This document shows, piece by piece, positions 1 to 62,268 of a stretch of 62,268 nucleotides of DNA (position 1 is its first letter; each line of letters begins with the position of its first letter). Made by a program: the position numbers and the translations under genes. The notes under the pieces were generated by a model. That model had not been told where the DNA came from. It searched no databases and was given only the letters and a program-made list of their open reading frames with translations. The stretch covers positions 1 through 62,268 of the forward strand of contig JAOAFE010000011.1 of the NCBI GenBank assembly GCA_026416455.1, read 5' to 3'. The stretch comes from Syntrophales bacterium. GTDB taxonomy: Bacteria > Desulfobacterota > Syntrophia > Syntrophales > UBA8958.

Positions 1-1424
1 CTATGGCAGCCCTCTTTTATCCCATTTTTCAAGATTGGATTTGGGCCATGCGGGCGGTCTCCATACTCTTCGGCTCTCTAACCATCATCCCCCTTTACTT
101 CCTGGGACGTCTTTTTTTCTATCGTCCGATTGCATTCATCACCACTTTCGTTTACGCGGTACTCCATGTATTTGTCAGCGCCAGCGTCGATGTAATACGT
201 GATCCAGCAGCGTGGTTTTTCATTACTATGGGATTATTTACCTGTGCCCTATCCCTTAAAAGGGACAAAAAAATACTTCTTTGTGTAAGTGGCATTTTTT
301 TTATCTTGGCAACCTGGAACCGGTTTGAGTCAATTTTTTTCTCAGTCATTAGTCTCGCTTTTCTTGTTTTATGTCAAAAGGAAGAAAAAGGTCGAAAAGT
401 AATTGCTTTTCTCGCCCCACTTTTAACCATCATAGCGGCATTTACAATTTACTATCTAATCTCCCAAAAGATGCCTAACCTGTATCGACTGAATGATATA
501 GTTGATCGCGCAAAAGAGTTACCGCAGAACTACCAAACCATAAGGAACGAGTTGACAAGACTCTCCCTCCATCCACCGCCAGGTTGGGAGAGATTTCCAG
601 GATTCTTCCAACAATCTCGAACCCTTCTTTGGTTCACCGCATTGGGATTAGTAATACAACGTACAGCTGAGGCGTTTAATTATTTCTTTTTCTTTATCCT
701 TCTGATTGGGTTTTTTTCTTGGTGCTATAAATGGCAAAAAGACCGCCTCACTTACTGGCTTGCGAGTATGGCCGGCGTCAATCTGATTTTGATCTACTTA
801 AGTGTATTACGAGACTGGGCGTTGGAACCACGATGGATTTCCTTACTTGCCCTGCCAGCCTTTATTTTTGTCGGTTATGGCTTTAATAGCCTACTGGCCA
901 GAATGGAAAAAAGACTACCACGTTGGGAAAGAAAGCATATTTTCTTTCTCATTTTTGTCCTCTCCATGGCCGTTACCTTGCCTAGAGAAATCAAGCTCCA
1001 TGATCCAGATAAAACTGTTTTCCTGGAAATTGGAAAAACTATCGCCCTAAGGGAAGAAAAAAGACGGGATCCGATAAATATCTCTTCCATTGGGGCTTCA
1101 GGTCGTCTGATAACTCTCTACAGCAATTTGCATATACCGGTACCTTCCTGTCCGGCCCCAGAATGGAAGGCTGGATTAAATTCTTACACCCTGCCGGGGG
1201 AAAATTATAGAGATTTCATCGAAACACTAAAAAGGATAAACATCCACTATTTCATCTGGGAGGAGAAGAAATGGCCACCCCAGAAATACGACCTTTTTAA
1301 GGCCTACCGCCCGCAGGATATGGAAATCGTAGGCACCTGGTGGCACCGGGACACGGGAAAAATTGTAGTTTTCAAAATCAAGGAGACAAAAAAAGAAAAA
1401 CCGCTACCCCTCTATCCGAGGTAG
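1..1424 (+). CDS. GT39/PMT-like membrane glycosyltransferase, 5' partial
   Basis: Polytopic membrane protein resembling the C-terminal part of family 39 (GT-C fold) glycosyltransferases, which move sugars from polyprenyl-phosphate donors on the outer face of the inner membrane. About 473 residues are visible, with roughly eight hydrophobic segments in the first 320 residues and a soluble C-terminal region of about 120 residues. The first in-frame ATG is at base 3, but the visible protein begins at what is normally the second transmembrane region, so the N-terminus with the acidic catalytic motif lies before the window. A VDVIRDP stretch near residue 63 matches the second loop region of the family. 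The acceptor cannot be told. The 3' end carries the hairpin used by the converging DUF2147 gene. Family moderately sure, substrate unknown. Confidence 0.7.
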   Translation, partial: MAALFYPIFQDWIWAMRAVSILFGSLTIIPLYFLGRLFFYRPIAFITTFVYAVLHVFVSASVDVIRDPAAWFFITMGLFTCALSLKRDKKILLCVSGIFFILATWNRFESIFFSVISLAFLVLCQKEEKGRKVIAFLAPLLTIIAAFTIYYLISQKMPNLYRLNDIVDRAKELPQNYQTIRNELTRLSLHPPPGWERFPGFFQQSRTLLWFTALGLVIQRTAEAFNYFFFFILLIGFFSWCYKWQKDRLTYWLASMAGVNLILIYLSVLRDWALEPRWISLLALPAFIFVGYGFNSLLARMEKRLPRWERKHIFFLIFVLSMAVTLPREIKLHDPDKTVFLEIGKTIALREEKRRDPINISSIGASGRLITLYSNLHIPVPSCPAPEWKAGLNSYTLPGENYRDFIETLKRINIHYFIWEEKKWPPQKYDLFKAYRPQDMEIVGTWWHRDTGKIVVFKIKETKKEKPLPLYPR

Positions 1425-1427
1425 CGG
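1387..1427 (-). terminator. Rho-independent terminator of the DUF2147 gene
   Basis: A perfect 8-bp stem pairs 1401-1408 with 1420-1427. On the minus strand it is followed by a T-rich run, the complement of the A-rich bases 1387-1400. It lies just past the stop of the minus-strand DUF2147 gene and overlaps the last codons of the plus-strand glycosyltransferase. Confidence 0.75.
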
Positions 1428-1435
1428 CCATGGTT

Positions 1436-1870
1436 TTACTTCATCCGTACCCAGAATTGAGATTTGCAAAGGAATCCTATACAGCCCTTAACCTGCAGTT
1501 TAGCCCCTCCTTCGATCACCTTTAAGACACACTTATAGGTCTTACCTTTAGCGGGGTCTAAAATCGTTCCACCTTTATATTCATCCCCTTCTTTTTTCAT
1601 ATTTTTAATGATTACCATACCAACAATCGGCTTGTCCTTTTCCTCTCCCTCACATTTTGTGCAGAGCTTTCCAACCCCGCCATCCTTCTCCTGAAGGAGA
1701 CGCACGATTTTCCCAAAAATCAGGCCGCCGGATTCGTAAATTTCAACGATAGACTTTTCCTGCTTCGTTTCGTCGTCGATGGTTTTCCACTGCCCAACCG
1801 GTGATTGAGCTAAGGCAACGGAAGCGGCAAACACGATGACTATGGGTATAACAACAAAGACCTTTCTCAT
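1436..1870 (-). CDS. DUF2147 family secreted protein
   Basis: Small exported protein of about 144 residues. The ATG at 1868-1870 is chosen because a GGGAGG ribosome site sits about 8 bases upstream and the protein then opens with a Sec signal peptide (MRKVFVVIPIVIVFAASVALA, cleaved after ALA). The mature part starts with PVGQWKTIDDETKQ, the typical opening of DUF2147 proteins (lipocalin-like barrel, periplasmic, function unknown). Two cysteine pairs are visible: CTKC near residue 70 and two cysteines in KGCIGFLCKSQFW near the end, which could form disulfides or bind metal. It is monocistronic, divergent from the next gene and ended by a strong terminator. An in-frame start 63 bases further upstream is less likely. 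Confidence 0.8.
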   Translation of the reverse strand: MRKVFVVIPIVIVFAASVALAQSPVGQWKTIDDETKQEKSIVEIYESGGLIFGKIVRLLQEKDGGVGKLCTKCEGEEKDKPIVGMVIIKNMKKEGDEYKGGTILDPAKGKTYKCVLKVIEGGAKLQVKGCIGFLCKSQFWVRMK

Positions 1871-2014
1871 AGAATAAAACCTCCCAAAAATTGTAATTGT
1901 ACCTTCTCTAACCCATTTTTCCTTGTGCAGCAAGGAAAAATGATTTTCTAACCTGGAAAAACGATGAAATCTATGTTAGATGGCACCCTTAAAAAAGAAA
2001 GGGAGCTTGTGCGC

Positions 2015-3478
2015 ATGAACAATCTGGGAGAGATGTTAAAGGAGTCCGTGTCGCTTTATCACGATCGGCCTTTCATTACCCACGAAAGGGGGGAGTATAC
2101 TTACGGTGAGTTCTATCGGGCAACGGTCACTTTAGCAGAATGGTTCATCCAGCAAGGAATAGAAAAGGGTGATAAAATAGCTATTATGCTTCCCAATTGC
2201 CCTGAATTTCCCATTTCATATTTTGCCGCGCAGCTAGCCGGCGCCGTCGCCGTGACATTAAACGTCCAATCCACCAATCACGAGCTTCTCTACCTTCTGG
2301 AAAACAGTGACGCAAAAGCCCTTCTTACTCAGGAGGCTATAGCCAAGCGATTTTTGGACATCCAAGATCGAATTCCTTCCTGTTCCCTCCTTCTTACGAC
2401 GAAAGAAATAGATGACATTGCCGCCAAGACGCCCGAAAACTTACCCCTGCCGTTGGTCGATCGTTCCGACCCTGCTGCTATGGTATACACCGCTGGTCTC
2501 ACCGGACGACCCCTCGGTGCTGTCCTTACCCATGGCAACCTTTTAAGCCAATCAGTGTTGTTGAAGATCCTCTTCGATGCCGATGAATCGTATCGAAATC
2601 TGGCCGTAATACCGTTTTTCCATACTTTTGGATGCGCTGCCAATCTGCTTGTCGTAATGAGAATAGGAGGAAGTACAGTGTTGATGGAGAGATTTTCCCT
2701 TGAAGCCGTCTTTCAAACCCTCGAAAAAGAGCGCATTACATACTTCTGCGGTGTTCCACGGCTCTTTTTAGGCATGTTACTTCAGGAAGGCATTGAAAAA
2801 TACGACCTCTCCTCTCTCCACTTCTGTATGACCGGCGGCGCGCCCATGCCTGCTGAATACATCCCCCGCTTCAAAGAAAGATTCGGTGTACCCCTTTTGG
2901 AGGGATACGGGCTAACCGAGGCCTCTCCCATCTGTGCCGTAACATCCTTGAAGATGAAACAGAAACCAGGCTCCATTGGACCCGTCATCCCCGGCGCAGA
3001 GGCCAGAATAGTAGATGACCATGGCAACATCCTTCCAGCTGGTCAGGTAGGGGAACTCATCTTCCGAGGTGAAAACGTGATGAAAGGATACTACAAAGAT
3101 CCGGAAGCCACTGCCCAGGTAATAAAAGACGGATGGCTTCACACGGGAGATTTAGGTTATATGGACGAAGAGGGATATATTTTTCTTACGGGTCGAAAAA
3201 AGAGAATGATTATCACGAGCGGATTCAACGTCTATCCCAGAGAGGTGGAGACGGCCATTCTTCTCCATCCGGCCGTGGAATCATGTGTTGTTTCTGGCAA
3301 AAAAGATCTTCTCAGAGGAGAGATAGTAAAGGCAAAAATACTCCTCAAGAAGGGTAGGCAGATTTCGGAAAAGGATATTTTCCAGCACTGTCGAACTTAC
3401 CTCTCACCATATAAAGTGCCGAGAGAAATTGAGTTTGTGTCTTCGTTAGCCGATCTAGAGTATATGGAGGCCGGATAA
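2015..3478 (+). CDS. AMP-binding (acyl-CoA ligase-like) protein with degenerate catalytic motifs
   Basis: ANL-superfamily protein of 487 residues. The ATG at 2015 follows an AAAGGGAG ribosome site; an ATG at 1964 would add 17 poorly conserved residues. The fold is clear: GYGLTEASPI (A5) near residue 300, HTGDLGYMDEEGYIFLTGRK (A7-A8) near 375, and the linker before FNVYPREVE. Two motifs are abnormal. The phosphate loop normally read as SGTTGxPKG is AGLTGRPLG (about 157-166), without its lysine. The C-terminus stops at about SLADLEYMEAG, where relatives carry the LPKTxxGK block with the catalytic lysine. It may therefore not adenylate an acid, or may do only the thioester half-reaction. It is 5 bases upstream of mtnA, so co-transcribed. 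Fold sure, activity uncertain. Confidence 0.8.
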   Translation: MNNLGEMLKESVSLYHDRPFITHERGEYTYGEFYRATVTLAEWFIQQGIEKGDKIAIMLPNCPEFPISYFAAQLAGAVAVTLNVQSTNHELLYLLENSDAKALLTQEAIAKRFLDIQDRIPSCSLLLTTKEIDDIAAKTPENLPLPLVDRSDPAAMVYTAGLTGRPLGAVLTHGNLLSQSVLLKILFDADESYRNLAVIPFFHTFGCAANLLVVMRIGGSTVLMERFSLEAVFQTLEKERITYFCGVPRLFLGMLLQEGIEKYDLSSLHFCMTGGAPMPAEYIPRFKERFGVPLLEGYGLTEASPICAVTSLKMKQKPGSIGPVIPGAEARIVDDHGNILPAGQVGELIFRGENVMKGYYKDPEATAQVIKDGWLHTGDLGYMDEEGYIFLTGRKKRMIITSGFNVYPREVETAILLHPAVESCVVSGKKDLLRGEIVKAKILLKKGRQISEKDIFQHCRTYLSPYKVPREIEFVSSLADLEYMEAG

Positions 3479-3483
3479 AATAA

Positions 3484-4524
3484 ATGGAAGAAATCAAACC
3501 CATCTTCTGGGATGACGAGAAAGGTATCATTATCCTCGACCAGCGAGCACTGCCTCGAGAAGAAAAGTATCTCACCCTAAAGAATATAGAGGAGGTGGCT
3601 GAGGCGATAAGAAATCTAGCTATCCGCGGTGCGCCGGCTATAGGAATTGCGGCCGCCATGGGTGTCGCCCTCGGTTTCAAAATGTCTTCTCCGAAGAATA
3701 AAAAAGAGGCGGAAAACATCTTCCAACACCTGTGTCGCATAATAACTCAAAGTCGCCCGACGGCGCGTAATCTATTCTGGGCCATTGAGAGGATGAAGGA
3801 GATTTTTGGCCAGTCGCTAGACAGGGGGATAGAGGAGACGAAAAGAAGCCTCATTTCTGCAGCTAAAAGCCTCCTGGAAGAAGATTTAAGAGTTAACCGT
3901 GCCATCGGGGAAAACGGCCAAATCCTCATCCCCCAAGAGTGTGCCATCCTGACCCATTGTAACGCCGGGGCACTCGCCACGGGGGGCTACGGTACGGCAA
4001 TTGGGGTTATCCGCGCGGCCTGGGAAGCAGGGAAAAAAATCCGTGTTCTAGTAGACGAAACGAGACCCGTGCTTCAAGGTATGCGACTGACAGCCTGGGA
4101 GCTACAAAAGCTAGCCATCCCCGTTGTGATCATCACCGACTCCATGGCGGGCTGGTTCATGGCACAGGGGAAAATTGATCTCGTCCTCTGCGGGGCTGAC
4201 CGGGTTGCCCGTAATGGAGATACGGCAAACAAAATAGGCACGTATAGTCTCGCCATTCTTGCCCGAGCCCATCGAATCCCCTTTTATATAGCTGCCCCCA
4301 TCTCGACAATTGACGTAGAAACGAAAGATGGAAGAGGTATTGAGATCGAGGAGCGGCCTGAAGAAGAGGTGGTCGAAATCGGGGGCAAGAGGTATGCCCC
4401 ACCTGGCGTAAGAGCCGCCAATCCAGCCTTCGACATCACCCCCGCCCACTTGATCGATGCCATTATCACGGAACGAGGCATTCTTTATCCTCCATTCGAA
4501 GACGCCCTAAACAAATTATGTTAG
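3484..4524 (+). CDS. mtnA: S-methyl-5-thioribose-1-phosphate isomerase
   Basis: Cytosolic isomerase of 346 residues (usual family length) converting methylthioribose 1-phosphate to methylthioribulose 1-phosphate in methionine salvage or the dihydroxyacetone-phosphate shunt. Diagnostic stretches are RGAPAIGIAAAMG near residue 46, LTHCNAGALATGGYGTAIG near 155 with the catalytic cysteine, VDETRPVLQGMRLTAWEL, and GADRVARNGDTANKIGTYSL with the catalytic aspartate near 238. The ribosome site is the GGAGG at the very end of the upstream ligase-like gene. No mtnB, mtnC or mtnD is nearby. The next gene is a HAD phosphatase 15 bases away, so a linked salvage step is possible but unproven. Confidence 0.95.
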   Translation: MEEIKPIFWDDEKGIIILDQRALPREEKYLTLKNIEEVAEAIRNLAIRGAPAIGIAAAMGVALGFKMSSPKNKKEAENIFQHLCRIITQSRPTARNLFWAIERMKEIFGQSLDRGIEETKRSLISAAKSLLEEDLRVNRAIGENGQILIPQECAILTHCNAGALATGGYGTAIGVIRAAWEAGKKIRVLVDETRPVLQGMRLTAWELQKLAIPVVIITDSMAGWFMAQGKIDLVLCGADRVARNGDTANKIGTYSLAILARAHRIPFYIAAPISTIDVETKDGRGIEIEERPEEEVVEIGGKRYAPPGVRAANPAFDITPAHLIDAIITERGILYPPFEDALNKLC

Positions 4525-4539
4525 AAAAGGACTGCTATC

Positions 4540-5157
4540 ATGGGCAAGCTCTTGCTTTTTGATTACGACGGAGTTCTCGTTGAATCGCTTGAACACTATT
4601 ACGAAAAGGTAAAAAGAGCACTTGAACTAATCGATCACAAATTCGTGCGTACCGTTGAAGATTATCTCACGCTCTTCGAAGATAACTTTTATACTTCCCT
4701 TGCCAAGCATGGTGTGGACCTTAACAGTTTTTTAGAGGCGATAAAAAAAGTCGAACCGCCATCGGTATCCATGCATGTGCATCCTTTTATAATACCGATC
4801 GTAAAGAAACTGGCTACAGATTGGCCCCTTGTTATCATTTCTTCCAATGCACAGGAATCAATTCTGCCCCTTCTCAAAGAGGCAGACATTCTCAGTTGCT
4901 TTCACTCCATTATGGGCGCAGAGACAGCCTTAAGCAAAGAAGAGAAGATAAACTCCGCTCGGAGGCAGTATGGGGCAAAAAGGGAAGAAACGTACTATGT
5001 GGGGGATACTGTCGGAGATATCAAGGAGGGAAAAGCAGCGGGTGTGACGACGATCGCCGTCACCTGGGGATGGCACAAAATAGACCGGCTGGTAAACGCC
5101 CAGGCCGATTTCCTGATTGAGGAACCTGAGGACCTCATCGACATCTTAAAAAAGTAA
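4540..5157 (+). CDS. HAD-superfamily hydrolase (phosphoglycolate phosphatase-like)
   Basis: Haloacid dehalogenase phosphatase of 205 residues. Motif I is FDYDGVLVES at residues 6-15 with the nucleophile Asp and the acid/base Asp two residues on. Motif II is IISSN near residue 105, the motif III lysine lies in ALSKEEK, and motif IV is YVGDTVGDIKEGKAAGV near 150, with the Mg-binding aspartates. The helical cap between motifs I and II is the small type of Gph-like enzymes. The substrate cannot be read from sequence. As the third gene of a ligase-mtnA-HAD run it could act on a sugar phosphate of methylthioribose salvage, which is inference only. Confidence 0.85.
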   Translation: MGKLLLFDYDGVLVESLEHYYEKVKRALELIDHKFVRTVEDYLTLFEDNFYTSLAKHGVDLNSFLEAIKKVEPPSVSMHVHPFIIPIVKKLATDWPLVIISSNAQESILPLLKEADILSCFHSIMGAETALSKEEKINSARRQYGAKREETYYVGDTVGDIKEGKAAGVTTIAVTWGWHKIDRLVNAQADFLIEEPEDLIDILKK

Positions 5158-5185
5158 AACGCCGTCCAAGCAGAGCTTAGACGGC
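5146..5185 (-). terminator. Terminator of the Fe-S oxidoreductase gene
   Basis: A 10-bp stem with one mismatch pairs 5161-5170 with 5176-5185 around a 5-base loop. Read on the minus strand it is followed by GTTTTACTTTTTT. It lies 20 bases past the stop of the minus-strand oxidoreductase and may also slow plus-strand transcripts leaving the HAD gene. Confidence 0.75.
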
Positions 5186-5204
5186 GCCGTTCCATCCAAT
5201 TAGG

Positions 5205-7412
5205 TTAAGTTTTGCAGACGTCGACGGGAGGCTTTTCTTCTTCTAAATCCATGGCCTTCCAGACGATTTCTGCAATATCAAGGGCATTCATAGTTTCATC
5301 TTTGCCATGAGTTTTGAGCCCATCGCTCATCATGGTCAGACAGAAGGGACACCCCACGGCAATAGTTTGGGCACCCGTCTCGATTGCCTGCTTGGCCCGG
5401 GCATCGTTTATGCGCTCGCCATGCTCCTCCATCCACATTCTGGCACCACCCGCTCCACAGCAGAAGCTCTTAGCCAAATTCCTTTCCATTTCTAGAAGTT
5501 GAAGCCCGGGTACTGCTTTGAGCACCTTACGCGGCTCGTCGTAAATGTCATTGTATCGGCCAAGGAAACAAGAATCGTGGTAAGTCACATAGTCGGCCAC
5601 CGATTTCTTGAGTTTTATCTTTCGCTCCGAAATAAGCTTCGCAATAAATTCCGTATGATGGTAGACTTCGTAATTACCGCCGAAATGGGGGTAATCCTTC
5701 TTCAGGGCGTTGTAGCCGTGCGGACAGATCGTGAGAATCTTCTTTACCCCGTAGCCGTTCATAACCTCGATATTGGCCTGGGCGAGACTCTGGTATAAAT
5801 ATTCATTACCTCCCCTCATAGCCGAATCGCCGCAGCAGCCCTCTTCCGATCCCAGAATACCGAAGCTCACACCTGCGGCCTGGAGAATCTTCGCAAAAGC
5901 GATGGATACTTTCTTGCCTCTGTCATCAAAAGAACCGGCACATCCAACGTAAAATAGGTATTCCACGTTGGGGTCTTCAGCTAAAGTCTTGATACCTAAA
6001 TCCTTCGCCCATTCCCCCCTTAAGTGCGAGCCTACACCCCAAGGATTGGAGTTATTCTCCATATTGCGGTACGTCAACTGAAGTTCGGGAGCAAAGTCGG
6101 CCTCCATGAGAACTTTGTACTGCCGCATGCCGATGATCTTTGGTACGTGTTCGATGGCAGCAGAGCAGTTTTCCATACAATACATGCAATTCGTGCACGC
6201 CCAAAGTTCGTCCAGACTTATGACCTCACCGACTAATGCCTTCTCTCCTGTCTCAGGGCGAGCAGGCACATACTTATCAATCGCTTGGTCAATTTTGTCC
6301 AAAAAAGCTAACACTTTGGCACATTTATCCGTCTCTTCTCCGGCTGCCATCTTGGCACGGAGCTCTTCCTTCTTGGCCTGAATGGCCGCCGGTGCTTTTT
6401 CTAACCAGTAAGTCTTGATATCTTGGATAAGCTTTTTAGGAGATAGAGGTTTTCCCGTGAGATAGGCAGGGCAGCCTTCCTGACAGCGACCACAACGTGT
6501 ACAGGCATCACTGTCAAAAAGTTGCTTCCATGTGAATTCCTCTATGGTTCCTACCCCGAAAGACTCGGCATTTTCAAAATCCCTTATGGGCTCGATTGTT
6601 CCCGTGGGTCGTAAAGTGGCCATATAATAATTGGCCGGTGTCGTAATCATATGAAGTAGGCGGGAGAAGGGAATGTAGGCGATGAAGCCAAGAGCTAAAA
6701 ACGTGTGCACCCACCACATACCTTTGTGTAACGCCCGTGCTGTGGGCTCAGAAATGCCGTTTAAAGCTGAAGCAAGGGTCCAACCGACAAAAGACCATAC
6801 CTCCCAGGGAGTTTGTTGCCAAGTCACAGCGATGCGCAGGGCCTCGATGAAGAATCCCGTAATAACAATACCCGCAATGAGCAAAAGAGCGATAGCATCA
6901 TCGGGAGTGTTGTCCGGCTTACCCCGATATCCTAATCTATCCGGTTTTGAAAGATATCTACGGTCTAAGGCCATAAAAACACCTACGAGGATGGCCAGAC
7001 CAGCTAAATCCATTAGGAAGGAGAAGAAAAGATAAAACTTTCCCGTCAGGAAGGCAAAACCCAAGGGCTCCGCCACATGGAATTCAGTGGCATCAAAAGC
7101 CGCCCCGAAGAACAATAACAAAAAGCCAAAGAAAATGAGGGCGTGCATGATACCTGGGTAACGATCTTGTAAAACCTTCCTTTGGAGAAGACCGTCGATA
7201 ACCAAATTTTTCAGGCGAACTTTCCAATTACTCTTCCTATCTTCCGGTTCGGCCTTTCCAATGGCTGACCAGATGAGCCACCGGCGATAGAGGCCGTAAG
7301 CAAATATTACGAGGGCGATGAAGGTAAAGAAAAAAAGAAAAGGCTCGAAATGCTCGGCATTCCAAAACACCTCTCGGCCCTCATGCCCGATTTTGAAATG
7401 GGATAGTTCCAT
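5205..7412 (-). CDS. Membrane Fe-S oxidoreductase, Etf:quinone oxidoreductase type (HdrD/CCG family)
   Basis: Large fusion protein of 735 residues. The N-terminal third has about six membrane helices resembling the haem-b nitrate reductase gamma subunit. Two four-cysteine Fe-S motifs follow: CTRCGRCQEGCP near residue 302 and CTNCMYCMENCS near 404. Two CCG domains come next, with GCCGD near 524 and SFCCGAGG near 650. This architecture is the DUF224 protein encoded beside etfAB in syntrophs and metal reducers, where it passes electrons from acyl-CoA dehydrogenases through Etf to menaquinone. Here etfB and etfA lie directly upstream, 63 bases away. The start has GGAGG 4 bases before the ATG. Odd point: the second cluster ends in Cys-Ser instead of Cys-Pro. 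Architecture sure, quinone role inferred. Confidence 0.9.
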   Translation of the reverse strand: MELSHFKIGHEGREVFWNAEHFEPFLFFFTFIALVIFAYGLYRRWLIWSAIGKAEPEDRKSNWKVRLKNLVIDGLLQRKVLQDRYPGIMHALIFFGFLLLFFGAAFDATEFHVAEPLGFAFLTGKFYLFFSFLMDLAGLAILVGVFMALDRRYLSKPDRLGYRGKPDNTPDDAIALLLIAGIVITGFFIEALRIAVTWQQTPWEVWSFVGWTLASALNGISEPTARALHKGMWWVHTFLALGFIAYIPFSRLLHMITTPANYYMATLRPTGTIEPIRDFENAESFGVGTIEEFTWKQLFDSDACTRCGRCQEGCPAYLTGKPLSPKKLIQDIKTYWLEKAPAAIQAKKEELRAKMAAGEETDKCAKVLAFLDKIDQAIDKYVPARPETGEKALVGEVISLDELWACTNCMYCMENCSAAIEHVPKIIGMRQYKVLMEADFAPELQLTYRNMENNSNPWGVGSHLRGEWAKDLGIKTLAEDPNVEYLFYVGCAGSFDDRGKKVSIAFAKILQAAGVSFGILGSEEGCCGDSAMRGGNEYLYQSLAQANIEVMNGYGVKKILTICPHGYNALKKDYPHFGGNYEVYHHTEFIAKLISERKIKLKKSVADYVTYHDSCFLGRYNDIYDEPRKVLKAVPGLQLLEMERNLAKSFCCGAGGARMWMEEHGERINDARAKQAIETGAQTIAVGCPFCLTMMSDGLKTHGKDETMNALDIAEIVWKAMDLEEEKPPVDVCKT

Positions 7413-7427
7413 AGCGCCTCCGTATTA

Positions 7428-7457
7428 CGAGGGGGCGGCCATGAAGACCGCCCCTCG
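7428..7457 (-). other. Stable intercistronic hairpin between etfA and the oxidoreductase
   Basis: A 10-bp stem with one bulge joins 7428-7437 and 7448-7457 (CGAGGGG paired with CCCCTCG plus a CGG/CCG extension) with a loop of about 10 bases. The T-rich tract that would make it a terminator is on the plus-strand side (7462-7478), where no gene ends, so for the minus-strand operon it is more likely an mRNA-stabilising or stoichiometry-setting hairpin just before the oxidoreductase ribosome site. Confidence 0.5.
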
Positions 7458-7475
7458 AAAGACATTTTATTTTTA

Positions 7476-8447
7476 TTAACCGAGGAGTTTCTTTACCTCT
7501 TTGGTCATCTCTGGCACTACTTTAAAGAGATCGTCTACGACGCCGTAATCCGCCTTCTGGAAAATGGGAGCTTCCGGGTCCTTGTTAATGGCAACGATGT
7601 ATTTGGAGGAGCTCATCCCTGCGAGATGCTGAATGGCACCGGAGATGCCGCAGGCAATATACAAATTCGGAGATACCACCTTTCCCGTCTGACCGACCTG
7701 ATCGGACTGGGGCCTCCAACCCGCGTCTACGGCCGCACGAGAAGCACCCACGGCAGCTCCCAAAAGGGCAGCGAGTTCTTCTAGAATAGCGAAGTTCTCC
7801 GGTCCTTTCATGCCACGGCCACCGGAGATAACAATGTTGGCCTCCGTCACGTCGATCTTTCCACCTGTATCTTTTATCACCTCGACCACTTTGGTCTTTA
7901 GCTCACCTAAGGCTACGTCTACTTTGACCACCTGACCCGCCTTCGCACATTCTACCACTGGGAACACATTGGGTCTCAGGGAGGCCATCTGAGGATCGCT
8001 GGAAATTACAACTTCACCATAGCACTTACCTGCATACATGGGACGTACCGCCACCAGACGGCCATTTTCAATCCTTAGGTCTGTACAGTCCGTTGCCATA
8101 CCGGTCGCTAATTTCCCCACGAGGGCGGCGGACAGGTCTTTACCTTGAGCCGACGCGGCACATAAAAGAATAGAGGGACTGTTATCTTTCACCACCTGAG
8201 CTACGGCCTGGGCATGGGCACCAGTCGTATATGGCTCAAGGGCGGGATTGTCAACGACGAATACTTTGTCGGCACCATACTTGGCCAGTTCCGATGCCAG
8301 AGACTCTACGCCGGATCCACACAAGATCGCTCCCACTTCGTCACCCAGCTGATCGGCCAATTTCCGCGCCGTGCTGGCGAGCTCAAAACTGACCTTCCTC
8401 AGGGCGCCGTCTCTACATTCCGCAACAAAAAATACTCCTTTAGCCAT
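7476..8447 (-). CDS. etfA: Electron transfer flavoprotein alpha subunit
   Basis: EtfA of 323 residues, binding FAD and pairing with EtfB to carry electrons from flavin dehydrogenases such as acyl-CoA dehydrogenase. The C-terminal FAD domain shows GGRGMKGPENF near residue 209, RAAVDAGWRPQSDQVGQTGK near 235-255 and GISGAIQHLAGMSSSKYIVA near 268-288. The family N-terminal domain precedes it. The ATG has GAGGAATTG just upstream. It lies 25 bases downstream of etfB in one operon, followed by the membrane Fe-S acceptor. No ferredoxin or acyl-CoA dehydrogenase is adjacent, so the electron donor is outside the window. Confidence 0.95.
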   Translation of the reverse strand: MAKGVFFVAECRDGALRKVSFELASTARKLADQLGDEVGAILCGSGVESLASELAKYGADKVFVVDNPALEPYTTGAHAQAVAQVVKDNSPSILLCAASAQGKDLSAALVGKLATGMATDCTDLRIENGRLVAVRPMYAGKCYGEVVISSDPQMASLRPNVFPVVECAKAGQVVKVDVALGELKTKVVEVIKDTGGKIDVTEANIVISGGRGMKGPENFAILEELAALLGAAVGASRAAVDAGWRPQSDQVGQTGKVVSPNLYIACGISGAIQHLAGMSSSKYIVAINKDPEAPIFQKADYGVVDDLFKVVPEMTKEVKKLLG

Positions 8448-8472
8448 CTTTCAATTCCTCCCTTCCGCGTAT

Positions 8473-9246
8473 TTAAATAACCTTGGCCTCTTCCCTGAGG
8501 AGCTTGACGAGCTCCGCGGCCTTCCCTTCAGGTGTATCATCGGCACAAATGATCTTTCCAGGAGGTCTGGCAGGAGGCGGAACAAATTTTACGACCTTTG
8601 CCTTAGAGGCACCGGAGACACCAAGAGCAGCGGCATTTTTGATATCTACGGGTTTTTTCTTCGCTTTCATGATGCCGGGCAAGGATGCATAGCGCGGCTC
8701 ATTTAATCCCTTAGTGGCCGTAATGACGCAGGGAAGTGAGGTAGAGATCACCAGTTGAGCACCTTCTATAGGACGGGTTGCCTTAGCGGAGTTTCCTTCC
8801 ACTTCCAGCTTTGTCACCATCGTGACAACTGGAATGCCAAGTAGTTCGGCTAGAATGGAGCCGACCTGACCGGAGTCATCGTCGATTGCCCGCTGACCGC
8901 AGAATATGATATCATAAGGAAGACCTTTAATAGCGGCAGCCAGCGCCTCCGCCGTCGCGTAAGAATCCGCTTCGTAGAGGGCCGGGTCATCAATGTGAAT
9001 TCCCTTGTCCGCTCCCATAGCGAGAGCCGTGCGAATGGTCTCCATCGCCCGAGCCGGGCCTAAACAAACGATCGTTACTTCTCCACCAAACTTTTCTTTG
9101 AGTCTCAGAGCCTCTTCTACTCCGAATTCATCGTAGGGGTTCATGACCCACTTGATACCGCCCTCGTCAATGCCGGACCCATCGGCCTTGACCTTAATCT
9201 GGGCTTCCGTATCGGGTACCTGTTTTACACATGCAATGATATTCAC
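8473..9246 (-). CDS. etfB: Electron transfer flavoprotein beta subunit
   Basis: EtfB of 257 residues. It opens MNIIACVKQVPDTEAQIKV, the family's hallmark, and has GQRAIDDDSGQVGSILAELL near residue 135 and ATRPIEGAQLVISTSLPCV near 160-178. The start codon is GTG (9244-9246), supported by an AAGGAGG site 6 bases away. First gene of etfB-etfA-oxidoreductase. A hairpin terminator ending the upstream acs transcript lies in the 92-base gap, so this operon may have its own promoter or depend on read-through from acs. Confidence 0.95.
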   Translation of the reverse strand: MNIIACVKQVPDTEAQIKVKADGSGIDEGGIKWVMNPYDEFGVEEALRLKEKFGGEVTIVCLGPARAMETIRTALAMGADKGIHIDDPALYEADSYATAEALAAAIKGLPYDIIFCGQRAIDDDSGQVGSILAELLGIPVVTMVTKLEVEGNSAKATRPIEGAQLVISTSLPCVITATKGLNEPRYASLPGIMKAKKKPVDIKNAAALGVSGASKAKVVKFVPPPARPPGKIICADDTPEGKAAELVKLLREEAKVI

Positions 9247-9302
9247 ACCTTCCTCCTTCCCGAATGAACCCGACGGGCCATTCAGATGTGATATTGTTGT
9301 TG

Positions 9303-9326
9303 AAAAGGGGAGGTGTTACCCTCCCC
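9303..9326 (-). terminator. Terminator after acs
   Basis: A 7-bp G/C stem (9307-9313 with 9320-9326) with a 6-base loop is followed on the minus strand by TTTT (complement of 9303-9306). It separates acs from etfB. The short T-run suggests partial termination. Confidence 0.55.
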
Positions 9327-9338
9327 CTCATTCCTCTA

Positions 9339-11309
9339 TTATACGCGATTCTTGACAATATCATCCACGACCGACGGATCGGCCAGGGTAGAAGTATCAC
9401 CGAGGTCCGAGATGTCGCCGGCTGCCACCTTCTTCAAAATGCGTCGCATGATTTTGCCGCTTCTCGTCTTGGGCAGACCGTCGGCAAACTGAATCTTCTC
9501 CGGTGTCGCAATGGGCCCAATTAAAGTGCGCACATGGGCCACGAGTTCCTTCTTGAGTTCCTCCGATTTTTCGACACCACTCTTCAGGGTCACAAAGGCA
9601 TAGATGGACTGACCTTTGAGTTCATGGGGATAACCAACTACAGCCGCCTCGGCTACCTTCGGATGGGCTACGAGGGCGCTTTCGATTTCCGCCGTACCCA
9701 TGCGGTGACCGGAAACGTTGATGACATCATCAATTCGTCCCGTAATCTGATAATAACCGTCCTTATCTCGGCGGGCACCGTCACCAGTCATATAGTAACC
9801 GGGGAACTGGACAAAGTAAGTTTCCTGGAATCTCTTGGGATCGCCATAGACACCCCTCATGATACCGGGCCAGGGCCGCTTTATGCAGAGGGCACCCGTC
9901 GCCTCCGTCTCCTGGATTTCTTTGCCTTCATCATCCAAGAGGACAGGCACAACACCCATAAACGGCAGTGTTGCCATACCGGGTTTCATGTCGATCGCAC
10001 CGGGAAGGGGCGTAATCAGGATACCGCCCGTTTCGGTCTGCCACCACGTGTCCACGATGGGACATTCACCGCGACCGATGACATTAAAGTACCAGTTCCA
10101 GGCCTCGGGGTTGATGGGCTCACCCACGGTACCTAGCAGTCTTAAGGTCGAGATATCTGCTTTCTTCACCCACTCGTTCCCTTCCTTGGCGATCGCACGG
10201 ATGGCCGTGGGTGCCGTGTAGAAGATGGTAACTTTATACTTCTCCACAACCTTCCAGAAGCGGCTGATATCCGGATAGTTGGGCACGCCTTCGAACATAA
10301 TGGAAGTGGCACCGTTGCACAGGGGACCATAAACTATATAGGAATGACCTGTCACCCAACCGATATCGGCCGTACACCAATAGATATCTTCTTCGTGATA
10401 GTCGAAAATCATCTTATGGGTGTATGCCACGTACACAAGGTAGCCGCCGGTCGTATGCATGACGCCTTTGGGTTTTCCCGTCGAACCGGAGGTATAGAGA
10501 ATGAAAAGGGGATCTTCGGCATCCATCCATTCAGGTTCGCAGTCAGGCGACGCCTTCGCCATTAAGTCTTCCCACCAAATGTCACGGTCCGGATTCCAAC
10601 TGCACTTGATCTTGTCGCCGACGCGACGGACGACGATCTGTTTTTCAATGGAGGGGCAATCCTTGATGGCCGTATCCGCCGTATCCTTCTGGGGCACCGC
10701 CTTTGCTCCCCGGAAGGTACCGTCGCAGGTAATGATCAGTTTGGACTGACAATCCTGGATACGATCCCTCAAGGCCTCGGCACTGAACCCACCGAAGACG
10801 ATACTATGGATGGCACCGATCCTCGTGCAGGCCAGCATGGCAATAGCAAGTTCCGGAATCATGGGCAGGAAGATGGTTACGCGGTCACCCTTTTTAACTC
10901 CCAAAGATTTCAAAACATTGGCAAATTTGCATACCTCCGCATGGAGCTGCCGGTAAGTGTAAGATTTATCCTCGCCTGGCTCGTTTCCTTCCCATTGAAT
11001 CGCGATCTTATCGGGCCGCACTTTGAGGTGCCGGTCAAGGCAGTTATAAGATACATTCAGTTTACCACCCTCAAACCATTTGACATAGATATCCCCCTTC
11101 CTCACGTCGAAATTGTAGTCCATCACCTTATCAAAGGGTTTAAACCATTCCACGTATTCCTTTGCGATCTCCGACCAGAAAGCTTCCGGCTCCTCAATGG
11201 AGCGCTTGTAGAGGCGATCGTACGCCTCGCGGCCGCTGATATAGGCCGTCTTTTTAATTTTCTCTGGTACAGGATAAACTTCCTTAAGCTGCACTTTCTC
11301 TTCTGCCAT
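9339..11309 (-). CDS. acs: Acetyl-CoA synthetase (AMP-forming)
   Basis: Enzyme of 656 residues, the full family length, making acetyl-CoA from acetate, ATP and CoA through acetyl-AMP in the cytosol. It has the Acs-specific N-terminal domain ([20 protein letters not shown], about 43-62), the ATP loop [20 protein letters not shown] near residue 268, TWWQTETGG near 415, [18 protein letters not shown] near 500, and [17 protein letters not shown] with the catalytic lysine near 617, the usual acetylation site. Unlike the ligase-like gene at 2 kb, all motifs are intact. A sigma-70-like promoter lies at 11400-11426 and a terminator follows. The reaction could run for acetate use or, in a syntroph, in reverse. 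Confidence 0.97.
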
Positions 11310-11399
11310 GGGTTTACAATACCTCCGTTTTGTTTTTTCCTGTTGCTGCCCAAAAATTTGATAAAACTGCCGGCTCCTTGGGCCGATTAACGCCTACGC

Positions 11400-11426
11400 C
11401 CTATAATAAGACGCGTCTACTGTCAA
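11400..11426 (-). promoter_or_regulatory. Putative sigma-70 promoter of acs
   Basis: On the minus strand a perfect TTGACA (11421-11426) is followed after 15 bases by TATAGG (11400-11405). The spacer is two bases short of ideal. Transcription would begin near 11393, giving a leader of about 84 bases before acs. Confidence 0.5.
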
Positions 11427-11485
11427 GAAATTTTTACGCTTTACGACCCGCGCCGTCCTTGAAACTGACTGACATCCATTCTTAA

Positions 11486-11503
11486 TGTGGTAAAAAAAAC
11501 ACA
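11486..11503. promoter_or_regulatory. Inverted repeat, possible activator site
   Basis: TGTG and CACA flank 10 A-rich bases (GTAAAAAAAA), about 115 bases upstream of the sigma-54 promoter, a usual distance for enhancer-binding protein sites. The spacing does not fit a Crp site. Confidence 0.25.
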
Positions 11504-11559
11504 GTCCATGACGCAAAAAGACACGAGACTCTCAACGCCTGGAACCAGCGATATCACTC

Positions 11560-11582
11560 TATCTACTCGCTATTGTTAGATA
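11560..11582. promoter_or_regulatory. Inverted repeat upstream of the sigma-54 promoter
   Basis: Perfect 6-base arms TATCTA and TAGATA are separated by 11 bases and end 21 bases before the -24 element. It could be an activator or bending-protein site. No regulator is identified. Confidence 0.25.
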
Positions 11583-11603
11583 TTATGCCATTTACCCTCT
11601 CCG

Positions 11604-11619
11604 TGGCACCGCAGTTGCT
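11604..11619 (+). promoter_or_regulatory. Sigma-54 (RpoN) promoter of the porin gene
   Basis: TGGCAC, five bases, then TTGCT matches the -24/-12 consensus, with the invariant GG (11605-11606) and GC (11617-11618) exactly 10 bases apart. It points to the porin gene, whose ATG is about 235 bases downstream of the expected start near 11631. Such promoters need an ATP-driven enhancer-binding protein; none is encoded in this window. Confidence 0.75.
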
Positions 11620-11674
11620 ATCACAGAAAAACGACAACTTTTTCCGGTGGGCGGCAAAAATTGTCGAAATTCCC

Positions 11675-11703
11675 TTGACAGGGGGAAGGGGTTTTGTTAA
11701 AAG
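11675..11703 (+). promoter_or_regulatory. Possible second (sigma-70) porin promoter
   Basis: TTGACA (11675-11680), a 17-base spacer and TAAAAG (11698-11703). The -35 is perfect and the -10 weak. It would allow basal porin expression downstream of the sigma-54 start. Confidence 0.45.
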
Positions 11704-11867
11704 GCCGCCATCGGCATGAAAAGTTGGAAAAGAAAGGGGGTGAGGAGGCAAAAGGAGAGTGCTTTAAATGACGAGATGCAGGCGTTTTAGGTGCCTCCCC
11801 ATAAGATCCAATGCCCGTGGGGGGGTAAGACAAGGGAGAAAAAATTTTGTGAAGGAGGAATTCGGGA

Positions 11868-13547
11868 ATGAAGAAATTTATCGTAGTGCTTATGGCTATG
11901 GCCCTGGCCATTGCCTTTGCCGTTCCCGCCTCGGCCCTGGATATTAAGGTCAACGGCCAGTGGTACATGGCGGGTTGGTATGCAAACAATCCCTCGCTCT
12001 TAGATAAGGATATGCCGTCAGGGGATGTAACAAGGACAAGCCCTCGAACTGTAGGAGCAGATGTCTATCTAGAATCTGCTAGGCAGAACCGGGCCTCCAT
12101 TGCCTTCTACACCCACAAACTGAGACTCAATACGACGTTCCAGATTGTGGAAGGCTTGGCCCTCAAGACCCAGATCGACGCCCTCGAAGCCGTGATGGGC
12201 GATGCGACCTGGGCGGGTGGCGCTGCCGGGCGGGCAAGCCAGCAGTCTTCCTCGAGAACCAGCCAAGGTGCTTCTGGCGCAGCGGCCCAGGAAAGTATCG
12301 AGTTTGAAGCCGCTTGGGTGGACTTTAAGGTACCCTTCGGTCGCTTCCAGGTCGGTTACGTACCCAACGGTATCGGCTTCGGTACGGCCTTCTTGATCGA
12401 TCCCTACACGTGGCCCACGATCCGCTTCGACACCCAGATGGGTCCCCTCAACATGTTTGCCTCCATCTTCAAGATCCGGGAGTGGAGAAATAGCGATGCC
12501 TTCCTTAGGGGCGGTGTTACGGCCAGCGGTCTGAATACGGATGCCGATAGCGATGCCTACCGCATCGGTCTAGTGTACAAGATGAAACCCGGTGAAGTCG
12601 GTATCATGTACGAACTGTGGCGTGACGCCCGCGCCAAGGCAAGAGCTGGATTAAATCTAACCACGGGTACTGGCGCACTTCCGGGGGCTTTAATTGTATA
12701 TAATGGCTATAACGATATAACCGCGGGTCAGTGGGGAATACAACCAATTGGTACACAAGGGTGGGTAACGCAGATCAGCACAGTGAACCCCTACTTCAAA
12801 CTGACCCTCGGTCCCGTTTACCTGGAAGGTGAAGGCTACTACCGCTTCGGAAAGCTACGCCGCTACGAAACCTTCACGGCTGGGAATGTCCAGCAGCCTG
12901 ATATCGATCTAGCAGCATGGGGTGCTTACCTCCAGGCCCGGGCCACCTTCAAGCCCTTCTACGTCGGCGGTATCTTCGTCTACATGAGCGGTGATGATCT
13001 ATCTAAGACTGACAAGGCCACAGGCTCTATCGCCCAGCTTATGGGTGACAACTACGCCTTCAACCCCTGCCTCATCCTCTGGAACTTCGATTACGTCGAT
13101 GCCATGGGTTGGACCACGGGTAACATTCCGGCCTATATGGGTAACCCCAGAACGTTGGGAAGCTATCAAAACACTCGTTACATGGATAACGTCTTCTTCT
13201 ACCAGATCTATGCGGGCATGTTCATTACTCCGAAGCTGGATGTCGTAGCGAAACTCGCTTACGCTTACGCCGACAAGAAACCGCGTATGGGTGTCGGTCC
13301 TCTAGGCACTGTCTTGACTCAGAACACAACAAATCCCGCTCTAGCGGGTTTGAGGAACCGCGAATTCGTATCCGACAAGTACGGAACGGAATTCGACCTG
13401 CTTGCGAACTACAAAATCTATGCTAACCTGACCTACACCGTGGGCTTCGGCTACCTCTGGACGGGCGACTACTTCAAGGGCTATGATCCCCTTGCCGTCG
13501 TAAAGAACAACTACGTGGTCATGCACAAGCTGAACCTCATGTTCTAA
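11868..13547 (+). CDS. Outer membrane homotrimeric porin (deltaproteobacterial type)
   Basis: Protein of 559 residues with a Sec signal peptide (MKKFIVVLMAMALAIAFAVPASA) and a mature part starting LDIKVNGQWYMAGWY, rich in alternating aromatic strands. It ends in HKLNLMF with the C-terminal phenylalanine needed for barrel insertion. It resembles the major porins of sulfate reducers (DVU0799 type). GGAGG lies about 8 bases before the ATG. Codon use is strongly optimised in strand-like segments (GGT, AAG, ATC, TTC) but ordinary in several loop-like segments, for example about 11980-12075, 12640-12770 and 13140-13190, suggesting loop replacement or fast evolution. A sigma-54 promoter lies upstream and a strong terminator downstream. 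Probably very abundant. The solute is unknown. Confidence 0.88.
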   Translation: MKKFIVVLMAMALAIAFAVPASALDIKVNGQWYMAGWYANNPSLLDKDMPSGDVTRTSPRTVGADVYLESARQNRASIAFYTHKLRLNTTFQIVEGLALKTQIDALEAVMGDATWAGGAAGRASQQSSSRTSQGASGAAAQESIEFEAAWVDFKVPFGRFQVGYVPNGIGFGTAFLIDPYTWPTIRFDTQMGPLNMFASIFKIREWRNSDAFLRGGVTASGLNTDADSDAYRIGLVYKMKPGEVGIMYELWRDARAKARAGLNLTTGTGALPGALIVYNGYNDITAGQWGIQPIGTQGWVTQISTVNPYFKLTLGPVYLEGEGYYRFGKLRRYETFTAGNVQQPDIDLAAWGAYLQARATFKPFYVGGIFVYMSGDDLSKTDKATGSIAQLMGDNYAFNPCLILWNFDYVDAMGWTTGNIPAYMGNPRTLGSYQNTRYMDNVFFYQIYAGMFITPKLDVVAKLAYAYADKKPRMGVGPLGTVLTQNTTNPALAGLRNREFVSDKYGTEFDLLANYKIYANLTYTVGFGYLWTGDYFKGYDPLAVVKNNYVVMHKLNLMF

Positions 13548-13570
13548 TCGCGTCGTCCACTTGCCTTCTC

Positions 13571-13603
13571 AAGGCCCCGAGGTATGCTCGGGGCCTTTTT
13601 TAT
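13571..13603 (+). terminator. Strong terminator of the porin gene
   Basis: A perfect 11-bp stem pairs 13571-13581 with 13587-13597 (AAGGCCCCGAG and CTCGGGGCCTT) around a 5-base loop and runs into a T-tract. Confidence 0.9.
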
Positions 13604-13607
13604 CTTC

Positions 13608-13637
13608 TTGACGCAAAAAAAATCTTCCTGATATAAG
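13608..13637 (+). promoter_or_regulatory. Putative sigma-70 promoter of fmdB-like/hflX
   Basis: TTGACG (13608-13613), an 18-base spacer and TATAAG (13632-13637). The predicted start, about 7 bases on, falls at the ATG at 13645, so the transcript may have no leader. Confidence 0.55.
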
Positions 13638-13644
13638 GCGAACC

Positions 13645-13848
13645 ATGCCCCTTTACGATCTTGAATGCCTAAACTGCAGGACGGTTTTTGAGGCCTTCTT
13701 AAAACTCACGGAAAAGGAGGAGGTTGTTTCCTGTCCTCACTGTGGGGGCAAGGGAGCAAGGAAGGTCCCCACCCGCTTCCAAACCAACTCCTGGTCACGC
13801 TTCCTCGACGATTTAGAGCGCCGGGTGAGTCCGGAGAAATTTCGCTGA
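13645..13848 (+). CDS. FmdB-family zinc-ribbon protein
   Basis: Small protein of 67 residues opening MPLYDLECLNCRTVFEAFLK, with a second knuckle CPHCGGKGARKV near residue 31. The four cysteines form the putative regulatory zinc ribbon of FmdB/CxxC-CxxC-SSSS proteins. Function is not established; members often sit beside housekeeping or amidase genes. It ends in TGA at 13846-13848. The hflX reading frame continues in the same frame straight after it, so the two are certainly co-transcribed. Confidence 0.85.
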   Translation: MPLYDLECLNCRTVFEAFLKLTEKEEVVSCPHCGGKGARKVPTRFQTNSWSRFLDDLERRVSPEKFR

Positions 13849-13863
13849 ACTCAGGAGGCAGCC

Positions 13864-15498
13864 ATCCGACCCATCTTCGGTTCCTTAAGCGGCCTCAAAG
13901 CCTCGCAAATAAAACGCTTAGAACACCTGTACCGGAGGAAAGTGGCCTCCGGACGCTTGGCCACCTGGGAGATGGCGAAACAAATGGCCATGATCTCCTC
14001 CGAACTCAACCGACAAATTGGTCTCCTCATCGATCGTACGGGGGTTGTAACGCACGTCATCGTCGGAGACCATCAGCGCATCGTAATCCCATCCCTCGAC
14101 GGCTACCGGGCCGCACCCAGTAGACTGTCTGGGCTTCACCTCCTTCATACCCACCTGGGATGCGATGGGCTCTCGGACGAGGATCTCACGGACTTGGCTC
14201 TGCTGCGCCTCGATATGATGGGAGTGATTTCACTTTCTTCCGCAGGTGTACCGCAGGCTGTTCACCTAGCCCATCTCCTTCCCGAAAATCCGATGGGGAC
14301 GTACTGGGAAATCCTGCCTCCCTTGAGACCGGAAGAAATTGACAAGTTTGACTTTGGCACCTTTATCTCGGCTCTAGAAGATGAATTAAAAGCCAAAGAG
14401 CGTCCCCGTTCCGTGGAGAACAGAGACTGTGCCCTGCTCGTTCGAGTGGAGACAAAAGATGCGGCAGCGGGTAAGAAGTCCCTCGCAGAACTTAATGCCC
14501 TCGCCCATACATTGGGTATCACGGTTTACGACAGTATCATGCAGCTGAGGCCACAACCTGATCCTCGATTCGTCGTGGGTAAAGGAAAACTGACGGACAT
14601 CATCATTCGAGCCCTCCAAATGGGAGCTAACCTCCTCATCTTTGACCACGAACTAACACCGGCCCAGGTTCGTACCATCGGGGAGTTAACCGAGTTGGAA
14701 GTCTTAGATCGCACCCAAGTTATCTTAGAAATCTTTGCCCACCGTGCCCAGAGCCGAGAGGGAAAAATCCAGGTAGAACTTGCCCGAATGAAGTATCTTC
14801 TACCACGTCTCGTCGGACGCTATCGGACCCTTTCCAGACTTACTGGCGGCATCGGCGCCCGAGGGCCGGGGGAGACTAAACTGGAAGAGATGCGCCGATT
14901 AGTCCGAGATCGGATACATAGATTGGAAAAAGAGATTAAAGCCGTAGGCGGAGCACGCAAGGAAAGGAGACGAAAAAGGGCAAAAGCCATGCTGCCTATT
15001 ATTTCCATCGTCGGTTATACGAATGCAGGCAAGTCAACGCTCTTAAACGCCCTTACCAAGTCAAACGTTTTGACCGAGGATAAGCTCTTTGCTACCCTCG
15101 ACCCTAAAAGTGCCCGTCTCCGGTTCCCAAGAGAAAGAGAGGCCATTATCACCGATACGGTCGGTTTTATCCGAAACCTGCCCCCTGACCTATTCACGGC
15201 CTTTCGCGCCACCTTGGACGAATTACAAGAGGCCCATCTCCTCCTACAAGTAGTGGACATCTCAGATCCTGATTACCAAGAGCACATGGCAACGGTAGAG
15301 GAAATCTTGGAAGAACTGAATTGCCTCAACAAGCCTCGACTTATTGTCTTCAACAAATCTGACCTGGTTCAAGATAAAGCACAGCTTTCCATCCTGTGCG
15401 AGCGCACGCAGGCTATTGCCATCTCGGCCTTAAAAGAGGAAACGCTGCCCCCCCTTATTTCCCGCATCGAAGAGATGCTGAAGGGACACTTTTCATGA
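13864..15498 (+). CDS. hflX: GTPase HflX (ribosome-splitting factor), atypical start
   Basis: HflX GTPase that binds the 50S subunit and rescues or splits stalled ribosomes. The N-terminal domain is followed by a glycine-rich linker (GGIGARGPGETKLEEMRR) and the G domain: GYTNAGKSTLLNAL (P-loop), DTVGFIRNLP (G3) and NKSD (G4). The first ATG/GTG/TTG is a GTG at 13942, which would give 518 residues with AGGAGG only 3 bases away. The frame upstream encodes IFGSLSGLKASQIKRL, matching the conserved start of the family, so translation very likely begins earlier. A good AGGAGG (13853-13858) precedes an ATC at 13864 by 5 bases, and that position is used here (544 residues). Gene sure, start codon uncertain. 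Confidence 0.9.
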   Translation: MRPIFGSLSGLKASQIKRLEHLYRRKVASGRLATWEMAKQMAMISSELNRQIGLLIDRTGVVTHVIVGDHQRIVIPSLDGYRAAPSRLSGLHLLHTHLGCDGLSDEDLTDLALLRLDMMGVISLSSAGVPQAVHLAHLLPENPMGTYWEILPPLRPEEIDKFDFGTFISALEDELKAKERPRSVENRDCALLVRVETKDAAAGKKSLAELNALAHTLGITVYDSIMQLRPQPDPRFVVGKGKLTDIIIRALQMGANLLIFDHELTPAQVRTIGELTELEVLDRTQVILEIFAHRAQSREGKIQVELARMKYLLPRLVGRYRTLSRLTGGIGARGPGETKLEEMRRLVRDRIHRLEKEIKAVGGARKERRRKRAKAMLPIISIVGYTNAGKSTLLNALTKSNVLTEDKLFATLDPKSARLRFPREREAIITDTVGFIRNLPPDLFTAFRATLDELQEAHLLLQVVDISDPDYQEHMATVEEILEELNCLNKPRLIVFNKSDLVQDKAQLSILCERTQAIAISALKEETLPPLISRIEEMLKGHFS

Positions 15499-17060
15499 AA
15501 CAGAGATTGGTCATTTCCCTGCTCCTCTTTGTCATGACCTTGGCCGTTTTCTTACCGGTGTATAAAAATGCCTTCGTGGACTTCGATGACCCTGACTACA
15601 TCGCAGAAAACCCTCACGTGGCAACCGGGCTTACGTTAAAAAACATAGCATGGGCTCTCACCCACTACCATGCCCACAACTGGCATCCTCTCACGTGGAT
15701 TTCCCACATGATCGATGTCGAACTTTTCGGCTTAAATCCCGCGGGGCATCACTTAATGAGCGCCCTGGTTCACGCAATGAGCGCAGTTTTGTTGTATCTC
15801 TTATTGTATCGTCTCACGGGAGCAGGGCTGACGGCGGTTTTTGTTGCCGCCCTCTTCGCCCTTCATCCTTTAAGGGTCGAATCCGTGGCCTGGGCGGCGG
15901 AGAGAAAGGATGTGCTCGCCACTTTCTTCTTTCTCCTCTCTCTTCTTTCTTACACGATCTACGCTCAAAAGGAAAAAAGCTCGGCCTACGCTTTGGCCCT
16001 CTCCTTCCATGCCCTGGGCCTCACGGCGAAGCAAATGGGGGTGACCCTTCCCTTTATCCTCCTTCTTCTTGATTATTGGCCCTTGAAAAGAATCTCCGAC
16101 CGGGCATCATGGAAAAAAATAATCCGAGAGAAGCTCCCATTTTTCATTCTCTCTTTCGGTGCCGGTGTGACGGTTTATCTTGTCCAGGAAAGAACCGGTG
16201 TCCTCCATGGCGCAGAATTATTTCCCCTCACTTTACGGCTAGCAAATGCCGTCTATAGTACGGTTGCCTACCTGGGGAAAATATTCTGGCCTCTCGATCT
16301 GGCCGTCTTCTACCCACATCCGCTGAATACCCTTCCCCCTTCGACGGTACTTCTTTCCTCTCTCTTTCTTTTTGCTGTGACGTTCGGTGTCTTTTTATGT
16401 CACCGTCCCTATCTCCTTGTGGGCTGGCTGTGGTATCTTATCACCCTGCTTCCGATCCTGGGCATAATCCAGGTTGGTATTCAGGGCATGGCTGATCGCT
16501 ATACATATTTGCCTTCCATCGGTATCCTCATCGCCCTGCTCTTCGGCCTCAGGGAATTCACGACAAAGGAGAAAAAAATAAAGCCCATATTGGTCGGCAC
16601 TGGCTGTTTGGTTTTAATGTGTCTTTCCTTTTTGACGGTCCGCCAAATCGGCGTTTGGGAGAATTCCTATACCTTATACCGCCATGCCGTGAGGGTGACC
16701 AAAGACAACTACTGGGCTTATAACAATCTGGGGGCCGTTCTCTTTACTCAAGGACAGGTGGAAGAAGCAAAGAAAATGTTTCTTTTCGCCCTCTCCATTC
16801 TTCCCGAATACCCGGGAGCAAACAAAAATCTGGCGGCCGTCCTTTACCGGGAAGGGAAATACCAAGACGCCCTTGCCCATATCGAACGAGCCCTTCAGGT
16901 TCAACCGAGCAATCCCGAATATCTTACCGCCAAAGGAGCCATTTTGGCAAAAATGGGAAACCGACAAGGGGCCATCCATGCCTTTCGTAAAGCCCTACAA
17001 ATTGCTCCCGAATGGAGCGATGCCCGACAGGGCCTATTGGAAATCGGAGAGAAACCGTAA
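15495..17060 (+). CDS. Membrane glycosyltransferase-like protein with C-terminal TPRs (TMTC-like)
   Basis: Protein of 521 residues. The ATG at 15495 overlaps the hflX stop (ATGA) and starts a membrane segment, MKQRLVISLLLFVM. About ten hydrophobic helices cover residues 1-400. An acidic motif, FVDFDDPDY, lies in the first loop near residue 30, and HPLRVESVAWAAERKDVL near 125-142; both are typical of bacterial GT-C proteins related to PMT and TMTC enzymes. The last 110 residues hold about three tetratricopeptide repeats (for example AYNNLGAVLFTQGQVEEAKK and YPGANKNLAAVLYREGKYQD). It probably transfers a sugar from a lipid carrier to a periplasmic acceptor. Acceptor unknown. Confidence 0.75.
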   Translation: MKQRLVISLLLFVMTLAVFLPVYKNAFVDFDDPDYIAENPHVATGLTLKNIAWALTHYHAHNWHPLTWISHMIDVELFGLNPAGHHLMSALVHAMSAVLLYLLLYRLTGAGLTAVFVAALFALHPLRVESVAWAAERKDVLATFFFLLSLLSYTIYAQKEKSSAYALALSFHALGLTAKQMGVTLPFILLLLDYWPLKRISDRASWKKIIREKLPFFILSFGAGVTVYLVQERTGVLHGAELFPLTLRLANAVYSTVAYLGKIFWPLDLAVFYPHPLNTLPPSTVLLSSLFLFAVTFGVFLCHRPYLLVGWLWYLITLLPILGIIQVGIQGMADRYTYLPSIGILIALLFGLREFTTKEKKIKPILVGTGCLVLMCLSFLTVRQIGVWENSYTLYRHAVRVTKDNYWAYNNLGAVLFTQGQVEEAKKMFLFALSILPEYPGANKNLAAVLYREGKYQDALAHIERALQVQPSNPEYLTAKGAILAKMGNRQGAIHAFRKALQIAPEWSDARQGLLEIGEKP

Positions 17061-17067
17061 ATTCCCG

Positions 17068-17096
17068 TTGACTTATGACCTCGATTGGTTTAGCGT
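17068..17096 (+). promoter_or_regulatory. Weak candidate promoter of the por operon
   Basis: TTGACT (17068-17073), a 17-base spacer and TAGCGT (17091-17096), in the 81-base gap before the gamma subunit. A small hairpin (CGGAC/GTCCG) follows. The -10 is poor. Confidence 0.3.
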
Positions 17097-17141
17097 ACCG
17101 CCGGACTTTTCGGATGAGGTCCGTGACGAGAGGCATAGTGC

Positions 17142-17708
17142 ATGATTTGTGAAGTTATATGGCATGGTCGTGGGGGACAAGGTGTAGTTCTCGCCGCTCA
17201 AATGCTCGCGGAGGCAGCCTACAGACATGGATTTCGTGGCGTAACCGCCACACCCACCTTCGGGCCGGAAAGGAGAGGTGCCCCCGTCATCGCCTCAAAT
17301 AGAATATCACCCGAACCGATTCGTACCTTTGCTCAGATTAGAAAAGCGGATTTGGTGGTCGTTCTTGATGAATCCCTTTTCCACGCTGTAGACATTTTAG
17401 GGCGTTTGAAGGATACGGGGGTCCTCATCATAAACACCAACGATGCGGCTCGTTATGTCCTTCCGGAGTCGATCCATCTATTTACAGTCGACGCCGTAGG
17501 CATAGCCCAGCGTCACCACCTTATGCGAGAAGGTGCCCCACTGGTCAACGTGCCCATGTTGGGGGCTGTTGCCCGGGCTTCGGAACTGGTGACCATAGAG
17601 GATCTCGCCCAGGTAGTGAAAAGAAAAATAGGGGATGACCATCTGTCCCAAAATCTGGCCGCCCTTGAAGAGGCCTATTCGGGAACGACAATGAGGAAAC
17701 ATGGATAA
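17142..17708 (+). CDS. porG: 2-oxoacid (pyruvate):ferredoxin oxidoreductase gamma subunit
   Basis: Gamma subunit of 188 residues (family about 180-190). It shows IWHGRGGQGVVLAAQMLAEA at 6-25 and TATPTFGPERRGAPVIASNR near 37-56, the CoA-contacting signature of this subunit. First of four tightly packed genes in the order gamma, delta, alpha, beta, as in archaeal-type pyruvate synthases. It overlaps the delta gene by 8 bases. The complex interconverts pyruvate + CoA and acetyl-CoA + CO2 using ferredoxin. Confidence 0.92.
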   Translation: MICEVIWHGRGGQGVVLAAQMLAEAAYRHGFRGVTATPTFGPERRGAPVIASNRISPEPIRTFAQIRKADLVVVLDESLFHAVDILGRLKDTGVLIINTNDAARYVLPESIHLFTVDAVGIAQRHHLMREGAPLVNVPMLGAVARASELVTIEDLAQVVKRKIGDDHLSQNLAALEEAYSGTTMRKHG

Positions 17709-17994
17709 AACAAAGGATCCAAATATTTCGGCCATGTGTACCCTCGCCGTGGGGGAAGCGGGAAGAACGGGAGATTGGCGCAGCTTTCGCCCCGTTATCG
17801 ACCATGGGAAATGTATCCCATCTCAGAAGGGTAGATCCGCTTGTTTTCTCTGCTGGCTATACTGTCCAGAAGGAGTCGTGAGAGCCGAAATCCCCATTAC
17901 CATTGACATGGAATACTGTAAAGGCTGCGGCATCTGTGCCGAGGAATGCCCTGCCAAGGCTATTACGATGGTAAAAGAGGAAGGCCATGAGTAG
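17701..17994 (+). CDS. porD: 2-oxoacid:ferredoxin oxidoreductase delta subunit (2x[4Fe-4S])
   Basis: Ferredoxin-like subunit of 97 residues that relays electrons from the thiamine-diphosphate site to free ferredoxin. The second cluster motif, CKGCGICAEECPAKAI near residue 75, is canonical. The first is unusual: a lone cysteine in GKCIPSQKGRSACFLCWLYC is followed by 10 residues and then CFLCWLYCP, so the usual CxxC start is expanded to C-x10-C. Four cysteines are still present. It overlaps both neighbours by 8 bases, indicating coupled translation. Confidence 0.9.
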   Translation: MDKTKDPNISAMCTLAVGEAGRTGDWRSFRPVIDHGKCIPSQKGRSACFLCWLYCPEGVVRAEIPITIDMEYCKGCGICAEECPAKAITMVKEEGHE

Positions 17995-19195
17995 GGTAGA
18001 AATCATGACCGGTAATCAGGCAGCTGCCCTGGGGGCCCGTCTGGCGCGGGTACAGGTGGTAGCCGCCTACCCTATTACGCCCCAGACGTCACTGACGGAA
18101 ACCCTTGCCCAGTTGATAGAAAGTGGGGAGATGCAAGCAGAATACATCCGCGTCGATGGGGAACACAGTGCCCTGACCGTATGTATTGCCGCTTCCACCA
18201 TTGGAGCCCGGGCTTTTACCGCCACGAGTGCCAACGGCCTCCTCTATATGCATGAACAGATACATTGGGCGGCCGGATCACGCCTGCCCATCGTCATGTG
18301 CTGTGTTAACCGCGGGGTAGGGGCACCATGGACAATCTTCAATGACCAGCAAGATTCCATCTCTCAGCGAGACACAGGCTGGATTCAACTTTACTGCCGT
18401 GACAACCAAGAGATAATAGATACGGTCATCCAGGCCTTTCGCATTGCCGAGACGATATACTGTCCTGTCATGGTGTGTTACGATGGCTTTGTCCTTTCCC
18501 ACACCCTCATGCCCGTTGAGATACCGGAAGAAGAGAAGGTCGATGCGTTTCTCCCCCCGTACCGCCCCCATACGATCCTAGACGACACCAATCCCAGAAC
18601 GATCAATCCAGTTATGTTCGCCGATTTGAGGGCGAATGCGGAAGGTATCCTCTGTGATGGCTACATGGAGATACGCTACAAGCTCGAATATGCCCTTAAA
18701 GGTGCATTAAAAACGATTCAGGATGTCTCCGATGAGTATGCCTTGGTCTTTGGGCGCGATCACGGAGGGCTCATCTGGGAATACAAAACTTCAGATGCCG
18801 AGGTTATCCTTACGGGGATGGGCTCTATCGCCACCGAAGCGACCATAGCTGCAGACATATTGAGAGAAAAAGGTATTCCCGCTGGCGTAGTAGGTATCCG
18901 AGCCTACCGTCCATTTCCCACGGAAGCCCTCATTCGGGCCTTGAAGAGGGCCCGTTCCATTCATTGCTTGGAAAAGGCCGTAAGTTACGGATTTGCCGGA
19001 CCCGTTTATACCGATCTAAGAGCCGCTCTTTACGGCAGCGAATGCGATGCCCAAATGCAAGATTATATAACCTCTTTAGGTGGGCGAGATATTCAACCAT
19101 CGACCATTGCCGAGGTAGTTCTAAATAGGATAAAAAGTGATGCCTTTGACGGTCGTTTCCGTGAGCCCATCTGGATCAATTGCCGCACGGAGTGA
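17987..19195 (+). CDS. porA: Pyruvate-type 2-oxoacid:ferredoxin oxidoreductase alpha subunit
   Basis: Alpha subunit of 402 residues. It begins with MTGNQAAALGARLARVQVVA and AAYPITPQTSLTETLAQLIE, the pyrimidine-binding domain signature, then YIRVDGEHSALTVCIAAS near 62-80 and the CoA/transketolase-like C-terminal domain (PAGVVGIRAYRPFPTEALIR near 300). Length and order fit pyruvate rather than 2-oxoglutarate enzymes. Three bases separate it from the beta gene. Confidence 0.93.
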   Translation: MSRVEIMTGNQAAALGARLARVQVVAAYPITPQTSLTETLAQLIESGEMQAEYIRVDGEHSALTVCIAASTIGARAFTATSANGLLYMHEQIHWAAGSRLPIVMCCVNRGVGAPWTIFNDQQDSISQRDTGWIQLYCRDNQEIIDTVIQAFRIAETIYCPVMVCYDGFVLSHTLMPVEIPEEEKVDAFLPPYRPHTILDDTNPRTINPVMFADLRANAEGILCDGYMEIRYKLEYALKGALKTIQDVSDEYALVFGRDHGGLIWEYKTSDAEVILTGMGSIATEATIAADILREKGIPAGVVGIRAYRPFPTEALIRALKRARSIHCLEKAVSYGFAGPVYTDLRAALYGSECDAQMQDYITSLGGRDIQPSTIAEVVLNRIKSDAFDGRFREPIWINCRTE

Positions 19196-19198
19196 GTA

Positions 19199-20119
19199 AT
19201 GCCGGAAACTCTATTCAAAATAAACGCCAAAGAGTATATCCTGCCAGGAAATCGTTCTTGCCAAGGCTGCGGTCTTTCTCTCGCTTATCGCATGGCGCTG
19301 AAAGCCCTGCGAGAGAAGACCATAATGGTCTTAGGTCCCAGCTGTCTGTGCGTACTGCATGGACTTTATCCCAGTACAGCTGTGCTCATTCCAGGTTTCA
19401 ATACCACGTTCGCCAGTGCCGGTGCTGCTGCGTCTGGTTTAGTTGCTGGTTTGCGAGCCTTAGGAAGGGATAATGAAACAGTATGTGCCTTCATTGGCGA
19501 TGGAGGTACTTCTGACATGGGGATTCAGTCCCTAAGCGGGGCGGCGGAAAGACAAACGGATTTCATCTACGTCTGTTACGATAATGAAGGTTACATGAAC
19601 ACAGGCACTCAGCGCTCCAGTGCCACTCCATTAGGTGCCATTACCACCACCACTCCCATTTATACCAAAGAAGAACACAAAAAAGACCTCGTCCGCATTA
19701 TGGAGGCCCATGAAATACCTTACATCGCTACCGCCAATGCAGCCTATCCTATCGATCTTTATGATAAGTTTGTGAAGGCAAAGAAAATCAAAGGTACGCG
19801 CTATATTCACCTCTTCATACCCTGCCCCCCCGGGTGGGGATTTCCCCCCAAAGATACGATAAAAATAGGCCGCCTCGCGGTGGAGACGGGGGTCTTTCCT
19901 CTGTTCGAAATAGAAAACGGGAAGTTTCACTTCACCGGACGTAGTCGCGCCCTAGCTGAGAGGGGACACAAAATTCCCGTATCCACGTACCTAGAACGAC
20001 AGGCGAGATTCCAAAAGATGACCCCTGCCCAAGTCAATGTCTTCCAACAATGGGTTGATAGAAGATGGGAGGACTTTCTGCGCCGAGCCGAGGCCGACGC
20101 TAAGCATTTTCTTTCTTGA
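19199..20119 (+). CDS. porB: Pyruvate-type 2-oxoacid:ferredoxin oxidoreductase beta subunit
   Basis: Beta subunit of 306 residues that holds thiamine diphosphate and a proximal Fe-S cluster. Cluster cysteines are in CQGCGLSLAYR near residue 20, with others further on (PSCLCVLHG). The thiamine-diphosphate motif is GDGGTSDMG near 100, followed by CYDNEGYMNTG about 25 residues later. QRSSATPLGAITTTTP is typical of pyruvate synthase beta subunits. Its last 20 bases overlap the end of the converging waaA gene, leaving no room for a classical terminator. Confidence 0.94.
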   Translation: MPETLFKINAKEYILPGNRSCQGCGLSLAYRMALKALREKTIMVLGPSCLCVLHGLYPSTAVLIPGFNTTFASAGAAASGLVAGLRALGRDNETVCAFIGDGGTSDMGIQSLSGAAERQTDFIYVCYDNEGYMNTGTQRSSATPLGAITTTTPIYTKEEHKKDLVRIMEAHEIPYIATANAAYPIDLYDKFVKAKKIKGTRYIHLFIPCPPGWGFPPKDTIKIGRLAVETGVFPLFEIENGKFHFTGRSRALAERGHKIPVSTYLERQARFQKMTPAQVNVFQQWVDRRWEDFLRRAEADAKHFLS

Positions 20120-21404
20120 GGATAGAAACGATAAGCTCGGCATATCGTTTTGCGGCCCCTCGATTTTCTACAATTATGTTCCGAGCCCTTTGTCCCCATA
20201 AGTCACGCACGTGATCATCCTTGAGAAAATGTAAGAGCCCTTGATAAAGTGCATCTACCCCGGATACCTGTATTCCGCCTCTTTTTGATACCAAGAGCTC
20301 CTTTTCGGGCAGAAAATCACTCATGTAGGGACCGAAAAACGGCGCTTTACCCCAAGCGGCCGCTTCCAAGACATTTTGTCCTCCCTTTGGAACGAGAGAT
20401 CCCCCACAAAAAACGACCGTGGCTACCCCATACAGCTTGAACAGCTCACCAATTACATCCACGATGATAATGCGTTCCCTTGTCCTTTTCCGTCCCCCCA
20501 TAATCTCCCGATACGTAATGAATTCCGAAAAACCATGCCTACGACATAGCTCCTCCAATCCCGCACGTCTTTCTATATGCCGAGGGGTGAGGATGAGTAC
20601 GAGGCGTGGAAAATCAGCAAGCAACTTGCCGTAAACGGACAGGATGATTTCTTCTTCCCCTTCATGGGTACTTCCGGCCACGAAGACCGGTTCCTCCGGT
20701 GCAAGATTAAGTAATGTCCTAGTCTCCCTAACGAGGGATGGGTCCACGCGAGTGGCCAAGGCGTCGTATTTGGCATTTCCGTAAACGTGAATCTTTTCCC
20801 CCGAAACACCCAATTCCTCAATCTTCTTAGCATCCTGGTCGGATATCATGCCGGCAGCCGCAATTACTTTCACAAACGATCGCCAGAACCATTTAGTCGC
20901 TCGATAACGCCTAAACGACCTTTCAGAAATTCGACCGTTAACTAAAATAACGGGTATTTTGTGGCGTTGGCAGGTGTATAAAAAATTGGGCCAAAGCTCT
21001 GTCTCGGTGAGGACCATTACGTCAGGCCTCACCACCTCCAGCACTCGGCTTACCACGAAAGGAAAATCGAGGGGGAAAAATACGATGGCCTTTGCTTCCG
21101 TTCCGATACGTCTTGCCATTTCTTGACCCGTCTCAGTAGTCGTGGACAGAATTAACTGTATATCAGGCACCATTTCTTTCATCACCCGGCCAATTGCCGC
21201 CGCCGCCGTCACCTCTCCCACCGAGACGGCATGTATCCATACGCGCTTACCTGCAGGAAGGGAGGGGAAATGTACCTTGCCCAGCCGAGCGGCCAGATTC
21301 CTCCTATATTTGCCAGTTGTTATCGACTTATAAACGAAGTAAGGAAACAAAAAAACGAGGCTCAATAATAATAGCGCATTGTAAAGGTATATTAACGTTG
21401 ACAT
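20100..21404 (-). CDS. waaA: 3-deoxy-D-manno-octulosonic acid (Kdo) transferase
   Basis: GT30 enzyme of 434 residues, inner-membrane anchored, that adds Kdo from CMP-Kdo to lipid A precursor. An N-terminal hydrophobic anchor (about 5-27) is followed by VWIHAVSVGEVTAAAA with the catalytic glutamate near residue 63, TETELWPN near 130, and the C-terminal nucleotide domain with FCGGSLVPKGGQNVLEAAAW near 335-355. Its presence shows an LPS-bearing outer membrane. It is divergent from rpe with 30 bases between starts, so promoters must overlap the gene ends. Confidence 0.95.
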   Translation of the reverse strand: MSTLIYLYNALLLLSLVFLFPYFVYKSITTGKYRRNLAARLGKVHFPSLPAGKRVWIHAVSVGEVTAAAAIGRVMKEMVPDIQLILSTTTETGQEMARRIGTEAKAIVFFPLDFPFVVSRVLEVVRPDVMVLTETELWPNFLYTCQRHKIPVILVNGRISERSFRRYRATKWFWRSFVKVIAAAGMISDQDAKKIEELGVSGEKIHVYGNAKYDALATRVDPSLVRETRTLLNLAPEEPVFVAGSTHEGEEEIILSVYGKLLADFPRLVLILTPRHIERRAGLEELCRRHGFSEFITYREIMGGRKRTRERIIIVDVIGELFKLYGVATVVFCGGSLVPKGGQNVLEAAAWGKAPFFGPYMSDFLPEKELLVSKRGGIQVSGVDALYQGLLHFLKDDHVRDLWGQRARNIIVENRGAAKRYAELIVSILKKENA

Positions 21405-21434
21405 GGATTTCCCTCATCGTGTATTGGACAGTCT

Positions 21435-22085
21435 ATGAGTATCGTTGCCCCTTCCATTCTTTCTGCCGATTTCGGCCGTCTGGGAGAAGAAATAGCGGCT
21501 GTCGAAACTGCCGGCGCCGATTGGATCCACATCGATGTAATGGACGGCCATTTCGTACCCAACCTCACCATTGGTCCACCCGTCGTGAGGGCCATACGAC
21601 CATACAGTCGTCTTCCCTTCGACTGTCACCTTATGATTGAGGAACCGGAAAGGTTTATACCAGAATTTGCCCAGGCCGGTGCCGATATCATTACGGTCCA
21701 TGTAGAAGCCTCACCTCATCTCCATCGCACCGTTTACCAGATTAAAAATCTAGGTAAAAAATCGGGCGTTTCCCTCAATCCGGCAACCCCGTTGGGTCTC
21801 ATCGAAACTATTCTCCCCGACCTAGACCTCCTGCTTATCATGACCGTCAACCCCGGCTTTGGTGGACAGACTTTAATCTCCTCTATGCTGGAGAAAATTG
21901 CCGCTGCCCGACGTCTCATCGACGAACGCGCTCCCCATGTCCTTTTGGAAGTGGATGGAGGCATCACCGTGCAAAACGCCGGTACGGTGGTCGCCAAAGG
22001 TGCTCAGATACTCGTTGCAGGCGCGACCATTTTCACCAGCAATGATTACAGGAGCACGATCGAAGCTCTTAAATCAGTTGGATAG
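21435..22085 (+). CDS. rpe: Ribulose-phosphate 3-epimerase
   Basis: TIM-barrel epimerase of 216 residues interconverting ribulose 5-phosphate and xylulose 5-phosphate. Signatures: APSILSADFGRLGEEI at 5-20, HIDVMDGHFVPNLTIGP near 35-51 with the metal-binding His and Asp, CHLMIEEPE near 68, MTVNPGFGGQ near 137 and EVDGGI near 174. The length is normal. Followed after 20 bases by the NYN-domain gene. Confidence 0.96.
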   Translation: MSIVAPSILSADFGRLGEEIAAVETAGADWIHIDVMDGHFVPNLTIGPPVVRAIRPYSRLPFDCHLMIEEPERFIPEFAQAGADIITVHVEASPHLHRTVYQIKNLGKKSGVSLNPATPLGLIETILPDLDLLLIMTVNPGFGGQTLISSMLEKIAAARRLIDERAPHVLLEVDGGITVQNAGTVVAKGAQILVAGATIFTSNDYRSTIEALKSVG

Positions 22086-22105
22086 CATAATTAATCGCGT
22101 AAGTC

Positions 22106-22612
22106 ATGCATATCATCATCGACGGTTACAACATGATTCGCCAATCGCCACTCCTTCGCCATCATGAGCGTCTGGGACTGGAAGAAGGCAGAAATGCCCT
22201 CCTGAGATTTCTCCATCAGTGGCTCGCCGAAAGTCGACATAGAATAACGGTCGTTTTCGACGGCTGGAAGGAGGGATCACCGTCACTGGAGCACGATCGC
22301 CGGTGGGGAATAGATATTTATTACTCCCCTCGCGGCATCACCGCCGATGAAGTAATCAAGGAGATGGCCCTAAAATCGGGGGAGGAAGTAATCGTTGTTA
22401 CCTCAGACCGGGAGGTGGCAGTTTTTCTGGAACGTCGAGGGAAAACGACCGTCCCTTCCACGGAGTTTGAATCATATCTGATGGAAAGAGGGGAAAAAAA
22501 CCGAAATGAATTGGAAGAAGAGGAGGAAACAAAAAGGAAGAACAAAAAGGGACCTGCCCGTCGACTATCCAGAAAGGAACGCCTTGCTCGTCTCCGGTTG
22601 GCAAAACTGTGA
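22106..22612 (+). CDS. NYN-domain (YacP-like) RNA-binding or nuclease protein
   Basis: Protein of 168 residues. MHIIIDGYNMIRQSP with Asp6, FDGWKEG near residue 51 and VVTSDREVAVFL near 97 place it in the NYN/PIN-like YacP family, thought to be metal-dependent RNases. The C-terminal 40 residues are highly charged (lysine, arginine and glutamate rich), suiting RNA binding or a disordered tail. It converges on holA with one base between stops. Confidence 0.82.
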   Translation: MHIIIDGYNMIRQSPLLRHHERLGLEEGRNALLRFLHQWLAESRHRITVVFDGWKEGSPSLEHDRRWGIDIYYSPRGITADEVIKEMALKSGEEVIVVTSDREVAVFLERRGKTTVPSTEFESYLMERGEKNRNELEEEEETKRKNKKGPARRLSRKERLARLRLAKL

Positions 22613-22613
22613 C

Positions 22614-23933
22614 TTAATGGCGAAAACTTAAAATAAAATTCTCAATGACCATACGGGCATCACAAGATGTGGTTTTTAAAAGTTTATCCACATATGCAAG
22701 CTGTCTTAAAGCGTTCGTGAGCTCAGTATATCTGAAACGTGCAGCATTTTTCATGACATGGAAAGCCCCATAAGGGGGCAAGGAAGCAAGTTCGGGACTA
22801 TCCTCTTTAAGATTAGGGAGAACGCTACGCTGAAAATCCCTCATCTCCATACTCTCTACCGAGAGGCCTCTTTTGTCGATTATCGTGCGAGCCCTTACGA
22901 GGTGTCTAAGCTCTCGAGCTAGGAGAGAAACAATATTAAGAGGAGCCACTTGCTCATCAAATAAATCGTTTAACAACTTAAGCGCCACCTTCTCTTCCCG
23001 CCGGGCTATAGCTGCCACCAGGTGGAAGACCGACTCGGTCTTGGTTTTCTCTACTCCCTCTTTCACATCCTCTTCCGTAATCAGACTCTTATTGCCCGTA
23101 AGGAGAATGAGTTTTTCTATTTCACTCATCGCTTCCCTTAAATCATAACCTGTTTTAGCCCCTAACTGGTTCCAGGCACCATCCGTAAGTTTTTTCCCCG
23201 CCGCCGATAATATGCCTTTTGCAAAATCTATTAACCGAGCTCTTTTTTCTCGTTCGCTAGAAACACGGGGGAAATGAAGAACCCAACCTACGGAGGCAAT
23301 CAACTGATAGAGTTTTGACCGCTCATTAACAGAACTGGCAGTCATTATAAGTGTATGTCCATCGGGTAGCCCGGTGGACAAAAGATCGTATACCAGTTCT
23401 TCTTCCCCTTTCATTTCTGCTGCTTTAATGCCGTAAATAAGACACGCATCCAATACCTTAGGAATCCATGTCCGGTCGTTGCCCAAAAATTGCCATTTTC
23501 CGTTATCGCTTTTTTTCCATTCATCCGATTCCAAAAGGTCATCTAAACTCCATCCCCATTGCCTCAGAAATGTAGCAAATTCTCTGGCGGCCTGAACGAG
23601 ATCGCTTCCCGCGAGTTCTCTTATATGATCTATATCGTACCTTGTCCCTCGGTCGGGTTGAAGAAACCGGGCCCTTTTGACAACCACGGCCTTTCGACCC
23701 GGGATGATGGGAAAAGTAAGGAGCGTCTCGCAGAGCCAGTTTAGCTCCAAATTATCCCCTTCGGTAACAAAAAGGTTAAAATCACGATGCGGCGGGGTAA
23801 TGATAGCGTCCACCAAACGCCGGTAGGAGTCCTCGACTAAGTATTCTTCTTCTCCCCACAGAAGATAACAGGGCCTTACCTTTTCTGCCCTGATCTCCGC
23901 CAGAGCGGCATCCAATCTTTCCAGAACGGACAT
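22614..23933 (-). CDS. holA: DNA polymerase III delta subunit, with a large insertion
   Basis: Clamp-loader delta subunit. The N-terminal signature RPCYLLWGEEEYLVEDSYRR near residue 20-39 and the C-terminal collar region with LLARELRHLVRARTI near 350 are clear. At 439 residues it is roughly 95 longer than the usual 340. The extra part lies between about 95 and 180 (starting near DRGTRYDIDHIREL and including WQFLGNDRTWIPKVL), just before the conserved strand LPDGHTLIMTASSVNERSKL. No frameshift is seen. It lies one base downstream of the LOG-family gene, so the two are coupled. Confidence 0.88.
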   Translation of the reverse strand: MSVLERLDAALAEIRAEKVRPCYLLWGEEEYLVEDSYRRLVDAIITPPHRDFNLFVTEGDNLELNWLCETLLTFPIIPGRKAVVVKRARFLQPDRGTRYDIDHIRELAGSDLVQAAREFATFLRQWGWSLDDLLESDEWKKSDNGKWQFLGNDRTWIPKVLDACLIYGIKAAEMKGEEELVYDLLSTGLPDGHTLIMTASSVNERSKLYQLIASVGWVLHFPRVSSEREKRARLIDFAKGILSAAGKKLTDGAWNQLGAKTGYDLREAMSEIEKLILLTGNKSLITEEDVKEGVEKTKTESVFHLVAAIARREEKVALKLLNDLFDEQVAPLNIVSLLARELRHLVRARTIIDKRGLSVESMEMRDFQRSVLPNLKEDSPELASLPPYGAFHVMKNAARFRYTELTNALRQLAYVDKLLKTTSCDARMVIENFILSFRH

Positions 23934-23934
23934 G

Positions 23935-24588
23935 TCACACGATTACGTATCGTTGGATATGGCGGACAACCTCTTCAGGATCATCTATGACATCTATTAA
24001 ATGAAGGTCTTCTGGTAGGATCTTCCCTTCCGATAGCATGGTGTTTCGTATCCAGTCGAGCATGCCGCGCCAAAAATCACTACCCATAAGGATCACGGGA
24101 AAAGATTTTATTCTCTTCGTTTGAATGAGGGTGAGGGCTTCGAAGAGTTCGTCCATTGTTCCAAAACCGCCCGGCAAGATCACATAGGCGACAGCATACT
24201 TTATGAACATCACCTTTCGAATGAAAAAGTACTTGTAATCGATATGCACATTCGCATAGGGGTTAGGCTTCTGTTCAAACGGTAGCCTAATGTTCATCCC
24301 CACCGATTTGCCTCCCGCTTCGGCGGCCCCTTTGTTCGCCGCCTCCATGATACCAGGCCCCCCTCCCGTGATCACAGCAAACCCGGCTTTCGCCAAATGA
24401 CGCCCTAAAAGTTCCGCCTTTTTGTAGTAAGGATCGTCCGGGGTTACCCGAGCTGATCCAAAGATAGTAACCGCGTTTCCTACTTCAGATAGAGTTTCAA
24501 TGGCATCCACGAACTCAGCCATGATCCTAAAAATCCGCCAAGATTCGTGGACGGTTAGGGCATCGATGAGATATTGCTTTTCTGTCAT
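23935..24588 (-). CDS. LOG-family (TIGR00730) Rossmann protein
   Basis: Protein of 217 residues with the two family motifs GGGPGIMEAANKGAAEAGG near residue 78-96 and LPGGFGTMDELFEALTLIQT near 138-157, carrying the PGGxGTxxE active site. Members hydrolyse nucleoside monophosphates at the N-glycosidic bond (cytokinin-activating LOG or PpnN-like). The substrate here is unknown. It lies 18 bases after rpsU, probably in one transcript rpsU-LOG-holA. Confidence 0.88.
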   Translation of the reverse strand: MTEKQYLIDALTVHESWRIFRIMAEFVDAIETLSEVGNAVTIFGSARVTPDDPYYKKAELLGRHLAKAGFAVITGGGPGIMEAANKGAAEAGGKSVGMNIRLPFEQKPNPYANVHIDYKYFFIRKVMFIKYAVAYVILPGGFGTMDELFEALTLIQTKRIKSFPVILMGSDFWRGMLDWIRNTMLSEGKILPEDLHLIDVIDDPEEVVRHIQRYVIV

Positions 24589-24606
24589 CAGCCGAGGACG
24601 ATTAAA

Positions 24607-24798
24607 TCAGGAACTTCGCCTTTTCTGCAATTTGGCATAACGACGGCGCGCTTCCAAGGCCTTCCTTTTTCTCTTGACCGAAGGCTTCTCATAGGCCCGA
24701 CGCAATTTAAGCTCCTTAAAGAGTCCGCTTTTTGATAGCTTGTTTTTGAGAATCTTTAAAGCCTTCTCAACGTCGTTGTCAATGACCTTGACTTCCAA
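24607..24798 (-). CDS. rpsU: 30S ribosomal protein S21
   Basis: Basic protein of 63 residues starting MEVKVIDNDVEKALKILKNK, with the YEKPSVKRKRKALEARRR tail characteristic of S21. The start codon is TTG (24796-24798): the preceding in-frame codons are TTA and a stop, and AAGGA lies upstream. The weak start and the hairpin with a U-rich tract in its leader suggest autoregulation. S21 sits next to the anti-Shine-Dalgarno end of 16S rRNA. Confidence 0.95.
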   Translation of the reverse strand: MEVKVIDNDVEKALKILKNKLSKSGLFKELKLRRAYEKPSVKRKRKALEARRRYAKLQKRRSS

Positions 24799-24818
24799 TA
24801 ATCACCATTCCTTTCCTT

Positions 24819-24849
24819 AAAAATTTTAAACCCCGCATCCACGAGGGGT
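24819..24849 (-). terminator. Terminator-like hairpin in the rpsU leader
   Basis: An ACCCC/GGGGT stem (24830-24834 with 24845-24849, extended inward past one mismatch) is followed on the minus strand by TTTAAAATTTTT. Because the rpsU promoter (24887-24915) lies upstream, the hairpin is inside the S21 mRNA leader and could be an attenuator. It could also simply end lipoate-ligase transcripts. Confidence 0.5.
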
Positions 24850-24886
24850 AATTAGGAATTGCGTCTCCCTTTAAAAAAGTCATTCA

Positions 24887-24915
24887 CTTATACTAAAATT
24901 TGTCATCTATGACAA
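24887..24915 (-). promoter_or_regulatory. Putative sigma-70 promoter of rpsU
   Basis: On the minus strand TTGTCA (24910-24915), exactly 17 bases, then TATAAG (24887-24892). It overlaps the 3' end of the lipoate-ligase-like gene. The expected leader to rpsU is about 80 bases. Confidence 0.6.
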
Positions 24916-25722
24916 CAAAAATCTTTTCTGCCAAGGCCGGTATTTTTCTTCTAGTAACCTATTTGCCGTCTTTTCCTCTTCCCGCAGAAGGAATCCCTCC
25001 TTAAAAGACACATTAAAATACTTTGAAAATGCCATCTTCCATGCATTAGCGATCTTTTCATGAATTGAAGAAAAGTCAACTTTTAGCCACTCTGAAACCG
25101 AGGTGATGGAGGCCTTCAACTTTTCTATCGCCTGTGTCCGAGGTTCCAGGTGGGGTAAAAAGCAATCATAAATGCGCTCGACCTCACAGGTAATAAGAAG
25201 AGATCCGTGCTGAAGAAAGGTTTTTCTTCCCCTCACCTGAGCACTACCGAGAATCTTTCGCCCTGCTACTGCAAGCTCCGCCGGCGCACATGAAGAGAAG
25301 CAGAAGGCCGTCATAGCGTGCTTACTACTTTTACTTACCGAACCGAAAGATACCGGAATACCGATCTCCGAAAGCCCGGTGGCAAGGGCATGGCTGATTA
25401 AAGCATATGTCTCTGGAATGCTTTCCGGAAACGAATGCCCCCCGGGGCCGCAAATAAGGGCATAGGTGAGATCATTTTCATGGTAGACAGCTTTCCCCCC
25501 CGTCGGTCGAGGAACAACTTCTATATGCTCCTGCCGGCAGTAATCAAGATCTACCTCCCTCTCCACCTGTTGGAAACGACCTAAAGATATAGCCGGTCTC
25601 AACCAACCATAAATGCGCAAAGTGGGAGGGGTGCTTCCCTTTGCCGCCTCGATGAAGAGAGCCTCATCGATGGCCATATTTTCCACCGCCGTCGCCCGAC
25701 GGTAAGGAAGATAACGCCAGAT
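24907..25722 (-). CDS. Lipoate--protein ligase A family protein, atypical start
   Basis: Protein of about 271 residues from the biotin/lipoate ligase fold. PRPTGGKAVYHENDLTYALI carries the substrate loop, and GRKILGSAQVRGRKTFLQHG the conserved catalytic lysine. The first usual start codon is a GTG at 25684-25686, which has no ribosome site and would cut the family N-terminus. Upstream in frame the codons read WRYLPYRRATA before VENMAIDEALF, the expected family opening, back to the TGA of gcvH. Between that TGA and the tryptophan only CTG (25726-25728), CTA and ATC (25720-25722) are available. The ATC is used here as a placeholder. Adjacent gcvH is the likely lipoylation target. Family sure, exact activity (ligase or transferase) open. 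Confidence 0.82.
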   Translation of the reverse strand: MWRYLPYRRATAVENMAIDEALFIEAAKGSTPPTLRIYGWLRPAISLGRFQQVEREVDLDYCRQEHIEVVPRPTGGKAVYHENDLTYALICGPGGHSFPESIPETYALISHALATGLSEIGIPVSFGSVSKSSKHAMTAFCFSSCAPAELAVAGRKILGSAQVRGRKTFLQHGSLLITCEVERIYDCFLPHLEPRTQAIEKLKASITSVSEWLKVDFSSIHEKIANAWKMAFSKYFNVSFKEGFLLREEEKTANRLLEEKYRPWQKRFLLS

Positions 25723-25731
25723 TAGCAGGGA

Positions 25732-26130
25732 TCAATCACCCTCCACTTCCTGGATGATAAAGTCCTGGTAGCCTTGGGCATCAAGCAGATCGTCGAGTTC
25801 CGATGGATCCTTCATCTCGATGACAATCATCCATCCCGTATCGTGGGGGTCGCTATTCAAGATACCAATATCATCCGTTAAATCTTCGTTAACACTTATA
25901 ATTTCTCCACTTAAAGGAGAAATCAACTCGATGGACGCCTTGGCCGACTCCAGCATGCCGAAAGGCTCATCCCTCTCTATTTCCGTATCGGCCTCGGGCA
26001 GTTCGATCGAAATAATCTCGCCCAGTTTTTCCTGGGCATAATCCGTAATGCCTACGGTCGCAAGGTCTCCATCAACCCTAACCCACATATGCTCCCGGCT
26101 ATAAAGCAGATCATCTGGAAATACTTTCAT
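25732..26130 (-). CDS. gcvH: Glycine cleavage system H protein
   Basis: Lipoyl carrier of 132 residues. The ATG at 26128-26130 has an AGAGGG site about 9 bases upstream and gives MKVFPDDLLYSREHMWVRVD, the standard opening. The lipoylated lysine is in FGMLESAKASIELISPLSGE near residue 65. No gcvT or gcvP is nearby. The lipoate-ligase-like gene follows immediately, in the same frame after the TGA, so this protein may be its cognate acceptor or a stand-alone lipoyl carrier. Confidence 0.95.
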   Translation of the reverse strand: MKVFPDDLLYSREHMWVRVDGDLATVGITDYAQEKLGEIISIELPEADTEIERDEPFGMLESAKASIELISPLSGEIISVNEDLTDDIGILNSDPHDTGWMIVIEMKDPSELDDLLDAQGYQDFIIQEVEGD

Positions 26131-26147
26131 AGCGTTTTCACCCTCTT

Positions 26148-27218
26148 TCAATCAATGATGTTTAATTCTTTGGCAATACTGGTAATGAGGCGCCCTCCCG
26201 TTTCAGTAACTAAAACCATGTCCTCCAATCTTATTCCCCACCGGCCAGGCATATAAATGCCCGGCTCTACGGTGATCACCATTCCTTCTTTTAGGCATTC
26301 CCTCGATTTAGGGCTTAGACGGGGAAGCTCATGGACTTCCAAACCTATTCCGTGTCCCGTTCCATGAGCGAAAAACTCTCCATACCCCGCTTCTGAAATA
26401 AATTCTCGTGCCACCCGATCAACATCCGACGCGTTTACTCCCGGACGAACGGCCTCGATGGCCTTCTTCTGAGCTTCTTTTACAACCTGATAGGCTCTTA
26501 TCACCTCCTCATCCCTTCCTAAAAGGAAGGTACAGGTTTCATCAGAACAATACCCTTCTCCTTCTACCACGCCAAAATCCAGAACCAAGGTGTCTCCCTC
26601 GGCCAGGATACGGCTCCCCGTCTTCGCATGGGGCATTGCCGATCGGGGACCGGACGCCACGATGGTGGGAAAGGCTACGTGTTCTGCTCCCTTTTTCTTC
26701 ATTTGGTAATCTAATTCGATGGCAATATCCCGCTCTCTTATGCCCGGCTGAATGAGGGGTAATATATGTCTTAAAGCTTCCTCCGCAATCTTTACCGCCC
26801 TCTTTATAGCCTCGATCTCTCTTTCATCTTTTATCACTCTCATCTCGGCCACAAAATTCTTTTCTTCTTTCACCTTGACTCGCCGAAGGGCATGGCGAAG
26901 GAGACGGAAGTTCGCCACACTTAGCGCATGTGCCTCTACCGCTAGGAGAGAAACGCCTCTTTTTCTTATATATGAAGCCACATCAGCCATAACATCCCGT
27001 ATGAGGACAATCTCTACATCCCGTGGCAATTCCTCCCTCGCCTGCGTCACATAACGCCCATCCACGAAGAGAATCCACTCTCCTCCATGGAACAAAAGTA
27101 GTCCCTCTTCCCCCCGGAAACCCGTCAGATACCTGATATTATTCATATCAAAGAGCAAATAAGTCTCCACACCGCAAGCGGAAAGTCTAGCCTTTAGCGC
27201 TTCTCGACGGTCGCTCAT
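26148..27218 (-). CDS. Xaa-Pro aminopeptidase/dipeptidase (M24B)
   Basis: Metallopeptidase of 356 residues with the creatinase-like N-terminal domain and the pita-bread catalytic domain. Metal ligands are visible: Asp in LVLDFGVVEGEGYCSDETCT near residue 213-232, His in FFAHGTGHGIGLEVHE near 290-305, Glu in VITVEPGIYMPGRWG near 324, and a final Glu in RLEDMVLV. It removes residues before proline from short peptides in the cytosol. It overlaps the upstream TPR gene by 4 bases. pepP or pepQ cannot be decided. Confidence 0.92.
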   Translation of the reverse strand: MSDRREALKARLSACGVETYLLFDMNNIRYLTGFRGEEGLLLFHGGEWILFVDGRYVTQAREELPRDVEIVLIRDVMADVASYIRKRGVSLLAVEAHALSVANFRLLRHALRRVKVKEEKNFVAEMRVIKDEREIEAIKRAVKIAEEALRHILPLIQPGIRERDIAIELDYQMKKKGAEHVAFPTIVASGPRSAMPHAKTGSRILAEGDTLVLDFGVVEGEGYCSDETCTFLLGRDEEVIRAYQVVKEAQKKAIEAVRPGVNASDVDRVAREFISEAGYGEFFAHGTGHGIGLEVHELPRLSPKSRECLKEGMVITVEPGIYMPGRWGIRLEDMVLVTETGGRLITSIAKELNIID

Positions 27219-27868
27219 CCGGAGTTTAATCCACTCCTATAGATATTTTGCAGCCACCGGTCAAGCTCAGCGAGAACTTTCTTCCGCCTTTCTTGCGATT
27301 CCGTTTCTTCACCCATGAGGGCTTGCACTCCTTTTATGCGCTCGATAATTTTCTCATTCGCCGGATCTCTTCTTTTCATTGATTCCAATACCTCTAGGGC
27401 CTCCTTCAGATGCCCTTGTTTTACATATAAATCAACTAGCGTTAACGTTTGAAAGTCTGGAGGCACTTCTTTGTCAACCGCTGGCGGCCGATCTTCCTCA
27501 ATTGCGAACTCCGCCACCACTTTTTTTAAAGCTCTCACTACCTGCGGGGCCGGGAAAAAGTCTATATACTTCATATAGTAGTAATAAGCCTTCTCCCATT
27601 CAGCTCTCTCGCATAACATATCCCCCAATTCTCGGTAAAGTTCCATCCCATGCTCATCTACCGATGTGATTTCCCTCAAGGCCGAAATCGCTTTCTCATC
27701 ATCCCCTTTTTTTATTGAGGCGCGAATGAATATATACGATGCTTCAATGTCCTTTGGATTCTGAGATAGACGTTTTTGGGCCAGTTCAAGAGCTTTTTCC
27801 CACTCACCGCGGGATATACAGGCCTGGGCGGCTGCGACTAATCCGACGCTCACTTTCTCTTCCACCAT
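27215..27868 (-). CDS. Tetratricopeptide repeat protein
   Basis: Soluble protein of 217 residues made of helical repeats: GEWEKALELAQKRLSQNPKD near 20-39, DDEKAISALREITSVDEHGM, AEWEKAYYYYMKYIDFFPAP and GHLKEALEVLESMKRRDPAN. No signal peptide is seen. It probably scaffolds protein contacts. It lies first in a minus-strand run with the Xaa-Pro peptidase and gcvH, and back-to-back with the pilin operon, so a pilus-related role is possible but not shown. Confidence 0.75.
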   Translation of the reverse strand: MVEEKVSVGLVAAAQACISRGEWEKALELAQKRLSQNPKDIEASYIFIRASIKKGDDEKAISALREITSVDEHGMELYRELGDMLCERAEWEKAYYYYMKYIDFFPAPQVVRALKKVVAEFAIEEDRPPAVDKEVPPDFQTLTLVDLYVKQGHLKEALEVLESMKRRDPANEKIIERIKGVQALMGEETESQERRKKVLAELDRWLQNIYRSGLNSG

Positions 27869-28048
27869 TTCCCCTATCTCCCGGAGTGAAAGGACGCTAA
27901 CATACGCCTCAGAAACCTGTCAAGGTAGATTTAAATGGTAATTTTCACCCATAAAACCGGTGAACTTCGCCGAAAGGCCTTTCCATTACCCACTGACAAC
28001 GTAAATTGTCTTACATGTCTGCGGCATAAATTTTGAAAATAAAAGGTG

Positions 28049-28078
28049 TTGATTTTTTGACGTTTCCGGAGATATATT
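28049..28078 (+). promoter_or_regulatory. Putative promoter of the minor pilin operon
   Basis: TTGATT (28049-28054), an 18-base spacer and TATATT (28073-28078), just before the first pilin gene at 28097. No sigma-54 motif was found here, unlike pilA promoters of some relatives. Confidence 0.45.
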
Positions 28079-28096
28079 TAACCTAAGGTTGTAGAC

Positions 28097-28558
28097 ATGA
28101 AAAATGAAAAAAAAGACAATCAGGGCTTTTCTCTGATTGAGCTAATTGTCGTTATTACCATTTTGGGCACCCTATTGGGTCTCGCTTCTTATTCTTGGTC
28201 CCGGTATAGGGACAATAGCAACCTCAGAGCCGCAGTAAGGGAACTCCAAGGGGACTTAGAATTGGCCAAGGAAAAGGCGCGAGCGGAGAATAAGACGTAT
28301 GAGATTACTTTCACCGAAAATTCCCCTTCCTATGTGATCTCGGCTGAAGGGACGGTGCAAACGAAATCCTTGAGCGCCATTGCCACCGATATTCTGGTGG
28401 AAAGCACCAATTTTAATCAAAAAAAGATTTCTTTCCTCCCGCGGGGAACCCTAAGCTCAAACACGGGACGCATTATCGTGAAAAATTCACGGGGCTCAAG
28501 AGCAACTATTACCGTAAACATCACGGGGCGCATCTATGTATCGTACGATTTTAGATAA
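28097..28558 (+). CDS. GspH/FimT-type minor pseudopilin
   Basis: Prepilin of 153 residues. A 14-residue charged leader ends in Gly before FSLIELIVVITILGTLLGLA, the class III cleavage site with Glu at +5, followed by one membrane helix and a beta-rich GspH domain (AAVRELQGDLELAKEKARAE near residue 46). It is first of five genes (FimT, PilV, PilW, PilX, PilY1) that prime type IV pilus assembly and are processed by PilD, which is not in this window. Confidence 0.88.
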   Translation: MKNEKKDNQGFSLIELIVVITILGTLLGLASYSWSRYRDNSNLRAAVRELQGDLELAKEKARAENKTYEITFTENSPSYVISAEGTVQTKSLSAIATDILVESTNFNQKKISFLPRGTLSSNTGRIIVKNSRGSRATITVNITGRIYVSYDFR

Positions 28559-28973
28559 AAAGGGTTTAGGTTTGATAGAGGTAGTCATTGCTATCTTTCT
28601 CACCACTGTGGCCGTTTTCGCCATCTTAGCCCTGCAACCTTCTGCATGGCGCACGGCAGGGAAATCGGACTATTTAGGTAGGGCTTCCAATATCCTGTTC
28701 GACGAGCTTCAGCGTTGCGAAGCGATCATCATGAACCCCTGCCAACCCATTCCGGCAACAAGCTCGACCAGAATCGTTTATGCTAGCAACACAAACACCG
28801 CTCAGGCGGGAGATGCTGTCTTCAATGTAACCACAACGGTTACAGACCTTGGAAACAATAGTTGGCGTGTAACATCACGGGTAAATTGGGGAAATAACCC
28901 GGGTATCAGAGAAAGTCTAATCGTCACAAGGCAAGAAACCTATCGCTATCCACCAGGATGTACGAGCCAATGA
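28536..28973 (+). CDS. pilV: PilV-like minor pilin
   Basis: Prepilin of 145 residues with leader MYRTILDKKG then LGLIEVVIAIFLTTVAVFAI, so the +1 residue is leucine in place of phenylalanine while Glu+5 is kept. The globular part has cysteines in RCEAIIMNPCQPIP and at the very end (PPGCTSQ), possibly a disulfide. It overlaps the GspH-like gene by 23 bases and PilW by 4, so translation is coupled. Confidence 0.85.
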   Translation: MYRTILDKKGLGLIEVVIAIFLTTVAVFAILALQPSAWRTAGKSDYLGRASNILFDELQRCEAIIMNPCQPIPATSSTRIVYASNTNTAQAGDAVFNVTTTVTDLGNNSWRVTSRVNWGNNPGIRESLIVTRQETYRYPPGCTSQ

Positions 28974-29671
28974 AGCGGGAGATCGGATTTACCTTAATTG
29001 AACTAACCATAACGATGACCGTGACTGTTTTGCTCCTTTTTGCCGTCTATGGAGCGGTGAATTCCATCCAGCGTAGTTCTGCCGGATTAGAGAGAAAGGT
29101 GGCCGCCCAAATAGATGTTAAACCAGCTTTAGACCTCATGGCCCTGGAGATCAGTATGGCCTCGTTTAATCCGACCTTTACCTCCAACCTTTGGGTTTCT
29201 CCTACGAATTGCACAAGTACGTCGGGAAATCAAGGATATAAAGGTATTCAAGAGGCAACCACAAGCACGATTACGGTCGAAATGGACATTCGGGGACCCT
29301 CGGGAGGGAATCCCGATGGCATGTTAGGGGACGAAAACGAGGTTATCAAGTACAGTTACGACGCCAATAATCAATACATTACACGAACTACCAACTGCGG
29401 CACTCCCCAACCTTTCCTGGGAGACCGACCGGGTAACGTGAGGGCAGTGCGAGTCATAAATGGCACCCTAAATATACCTCTTTTCCGCTACTTTGATGGA
29501 TCAGGAAATGAAATCAGCGCGTCATCTCTGCCAGCCGCCATTCCTAATATCCGTAGAATCCTCATCACCCTTGCGGTTGAGACGGAAGATATAGATCCGG
29601 CTTCGGGGCAGAGGAGACGATTAATCTACTCCACCAGTGTTATTCCGAGGAACCATGCCATCGCGTACTAA
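28970..29671 (+). CDS. pilW: PilW-like minor pilin
   Basis: Prepilin of about 233 residues. The ATG at 28970 overlaps the PilV stop (ATGA) and gives leader MKREIG before FTLIELTITMTVTVLLLFAV with Glu+5. An ATG four codons upstream (28958) is an alternative. The C-terminal half resembles PilW (RRILITLAVETEDIDPASGQ near residue 195). Two cysteines lie at TNCTST and TTNCGTP. Acts with PilV, PilX and PilY1 at the pilus tip. Confidence 0.85.
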   Translation: MKREIGFTLIELTITMTVTVLLLFAVYGAVNSIQRSSAGLERKVAAQIDVKPALDLMALEISMASFNPTFTSNLWVSPTNCTSTSGNQGYKGIQEATTSTITVEMDIRGPSGGNPDGMLGDENEVIKYSYDANNQYITRTTNCGTPQPFLGDRPGNVRAVRVINGTLNIPLFRYFDGSGNEISASSLPAAIPNIRRILITLAVETEDIDPASGQRRRLIYSTSVIPRNHAIAY

Positions 29672-30131
29672 ACTTAACTGCCAAAAAGGAATTGCCCTCG
29701 TCACTGCCATCTTAGCGTGCGTGATATTGTTCGCTCTCGCGATGCTGGCTCTCCACATTTCAACAGGAGACCTAAGAGTAAGTGCCAAAGTATCAGGAGA
29801 AAAGAAGGCCGCCCTTGCCGCAGAAGCAGGTATTCACCGTTTAATACAAAACCTCGACCCTCAGAATTTGGCTGCGGCCGTAGGCTCCAATGTTCCCGTG
29901 GATGCCCAAACGGACCCCAACTCCGTTTACTCCGTTTCAACTCCCACTAATCCAACCGTTGGCCCCACTTTCGTGCCCATGACCGGCTACTCCATTGGAG
30001 GAGGGCAGTCCTGGGGTTATCGGGTGTACGAAGCGACTGTAACGGGTCGACATCTAAGTTACAATACCCGCGTGGATATCGATATCGGTGTGGGCTACGG
30101 CCCTGTGGAAATCACTACGATGTCGAGGTGA
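29655..30131 (+). CDS. pilX: PilX-like minor pilin
   Basis: Protein of about 158 residues. The ATG at 29655 with GAGGAACC before it is preferred over a GTG at 29637. It opens MPSRTKLNCQKG, then IALVTAILACVILFALAMLA, without Glu at +5, as is usual for PilX. The helix KKAALAAEAGIHRLIQNL near residue 50 matches the PilX N domain. It overlaps the end of pilW. Confidence 0.82.
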   Translation: MPSRTKLNCQKGIALVTAILACVILFALAMLALHISTGDLRVSAKVSGEKKAALAAEAGIHRLIQNLDPQNLAAAVGSNVPVDAQTDPNSVYSVSTPTNPTVGPTFVPMTGYSIGGGQSWGYRVYEATVTGRHLSYNTRVDIDIGVGYGPVEITTMSR

Positions 30132-30144
30132 GAAGGAGCTAAAC

Positions 30145-33100
30145 ATGGTAAAGAAGATTGCATGGATCTTATTTTTAGGGGTTCTCATTTTCCCTATTGG
30201 TTATAGCCACGCCACCCAACCTGAAGCGGGAGAAGAAGCCCTCTTTACCAATACCAATTCACCGGATGCGCTCATTCTTCTGGACCTTTCCGGTAGTATG
30301 GATTGGAATCCGGCGGGTGGTGCCCTCTGTGTACCCTCCACCTCGACGTGCGGAGGTAGTGGGGTAGGTCATATCGCCATGAACGCCGATGGAACATGCC
30401 CTTCTGGATACAAGGCGTGCACCGGGTCTTTCACCTATCCCATTTATAGTGAGCCTTCATGCTCTGGCCCCTTCTATACCACCTCTACCGCCCGGAGTGG
30501 TTACTCGACGAACTGTACCCGCCTCAACATCGCCAAGCGTGCCCTCTTTAACCTTCTCGACGATAACGGGGATGGCGTAATAAATAGCGCCGATGAGGGA
30601 AGTTTAAATGTGCGTCTTGGTTATATGCGTTTTTATAACTGCTCCAGCGACGATACGGGCGGCAGTTATACGAGCGGGTGTATTCAAATTCCCGGTTCCT
30701 CTTCCTCGTCGCGTCGCTATATCGGGTCCAAGTACAGCCAGATATTCTGTGGAAGTAATACGAGCTGTTCAAGCCCAAGTTATTCCTCGACTTCTTGCTA
30801 TTCCATCGGCTGCGAATCCGCCGCTGGCGGCACTCCCTTGGCATCCGCCCTCGCTGAAGCCAAGATTTACCTCGACACTCATAAGGCCAGCGATCCGGCA
30901 AGAAACTGTCGGCATAAGTTTGTAATTCTTATTTCCGACGGCGCCGATACTTATGCCTGTTCGGGTACTGGCGCGGAGTGCCAAAGCCATATGTACAAGC
31001 GACGCCGTGAGGTAGTGGCACGTGCCAAAGCCCTGGCCGATGCGGGCTACCGAGTCTTCGTCATCGGTTTCGGCGCTGCCATGCCAACCTATTTGGAAAA
31101 TACCTTAAACTGGACAGCGTATTACGGAGGAACGGACAATCCCAATCAAACTAATTCGGGTGACCCGACCGCCTTTACTCCCGGCAGTCCCGGGGCCTGT
31201 ACGACAGCCTCTGATCCTGCCACCGCCACGTGCTATAACGAAGACGGTTCCCAATCTACTTCAAATTTCAGAGCCTTGACCAATGATCCCGGCTACCTTA
31301 ATCTTTCTGGATATGCCTTCATCGCCGCCAATGCCAATCAGTTGGCCGACTCTCTAAAAGCAGCGATGACCATCATTCGTCAGGCTAACTACTCCTTCTC
31401 CCAAGCCTCCGTTCAGTCCTCCCGCACAGCGGACGAAAACAACTTATACGAAGGTTCCTTTGAACCAGTGGAGAATGACCCCTTCTGGCGGGGTCACCTC
31501 AAAAAATACCAAATCAACACAGATGGCACAGTGGGCTCTGTCCTGTGGGATGCTGGGGAGGTTTTGGCTGCAACGAGCGCATCCAACCGACGGATTTGGA
31601 CATATAAGTCAGGGACTTTGACCTCCTTTACTACCGCCAACATATCTCCCGCCGACCTCGGTATCACGACAGGTACTACGACGGAACAAGAGGCAGCGAG
31701 GAACAAGATCGTCGGCTATATCAGGGGCGAGGGAAGCTTCAACCCGGAGACGGGAGGTTGGAAATTAGGAGATGTATTTCGCTCTACTCCCATTACGGTG
31801 GGAACACCCTCGGCCTACTACGAGGATACGCGAGATTGTAGAAACCGCTTTTCTGAACACAGATCAGGTCATGTTCGTTCCACGGCCAACGGCCTGCGCC
31901 TGATAGTAGCCGGGGCAAACGACGGTCAATTTCACGCCTTCCGAACGAACAACGGAAGTGAGGCGTGGAGTTTTATCCCCCCCAACCTATTGACGAAACT
32001 GAAACTCATGACCCATGATACCCATCCGACTTCTCTTACCCACCAGTACTTCGTTGACGGCCCGGTGACGGTAGCAGACTACTGGACTGGACAAGACGAC
32101 GGGAATTGCGGGAGTGCCTGTCCCTTCCATGGCAACTGCAAAGCGGCCGACTCTTGGCGGACGATTCTGGTTTTCGGTTTGGGTAGGGGCGCAACGGGAT
32201 ACTCCTGGAGCTCATCTGCCAGCTGTGACTCTGGTATTTCGGCGACTTACTCATCGACCAATCGTTACTACTGTGGCTACTATGCCCTTAACTTGAATGA
32301 TTCTCTCAATCCCTCTTTCCTCTGGGTCGGCCCCACCTTTAGCGATGCCTCTTCGGCAGCCGCTTTAGGTCCTTACCTCGGTGATCCCTGGAGTAAAATG
32401 ATGGTCGGCCGGGTACGAGTCAAAGAGGGGGGGGAAGAAAAGGAAAAATGGGTCGGTTTTATCGGTGCCGGATACAATGCTGGTGATTGCTCGGGCGGTG
32501 GTGGATGTGATCCAAGGGGAAAGGGCTTCTTCGTTATCGACTTAAACGACGGAAAAATTCTCTGGAGCTACACCCGGGCCAATAATGCGAGTATGAACTA
32601 CAGCTTTCCTGCGACACCAGCCATCGTAGATACGGATAACGACGGCTTCATTGATACCGTATACATAGGTGATTTAGGAGGCAATATGTGGCGTTTTACG
32701 CTCTGCCGCGCTTCGGACACAAACTGTTCCTATGCCAACTGGCGTGGCGGCATGTTCTTCGACTCTTCTACCGGCAACATCCGGCCTATATATACCAGCG
32801 CGGCCGTGGCGCGGGATACATCTGGGTATCTTTGGGTGTATTGGGGCACCGGAGATAAAACGGACCCGACTGCCCCCAACGCCCAGGAACATTTCTACGG
32901 CGTCAAGGATGTCGACCGCACCTCGACCTACAGAATAAGTGATATTGAGAACTTGACCTCCATCAATCAAACTTACTCCGGAAGTACCGGCAAGGTCGGC
33001 TACCGTATCCAGCTTACGGGTCAGGGAGAAAAGATTCTGGCCGATCCGACCGTCTTTGGCGGGGTTGTTTACTTCACCACCTTCACCCCCGCCTCGGGAA

Positions 33101-33393
33101 ACGACCCATGTCAACAGGCGGGAACGGCCAGTTTATACGGCATCAACTACATAACCGGTGGAGGCGCAATTACTACCTCTTCCGGTACGACTCGTAGCCT
33201 CGTAATCGGAACCGGCATCCCCTCTGCCCCCGTTGTTTCCCTGAAACCCGGGGGGGGGAGCACACCTGATATATACGTGACTACCAGCGGTGGTACGGGC
33301 ATCTCAGCTAGCACCCAGCGGGTTAATATTACACCACCCGGTGCCGCCAATAGAACCAACATGCTTTACTGGCGGGACAGAAGAATTCGTTAA
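30145..33393 (+). CDS. pilY1: Type IV pilus tip adhesin PilY1
   Basis: Secreted protein of 1082 residues. The ATG at 30145 has AAGGAG 7 bases upstream and starts a Sec signal peptide ending SHA. A von Willebrand A domain follows, with MIDAS motif LLDLSGSMDWNP near 50. It is interrupted by a cysteine-rich stretch (about 16 cysteines within roughly residues 60-240) and an EF-hand-like DDNGDGVINSADEG near 140. The C-terminal half is the PilY1 beta-propeller with the calcium loop DTDNDGFIDTVYIGDLGGNM near residue 830. PilY1 caps the pilus and mediates adhesion and surface sensing. It is last in the minor pilin operon and stops directly against pilQ. Confidence 0.93.
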   Translation: MVKKIAWILFLGVLIFPIGYSHATQPEAGEEALFTNTNSPDALILLDLSGSMDWNPAGGALCVPSTSTCGGSGVGHIAMNADGTCPSGYKACTGSFTYPIYSEPSCSGPFYTTSTARSGYSTNCTRLNIAKRALFNLLDDNGDGVINSADEGSLNVRLGYMRFYNCSSDDTGGSYTSGCIQIPGSSSSSRRYIGSKYSQIFCGSNTSCSSPSYSSTSCYSIGCESAAGGTPLASALAEAKIYLDTHKASDPARNCRHKFVILISDGADTYACSGTGAECQSHMYKRRREVVARAKALADAGYRVFVIGFGAAMPTYLENTLNWTAYYGGTDNPNQTNSGDPTAFTPGSPGACTTASDPATATCYNEDGSQSTSNFRALTNDPGYLNLSGYAFIAANANQLADSLKAAMTIIRQANYSFSQASVQSSRTADENNLYEGSFEPVENDPFWRGHLKKYQINTDGTVGSVLWDAGEVLAATSASNRRIWTYKSGTLTSFTTANISPADLGITTGTTTEQEAARNKIVGYIRGEGSFNPETGGWKLGDVFRSTPITVGTPSAYYEDTRDCRNRFSEHRSGHVRSTANGLRLIVAGANDGQFHAFRTNNGSEAWSFIPPNLLTKLKLMTHDTHPTSLTHQYFVDGPVTVADYWTGQDDGNCGSACPFHGNCKAADSWRTILVFGLGRGATGYSWSSSASCDSGISATYSSTNRYYCGYYALNLNDSLNPSFLWVGPTFSDASSAAALGPYLGDPWSKMMVGRVRVKEGGEEKEKWVGFIGAGYNAGDCSGGGGCDPRGKGFFVIDLNDGKILWSYTRANNASMNYSFPATPAIVDTDNDGFIDTVYIGDLGGNMWRFTLCRASDTNCSYANWRGGMFFDSSTGNIRPIYTSAAVARDTSGYLWVYWGTGDKTDPTAPNAQEHFYGVKDVDRTSTYRISDIENLTSINQTYSGSTGKVGYRIQLTGQGEKILADPTVFGGVVYFTTFTPASGNDPCQQAGTASLYGINYITGGGAITTSSGTTRSLVIGTGIPSAPVVSLKPGGGSTPDIYVTTSGGTGISASTQRVNITPPGAANRTNMLYWRDRRIR

Positions 33394-34956
33394 TTACTTT
33401 TGGGCAACCTTTTCCCCGACTTTCAGAATCCGAGGCGTGATGAAGATAAGCAGCTCTCGTGAGGTCTTGGTTATTTCCTCCGACTTGAATAGCCATCCCA
33501 AAACAGGTATCTTAGATAGCCAAGGCACACCGGTCACCCCCTCCGACTCCTCCGTTTTCCTTACTCCACCAATCACCACGGTGTCTCCGTCTTTAATGGC
33601 AATCCGGGAATCGACCTTACTGGTGTAGATGGGCATGTTACCTGTGGCTGGATCTTTTTCCGCTTTATTGGCCCGGTCGTTTTGAGCCAGGATTTCCAAC
33701 AGGATATAATCGTCAACAATAACAGTTGGTTTGACTTGAAGGCGAAGTACAGCATCCTTATAAGTGGTAGAGGCAGGATTGGTTGAGGTTGCCGGTGTAA
33801 CAACAGGAATTTGCTCTCCTTGTTCGATAATTGCTTTCTCCCCGTCGGCAATCACCACCCGGGGGGCAGAGAGAACCTTCCCCGTTCCGTCTGCTTCAGC
33901 CACATTAATTCGGGCATTTAGGACCGCATTCGCCCCACCTACAATTACGCCGAAGGAGGGATTCAATGCCGTGGAAGCAAAATTGACTGCCAGGGGGCCA
34001 GCCGACGTAGCGGCAGAAACGAGGGCGATGCTGGTTGGCGTCAGCTGCGTCACTGGGGTAGAAACGGTAGTGGTCCCACCGGCAAAACCATAAGAATAAT
34101 TACCACCCCCAAAGGATCCGCGGAAGGCGCCACCCCATTGGACACCTAAGGTACGACTGAAGTTCGAACTCGTCTCTAAAATCTTCGCCTCGATGAGTAT
34201 TTGTCGAGTTTTCCCTTTTTCCGCCGCCTCCTTTTTTTGGACTTCCCTTTTAAACTCTTCCGCTTTAACGCGGCTTTCTTCCGCCGCTCTCTTCTCCGCT
34301 TCGTCCTTCTTTACCTTTTCATAAGACATAATCAAGATGATTCCATCCTGCTCCCTCTTCACGAGGCCATGGGTTTCCGCCACCGTATCTATCACCCTTT
34401 CCCAGGGGACGTTTTTCATTGTAAGTGTAACTTCCCCTTTGACCTCCGGGCTGACCGCGATATTGCGACCCGTCTGTTCAGCGAGAAGACGGAAAACAGC
34501 CCGAATGTCAGCCTTTTGAAAATCGACGCTGATTTTATCATCCCTGCCGACCGTAGGTTCAGAAGCGGCGAAAAATTCGACGATAACCTTTTTACCCTCC
34601 TCGCTTACTTTGAAGGGAATGGCCTTCTTCCAACCAATCTTTAATCGAACCCATCTGTTTGCACCTTCATTTATCTGTTCGGCCACAGCGTACTGAACTA
34701 CCGTCAATTTTCCCTCTCCCATTCGTCGGCGCATATCTTCGGGGGCAGAACAATTATCCAACCTAAGGCTGACCTCTTCCGGAGTGGTGGTATATGAGAC
34801 TTTAACTGGCTGCGAGAGAGAAACCGTAACCCTCTCTTTGGCACCGGATCTCGTAAACTCAATGCCTTCTACGTAAGCCACTTCTGCCGCCGCCACCCCT
34901 ACAACTACACATAAAGAGAGATAAACGACAAAGATAAATGCATATCTAAATTTCAT
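33394..34956 (-). CDS. pilQ: Type IV pilus secretin PilQ
   Basis: Outer membrane secretin of 520 residues, shorter than the 700-900 common elsewhere because only one AMIN domain (about 25-120) is present. A signal peptide opens the protein. An STN/N0-like domain follows (FQKADIRAVFRLLAEQTGRN near 148-167), then the secretin domain with VLSAPRVVIADGEKAIIEQG near 355 and GVPWLSKIPVLGWLFKSEEI near 477-496. A glycine, serine and threonine-rich insert lies near 275-300. Last gene of pilMNOPQ, overlapping pilP by 4 bases. Stops abut those of pilY1. Confidence 0.95.
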   Translation of the reverse strand: MKFRYAFIFVVYLSLCVVVGVAAAEVAYVEGIEFTRSGAKERVTVSLSQPVKVSYTTTPEEVSLRLDNCSAPEDMRRRMGEGKLTVVQYAVAEQINEGANRWVRLKIGWKKAIPFKVSEEGKKVIVEFFAASEPTVGRDDKISVDFQKADIRAVFRLLAEQTGRNIAVSPEVKGEVTLTMKNVPWERVIDTVAETHGLVKREQDGIILIMSYEKVKKDEAEKRAAEESRVKAEEFKREVQKKEAAEKGKTRQILIEAKILETSSNFSRTLGVQWGGAFRGSFGGGNYSYGFAGGTTTVSTPVTQLTPTSIALVSAATSAGPLAVNFASTALNPSFGVIVGGANAVLNARINVAEADGTGKVLSAPRVVIADGEKAIIEQGEQIPVVTPATSTNPASTTYKDAVLRLQVKPTVIVDDYILLEILAQNDRANKAEKDPATGNMPIYTSKVDSRIAIKDGDTVVIGGVRKTEESEGVTGVPWLSKIPVLGWLFKSEEITKTSRELLIFITPRILKVGEKVAQK

Positions 34957-35468
34957 GGTTTTCCCTCATCTTCTGCTGATTTCAAGACCCATTCTACCCG
35001 TCGCGCCTTGCCACCGCGCCCGGTCGCCCGTTCTTCGAGAATTATTTTTTTCTCGAGAATAGACACGATTTTTGATCGGTTCTCTCCGATGATCATGCCC
35101 ACGGTAAGGGGATAAAAACGCCCCGTAGGATCCACCACAATGGCAACTCTCTTCGTCTCATTCCCCGCTATTCCGACCAGACGAAAACTTTCGATGGGCA
35201 TACTGATTAGTGGCAAAGTCGATTCGAGGAGAGCCTTTTTTTTCTTCATTTCTTCTTCCAGCTTCTTTCTATCTACCGTGAGGTCGATAAACGGCCTGAA
35301 TGGATCGGCCTTACCCGTTCGGGAGTAGGTAAAGGTATCACCCGCCGTAGGTAAGCCCGAAGGTATAACGAAAGAAGGAGCGGCCGCTGGAGGTGCTGCC
35401 CAGGCGGCACTCCATGTTGCAGCGATGACCATCGCAACAAGGAAGAACAGATTATTTCTTTTTTTCAT
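34953..35468 (-). CDS. pilP: Type IV pilus lipoprotein-like PilP
   Basis: PilP of 171 residues. The ATG at 35466-35468 (AAGAAGG just before it) gives a signal peptide MKKRNNLFFLVAMVIAATWS. Longer in-frame starts inside pilO are unlikely. The HR-like beta domain contains SFRLVGIAGNETKRVAIVVD near 95-114. No lipobox cysteine is seen, so it may be soluble or anchored by its uncleaved N-terminus. It links the inner-membrane PilNO complex to PilQ. Confidence 0.88.
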   Translation of the reverse strand: MKKRNNLFFLVAMVIAATWSAAWAAPPAAAPSFVIPSGLPTAGDTFTYSRTGKADPFRPFIDLTVDRKKLEEEMKKKKALLESTLPLISMPIESFRLVGIAGNETKRVAIVVDPTGRFYPLTVGMIIGENRSKIVSILEKKIILEERATGRGGKARRVEWVLKSAEDEGKP

Positions 35469-36168
35469 CCTTCTTTTTTTCCGTTTCCTTGAACATGTAA
35501 GTTTTAAGGGTGCAGGAAGTGGCAATAACGCGTCTTTTGCCAGTCGTATATTTTCCCTCACCCATCTGGACATCGCTTACGTGCACTATCCGGGGAAGCT
35601 TGGCCACTCGGTCAAAAAAGTAAACCGTATCGACAAAATTGCCCACCACCTTCACCTTGACCGGAATCTCTTCGTAAAACTTATCTCCCTTATCCTTTGC
35701 CGAAGAGGTTCCTTTTTCTTCTTTCTTTTCCCCTTCCTCTGCCCGCTTATCCGACGGTTTCATGGCGGATCTAACCTCCTCACCCGGCTTTGCTTTGGTC
35801 GTATCCGGCTTTGGAGGGGCTGGCTCAAAGAGGAGAAATTCTAAACCCGCCTCTTTTCCTGCAACGGAGACGGCGTGAAAAAGCCCAGGTATTTCCCGGC
35901 GATCGGGCAGACGAATTACCGCCTCTCGAAACATCTCCTCAAGTTTTTTCACCTCTTTTAAGTATCGTTCTCTCTCTTTTACTACCCTTTCCCGGTCGGC
36001 AATCTTTTCATTCAACTCCTTAATCTGTCCTTTCAATTGAGAGCGCTTAGACATAACGGGCTCGAAGAGATAAAAATAGAAACCTATAGCGGCAAGCACG
36101 TACACTCCAACGACGAGCGCTATCCGTGTCTTTATGGGTATTTTTTTCCAGTCGTCAGCAATGGCCAT
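35452..36168 (-). CDS. pilO: Type IV pilus assembly protein PilO
   Basis: Protein of 238 residues. The ATG at 36166-36168 has AGGAGAG upstream. A short cytoplasmic part, one membrane helix (IALVVGVYVLAAIGFYFYLF, about 17-36), a coiled coil (residues 40-85) and a periplasmic domain fit PilO. A charged lysine and glutamate-rich insert lies near 125-160 and the C-terminus is lysine-rich. Forms the alignment complex with PilN and PilP. Confidence 0.92.
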   Translation of the reverse strand: MAIADDWKKIPIKTRIALVVGVYVLAAIGFYFYLFEPVMSKRSQLKGQIKELNEKIADRERVVKERERYLKEVKKLEEMFREAVIRLPDRREIPGLFHAVSVAGKEAGLEFLLFEPAPPKPDTTKAKPGEEVRSAMKPSDKRAEEGEKKEEKGTSSAKDKGDKFYEEIPVKVKVVGNFVDTVYFFDRVAKLPRIVHVSDVQMGEGKYTTGKRRVIATSCTLKTYMFKETEKKKDEKKK

Positions 36169-36178
36169 GTGAGCTCTC

Positions 36179-36727
36179 CTAAAACCCAGGTCTGAGAAGG
36201 CAGGACACATGAAACTGTTGGAGTTTCACCTGCGCTTCCTCTACTTGCTTCGACGAGACCAACTCTACCGATTGAATAAAGGGCGAGGTCTCCAGATTCT
36301 TCATGAGCTGGACAATGGCGAAGTTATCCCGTGCCTTTCCTTCTAGTTGTATACCCCCACTTCCCTGGATCAACTTCTCCAACCACACACTGCCGACGGG
36401 AACGTGATTAGCAATATCGGCGAGGAGTTTCACCGTGTAGATGCGCCCCCGTTCTAGTTCTCCTATGACGGCCAGTTTCCTCTCCAAAATCTGTTTTTCC
36501 TGCTTTATTCTGTCCACTTCCCCCACCATTTTATTCAGCGCAAGGAGGCGCGCTTCCTTCCCTTTCACCTCTTCCGCGAGGTAGGCAACCGATCTCTGAG
36601 CCCAGAGATAAAGAAAAGTGAGACACAAAAGAAACAAAATGGTTCCTGCCACAACAAGGGTAAGCTGCTTTACGTACGTCTCCTTCTTCGCAATTTCATG
36701 ATAGGGTAGTAAATTAATTTTTATCAT
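36179..36727 (-). CDS. pilN: Type IV pilus assembly protein PilN
   Basis: Protein of 182 residues opening MIKINLLPYHEIAKKE, the short cytoplasmic PilN motif that docks into PilM, followed by one membrane helix (about 23-43), a coiled coil and a periplasmic ferredoxin-like domain. It overlaps pilM by 4 bases (ATGA). Confidence 0.94.
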   Translation of the reverse strand: MIKINLLPYHEIAKKETYVKQLTLVVAGTILFLLCLTFLYLWAQRSVAYLAEEVKGKEARLLALNKMVGEVDRIKQEKQILERKLAVIGELERGRIYTVKLLADIANHVPVGSVWLEKLIQGSGGIQLEGKARDNFAIVQLMKNLETSPFIQSVELVSSKQVEEAQVKLQQFHVSCLLRPGF

Positions 36728-37839
36728 TTATCACCCACCCTCCTTAGGGCCAAACCCGTGACGACTGCCAAGCGAGGAGCCATATGTTTGAGATCTTCTG
36801 CTTCGGACAGTTTACGATTGAGCACGACGTTTCGGAAGGGATTGGCCAAAGAAACCGGTATCCGAAGGCGGTCGGACAACTCCTCCGGAAAACCGGACAG
36901 AAGGGCTCCTCCCCCAGAGAGGATGACTTCTTTTATATCTTCGTTTCCTTCATAGGTCGAACGGAAATAATCAATGGAACGCTCTATTTCCAACACAATA
37001 GGATCAGCGTAACTTAAAATTTCATGCTTAAAATCATTGCTCTGGCATGTGTCTTCTGGCCCATAAAGCTTGAGCTTCTCCGCTTCCTCAAAAGAAAGTC
37101 CGTATTGCGCCTCGATCGCTTCTGTTACATAGTTGCCACCGAGCGAAAAGTCACGCGTGAAAACAGAGGTGGCGTTTTTCACCACGTTAATATTAGTAAT
37201 GCTAGCCCCGATATTGATCAGCACGACTAAGTCTTGTTCGTCATATTCGTAGTTCCGCTCATACATGGTTTCTAAGGCAAAAGAATCCACATCTAGAATA
37301 AGGGGCTTGAGTCCTGCCAGCGTTACGGCTTCAACATAACTTTCGACAAATTCCTTTTTGGCAGCAACGATCACGACATCGAGCAAGTTGGGATTATGAA
37401 TATTTTGTCCCAGTACTTGAAAATCGAAGTTCACCTCATCCATATTGTCGAAGGGAAAATACTTGTTCGCCTCCTCGAGGATGGCCTCCCTCAACTCATG
37501 TTCGTCCATGTCACGAAAAGGGGCTTTTTTTATAATCACCGATTGGCCTGAAAGGGACATGGCTACTCCCATACCCTGGCATCGCGCCTCTTTGACGAGC
37601 CTCTTTATGGCTTCAACCAGCTTTCCTAAATCGGCAATCGCCCCCTCGGCCAGAACACCTTTTTCGAGGGGTATTTCACGATATTTCTCAACGGTCGCCC
37701 TGCCTCCCTTATCACTAATCTGCATGAGCTTTACGGCATGAGACCCGATATCGAGACCGACAATCTTACCCTTCTTGCCGGCAATTAAACCCCATACATC
37801 CAACCCAGAAATTTTCCCTATCAAATCGCCGATTGCCAT
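36724..37839 (-). CDS. pilM: Type IV pilus assembly ATPase-like PilM
   Basis: Actin/FtsA-like cytoplasmic protein of 371 residues. The ATG at 37837-37839 with AAGGGA upstream is preferred over a GTG 18 bases earlier. It has IVGLDIGSHAVKLMQI near 27-42 (phosphate 1), LINIGASITNINVV near 205 and EVILSGGGALLSGFPEEL near 305-322. It binds the PilN N-terminus inside the cell. First gene of pilMNOPQ, behind the ftsB-like gene. Confidence 0.95.
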   Translation of the reverse strand: MAIGDLIGKISGLDVWGLIAGKKGKIVGLDIGSHAVKLMQISDKGGRATVEKYREIPLEKGVLAEGAIADLGKLVEAIKRLVKEARCQGMGVAMSLSGQSVIIKKAPFRDMDEHELREAILEEANKYFPFDNMDEVNFDFQVLGQNIHNPNLLDVVIVAAKKEFVESYVEAVTLAGLKPLILDVDSFALETMYERNYEYDEQDLVVLINIGASITNINVVKNATSVFTRDFSLGGNYVTEAIEAQYGLSFEEAEKLKLYGPEDTCQSNDFKHEILSYADPIVLEIERSIDYFRSTYEGNEDIKEVILSGGGALLSGFPEELSDRLRIPVSLANPFRNVVLNRKLSEAEDLKHMAPRLAVVTGLALRRVGDK

Positions 37840-37862
37840 CTTTTCCCTTGGTCGCACTTATT

Positions 37863-38129
37863 CTAACGACTGAAGCGGTAAATAATATCCCCCTTTTTCA
37901 CCATTCCCAGTTCATCTCTTGCTATCTTTTCAATATACACAGGATCCGTTTTGAGAAGTTCAACCGTTCTTGCAAGATTGCTATTTTGAAGAGCCAGCTC
38001 GCAATTTGTCTGCTTGATTGCCGCCAGTCGCTGACGCAGAAAATAATTGTCTCGTAGACCTCGATTACCAAAAACGGTGATAATAAGAAAGATGAAGACA
38101 ATCACCAAAACGAAACGCCCGATTTTCAT
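37863..38129 (-). CDS. ftsB: FtsB/DivIC-type septum formation initiator
   Basis: Bitopic protein of 88 residues: membrane helix FVLVIVFIFLIITVFGNRGL near 6-25, then a coiled coil and the conserved KTDPVYIEKIARDELGMVKK near 60-79. In the divisome it joins FtsL and FtsQ. The ATG at 38127-38129 is chosen; a GTG one codon earlier is possible. It lies 23 bases from pilM, perhaps in one transcript. Confidence 0.85.
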   Translation of the reverse strand: MKIGRFVLVIVFIFLIITVFGNRGLRDNYFLRQRLAAIKQTNCELALQNSNLARTVELLKTDPVYIEKIARDELGMVKKGDIIYRFSR

Positions 38130-38188
38130 CACGCCCCCGATGCGGAATTGCGAGGATAAATAAATTTACAACAGGAAATTATAATTAA

Positions 38189-39376
38189 TCAATCATTATT
38201 TTCTCCTCTCCCCGATGGCAGTCTCATCTGCGGCTCGCCGAGAAAAAATTTTCCCTCCTCAATCCAATCTTTAAGGATGTAAGCAATTTCCCGAGCTTTA
38301 TAATAACTTGAAAGAGGCGCTGTCGGTACCTTTTTCCCCATAATGGTAATTTCACCACTTCGCAACTCTTTATAGCTAACCTCACCCAAACTTTTGACCA
38401 TTCCTTTTGGATAATCGACACTATAATCATATACCTGGGTAAAGATATCCTCGTCTTTCACCGCCGTAAAGCGGGCCATTTCTTCGTCAAGAATGGGAAT
38501 GGGAACCCCAATACCTACAAAAAGGGAAACTCCATATCCCTGGATGCTAGCCCCTACGAGCCAGCGGGGTGACATTTTCTTTAGATCACCAATGACGGCA
38601 ATGGTTCCAGCTCCAGATTTAGGCACCCCATTCGGACCCCGCGGTACGTGGGGATTATGTTGGGTGCCTGGCCAGGCGACAAAACCCTCGCCCCCACCCA
38701 AAAATATGCGCGTCCCTACTCCTATCGTTCTGTAGTAAGGATCATTGAAAAGAGGGCTGAGCTGACCAGATGTCGCATAATTAGCATTTCCCATGCGGGG
38801 ACGCAACATCCCCATATAGGTATAAATAGTCTTATCCGACATGTTTACGGCGCAACTATAATTTTGGTAAGCATTTCGAGGGTTAAAGAGAAAGGCATCT
38901 CTTAAGTCATGGATCGTAATGTTTTTTTCGAATCTCCGAGCGGGGTAGCAATCTGTCCCATAGCCTTCTGCCCGAAGGCGGATAACATTTCCCGCCACCA
39001 GGTCTTCAATGACGTGTCCGCCGCCATAGTTAAACTCCCCAGGGTAGACACTGTTTAAAGGGTCACCTTCTATTACCTCTGTGGCCCCTATGTAACAATC
39101 GACAGCTGCCAGACCGGCATAAGCGGGAACATCATTCAGCCAAACTCGATGTGCCTTGATCCTAGGAGATGTATGCCCGAAATTTATGAAGGCCCCAGAT
39201 GAACACATAGGGCTAAAAGTACCAGTTGTCACCACATCCACACGCCTAGCCGCTTCCACCTCTCCATGGCGCTCTACAATGTCTATCATTTCCTCGGCCG
39301 TCACCACAACGACACGTCCCTGACGTATCTTTTCATTAATCTCTGCGTAGGTTTTCTTTACTCGACGCTTTTTCAT
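38189..39376 (-). CDS. DUF39 homocysteine biosynthesis protein (sulfur insertion)
   Basis: Protein of 395 residues of the COG1900/DUF39 family, which in methanogens and many deltaproteobacteria helps turn aspartate semialdehyde plus sulfide into homocysteine. Family stretches: TTGTFSPMCSSGAFINFGHT near 50-69 with the conserved cysteine, GEFNYGGGHVIEDLV near 113, GTRIFLGGGEGFVAWPGTQH near 222-241 and GVPKSGAGTIAVIGDLKKMS near 249. The CBS domains found in some members are absent, and so is the usual ferredoxin-type partner gene. It lies 21 bases after the M16 protease. Confidence 0.88.
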   Translation of the reverse strand: MKKRRVKKTYAEINEKIRQGRVVVVTAEEMIDIVERHGEVEAARRVDVVTTGTFSPMCSSGAFINFGHTSPRIKAHRVWLNDVPAYAGLAAVDCYIGATEVIEGDPLNSVYPGEFNYGGGHVIEDLVAGNVIRLRAEGYGTDCYPARRFEKNITIHDLRDAFLFNPRNAYQNYSCAVNMSDKTIYTYMGMLRPRMGNANYATSGQLSPLFNDPYYRTIGVGTRIFLGGGEGFVAWPGTQHNPHVPRGPNGVPKSGAGTIAVIGDLKKMSPRWLVGASIQGYGVSLFVGIGVPIPILDEEMARFTAVKDEDIFTQVYDYSVDYPKGMVKSLGEVSYKELRSGEITIMGKKVPTAPLSSYYKAREIAYILKDWIEEGKFFLGEPQMRLPSGRGENND

Positions 39377-39397
39377 ACCTAGTCGACAATATCACAC

Positions 39398-40657
39398 CTA
39401 CATCCTCAAGACGTCAAGGAAAAACTCCCGTTCACAAAGAGGACCGACGGCAACGATCGTCATCACTTCCGGGGAAAACATCTCTCGGGCGAGCGTGCTG
39501 ATGTCCCCTTCACTCACCTGCTCCACTTCTTGCAGTATTTCTTCTTCCTCTAAAGGTCGACCAAAATAAATTTCCCCCCTCGCCAAGCGACTCATGCGGG
39601 TATCAGTGTTTTCCATACTGAGCAGATAATTGCCCTTAACTAGCTCCTTAGCATTTCTCAGCTCTTGCGATGTCACTCCTTCTTCTGCCACCTCCACAAG
39701 CCCTTTTAGTATCAATTCCAAAACTTCTTTTGCCTCTTTCACCCCCGTGCCGGCATAAACGCCCAACATACCAGCTTCCAAATAAGGCGCCCAAAAAGAA
39801 TGAATAGCGTAAGCCATTCCTCTTTTTTCCCTTATCTCTTGAAAGAGGCGAGAACTCATACTTCCGCCCAGGATCGTATTCAGGATAATAGCGGAATATC
39901 GGTTTTTCGCCGTAATAGAAGGAGCAGGAACGGCTATCATCATATGTACTTGCTCCAGATCTTTTTCCAGAACCGCGATTCGATGATTAAAAAAAGGGGG
40001 GGCCCTACGAGATGGTTTTTCGATGAAATCACCTAAACGGCCAAATGTGTTCTCACACAAATCGACAAGACGATCGTGATTTAAGCGCCCTGAGGCAGTG
40101 ACAATGACATTTCCGCCCCCGTAACGAGACCGAAAAAAACGCCAAATCCTTTCCCTGGTGAATCCACCAATCACTTCCCGCCGCCCCAGAATAGGAAAAC
40201 CAAGTTCATGGCCGTTCCAAAAATGGGTGTCACAGAAATCGTGGATAAAATCATCGGGCGTGTCCTCAAGGAGACTTATTTCCTGCTGGACAACGGACTT
40301 CTCGCGCTCGATGTCGTTTTCATCGAATTTTGGGTGAAGGAACATGTCTGCGAGTACATCGAGGGCAATTTCTAGACTGTAATCGGGAACTTTCACATAG
40401 AAGGAGGTTAATTCTTTACCGGTGGAGGCATTTATTATCCCCCCTACCGATTCAATGGACGATACTATTTCGAGGGCACTCCTTTTGGTCGTCCCTTTAA
40501 AGAGCATGTGCTCTATGAAGTGGGAAATACCATTATCTCTTTCCGTCTCATACCGTGATCCACAATTAACCCAGACCCCTAAGGAGACGGAACGAACGTA
40601 ATCAACTGCCTCGGAGACCACCCGCACGCCGTTTGGTAACACCGTTTTACGGTACAT
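39398..40657 (-). CDS. M16 zinc peptidase (processing-peptidase-like)
   Basis: Protein of 419 residues. The inverted zinc motif HFIEHMLFKGT near residue 46 (HxxEH) and the downstream glutamate in EREKSVVQQEISLLED near 118 show an active M16 catalytic half. The C-terminal inactive half contains RLFQEIREKRGMAYAIHSFW near 270. It overlaps pnp by 11 bases, the usual place next to pnp in bacteria. Substrates unknown. Confidence 0.93.
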   Translation of the reverse strand: MYRKTVLPNGVRVVSEAVDYVRSVSLGVWVNCGSRYETERDNGISHFIEHMLFKGTTKRSALEIVSSIESVGGIINASTGKELTSFYVKVPDYSLEIALDVLADMFLHPKFDENDIEREKSVVQQEISLLEDTPDDFIHDFCDTHFWNGHELGFPILGRREVIGGFTRERIWRFFRSRYGGGNVIVTASGRLNHDRLVDLCENTFGRLGDFIEKPSRRAPPFFNHRIAVLEKDLEQVHMMIAVPAPSITAKNRYSAIILNTILGGSMSSRLFQEIREKRGMAYAIHSFWAPYLEAGMLGVYAGTGVKEAKEVLELILKGLVEVAEEGVTSQELRNAKELVKGNYLLSMENTDTRMSRLARGEIYFGRPLEEEEILQEVEQVSEGDISTLAREMFSPEVMTIVAVGPLCEREFFLDVLRM

Positions 40658-42764
40658 TTTCTCCCAAGGCTTCTTTTCTGCTCAGTCTTATCTTCCCCTG
40701 TTTATCTATTTCCAGCACCTTGACTAGGATTTCATCTCCCTCCCGGACGATATCAGTGACCTTTCTAACTCGGTTACGGTCGAGTTGAGATATATGCACA
40801 AGGCCTTCCGTACCGGGTAATATTTCCACAATAGCCCCGAAATCCACCACTTTTTTTACCGTTCCCCGATAAATTCGGCCTACCTCCGCATCTTCCGTCA
40901 ACCATTTTACCATTTCCACCGCCCGGGCAGCAGCTTTGGCATCGTTGGAAGCAATTGTCACGGTACCATCGTCTTCTACATCGATGGTCACCCCTGTTTC
41001 GCTTATTATCTGCCTGATGTTCTTACCCCCGGCACCTATCACATCGCGTATCTTTTCTGGTTTAACCTTTACGGTCGTAATACGGGGAGCGTAAGCAGAT
41101 ATGTCTTTCCGCGGTTCCGGGAGAGTGCTCTTGAGCTTCTCGAGAATGAAGAGCCGACCTTCTCTAGCCTGAGCGAGGGCTTGCCGAAGAATATCAGACG
41201 TTATCCCATCAATTTTTATGTCCATCTGCATAGCCGTTACGCCCTTCTCTGTCCCGCATACCTTGAAATCCATGTCACCAGCGTGGTCTTCATCCCCTAA
41301 AATATCCGATAGGACGACTACCCTGTCTCCTTCTTTTAAAAGCCCCATGGCGATGCCTGCCACCTGGTCCCGAATGGGCACACCGCCATCCATAAGGGCC
41401 AAGGTACCACCGCAAACGGTTGCCATCGACGATGAACCATTAGATGACAGGATATCGGAGACCAAACGGATCGTATATGGAAACTTTTCCTTATCCGGTA
41501 GTATAGGTAACAGCGCTCTGCGCGCCAAGTTTCCGTGCCCTATCTCTCGACGGCCTGGACTTCTCAAGGGCTTGGCCTCACCCACACAGTAGGGAGGAAA
41601 ATTGTAATGAAGCATGAACGACCTCATCTCTTCCCCTAGGACAAAATCCAAACGTTGTTCATCCCCCGCCGTACCTAGCGTTAAAGTTACCAAGGCCTGT
41701 GTTTCTCCTCGATTGAAAAGAGCGGACCCGTGGGCCCTTGGAAGAATGCCCACTTCAGCGGTTATAGGCCTAATTTCTTTTTCTGTTCTACCATCTATGC
41801 GACGCCCCTCCTTGATAATCATCTCTCTCATCACGCGTCTTTCCAATCCATCGAGAACCTGATTGGCAGCAAAAAGACTACCCAAATTCTCTGAGGTGAC
41901 TTTTTCTAGTACCCGATCCCGCACCTCTCTCAGCATCGCCTGACGTTCTTGCTTTCTTGCCGTCCTGTAGGCGGACTGAATGCCTTGAACAGCCAGGTCT
42001 TCAATAGCCTGAATCAGATCGGGTGCGATCTCCACTTCCGTCACTGGCCTTTTCGGTTTTCCTACCGCGGCCCTTACGTTTTCCTGTAGCTCGATGACGG
42101 GTCTCATCGCTTCCAAGGCAAAACCGATGGCTTCAACTATCTCTTCTTCCCCAACTTCCTTTGCTTCCCCTTCCACCATTACGAGGTCTACAGTATAAGT
42201 TCCATCCGCCTGGAGGGTGCCTTTCCGACCGGAGATGAAAAGGTCCATTTCACTTTTTTCTAACTCATCTTGAGAAGGATTTACAATCAACCTTCCATCT
42301 ACTTTACCGAGACGAACACCTACCACCGGTCCTTTAAAAGGCACGTCGGAAATGCACAGGGCAGCCGAAGTCCCAATCATGGCAGCCACAGCAGGGTCAT
42401 TATCGGCATCGACGGAAAAAAGAGAAGCAATGATCTGGGTTTCGAAAAAGTACCCTTTGGGAATGAGAGGACGAATCGATCGATCAATCATTCGAGAGGT
42501 CAGAATCTCTCTTTCATTAGGGCGCCCTTCTCTTTTGAAAAACCCCCCGGGAATCTTTCCGGCGGCATAAGTTAGCTCTTGGTAATCAACCGTGAGTGGC
42601 AAGAAATCGAGTCCCTCTCGACCAGTCTTGGTAGAGACGACGGTGACCAAAACAACTGTGTCGCCGTACCGAACGAGACACGCACCATCTGCTTGACCGG
42701 CCATATAATTCGTTTTTATTGAAATTTCTCTCCCGGCAAATTCACACGCAAAAATATCGCTCAT
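40647..42764 (-). CDS. pnp: Polyribonucleotide nucleotidyltransferase (PNPase)
   Basis: Phosphorolytic 3'-5' exonuclease of 705 residues: two RNase PH domains (about 1-220 and 310-540) joined by a helical domain, a KH domain (IRDVIGAGGKNIRQIISETG near 561-580) and a C-terminal S1 domain (GTVKKVVDFGAIVEILPGTE near 627). FKREGRPNEREILTSRMIDR near 77 and CGTEKGVTAMQMDIKIDGIT near 510 are typical. Degrades mRNA in the cytosol. Follows rpsO after 32 bases, the widespread rpsO-pnp arrangement. Confidence 0.97.
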   Translation of the reverse strand: MSDIFACEFAGREISIKTNYMAGQADGACLVRYGDTVVLVTVVSTKTGREGLDFLPLTVDYQELTYAAGKIPGGFFKREGRPNEREILTSRMIDRSIRPLIPKGYFFETQIIASLFSVDADNDPAVAAMIGTSAALCISDVPFKGPVVGVRLGKVDGRLIVNPSQDELEKSEMDLFISGRKGTLQADGTYTVDLVMVEGEAKEVGEEEIVEAIGFALEAMRPVIELQENVRAAVGKPKRPVTEVEIAPDLIQAIEDLAVQGIQSAYRTARKQERQAMLREVRDRVLEKVTSENLGSLFAANQVLDGLERRVMREMIIKEGRRIDGRTEKEIRPITAEVGILPRAHGSALFNRGETQALVTLTLGTAGDEQRLDFVLGEEMRSFMLHYNFPPYCVGEAKPLRSPGRREIGHGNLARRALLPILPDKEKFPYTIRLVSDILSSNGSSSMATVCGGTLALMDGGVPIRDQVAGIAMGLLKEGDRVVVLSDILGDEDHAGDMDFKVCGTEKGVTAMQMDIKIDGITSDILRQALAQAREGRLFILEKLKSTLPEPRKDISAYAPRITTVKVKPEKIRDVIGAGGKNIRQIISETGVTIDVEDDGTVTIASNDAKAAARAVEMVKWLTEDAEVGRIYRGTVKKVVDFGAIVEILPGTEGLVHISQLDRNRVRKVTDIVREGDEILVKVLEIDKQGKIRLSRKEALGENVP

Positions 42765-42796
42765 AGGCTACTATTATCACCTTTCCTTGTTTTTTT

Positions 42797-43063
42797 TCAT
42801 CTTCTCAAGCCCAACCTTTGGATCAAGGCTCGGTAACGTTCTATGTCTTTGTTCTTTATGTACTCCAGAAGCCTCCGTCTCTGACCCACGAGCTTGAGCA
42901 GACCTCTTCTCGAATGATGATCTTTCTTATGGGTTTTAAAGTGTTCCGTAAGATACTCGATCCTTTCGGTCAGAATAGCCACTTGAACTTCCGGTGATCC
43001 AGTATCCTTTTCGTGCAGTCGAAATTTCTCAATAATCTCTTTCTTTTTTTCACTATTCAACAC
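42797..43063 (-). CDS. rpsO: 30S ribosomal protein S15
   Basis: Protein of 88 residues with the S15 core: [20 protein letters not shown] near 17-36, [20 protein letters not shown] and [20 protein letters not shown]. Binds the central domain of 16S rRNA. Lies between truB and pnp, 36 bases after truB. Confidence 0.97.
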
Positions 43064-43099
43064 CTTTCCTTCCTCCTGAAAATATATAGACTGCTGGTT

Positions 43100-43984
43100 T
43101 CATCCAAAATGGAAAACCCGGCTAATCCTCGCTCGGCCATTACCTTCCCACCTGGCCAGGGCAATTAAATTGCCGCTCAGATTACAGAATTTTACCACAT
43201 CTCCCTTCCCAAGGGAAGAAATATCACAACCCCTAAATATCTCCTCTCTGGGCTGATATCCTCGTCTCAATTTGTCCTCCCAATCCTTCTCAACTCTTAT
43301 GGCCGGCAGATGGGCCAAGGCGTCGTTCAACGAAATTACCTTTTCTCGGAACTGTTCGGTCTCTTTAAGACTCACGGCCACCTTCTCTTCAAATGGTCCC
43401 GCTTTAAGCCGACGTAACTCCTTGAGGGTCCCCCCGCATCCTAAGGCCTTGCCTATGTCCGCACAAAGGACTCTTACATAGGTCCCTTTCGAGCAGGACA
43501 GAAAAAACCGCACATACGGAAGATCAATACTTTCTACATCAAGGCGGTAGATTTCAACGGTCCGGGGAGGCACATCTATCCAAACACCGCTTCGGGCCCA
43601 ACGATGTAAGGCCCGTCCACGGTGCTTTACAGAGGAAAAATAGGGCGGCTTCTGCTCTATCTGTCCGACAAATCTACTCATGACCTCATATATCGCTGCT
43701 TCTTCCACCGCCCATGATTTTCTCACTAAAACTGTCCCTTCCATATCCAAGGTATCCGTCTCTACCCCCAAGACCATTGTCGCCCGATAACACTTATCAC
43801 CTTCCAACAGATAGGGAACGATTTTGGTCGCCTCCCCTAAACAGATTGGCAGCACCCCAGTCGCCATCGGATCGAGGGTGCCGGTATGCCCAGCTTTTTT
43901 AACTCCTAAAACCTCTTTCACCCGAGCCACACAAGCGTAAGAGGTAATACCCGCCGGTTTATCTATGACCAATACTCCATTCAC
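43100..43984 (-). CDS. truB: tRNA pseudouridine-55 synthase
   Basis: Enzyme of 294 residues that makes pseudouridine 55 in the T-loop of tRNAs. The catalytic aspartate is in GHTGTLDPMATGVLPICLGE near 32-51. MNGVLVIDKPAGITS opens the protein and SCSKGTYVRVLCADIG near 163 completes the active-site set. The extra C-terminal PUA-like part is present. It overlaps nrnA by 4 bases. Confidence 0.96.
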   Translation of the reverse strand: MNGVLVIDKPAGITSYACVARVKEVLGVKKAGHTGTLDPMATGVLPICLGEATKIVPYLLEGDKCYRATMVLGVETDTLDMEGTVLVRKSWAVEEAAIYEVMSRFVGQIEQKPPYFSSVKHRGRALHRWARSGVWIDVPPRTVEIYRLDVESIDLPYVRFFLSCSKGTYVRVLCADIGKALGCGGTLKELRRLKAGPFEEKVAVSLKETEQFREKVISLNDALAHLPAIRVEKDWEDKLRRGYQPREEIFRGCDISSLGKGDVVKFCNLSGNLIALARWEGNGRARISRVFHFG

Positions 43985-44973
43985 GCGATAACTCCATAGG
44001 CCTTAATGACTTCAAGAACCCTCCTCTTCACGGATTCTATATCGCCCTGGAGCTTACATGCCGCCGCATTGCGATGCCCGCCACCCCCTAACATACGTGC
44101 TACCCTCTCTACGTCTATCTTGTCTTTGGAGCGCATGCTTATCTTAAAAGTATCCGGCCCCACCTGAGAAAAGAAAAGGGAAACGGCCACCCCTTTTATG
44201 TGCCGACCCAAATCTACAAACCCCTCCGTGTGATTATGGGACGCTCTTGTTTCCTCTAAATCCTTTAAAGTTACCACTAAACAAGCCACCTTTCCCTGTT
44301 CCTCTAAACTTAAACCAGAAAGCACTCGCGCCATGAGCCTCATCTTCTCCAGTGGCTCTTTTTCATAAATTTCCTGAGAAATAAGCTGCGGACTGGCCCC
44401 ATATGCCACCATTTGGCTTGCCGTTTTCAAAGCTTCAAATGTCGTGTTTCCGTATCTGAACGACCCTGTATCGGTTAGGATAGCCGTATAAAGGCATTCC
44501 GCTATAGGTGGCGACGGCTCTATTGCCATTGCTTCAATTAGGCGCCATATCAGTTCCCCCGTGGAACTTGCGCGGGGGTCAATCAGTCTTATCTCACAGA
44601 ATCCATCGTTACTTAAGTGATGATCAATGTTTATCAGCACCCCAATGGTCTTAATTCTTTCTGCCTCCTTCCCCACTCGCTCCAGCTCACTACAATCGAG
44701 AATGAAAGCTGCATCGTACTGGGATACATCCCCTAAGGTCTGGGTTATTTGTGAACTACCTGGCAAAAATAGATAATTTTCTGGAAGGGCATCCTCGTTA
44801 TAGACTACACATTCTTTCCCCAGCCTCTTTAATAACAAATAGAGGGCTAACTCGGAACCTATAGCATCTCCATCGAGCCGGACATGGGATGTGATTAGAA
44901 AATGCTGACATTGGCGTATCACCTCAATAATCTTATCAATCATCCAATTACTTTCCACTTTCCTCCTTCTCAT
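43981..44973 (-). CDS. nrnA: DHH-family nanoRNase / pAp phosphatase
   Basis: DHH-DHHA1 protein of about 320-330 residues that degrades short RNA oligomers and 3',5'-pAp. Motifs: TSHVRLDGDAIGS near residue 29-41, LDCSELERVGKEAE near 92 and INIDHHLSND (DHH) near 115, then the RNA-binding GGGGHRNAAA near 305. The start at 44973 overlaps the end of rbfA and includes AGGAGG inside codons 3-4. An ATG at 44940 giving MIDKIIEVIRQC fits the family better and is possible. Confidence 0.93.
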   Translation of the reverse strand: MRRRKVESNWMIDKIIEVIRQCQHFLITSHVRLDGDAIGSELALYLLLKRLGKECVVYNEDALPENYLFLPGSSQITQTLGDVSQYDAAFILDCSELERVGKEAERIKTIGVLINIDHHLSNDGFCEIRLIDPRASSTGELIWRLIEAMAIEPSPPIAECLYTAILTDTGSFRYGNTTFEALKTASQMVAYGASPQLISQEIYEKEPLEKMRLMARVLSGLSLEEQGKVACLVVTLKDLEETRASHNHTEGFVDLGRHIKGVAVSLFFSQVGPDTFKISMRSKDKIDVERVARMLGGGGHRNAAACKLQGDIESVKRRVLEVIKAYGVIA

Positions 44974-45310
44974 GAATCTCGCGTAACAAATTTTCTATGC
45001 GCGTCCCGTAGGCAAAAGACGTATCGGCGATAAAGGTCAGTTCCGGTACATATCTTATGCACAGACGTCTTCCCAATTCCCGGCGGAAGAACCCCGAAGC
45101 ATGTTCTAGGGCCATCTTCGTTTCCTCTCGACACGTTTCCTGTCCCATTTCTACGAAGAATACTTTTGCATGTCTCAAATCATCCGACACTTTGACCCCC
45201 GTGAGGGTTACCATAGCCATCCGAGGGTCTCCCATTTCTTTCCTCATTATGTCCGCCATTTCGACCATAATTTGTTCAGCTACCCGTATGGAGCGCTTAA
45301 TGGTCGCCAT
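44948..45310 (-). CDS. rbfA: 30S ribosome-binding factor A
   Basis: KH-like protein of 120 residues for late 30S maturation. RVAEQIMVEMADIMRKEMGD near 9-28 and RELGRRLCIRYVPELTFIAD near 75-95 are diagnostic. Overlaps DUF503 upstream and nrnA downstream in the infB operon. Confidence 0.95.
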   Translation of the reverse strand: MATIKRSIRVAEQIMVEMADIMRKEMGDPRMAMVTLTGVKVSDDLRHAKVFFVEMGQETCREETKMALEHASGFFRRELGRRLCIRYVPELTFIADTSFAYGTRIENLLREIHEKEESGK

Positions 45311-45641
45311 ATTTATCCTCCATGTAAGTAGAAGATCCCGTTTTTTCTTTTTGCGAGATGTGCATTACCTCTTGATGAAAATGAACTACCTCTCCCAAAT
45401 TCAATTCTTCAATAAAACGGACCACCATCGCCATTTTTCTCTCAATGACCACTCGATCGTTACCCACTACAGCAAACCCTACGCACGCCCGCTTCCAAAT
45501 CTCGTTGAGACCTACTTCAGCTATGGATATGTTAAATTCGTTCTGGGTCCTTTTGATTAGTCGAGCTAAAATGCCCCTCTTCTCTTTTAAGGAATGGGCA
45601 TCCGGTATCAGGATTTCAACCCAACCCGAACCCACAATCAT
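45297..45641 (-). CDS. DUF503 (YlxP-like) protein
   Basis: Small protein of 114 residues with the DUF503 core [20 protein letters not shown] near 18-37 and [20 protein letters not shown] near 38-57. YlxP-type proteins are found between infB and rbfA in many bacteria and have been linked to ribosome maturation. It overlaps infB by 4 bases and rbfA by 14. Confidence 0.9.
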
Positions 45642-48184
45642 AGCTTCCTTTCTACCCTCTCTTTCACGTAAGCCTCTATGACATCTCCCTCTTTGAGGTC
45701 ATCGAAATTCTCGATACCCACACCACATTCAAAACCGGCAGCAACTTCACGTACATCATCCTTTAATCGCTTCAGGGAGGCAATCCGACCTTCGTGTACA
45801 ATTTCATTGCCCCTTATGATTCTCACATTACTATTTCTTGTAATTTTCCCTTCCGTTACGAAACAACCAGCCACAACGCCCACCTTAGGTATGCGGAAAA
45901 GTTGCCTTATCTCCGCTTTTCCTTGTCTGACCTCTTTGAAGACGGGCTCTAGCATGCCTTCCATAGCCGCTTTTACGTCGGAAACAAGGTCGTAGATAAT
46001 ATTATATAGTTTTATTTCCACTCCCTCTTGCTCTGATACTTCTAGTACCCGGGCGTCCGGTTTTACGTTGAAACCTATTATTACCGCATCGGCCGAAGAA
46101 GCGAGCATAACATCCGTTTCCGTGATATTACCGGTAGAGCTATGAATTATTTTAATCTCGATATCCGCCGTACTTAATCTTTTGAGTGCTTCCGTTATGG
46201 CCTCGATCGAACCTTGAACATCCGCTCGCAAGATTATGTTTAATTCCTTTGTGCCTTCCTTCATGCGGGCATAAAGCTGCTCGAGAGTAATTTTAGTTGA
46301 AGCCGAAAGTTCTCTTTCCCTCTCTTTCCTCATCCAGTATTCGGCAATCGCTTTGGCTTTTTTATCATCGTTGACGACTACAAATTGGGCGCTTACCTGA
46401 GGTACACGAGAAAACCCGATGACCTCAACAGGCATAGAAGGGCCGGCTTCTTTAACACGTTTTCCTTTGTCGTTTATTATTGCCCTTACCCGGCCGTATT
46501 CCGAGCGGCAAACGAAGATATCTCCTTCCTTAAGAGTTCCCTCTTGTACTAAAATAGTGGCCACGGGGCCACGTCCCTTATCCAATTTTGCCTCAATGAC
46601 GGTCCCCTTCGCCGGACGGGTGGGGTCCGCCTTCAACTCCAAAATATCTGCTTGAAGAAGGATCAACTCCAGTAGTTCTTCAATATTGATTCTTTGCTTA
46701 GCCGACACCTCGCAAAACACCGTATCTCCACCCCATTCCTCCGGGACAAGATCATACTCGGCCAACATACGCTTCACCCTCTCCGGATCGGCTTCAGGTT
46801 TATCAATCTTATTGATCGCCACCAAAATAGGTACTTTCGCGGCCTTCGCATGATTAATGGCTTCTATGGTTTGGTCCTTAACCCCATCATCGGCGGCCAC
46901 CACGAGCACCACGACATCCGTCACCTGAGCACCTCTCGCTCTCATGGCTGTAAAGGCTTCATGCCCCGGTGTATCCAAGAAAACGATATCACGATTGTTT
47001 ATCCTCACGTGATAGGCCCCGATCGCCTGGGTAATACCACCCGCCTCTTCTTCCGTAACATTTGTTTTTCTAATGGCATCCAAGAGAGATGTTTTTCCGT
47101 GATCTACATGACCCATTACGGTCACTACGGGAGCACGAGGAACCAAATGACGGGGTTCGGACTCCGCCGGGGATAGAGTTTCTTCGTAATCAAACTCCTC
47201 ACGCTCGAGGGTATAAGAAAATTCAGAGGCGATAAGGCTGGCCGTATCAAAGTCAAGGGCCTGATTGATGTTCGCCATCACACCAAGACTGATCAACTTA
47301 TTGATTACCTCAGCCGCCTTTACTCCCATTTTTTTCGCCAAATCACCCACCGTTATCGTATCTACTACCTTGATTCTCCTTTTTATCGCCTTCGGAACGG
47401 TAATTTCAGTTTTTTTCATTCGTTCGGGAGGGATTACTTTCTTCTCCTCCCGAGGGCGCACCGGCCATTCTTCTATTTCCGTCTCGATGACCCTTAACTT
47501 CCTTTCTACCAGCTTCTTCATCAATATCTTTTTCTTGGCCGGTACCGGTTCTGAGACTATAACCTCGATGGGCTTTTTGCCCTTTTTCTTTTCCGGTTCC
47601 CAACGGGGTGGTTTTTCTGGAAGAACGGTCGATGCTACTTTCTCTACCTTTGCCTCAGCTGAACCGATGGGTTCCGGAGCCTTAGCAACTTTCTCCGGAG
47701 GTGGTGATGGCCTTTCCACGGGCGGCGGTTCTGGTTCTAATTCCGGTTTCGCTTCCTGCTTTTCCTTTACCAGCTCAGGGAGCGCTTTTACTTTTACTTC
47801 TTTTTCCTCTTCCTTTTCTCTCTTTTCCTCTTTTACCACTACGGCAGGTTTCGGTTCTGGCTTCTCCCTTTCCTTTTCCCGAAGAGGTTTAACTTCTACT
47901 GGTGACTCAGACACGGGAGGTTTGGGAGGTGGAGGAGGGGGTGTTATCTCTACAGTCGCTGGGCGCACTGCTCGACGCCTAATAACGGTAGAGGTAATCC
48001 TCTTTTCCTCTACTTCTGTCTTGGGTCTACCCCTCAACTCGCGGTAAATCCTCTCCACCTCTGCCTCTTCAAGTGAGCTGGAATGGGTCTTGCCCGCAAT
48101 GCCCATCGCTTCCAGGCGAGCAATCAGTTCTTTATTTTCCAGTCCCAGTTCCTTGGCTAATTCATAGACTCTCTTTTTCGTCAT
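45638..48184 (-). CDS. infB: Translation initiation factor IF-2
   Basis: GTPase of 848 residues. An N-terminal IF2N domain ([20 protein letters not shown]) is followed by a long proline, lysine and glutamate-rich linker (about 70-250), a second IF2N-like part ([20 protein letters not shown] near 278), the G domain with [20 protein letters not shown] near 353, DTPGH and NKID, then domains II-IV. It places initiator tRNA on the ribosome. The large plus-strand reading frame opposite the linker is a composition artefact. Confidence 0.97.
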
Positions 48185-48203
48185 GTTTTACCTTCCAGTA
48201 TCC

Positions 48204-49448
48204 CTAAGTCCTGGTCATTTCATCTATTAGCTGAATAGCACCATTTATCAACTCTTGTGCCTTCGCAGCATTTACGCCTGTACTCTCCACTATCATATTG
48301 GCATCGGCGGCGGCAATTGAAGCTACACTTTTTAAACCCTTGGCTGCCAGGAGCTTGGCTAAACTCTCCGTCATACCGGGTATGGTCATCAGAATTTTTT
48401 CTCCCGGTTCGGGTGACTTAACAGCGGATTCATTTTTCACATCGATTTTCCATCCTGTGAGCCTAACCGCCAAACGCACATTTTGCCCGTTTTTACCGAT
48501 AGCAAGAGAAAGCTGATCATCAGGCACAATTACTTCCATGGCCTTATTCTCTTCATCAATATAAACGCGCTCCGCCTTAGCTGGGGAAAGGGCGGCACAG
48601 ATAAATTTAGCCGGGTCATCGCTGTAAGGTACTATGTCTATTTTTTCCCCTTTTAATTCCTGGACGACCGCTTGTACCCTTGCACCCCTCACCCCCACAC
48701 AGGCACCCACTGGATCGACGTCGCGATCACGGCTTAATACGGCTATTTTTGACCTCCGCCCCGGTTCCCTCGCGACGTTTACAATCTCTATAAGCCCCTC
48801 AGAAATTTCCGGCACCTCGATTTCGAAAAGAGCTTTAAGGAATCCGGGGTGGGTGCGGGAAAGTATGATCTGGGGCCCTTTGGTGTTTCTTTTTACATCC
48901 AATATGTAGGCCCGAATTCGATCTCCCCTTCGGTAAGATTCGCGGGGAATTTGTTCTGAAACGGGCACAATCCCCTCGGCCATTCCAAGGCTAACAATGA
49001 TATTCCCCGCATCCAAACGGTGAACGAAACCAGTTACGATGTCACCTTTTCTATCCTTATACTCTTCATAGATAACATCCCGTTCGGCGTCGCGAATACG
49101 CTGGGTTATTATCTGTTTCGCCGTTTGAACGGCAATTCGACCCAACGTAGTGGTATCCACCTTTATACCTAGACTGTCTCCTATCTCGGCTTCTTCGTCC
49201 ATTCGCCTCGCTTCCTCAAGGGAGACCTGGGTTACGGGATCCGTCACCTTATCCGTAACCGTCTTGAAAAGGAAAACTTCCAATTCTCCAGTCTCATCAT
49301 TGTAATGGGCTTCCACTTCCGCTTTGGCTCCCAACTTCTTCCTCGCCGCACTTACTACTGCCGACTCTAGAGCCTCGATGATCACAGATTTATCAATCCC
49401 TTTGTCTTTGCCCATTTGTTCAATCAGGCGTTTCAATTCCGGGAACAT
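48204..49448 (-). CDS. nusA: Transcription termination/antitermination factor NusA
   Basis: Protein of 414 residues with N-terminal RNA polymerase domain, S1 domain (GDIVTGFVHRLDAGNIIVSL near 133-152), two KH domains (VGACVGVRGARVQAVVQELK near 248 and SLAIGKNGQNVRLAVRLTGW near 313) and one C-terminal helix-hairpin-helix repeat (LLAAKGLKSVASIAAADANM near 365). Controls pausing, termination and possibly its own operon leader. Between rimP and infB. Confidence 0.96.
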   Translation of the reverse strand: MFPELKRLIEQMGKDKGIDKSVIIEALESAVVSAARKKLGAKAEVEAHYNDETGELEVFLFKTVTDKVTDPVTQVSLEEARRMDEEAEIGDSLGIKVDTTTLGRIAVQTAKQIITQRIRDAERDVIYEEYKDRKGDIVTGFVHRLDAGNIIVSLGMAEGIVPVSEQIPRESYRRGDRIRAYILDVKRNTKGPQIILSRTHPGFLKALFEIEVPEISEGLIEIVNVAREPGRRSKIAVLSRDRDVDPVGACVGVRGARVQAVVQELKGEKIDIVPYSDDPAKFICAALSPAKAERVYIDEENKAMEVIVPDDQLSLAIGKNGQNVRLAVRLTGWKIDVKNESAVKSPEPGEKILMTIPGMTESLAKLLAAKGLKSVASIAAADANMIVESTGVNAAKAQELINGAIQLIDEMTRT

Positions 49449-49465
49449 CTTAAATTTCCTCCCCC

Positions 49466-49948
49466 TTAGAAATCTGTACTATCGTCCAAGTGTGCGCTAG
49501 CTACCAAAGAGCGCGGAATAGCAAAAACATTCCCACCCGTACCTACTCTCAACGTTTTCACTCCTCCCTCTTCTCGATAGGAAAGAAGCACACCGGAGAA
49601 GGCTTTTCTACCCTCAATTTTCTCTTTTGTCTTGACCTTTATTCGCCGACCCTGGAAACGAAGGAAATCGGCGTCCCGGTGAATAGGTCGCTGGGGACCG
49701 GGAGAAGAAACCTCTAGCGTATAAGAACAAGGTGGCAGATTGTGTACGTCCAATACATCACCGGCCAATCCACTAATAAAAGCACAATCTTCGACCGTAA
49801 TACCACCCGGACGATCCAAATATAATCTTACTATCCATCTGCCCCTCATGGGTAAGCATTCAGCATATATGAGATCCATCCCCTGGGCCTCAACCACCGG
49901 CTCTAGCAATTCCCTCACTTTTTCCGAATATTCTTCTTTCAGATCCAT
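49466..49948 (-). CDS. rimP: Ribosome maturation factor RimP
   Basis: Protein of 160 residues for 30S assembly. VVEAQGMDLIYAECLPMRGR near 18-37, VRLYLDRPGGITVEDCAFIS near 39-58 and YTLEVSSPGPQRPIHRDADF near 76-95 are the family signature. First protein gene of the rimP-nusA-infB operon; a terminator-like hairpin and tRNA-Gly lie upstream. Confidence 0.95.
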   Translation of the reverse strand: MDLKEEYSEKVRELLEPVVEAQGMDLIYAECLPMRGRWIVRLYLDRPGGITVEDCAFISGLAGDVLDVHNLPPCSYTLEVSSPGPQRPIHRDADFLRFQGRRIKVKTKEKIEGRKAFSGVLLSYREEGGVKTLRVGTGGNVFAIPRSLVASAHLDDSTDF

Positions 49949-49978
49949 AAAATCTCACCTTATAAATTCACAGAGCGG

Positions 49979-50003
49979 AAAAAAAAAGTGGGCAACTGCC
50001 CAC
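49979..50003 (-). terminator. Terminator/attenuator between tRNA-Gly and rimP
   Basis: A perfect GTGGGC/GCCCAC stem (49988-49993 with 49998-50003) and 4-base loop, followed on the minus strand by a run of nine or more T (49979-49987). It lies 64 bases past the tRNA and 30 before rimP. It either ends the tRNA transcript or acts as an attenuator for the nusA operon, as no other clear rimP promoter was seen. Confidence 0.8.
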
Positions 50004-50066
50004 CCGTACTAGACACACGGATTTATAATCTGATAATACAAATAAAATGAAATTGCAAGGAAAAAA

Positions 50067-50141
<75 letters not shown>

Positions 50142-50161
50142 CACCTTCTAAAGTTGACGGT

Positions 50162-50189
50162 ATCTTAAATAAGGTGCACCATTTGTCAA
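50162..50189 (-). promoter_or_regulatory. Promoter of tRNA-Gly and rimP operon
   Basis: On the minus strand perfect TTGACA (50184-50189), a 16-base spacer and TAAGAT (50162-50167), about 20 bases before the tRNA 5' end. The -35 overlaps the last codon of hisD. Confidence 0.7.
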
Positions 50190-51490
50190 GAATTTTCTCG
50201 TCTTTCCTCAGCTAAACGCACTTCAACGGCCTTTCCGTGGGCAGTTAGCCCTTCACATTGGGCAAATCTCATCGCCACGGGACCTAAATCCTTCAGGGCT
50301 TCGGGCGAGAAGGAAACGACACTAATTCTCTTCACAAAATCGTAAACTCCCAGCGCCGAAGAGAAACGTGCCGTTCCCCCTGTTGGGAGAATGTGATTCG
50401 GTCCAGCCAGATAATCTCCCATCGTCTCCGGGGTATGGGAACCAAGAAAAATTGCCCCCGCGTTTTTAACCAAAGGCAAGAGTCTTTCTGGGTTGACGGT
50501 AGCGATTTCGAGATGTTCCGGGGCAAATCTATTAGTTACCTCCATTGCTTCTTCCAAATCACGGACAATAATCGAGATGCCATATCTAGACAGGGCCTTG
50601 GCACAAATAGATTTTCTCTCCAGGGCATTCATCTGCTTTTTCACTTCTCCTCTTACACGGTAGGCGAAAGCCTCGTTTGGGGTAACAAGAATAGCGGCTG
50701 CCATTTCATCGTGTTCGACTTGGGCCAGCAGATCCGCCGCCACGAAAGAGGCGTTGACACAGCCGTCAGAGACGACCAAAACCTCGCTGGGACCTGCAAT
50801 CATATCGATGTCTACGCGACCGAAAACAAACCGTTTAGCTGCTGCCACGTATGTGTTTCCGGGTCCTACAATTTTATCTACCTTTGGTATCGTCTCAGTA
50901 CCGTAGGCCAAAGCGGCAATGGCTTGGGCACCACCGATTCTAAAAATCCTTTTGACGCCCGATATGTTAGCAGCGGCCATAACCAAAGGATTGAGATCTC
51001 CGGGAGGAGAGGGGGTAACCATAATCACCTCTTCCACTCCTGCAATCACCGCTGGTATTGCGGCCATCAAAACGGTCGAGGGATAAGAGGCACGCCCTCC
51101 GGGGCAATATATGCCAACGCGTTCCAGAGGAACCACTTTCTGACCTAACGTAATCCCTTTTTCTTCTATCTGCCAATTAGACACAACTTGGTTACGGTGG
51201 AAGAAGGCGATTCTTTCCGCTGCTATTCTCAACATTTGTAAATCTTCCGGAGATAATCGTTTTGTCGCCCGTTCTATTTCTTCAGCATCTACTTCAACCG
51301 TTTCGGGAGAGAGACAATAGCCGTCGTATTTCTCTGTATATTCAAAAAGGGCCTCATCTCCCCTCTTTTCTACGTCGTGACATATGCGAAACACGGTGTT
51401 TACTATTTTCTTCTCCAACACCCCACCCCTTCGGTAAAGGCGCATAAATTCTTTCTCGAAATCAGAGTCCGTCGTCCTTATTATTTTCAT
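50186..51490 (-). CDS. hisD: Histidinol dehydrogenase
   Basis: Zinc enzyme of 434 residues oxidising histidinol to histidine in two NAD steps. Signatures: [20 protein letters not shown] near 128-147, [20 protein letters not shown] near 206-225, [18 protein letters not shown] near 255 with zinc and catalytic residues, and [20 protein letters not shown] near 352-371. No other his gene is adjacent. It overlaps murA upstream by 4 bases. Confidence 0.97.
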
Positions 51491-52743
51491 TTTTTATCTT
51501 TCACCCTTTCAATATCAGCCCCCAAAGAGCGAAACTTTTCATCCAATCGCTCATACCCACGGTCTAAGTGGTAGATACGAGAGATGACCGTCTTTCCTTC
51601 GGCAGCCAATCCTGCCAGAACGAGGGACGCGGACGCACGCAGGTCTGTTGCCATGACCGGTGCCCCTTTCAGTTTTTCCACCCCTCTGACTACCGCCGAA
51701 GCCCCACGCACCACTATATCCGCGCCCATTCTCAAAAGTTCACTTACGTGCATAAACCGGTTTTCAAAAACCGTTTCTGTTATCACTGAAAGCCCCGAGC
51801 CTAAGGTCATAAGGCTCATGATCTGAGCCTGCAAATCCGTGGGAAAGCCTGGATAAGGGGCAGTTTTTACATCCACACTTTTGATAGAATCCGAACCGAT
51901 CACCCTGACCGCCCTTTCATAAATCTTTACCCCGATCCCCGCTTCTTGTAGTTTTGATACTAACGCATCTTGATGAGAGGGATCGCAATCGAGTACGGTT
52001 ATATCCCCTCCCGTTATTCCTGCCGCTAACATAAAGGTGCCCGCTTCAATGCGATCAGGTATAACTGATGCTTCCACCGGTCGAAGCTCAGACACCCCGT
52101 CTATCCTTATAACATCCGTTCCTGCCCCCCAAACTCGAGCGCCCATCCGGTTTAACACTTCCGCCAGATTAACCACCTCTGGTTCTCGAGCCGCATTTTT
52201 GATTATAGTCGTCCCATCAGCCAAAGCGGCTGCCATCATAATGTTCTCTGTGCCCGTGACGGTAGAAATATCAAAATAAATATTAGCCCCTCGCAGGCGG
52301 CGAGCTTTGGCCTCAATATAACCTTCTTTCAACTCCACCTCCGCGCCCATCTCCTGAAGAGCCCGAATGTGTAAGTTAACCGGTCTCGCCCCGATGGCAC
52401 ATCCCCCTGGTAAGGATACTCGCGCTTCCCCCATGCGGGCCACCAAAGGCCCCAAAACCAAGATGGAGGCTCTCATGGTACGCACCAAGTCATAGGCAGC
52501 TTCGACGGATGAGATGTTTTCCGCATTGACCCGCACCATGTTTCCTCGCTCCACCTTAACTCCCAGACTCGTAAGCAAAAGAGAGATCGTCTTAATGTCA
52601 GCAAGATCCGGAATGTTGTAGAAGGTATTCCAACCCCGGGTGAGAAGTGACGCCGCCATAATGGGCAAAGAAGCGTTCTTCGCTCCACTCACCTTTACCT
52701 CGCCCTTCAGAGGTTTTCCCCCAGTAATAACCATCTTATCCAT
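51487..52743 (-). CDS. murA: UDP-N-acetylglucosamine 1-carboxyvinyltransferase
   Basis: Enzyme of 418 residues for the first committed step of peptidoglycan synthesis. [20 protein letters not shown] near 8-27 and [20 protein letters not shown] near 110-129, with the active-site cysteine that fosfomycin attacks, are intact. Overlaps prmC by 8 bases and hisD by 4. Confidence 0.97.
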
Positions 52744-53602
52744 GATCTGTCCGATTTGATTTTCTCAGAGCTAATACTCTCGCCTGTCCGTGATAATCGT
52801 TAATAATCTTCATTTCGTCGTAACTGTCTTCTTCTAAAGCTATCTTCTCAATACCCCTAGTCTCCCCTCCCACTTCCAAGACGAGCCAACCACCAGGCAC
52901 CAACCTTTTTTTAGCCTCACGAATTAATTCGCCATGCAGTTCAGTGCCCGTGACTCCTCCGTCCAAGGCAATAAGCGGTTCGAAGTCCCTAATCCCTGCC
53001 GGTAAGTGGTCAATTTCTCCCGTCGGTACATATGGGGGGTTGGACAAAATGAGGTGAAAAGCACCTGATATGCCCTCTAAACCAGAACAAAGAACGAAAT
53101 CCATTTTTTCTTTCACTTTCAGCCGGCGCGCATTTTCCGTCGCTACCGCCAAAGCATCCCGAGATATATCCGTTGCCAGTACAAGCACTCTCTCTATTTC
53201 TGCCGCCATCGTTATACCTATCGCACCTGAACCAGTACCAACGTCGATTATTTTAAGCCCCGGAACCGAAAAGCGCCGGGCCAATTCAAGCGCCGCTTCC
53301 ACTAAAACTTCCGTTTCCGGGCGGGGAATGAGTACTCGACGGTCTACAAGAAAAGGACGAGACCAAAACTCTTTTTTCCCCACGAGATAGGCTACGGGCT
53401 CATGGTTAAGACGGCGTCGCAATAATTCTTCGTAACGCCACTTCTCTTCTCCTGTCAACACATAATCGGGATGGCTATATAGAAATGGTCTTTCTCGATT
53501 TATCACATATGCTAAGAGCACTTCGGCATCAAGCACCGATGTGGAAAAACCGGCGCCTTTTAACCTCTCGGCGGCCTCCTTTAGGGCTTCCTTTAGCTGC
53601 AT
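52736..53602 (-). CDS. prmC: Release-factor glutamine methyltransferase
   Basis: SAM enzyme of 288 residues methylating the GGQ glutamine of release factors. SAM motif [14 protein letters not shown] near residue 120, catalytic NPPYV near 190 and the N-terminal helical domain ([20 protein letters not shown]) are present. It sits directly after its substrate gene prfA and overlaps it by 10 bases. Confidence 0.96.
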
Positions 53603-54678
53603 GTCACCTGGGACATGCTGTTTTTTAACGCCTCAGCTTGATGGTGGGCGACGAGGGCATCTATCATCGGTCCAATCTCCCCGTCGAGAAATTCTTCTAA
53701 ATTATAAATTGTGAGATTGATTCGGTGATCCGTAACCCTCCCCTGAGGGAAATTGTACGTGCGGATCCTTTCGCTACGGTCGCCGGTTCCGACCTGACTT
53801 TTTCTTAGCCGAGCCATTTCTTCATTCTGTTTCTGAATCATCCGATCTAACAACCGAGCCCGGAGTACCTTCATGGCTTTGGCTTTATTCTTGTGTTGAG
53901 ACTTTTCGTCCTGACATGATACGACAATGCCCGTTGGCAAATGGGTGATGCGCACCGCCGAATCGGTAGTGTTTACACTTTGACCACCGTGACCACTGGA
54001 ATGGAAGACATCGATGCGAATATCCTTCGGGTCTATTTCTACCTCTACCTCTTCTGCCTCTGGCATAATCGCAACCGTAACGGCCGAGGTGTGAATCCTG
54101 CCCTGGGCCTCTGTAACGGGCACGCGTTGCACACGATGCACGCCACTTTCATACTTCAACCGGCTGTAGACTCCATCTCCCTCGATTAAAGCTATGATCT
54201 CTTTAAAGCCCCCCAAGCCTCCCGCGGGCGAAGTACTTACTACCTCTACCCGCCAACCTTGACTTTCCGCATACCGAGCATACATACGAAACAAATCGGC
54301 GGCAAAGAGAGCTGCCTCATCGCCTCCCGTGCCTGCCCGGATTTCCAATAGCACGCTGCGCTGGTCATTGGCATCCCGAGGCAGGAGAAGCATTTTTAAT
54401 TTCTCTTCAAGAAGATTCTTCTTTTCCTTCAGGCCGGGTAGTTCCTCTTTCACTAAAGCCTTTAACTCTTCGTCCTCTTCTCGAAGGATTCTTTGGGATT
54501 CTTCTAATTCAGCGAGAACTCGCTCGTACTGCCGATAGGTATTTACTAGCTCCTGCAAGTCCGCATGCTCCTTGGCATACTTCTGATAAAGAGAAGGGCG
54601 GGCAATGACTTCAGGGTCGCCCAAAAACTCCTCCAACTCCCGAAAACGACGGTCTATCTCTGCCAAACGTTGAAACAT
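53593..54678 (-). CDS. prfA: Peptide chain release factor 1
   Basis: RF1 of 361 residues, terminating at UAA and UAG. The GGQ loop is in [20 protein letters not shown] near 225-244, and GPGGQ-like context and [15 protein letters not shown] follow. The coiled N-terminal domain is normal. The stop-recognition tripeptide region ([10 protein letters not shown]-like) reads [20 protein letters not shown] near 183-202. UGA is read by RF2, not encoded here. Confidence 0.96.
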
Positions 54679-54708
54679 CTCGAACTTAAATGGAGAAGAA
54701 AGAATTGA

Positions 54709-54912
54709 TTAGTTGCTTCCGGCGTATTTCTTTCTGAATCGCTCCACCCTACCTTCGGTATCGACGATCTTCTGTTTTCCTGTCATAAAAGGATGGCAAC
54801 GCGAGCATATTTCAACCTTTATATCCTTTTTGGTAGAACGTGTATGAATCACATTCCCGCAGACACAGGTAATGGTCGTCTCCACATACTCCGGATGAAT
54901 ACCTTTTTTCAT
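54709..54912 (-). CDS. rpmE: 50S ribosomal protein L31 (zinc type)
   Basis: Protein of 67 residues opening [20 protein letters not shown]. It keeps the zinc cysteines (CVC near 16-18 and CSRC near 37-40), so it is the zinc-binding C+ form. [20 protein letters not shown] follows. Between rho and prfA, with a promoter-like sequence before it. Confidence 0.96.
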
Positions 54913-54956
54913 CTAACCTTCCACTCCCTTCCGTAAATTTAATAAGCGATTGGTTT

Positions 54957-54986
54957 ATAATATCTTTTTTTGTGTTTGGCAAACAA
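54957..54986 (-). promoter_or_regulatory. Possible promoter of rpmE-prfA-prmC-murA-hisD
   Basis: On the minus strand TTGTTT (54981-54986), an 18-base spacer and TATTAT (54957-54962), in the A+T-rich 83-base gap after rho. Would give a 45-base leader. Confidence 0.4.
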
Positions 54987-54995
54987 TTTCCTTTT

Positions 54996-56243
54996 CTATT
55001 GGTTCATGGAATCTAGAAATTGCTGATTAGTCTCTGTCCGCTTAATCTTATCGATAATGAATTCCATAGCATCAATGGGGTTCATTTCCTGTAGGATACG
55101 CCTTAAAATCCAAATGCGGTTTAGATTCTGCTTTGGAATCAAGAGTTCTTCTTTCCTTGTACCGGAACGTATGAGGTCGAAAGCCGGGAAAATACGGCGG
55201 TCAGCTATACGGCGGTCCAAGTGCAATTCCATATTGCCCGTACCTTTGAACTCCTCGAAAATGACCTCGTCCATCCTACTTCCCGTATCTATCAAGGCCG
55301 TAGAAATGATGGTTAGAGATCCGCCATTTTCTATGTTTCGCGCCGCTCCGAAAAATCTCTTTGGTTTGTGCAAGGCATTGGAATCCACCCCCCCTGATAA
55401 CACCTTGCCGCTCGGTGGAACGACGGCATTGTAAGCTCTCGCTAATCTTGTTATGCTGTCCAGCAAAATTACGACGTCTCTTTTATGCTCTACTAGCCTT
55501 TTCGCCTTTTCGATTACCATCTCGGCCACCTGTACATGTCTGGTTGCCGGTTCATCAAAAGTCGAAGAAATAACCTCTCCCTTTACGCTCCGCTGCATGT
55601 CAGTAACCTCTTCTGGCCGTTCATCGATAAGGAGGACAATTAAGATCACCTCTGGATGATTCCGCTCTATGCTGTGAGCCACATCTTGAAGCAACATGGT
55701 TTTGCCCGCGCGGGGAGGAGAAACAATGAGCGCTCTCTGTCCTTTACCTATGGGCGTGAACAGGTCCATAATGCGGGTGGACAGATTTTCAGGATCCGAT
55801 TCGAGATTCAATTTTTCATTCGGATATAGCGGGGTTAGGTTATCGAAGAGAATCTTGTCCCTGGCCGCCTCTGGCGGCTCAAAGTTTACCGTATCCACTT
55901 TTAGGAGGGCGAAATACTTCTCTCCCTCCTTGGGAGGTCGTACTTCACCTGTTATCGTATCACCCGTCCGCAAATTGAATCTTCTGATCTGAGATGGAGA
56001 TACGTAAATGTCATCAGGACTGGGTAGATAGTTATAATCTCCCGCTCGAAGGAAACCGAATCCTTCCGGCAGTATCTCCAATACTCCGGATGCGGAGATG
56101 ACTTCATTCTTCTCCGCCTGGGCTTGCAGAATGGAAAAGATAAGTTCCTGTCTTCTTAATCCACTAGCGCCTTGAACGTTGAGTTCTTTGGCCAGCTCAG
56201 TTAGTTCACTGATAGGCATGCGTTTGATTTCTTCAATGTTCAT
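54996..56243 (-). CDS. rho: Transcription termination factor Rho
   Basis: Hexameric RNA helicase of 415 residues. N-terminal Rho_N helices ([20 protein letters not shown]), the cold-shock-like RNA-binding domain ([20 protein letters not shown] near 65-84), Walker [17 protein letters not shown] near 175, Walker B region [17 protein letters not shown] near 260 and the Q/R loops are intact. It ends untranslated transcripts. A 232-base upstream region holds its promoter and leader. Confidence 0.97.
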
Positions 56244-56441
56244 TCACACTTACACCCCACATTGAAATTTGGGTCAGGCTTTGAATCCACCTGAAGGGAT
56301 TTTGGGTGGTCAGGAGAATCACCTGCTCTTATGGATTACTCTTTAAACACCTTCCCTCAAGGGGGATACCTTGTCGATTTCAGGATTGACCATCCGAACG
56401 CCTGATTTTCATCATGAAGGATTTGAAACTACGATAATTCA

Positions 56442-56468
56442 TTTATACTACCGTATGAATAGTGTCAA
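56442..56468 (-). promoter_or_regulatory. Promoter and start of the rho leader
   Basis: On the minus strand perfect TTGACA (56463-56468), 15 bases, then TATAAA (56442-56447). The predicted leader of about 190 bases (to 56244) contains a CCACC/GGTGG hairpin and is long enough for autogenous control of rho, as known in other bacteria. Confidence 0.55.
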
Positions 56469-56475
56469 GAAAAAA

Positions 56476-56958
56476 TTAACACTTAAGCAAGTTGTCCCAC
56501 GGCAGCGAGGGGAAAACGGTGTTTAGCGCATGGTCATCTTCCACCACATAATGGGTAAGGTCAAGAAAGACATAAGTGGCTATTTTCTTAACCTCTTCCA
56601 ATGGAACAATCTCATCCTTGTTTCCATGATAAATCACGGTCGGTATCGATAATCGGTGGTTCCGGAAAGGAACAAATTCCTGCAAATGTAACGCGGGAGC
56701 GAGAAGTATTAATTTTTTTACCTGATCAGGGTGGCGACACGCATAGACGGCGGCCATCAGGCCACCATAGCTGGAGCCAACGATAACTAATTTAGGTGCC
56801 TTCGAAAGTCTTTTTTCTAATTTTTCCATCCGTTCCGAAAAACTACCGGTATAATCGTCAATGATCATATTTGGGCGTCGAGTACGGAAAAATTTTCCCT
56901 TCGTCCCTTGAGCCGAGCTCTCTAATCCGTGAATAAATACTTCGACCACTTTTCCCAT
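56476..56958 (-). CDS. Small alpha/beta hydrolase (YqiA/UPF0227-like esterase)
   Basis: Compact hydrolase of 160 residues. The oxyanion HG pair is in VFIHGLESSAQGTKGKFFR near 8, the nucleophile in IVGSSYGGLMAAV near 60 (GxSxGG), the acid in YHGNKDEIVPLEEV near 115 and the histidine in DDHALN near 143. It lacks a signal peptide, so acts in the cytosol. Natural substrate unknown. The shortness fits the UPF0227 group rather than full-size lipases. It lies 65 bases after the first binding-protein gene. Confidence 0.8.
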   Translation of the reverse strand: MGKVVEVFIHGLESSAQGTKGKFFRTRRPNMIIDDYTGSFSERMEKLEKRLSKAPKLVIVGSSYGGLMAAVYACRHPDQVKKLILLAPALHLQEFVPFRNHRLSIPTVIYHGNKDEIVPLEEVKKIATYVFLDLTHYVVEDDHALNTVFPSLPWDNLLKC

Positions 56959-57023
56959 CTTCCCATCTCATCATAGATAAGGAGGAGAGGATGTCTCATT
57001 TTTTTCCTCCCCCCCTTTGATCT

Positions 57024-58487
57024 TTAATTTCCCCAGGGATTTTTTCCTTTACACCTATCCAATTTGGGATCCATGGAAGGTAAGATCTTAGCGGCCGGCA
57101 CCAGCCACATGGGTCCTGCACTGGAAGTCCCCTGGAACCAATAGTAGGGTGGGATCGTCATGGACTGCTTCTGTTCTTCCGGCGGCACATATTCCGTAAC
57201 ACCCAGTGGTTGAATGGTTTTGTGATCGCAAGCTCGCATTTTTACAAGCTTTCCATTCGCATATCTGAACACGTCCCCCTCCCACACCTTGATTATCTTT
57301 TCCGGATCCGTGCTTTTCGCCCTCTCTATTACGCTAAGGAGCCAATACGTTATCTGTCCATACAGTCCGATCGCACCAGAGCCATGTTCGAATAGGCGAC
57401 TATTGTATGGGGGAGTCTTCCATTTCTTATGCCATAGCTCATTCCACGCCTTATAAAAACTGACAGAGGGAGGATAGTTGGTAAACGAATACGGCATATC
57501 GTAGACATCTATATGGATCAGCCCCTTCGTGCCTTCCACCCCTATCTCATGTAAGAAATTAGGCTCGTCCATAAATAAATTGGCGAAGGGGATGGTAATA
57601 CCCATTTGCCTGGCCTGCTTTAAAAGATTAGCCGCATCCGGTATCCAGTCTCCCGTATATACCACTTCCGCCCCGGAGGCCTTTATCTTGGTCAGGTATG
57701 GCGCAAAATCGGTCAGAAAGAGCTTGTGGTAATCTTCCCCTACAATTTGGGCTTCGGGATAGTACATCTTTAAACCCTTCTTAAAGGCCTCGGCCATATC
57801 ACGACCAAAAGAATAATCCTGGCAGAGAATATAAAATTTCTTTTCCTTTTTCCTAATCTGGCCAAAGTAATAGGCCATACCAACCCCAATCTGTTCAGTT
57901 GTGGGGGAGGGCATGAAAGAATACCGACCGAAATTGGTGGCATCCTGGAGTTCGTCCGAGAGGGCTCCTTCGTTTACCGAAATAACTTTGTACTTATTCC
58001 CTACCTCGTTGATGATCTTCATGAGATGGCTTCCCGAGGTACCCATCAGGACATGTACCTTATCTTGCAGTACTAACCGCTCGCATACTTTCTTGCAAAC
58101 ATCTGTCTTTGATTGATGGTCGGCGAATATTACTTCGATGAGCTTCTTTTTCCCATCAACCCAAATTCCTCCCCGTTTGTTGATGTCGTGGGCCGCAAAC
58201 CTAATGGGAGTGAGATGAATAGGACCGTTCAGGGCTGCCGGTCCTGAAAACACGTTCACATAACCGATCTTTATCGTATCCCCCGTGGGTGGCGTATAAT
58301 TTGCGGGATCGAAGTCCGACACATCAGCCATCTTGGAGATATCGACAAATGCCCTTGGTTTATCCCAATCCTCCCCGTATGGAACCTCCTTTACAACCTC
58401 TTTTTTCTTGGCCCCAAAAGCCAGCCCGGTGGCCAGAAAGAGGACAAGAAAAACCACCAACCATTTAAACCAACCTTTTTTTGTCAT
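57024..58487 (-). CDS. ABC-type (branched-chain amino acid-like) substrate-binding protein 1
   Basis: Periplasmic Peripla_BP_6/LivK-type receptor of 487 residues. The ATG at 58485-58487 with GGAGGG upstream begins a signal peptide (KWLVVFLVLFLATGLAFG). Mature core: DTIKIGYVNVFSGPAALNG near 60-78 and IRKKEKKFYILCQDYSFGRD near 207-226, which recurs almost unchanged in the paralogue at 60.1 kb. No permease or ATPase gene is in view. Companion genes are an acyl-CoA ligase and a CoA-transferase, so an organic acid ligand (aromatic or fatty) is more likely than an amino acid. This is inference. Confidence 0.88.
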   Translation of the reverse strand: MTKKGWFKWLVVFLVLFLATGLAFGAKKKEVVKEVPYGEDWDKPRAFVDISKMADVSDFDPANYTPPTGDTIKIGYVNVFSGPAALNGPIHLTPIRFAAHDINKRGGIWVDGKKKLIEVIFADHQSKTDVCKKVCERLVLQDKVHVLMGTSGSHLMKIINEVGNKYKVISVNEGALSDELQDATNFGRYSFMPSPTTEQIGVGMAYYFGQIRKKEKKFYILCQDYSFGRDMAEAFKKGLKMYYPEAQIVGEDYHKLFLTDFAPYLTKIKASGAEVVYTGDWIPDAANLLKQARQMGITIPFANLFMDEPNFLHEIGVEGTKGLIHIDVYDMPYSFTNYPPSVSFYKAWNELWHKKWKTPPYNSRLFEHGSGAIGLYGQITYWLLSVIERAKSTDPEKIIKVWEGDVFRYANGKLVKMRACDHKTIQPLGVTEYVPPEEQKQSMTIPPYYWFQGTSSAGPMWLVPAAKILPSMDPKLDRCKGKNPWGN

Positions 58488-58514
58488 GGTCTTCCCTCCT
58501 TCAATCAAACAAAT

Positions 58515-60074
58515 CTACCGGGTCTCTTTTTCCCTTTCCCTCAACGCCTCCTCGCGTAACACGGTTTTAAGCACTTTCTGCATTGCATTTTTGGGCAACG
58601 ACGTCCTAAATTCAACTAAAGCCGGCTTTTTGTAGCTCGCCAGACGATCTTTACAATACGAGATGATTTCATCTCCCGTTGCCATCTCTCCTTCCTTCAA
58701 CACGATCACGGCCTTGACAATTTCCCCCCAGTAATCATCGGGGACACCAATTACTGCCGCTTCCTTTATTTTGGGATGCTGAAGCAAAACCGCCTCTATT
58801 TCAGCAGGATAGATATTCTCTCCCCCTCGGATAATCATATCCTTTTTACGTCCTTTGAGATAGATATAACCGTCCTCATCCATGTACGCGAGGTCTCCCG
58901 TATGGAGCCATCCGGACACAATAGTTTCTCTCGTGGCCTCCTCGTTTTGCCAATAACCCTTCATGACTTTCGGTCCTCGGGCCACAATTTCTCCCACTTC
59001 TCCTCGTGGAAGCTCTTCTCCTTTATCATCCACAATCTTTGCCTCGCTTCCCGGTATGCACCTCCCAACACTGGAGAGTCGTAGCTTCTTCTTCTCTACA
59101 ATACCATCGTCACCTATGAGTTCATGATCCTCCGGGGGTAACACGGAAATGAGCCCCGTCGTTTCCGTCATGCCGTAGAAATTAGTAAACTGAACCGATA
59201 GGGATTGGGTTGCCCGCAATAAAAGCCCTACCGGCATAGGCGAAGCCCCATACCCGATATGCCGGAGCGATCCAGTATGCCTTCGGCAAAAATCAGGGTG
59301 ATCGAGAACGGCTTGCAACATGGTAGGGACGAGATATGTCGTCTGTATTTTTTCCTTTTCCACTACCGCTAGAAACGTACCTGGATCGAAGGCGGGGAGA
59401 AACACCATCGTATCACCCCGATACATGGGCAGAATAACACTCGAGATTCCAGCGATGTGGTACATGGGCACATTGACAAGAATGTTCCCCGGTTGGAACG
59501 TGTAAACATCGAAAAGAGGGGTAAGAAGGTTGTCATGGGTGATCATCGCCCCTTTCGGCCATCCTGTCGTACCACTTGTATAGATTATGCATGCCACATC
59601 TTCACCGGCTCGCCAGAGGGACGGAAAAAGAGTTTCACCGTAAGAGTCCAAAATCCATTCGTACTCAATCATGCCAGCTACGGTTCCCCCTAAAGAGATG
59701 CAACTTTCAATGGATGGAACAGAGGATCGGATGGAATTTATCATCTCACCATACCGGGCTCCGCAGATTACGGATTTAGGTGAGCAATTTGAGAGAATAT
59801 ACGCCGTTTCTTCTGCCCGGAGGCGGTAATTTATGGTCACAAGAACCGCTCCAACTTTTTCCACGGCGAAAACCATTTCAGGGAATTCGAGGCAATTAAC
59901 CTGAAAGATGGCCACTCGGTCGCCCGGTTTTACTCCTGAAGACACCAAAAAACGTGCTAAAGCCCCGGCTCTTCTATTTACCTCACCGTAGGTCAGCTTC
60001 CTTTCACCTTCAACGGCACAGACTTTTGTACTAAACACCTCACATGTTTTCTCTATCACCTTCGCCAGGTTCAT
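58515..60074 (-). CDS. AMP-dependent acyl-CoA synthetase
   Basis: ANL ligase of 519 residues. ATP loop YTSGTTGWPKGAMITHDNL near 165-183, NFYGMTETTGL near 300, GWLHTGDLAYMDEDGYIYLK near 387-406 and GRKKDMIIRGGENIYPAEIE near 407-426 are all intact. The C-terminal block reads LPKNAMQKVLKTVLREEAL: the catalytic lysine is kept but the usual glycine before it is glutamine. The substrate is probably a medium or long carboxylic acid and cannot be fixed from sequence. It is placed between the two binding-protein genes, 27 bases before the first and behind a terminator after the second. Confidence 0.92.
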   Translation of the reverse strand: MNLAKVIEKTCEVFSTKVCAVEGERKLTYGEVNRRAGALARFLVSSGVKPGDRVAIFQVNCLEFPEMVFAVEKVGAVLVTINYRLRAEETAYILSNCSPKSVICGARYGEMINSIRSSVPSIESCISLGGTVAGMIEYEWILDSYGETLFPSLWRAGEDVACIIYTSGTTGWPKGAMITHDNLLTPLFDVYTFQPGNILVNVPMYHIAGISSVILPMYRGDTMVFLPAFDPGTFLAVVEKEKIQTTYLVPTMLQAVLDHPDFCRRHTGSLRHIGYGASPMPVGLLLRATQSLSVQFTNFYGMTETTGLISVLPPEDHELIGDDGIVEKKKLRLSSVGRCIPGSEAKIVDDKGEELPRGEVGEIVARGPKVMKGYWQNEEATRETIVSGWLHTGDLAYMDEDGYIYLKGRKKDMIIRGGENIYPAEIEAVLLQHPKIKEAAVIGVPDDYWGEIVKAVIVLKEGEMATGDEIISYCKDRLASYKKPALVEFRTSLPKNAMQKVLKTVLREEALREREKETR

Positions 60075-60085
60075 AAGCCAACCCT

Positions 60086-60128
60086 AAAAACCAGAGGCCC
60101 TGGAGTGTCTCAATCTCTCCAGGGCCTC
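60086..60128 (-). terminator. Terminator between binding protein 2 and the acyl-CoA ligase
   Basis: A perfect 12-bp stem (60094-60105 with 60117-60128) and 11-base loop, followed on the minus strand by TGGTTTTTAGGG. It is 12 bases past the stop of the binding-protein gene and its T-run merges with the ribosome site of the ligase, so the ligase depends on read-through or another promoter. Confidence 0.85.
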
Positions 60129-60140
60129 CGTTCCTCTCAC

Positions 60141-61637
60141 TCAATCACCCCAAGCATTCTTTCCTTTGCATCGATCTAATTTCTCGTCCATCCAGGGGAG
60201 TACCTTTTCTGCCGGTACGTTCCATGAGGGACCTGGACCGCTCGCATTTTTGTACCAATAGAAAGGTGGCATATTAAACGATACCTTCTGCTCCTCCGGG
60301 GGGACAAATTCGGCAATACGGAATCCCTGAATGGCCTTGTGGTCACAAGCCCTCATTTTGTAGAGACGGCCGTTCACCATCTGATATACATCATTTTCCC
60401 AAATCTTTATTATCTTCTCCGGGTCCGTCGATTTCGCCCTTTCCAGGACACTAAGCAACCAGTAGGTACCACCTATCCACTGGCCGAGTGTACCAAAGGG
60501 ATGCTCATAAAGTGGTTTATTGTAAGGTGCCGATTTGAACTTTTTCCATTGATCGTTCCAAGCTCGATAGTACCTAATCATTGCCTCGCTGTTGAACGCC
60601 GCGCCGGCATGGTCAAAGTGCTTAACATTCACCAGGCCTTTGGTGCCTTCTATACCCACTTCGGTCAAGAAATCTGGGTTGTCCATAAAAAGGTTGGCAA
60701 AGGGAATGGTTACCCCCATCTGCCTCGACTGTTTTAAAAGATTGGTGGCGTCGGGCATCCAGTCACCCGTCCAAACAACTTCGGCTCCTGAGGCTTTTAT
60801 TTTCGTTATGTACGGTGCAAAGTCCGTTATGAACAGCTTGTGATAATCTTCTCCTACGATTTCCGCCTCCGGATAGTATTCTTTGAGCCCCATCTTGAAG
60901 CCCGTCGCCATATCCCGACCGAAGGAATAATCCTGGCAGAGGATGTAGAATTTCTTTTCCTTTTTCCTAATTTGCCCATAATAGTAGGCCATAGCGCGAC
61001 CGACAGAAAAAGTAGAGGCTTCTGCCATGAAGGCATAACGGCCGAAATTCTCCGCATTCTGGAGTTCGTCCGAAAGGGCACCAACGTTGAGCACTATCAC
61101 CTTGTATTTATTCCCCACATCGTTGGCCACCTTCATCAAATTGCTACCCGAGGTACCGATGATAAAGTTTACCTTTTCTTCTAAGGCCATACGTTCGGCA
61201 ATCTTTTTGGCCTGATCTTGCTTAGACATGGTGTCAGCTTTGTAAATAGCGATTTTCTTTTTCTTCCCGTCAACCCAAATGCCACCCCTTTGGTTGTAAT
61301 CGTAAACGGGGAAACTTACACATGCCCAACCCAGTTCGCCGTTGGCGGCAGCAGGTCCCGAATGGGGCCAGAAAACGGCTATTTTTATGACATCACCTTC
61401 CGGATTCTTCCAATTGGCTGGATCCCAACCGTCCATATTCGCCATTTTAAAAGCATCGAACTTAGCGTTCGGCTTGGCCCAGTTTTCAAAAGGTTCTGAA
61501 TATTTGGGAAGTTTGGTCTCCTTTTTCGCCACACCTTTCTTTTCTTCTTGCTTTGCCGACAAAGCCGGGAATGCAAGAATGAACAGGGCAAAGATAACCA
61601 TCATGCCCCACAGAAAAAAGATTTTTCCCTTCTTCAT
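60141..61637 (-). CDS. ABC-type (branched-chain amino acid-like) substrate-binding protein 2
   Basis: Paralogue of the gene at 57 kb, 498 residues, with signal peptide (IFFLWGMMVIFALFILAFPA) and a lysine-rich mature start. Core: VIKIAVFWPHSGPAAANGEL near 70-90, the shared IRKKEKKFYILCQDYSFGRD near 217-236 and VWTGDWMPDATNLLKQSRQM near 285. The ligand loops differ from the first copy (for example around residues 75-90), suggesting divided specificity after duplication. It follows the CoA-transferase gene by 11 bases, so acid capture and activation are probably co-expressed. Confidence 0.88.
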   Translation of the reverse strand: MKKGKIFFLWGMMVIFALFILAFPALSAKQEEKKGVAKKETKLPKYSEPFENWAKPNAKFDAFKMANMDGWDPANWKNPEGDVIKIAVFWPHSGPAAANGELGWACVSFPVYDYNQRGGIWVDGKKKKIAIYKADTMSKQDQAKKIAERMALEEKVNFIIGTSGSNLMKVANDVGNKYKVIVLNVGALSDELQNAENFGRYAFMAEASTFSVGRAMAYYYGQIRKKEKKFYILCQDYSFGRDMATGFKMGLKEYYPEAEIVGEDYHKLFITDFAPYITKIKASGAEVVWTGDWMPDATNLLKQSRQMGVTIPFANLFMDNPDFLTEVGIEGTKGLVNVKHFDHAGAAFNSEAMIRYYRAWNDQWKKFKSAPYNKPLYEHPFGTLGQWIGGTYWLLSVLERAKSTDPEKIIKIWENDVYQMVNGRLYKMRACDHKAIQGFRIAEFVPPEEQKVSFNMPPFYWYKNASGPGPSWNVPAEKVLPWMDEKLDRCKGKNAWGD

Positions 61638-61648
61638 GTCTCCTCCTT

Positions 61649-62268
61649 TTACTTTTTTGTTCTTTTCATCAAGTTAGCTATGGTGAGTTCCATGGCGAGT
61701 TCTCGTCCTGCGGACATGGCTGGGGCGAAGCGGCGGATGAAGTCTATTTCTTCATCCGAGGGAGGGGGGGTTACGGATAAGTTTTCCGCCACCTTCAAAT
61801 CCCACGGCACATCCTTACGCACCTCCTCCACCGTCACCCCAGGATGTATCTGCGCCAAATACATCTCCTTCGTCACCGGATCAAACCGAAATACCCCCTT
61901 CGTACTCAACAACATCGTAGGACCCGACCCCGGCGGAAATAAACCACTCCGATCCCGACTATCCCCACCATCCAAATAACCCGGCGACGTCACATAATCC
62001 AACCTCTCCACAAACTCCCCACCCAACATCGTCAACACCGTCCGCTTCGCATAAGAAATAAAATCACACGCCCCACCAGAACCCGTCAACCTCATCGTCG
62101 GCCGATAATAATCCCCTATCACCGTCGTATTCAAATTCCCATACCTGTCCACCTGCCCCACCCCCAAAAAACACACATCCACAAAACCACGATACGTCAT
62201 CGTAAACGTCGAAAATAAATCCGTCGCATAAGACCAACCACGAACCGCATGCGCATCCGCTATATGAT
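61649..62268 (-). CDS. CoA-transferase family I subunit (glutaconate CoA-transferase B-like), 5' partial
   Basis: The frame is open to the window edge; translation upstream of the internal ATG at 62200 gives IADAHAVRGWSYATDLFSTF, so the true start lies outside. About 205 residues are visible: RGFVDVCFLGVGQVDRYGNL, GSGGACDFISYAKRTVLTML and FDPVTKEMYLAQIHPGVTVE are typical of the beta-like subunit of family I transferases (glutaconate, or IpdB-like). The catalytic glutamate would lie upstream. Codon use is extraordinary: the first 160 visible codons end in G or T 153 times, whereas from 61786 onward 36 of the last 45 end in A or C. The protein itself reads normally across the switch. Confidence 0.85.
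   Translation of the reverse strand, partial: HIADAHAVRGWSYATDLFSTFTMTYRGFVDVCFLGVGQVDRYGNLNTTVIGDYYRPTMRLTGSGGACDFISYAKRTVLTMLGGEFVERLDYVTSPGYLDGGDSRDRSGLFPPGSGPTMLLSTKGVFRFDPVTKEMYLAQIHPGVTVEEVRKDVPWDLKVAENLSVTPPPSDEEIDFIRRFAPAMSAGRELAMELTIANLMKRTKK

Follow-up and report, generated by a model that had tools for sequence, protein, structure and literature searches.

Keto-ending codon blocks in duplicated genes of a Syntrophales bacterium: a probable trace of strand-biased gene conversion

The CoA-transferase gene and its codon block

The window analysed here, 62,268 nucleotides in length, is the entire contig JAOAFE010000011.1 (C2 in our contig numbering) from the genome of a Syntrophales bacterium (GCA_026416455.1, here G000), which was assembled as 2.1 Mb in 44 contigs and is 96% complete. 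At the end of the window lies a truncated gene for the beta-type subunit of a CoA-transferase, in which a block of codons ending almost exclusively in the keto bases G or T (a keto block) gives way abruptly to ordinary codon use. The features concerned, including two genes which served as controls, are as follows.

61649..62266, minus strand: CoA-transferase (beta-type subunit) gene, 5' part absent (Pfam CoA_trans PF01144, E=1.3e-15)
61787..62268, minus strand: keto block, 153/160 codons G/T-ended, continuing past the contig end; maximal-scoring segment 61787-62260
61649..61786, minus strand: ordinary 3' end of the CoA-transferase gene, A/C-leaning, inside the genome's normal range
60141..61637, minus strand: control gene, ABC-type branched-chain amino acid/urea-like substrate-binding protein (silent G+T 0.54; NCBIfam PRK15404)
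58515..60074, minus strand: control gene, acyl-CoA synthetase with ordinary codons (silent G+T 0.55; PRK06187)

As the window is a complete contig, its end at 62268 truncates the keto block. Homologues of the CoA-transferase in Syntrophales MAGs are 70-86% identical, and its nearest named relatives are mainly MAGs of the Syntrophaceae and Smithellaceae.

A first-pass annotation of this DNA had counted 153 codons ending in G or T, one in C and six in A among the 160 between the contig edge and 61787, and a recount of the third positions from 62266 down to 61787 gave exactly this result (G94, T59, A6, C1; n=160). With the genome's own 51% of G/T-ended codons as the null rate, the binomial chance of at least 153 of 160 is ~1e-35. 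Codon positions 1 and 2 within the block are ordinary overall, the keto usage extending to first positions only at leucine, which is encoded by TTG or TTA with CTN almost absent, whilst isoleucine is the exception in the keto blocks in that ATA outnumbers ATT. The likelihood-best switch was found between codons 160 and 161, the next codon beginning at 61786, in agreement with the ~61786-61789 given previously; the protein keeps its register across this sharp intragenic edge, as had also been stated.

The annotation went further in describing a reversal of codon choice, with ~36 of the next 45 codons ending in A or C. The leaning itself is real, as the remaining 46 codons of the gene (stop counted) end in C19, A18, G6 and T3, but A/C runs equal to or stronger than this 3' stretch occur in other genes of the genome, which places it in the ordinary tail. 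The supposed reversal is therefore really the end of the keto block, and a switch into a true A/C block was rejected. The claims that the neighbouring genes have mixed third positions and that the block is unlike the rest of the chromosome proved sound: silent G+T is 0.42-0.61 in every other gene of the window, and 40-codon windows covering 831 kb of distinct G000 sequence form a bell curve around ~20 G/T-ended codons together with a separate small mode at 36-40, which consists of the keto blocks.

Three related substrate-binding protein genes, two in the window (57024-58508 and 60141-61637) and one on contig C5 (~17191-18400), are 66-68% identical at the DNA level; these are diverged duplicates with ordinary codons and without the bias.

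Further blocks in the genome and their duplicate copies

A hunt for other keto-ending blocks, as recommended in the first-pass annotation, turned up several elsewhere in the genome. Runs of NNK codons were searched for and refined, followed by a frame-checked scan over the 831 kb of distinct sequence, which gave six or seven keto blocks in five gene families (CoA-transferase, thiolase, HpaB-type, carboxylesterase and MCP). Those outside the window are listed below by contig; additional fragments of keto blocks were found at the ends of C44 and C1.

C1:51-671: carboxylesterase block
C4:~55772-56124: block in the CoA-transferase alpha gene, the natural partner of the window gene
C5:44421-44750: chemotaxis receptor (MCP) block
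C33:72-734: thiolase block
C41:12344-12835: carboxylesterase block
C41:~122726-123913: HpaB-type hydroxylase block, patchier

In all of the G000 keto blocks it is the coding strand that is rich in G/T, and this holds for blocks on the K-richer as well as the K-poorer replication strand, the latter assigned from the skew of genes nearby. The pattern is thus not the ordinary, genome-wide bias of one strand class which the annotation had considered; this was rejected on the neighbours' values of 0.42-0.61 and on a block sign independent of replication strand. Pooled over 896 codons, the blocks favour GCG/GCT for Ala, ACG/ACT for Thr, GTG for Val, GGT/GGG for Gly, CGG/AGG/CGT for Arg and TTG for Leu (CTN 5%), with two-fold codons nearly all ending in G or T and C-ended codons almost missing. 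Ile is encoded by ATA in 59%, ATT in 41% and ATC in 0% of cases, and this usage, together with the preference for G over T, goes beyond a pure keto rule.

The link between keto blocks and duplicates is well supported, with at least four of the five families being multi-copy in this genome. Contigs end at block genes because the assembler met repeats, and the window contig breaks within the CoA-transferase gene, as the block there is probably part of a repeat family. Different loci are connected to shared cores by exact overlaps of 77 bp, such as a de Bruijn assembler run with k=77 typically leaves. In the case of CoA-transferase alpha, unrelated upstream regions on C4 and C14 lead into one core, the first codons being diverged and at least 100 bp of identity following from the block start. 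Similarly, three N-termini (C41, C8, C16) and three C-termini (C41, C1, C3) of HpaB meet one core, two N-termini (C33, C16) and two downstream contexts (C13, C3) converge on the thiolase of C33, and copies of the carboxylesterase lie on C41, C44/C1 and C7. For the MCP block, a search of G000 found no near-identical second copy. Whilst the alpha partner of the window gene has two upstream contexts, the beta-gene core was assembled only once, and a second copy of the exact window block was not seen in the assembled G000 sequence; such a copy would lie in unassembled sequence. A diverged CoA-transferase paralogue (C1:10934-12848; protein 70% identical over the fragment) has ordinary codon use. 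The small contigs C17-C21, C23-C32 and C34-C38 (512-1090 bp) may hold unassembled cores of repeat families.

Four block edges match the edges of paralogue identity within ~30 bp. For the CoA-transferase alpha copies of C4 and C14 the two edges are at most 30 bp apart, and the HpaB copies of C41 and C8 become identical exactly at the block start (C41:123913). At the start of the esterase block the identity edge falls within 15 bp of the block edge, and at its end the identity of the C41 and C1 copies ceases at most 9 bp from the end of the C41 block (C41:12826-12835), beyond which the C41 esterase turns ordinary and the C1 copy remains biased. Copies that resemble each other more closely than they do their orthologues, in tracts of identity with abrupt ends, are the mark of concerted evolution, and are found in C4/C14, C41/C8 and C41/C1, and also in the tuf pairs of closed genomes discussed below.

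The esterase copies also allow the silent changes to be polarised. Passing from the less biased C7 copy to the C41 block, silent third positions show A>G 18, C>T 7, G>A 0 and T>C 0, a ratio of keto-ward to opposite transitions of 25:0 (p=6e-8), and those first- and second-position differences that alter the amino acid also favour A>G (8 v 2). Changes in the blocks are mainly silent and the reading frames are intact. In the CoA-transferase, where the sequences compared are more diverged, the changes look saturated, as C at four-fold sites in relatives has mostly become G in the block, a finding that contradicts pure transition-only hypermutation. From these alignments we read an order of change in which keto-ward transitions would come first and the accumulation of G later.

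tuf and other blocks across the phylum

The tuf gene, which encodes EF-Tu, is the textbook case of a duplicated, gene-converting pair. A constrained search was carried out on 394 genomes of the phylum. Long NNK runs in most genomes other than G000 are the antisense of Ala/Pro/Lys-rich low-complexity tracts and were rejected; for this reason only hits with a recognisable reading frame were kept. The clearest coding-strand blocks among the 394 genomes are mostly in tuf, with few in other genes. Silent G+T of tuf reaches 0.91 in G353, where the adjoining fusA is ordinary, and 0.89 in G267. In two closed genomes the tuf copies are 99.8% identical over 1223 bp (G179; silent G+T 0.83) and 98.8% identical over 1249 bp (G245; silent G+T 0.77), the identity spanning essentially the gene alone and the neighbours being mostly at 0.5-0.65.

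Two-copy tuf genes have a higher silent G+T than single-copy ones (0.66 v 0.54; n=25 and 15; p=0.003, phylogeny ignored), although this comparison should be read with caution as a "single copy" in a fragmented MAG may be a collapsed pair. When only well-assembled genomes are considered the values are 0.64 v 0.49 (n=17 and 7; p=0.0046, phylogeny ignored), and in the same set the excess of tuf over its neighbouring genes is 0.10 for two copies v -0.03 for one (p=0.0045, phylogeny again ignored). About a third of the two-copy pairs (~8/25) have little or no G+T excess. The tuf gene of G000 itself was found once and is ordinary (silent G+T 0.58), and no keto bias was found in E. coli tuf or in the rhsD core. 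A mirror image was observed in G236 (C13:2-1198; L286), in which tuf is A/C-ended with a silent G+T of 0.27 amid ordinary ribosomal-protein neighbours, on a contig that starts at the gene.

Smaller numbers of blocks were found in genes which we name, by our own reading of the sequences, as cheW-like (G158), metV/metF-like (G458), inositol-phosphate-synthase-like (G162) and Orc1/Cdc6-like (G454). The last of these (G454:C66, L276:5722-6951), a moderately keto-biased gene for an AAA protein in a bacterial genome, is possibly on a mobile element; it was tested for a duplicate, no second copy was found, and it therefore counts as a counter-example. Counter-cases of this kind weaken duplication as a necessary and sufficient condition, while the coincidence of edges and the closed-genome cases stand. 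The metV-like gene of G458 (C285, L277:1043-3009) has a silent G+T >0.9 and adjoins an IS3-type transposase pair which is also G/T-rich. In G001, the 7.3-kb contig C96 (L185) looks like a phage and carries a terminase-like gene pair, the first gene of which is strongly G-ended.

Biased gene conversion and its alternatives

We consider that the keto blocks are probably the product of prolonged gene conversion between duplicate copies, in which G/T on the sense strand is favoured. The signature shared by the duplicates suggests that copying drives silent sites to G/T on the coding strand; that copying is the cause of the bias and not the reverse, that the edge at 61786 is a conversion edge, and the nature of the molecular step are all three inferred. 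Under such a scheme the CoA-transferase genes would be present in at least two copies, the cores of which are kept identical by homologous recombination, and each round of copying would resolve silent differences to coding-strand G/T (A to G and C to T, later C/T to G). As purifying selection preserves the protein, only silent positions (the third, and the first at Leu) would drift to saturation, and as the bias would stop where the exchange between copies stops, a sharp edge results at 61786/61787. Among the causes put forward in the first-pass annotation, a strand-biased C-to-T plus A-to-G process filtered by selection comes close to this, with the amendment that the process is tied to recombination between the genome's own duplicates.

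The molecular step is most likely a biased strand exchange, since GT-rich strands give more stable RecA filaments and/or G.T wobbles are tolerated. Recombination between near-identical copies would repeatedly form heteroduplex; with the sense strand as the usual invader, a G/T copy would give G.T wobble pairs and an A/C copy A.C mismatches, and either effect, RecA stability or wobble tolerance, could let the G/T allele win slightly more often per event. RecA and Rad51 favour GT-rich DNA, and the RecA filament is most stable on TGG/GTG/GGT-like strands, a preference established in vitro (PMC3763553). Since G/T is in any case commoner on coding strands, it is mostly the sense strand that would gain, and the reverse could happen now and then, as in the tuf of G236 at 0.27. 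Salmonella MutS recognises A/C and G/T mismatches alike efficiently (PMC5485169), and the lack of bias in E. coli tuf and rhsD may be due to strong mismatch repair and codon selection. We put forward only tentatively a more general, strand-specific drive, in which long-homogenised bacterial duplicates might ratchet their silent sites to sense-strand G/T (in one case A/C) as set by the pairing of the RecA-coated strand and by mismatch tolerance.

Two alternatives deserve consideration, both of them unlikely. R-loops or heavy transcription could expose the coding strand to C->T and A->G damage, with the protein under selection and the link to multiple copies incidental; the bias in G000, which follows the coding strand without exception and is independent of replication strand, and early changes of A>G and C>T would fit with this. 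However, single-copy tuf, presumably equally transcribed, is ordinary, as are the neighbours of biased tuf, mostly ribosomal-protein genes. Moreover, block edges lie at paralogue-identity edges within one transcript, such damage does not yield G over T at four-fold sites, and the G236 tuf carries the opposite sign. The second alternative reverses cause and effect: genes already rich in G/T, through selection or transfer, would recombine better and so their copies would stay identical. The GT preference of RecA/Rad51 (PMC3763553) favours this, and an association by itself gives no direction. Against it, such pure blocks are almost absent from single-copy genes, as seen from the separate mode of 40-codon windows and the few non-tuf cases in 394 genomes, and ordinary homologues of the same family indicate that the composition of the block was newly acquired.

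An assembly artefact, be it wrong joins at repeats or false bases in the blocks, is very improbable. The window does end inside a block, and exact ends of 77 bp are common to several contigs, which is the signature of a k=77 graph; however, errors cannot respect codon positions whilst altering only silent sites, and the blocks of C33 and C41 are internal to their contigs with both edges visible. The assembly chimera suggested in the annotation is not needed, as closed genomes have the same block structure in duplicated tuf. A foreign donor with G/T-ended codon use is more doubtful still. It would account for the sharp intragenic edges and the preserved protein register, but a search for relatives sharing the nucleotide pattern found keto bias in none of 42 homologous loci of the CoA-transferase (protein ~44-86% identical), and the phylum scan shows no such homologue outside duplicates. 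The same donor would have to be invoked for five unrelated families, in sense orientation every time, and the edges match those of the genome's own paralogues. The odd-composition donor was thus rejected, the 42 loci, the genome's own diverged paralogue and other relatives all being ordinary at silent sites; of the recombination with such a donor that had been proposed, the recombination survives, with the genome's own duplicates as partner. Least credible of all is retro-copying, in which edited or error-prone cDNA recombined back into the copies would explain the sense-strand A to G and C to T polarity and the edges inside transcripts, but a reverse transcriptase or diversity-generating retroelement was rejected, as the 96%-complete genome has no match to PF00078 and such an element would alter amino acids, whereas the changes here are mainly silent.

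The biased conversion which we favour also differs from the known systems it resembles. Repeat-induced point mutation (RIP) of fungi strikes both strands and wrecks genes. It too has duplicated DNA as its target and C to T among its changes, but is confined to C:G to T:A changes that inactivate the gene, whereas the keto blocks also show A to G (18, against 7 C>T, in the esterase), on one strand, with frames intact, the protein retained and the copies kept identical. GC-biased gene conversion (gBGC) is likewise linked to recombination and shifts the silent composition of homogenised sequence without benefit to the protein; it favours G and C jointly and is strand-symmetric, whereas here G and C do not both rise, C is nearly eliminated (G94 T59 A6 C1) and G/T is always on the coding strand in G000. 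The blocks have in common with tufA/tufB conversion, for which Salmonella is the model organism (PMC5485169), and with the long-lasting concerted evolution known from prokaryotes (PMC6053082) two near-identical copies, identity limited to the gene and inter-locus homologous recombination. Keto bias is not described in the portions of these two sources cited here and is absent in E. coli tuf; in contrast to tufA/tufB conversion, the G000 blocks saturate silent sites on one strand and involve metabolic genes. The "universal pairing sequences" of RecA/Rad51 (Tracy and Kowalczykowski, cited in PMC3763553) have the same TGG/GTG/GGT preference and coding-strand tendency, although they are, as presented there, an in vitro binding preference, whereas the keto blocks would reflect an evolutionary drive in duplicates. 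Concerted evolution, tuf conversion, gBGC and the GT preference of RecA are therefore already known. An account of sense-strand keto saturation in converting bacterial duplicates was not found in the open literature, which is no proof of novelty, and for biased mismatch outcomes this literature yielded work on gBGC and repair bias.

If true, this would add to biased gene conversion a second form, distinguished by its strand polarity and strong enough to prevail over codon choice even in tuf, a gene presumably expressed at some of the highest levels in the cell. Keto blocks would then be the scar of concerted evolution, making ongoing conversion tracts visible from a single genome, and what the preference of RecA for GT means in vivo could be tested directly. 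Tests of codon usage and selection on duplicated genes may, in that case, be badly misled.
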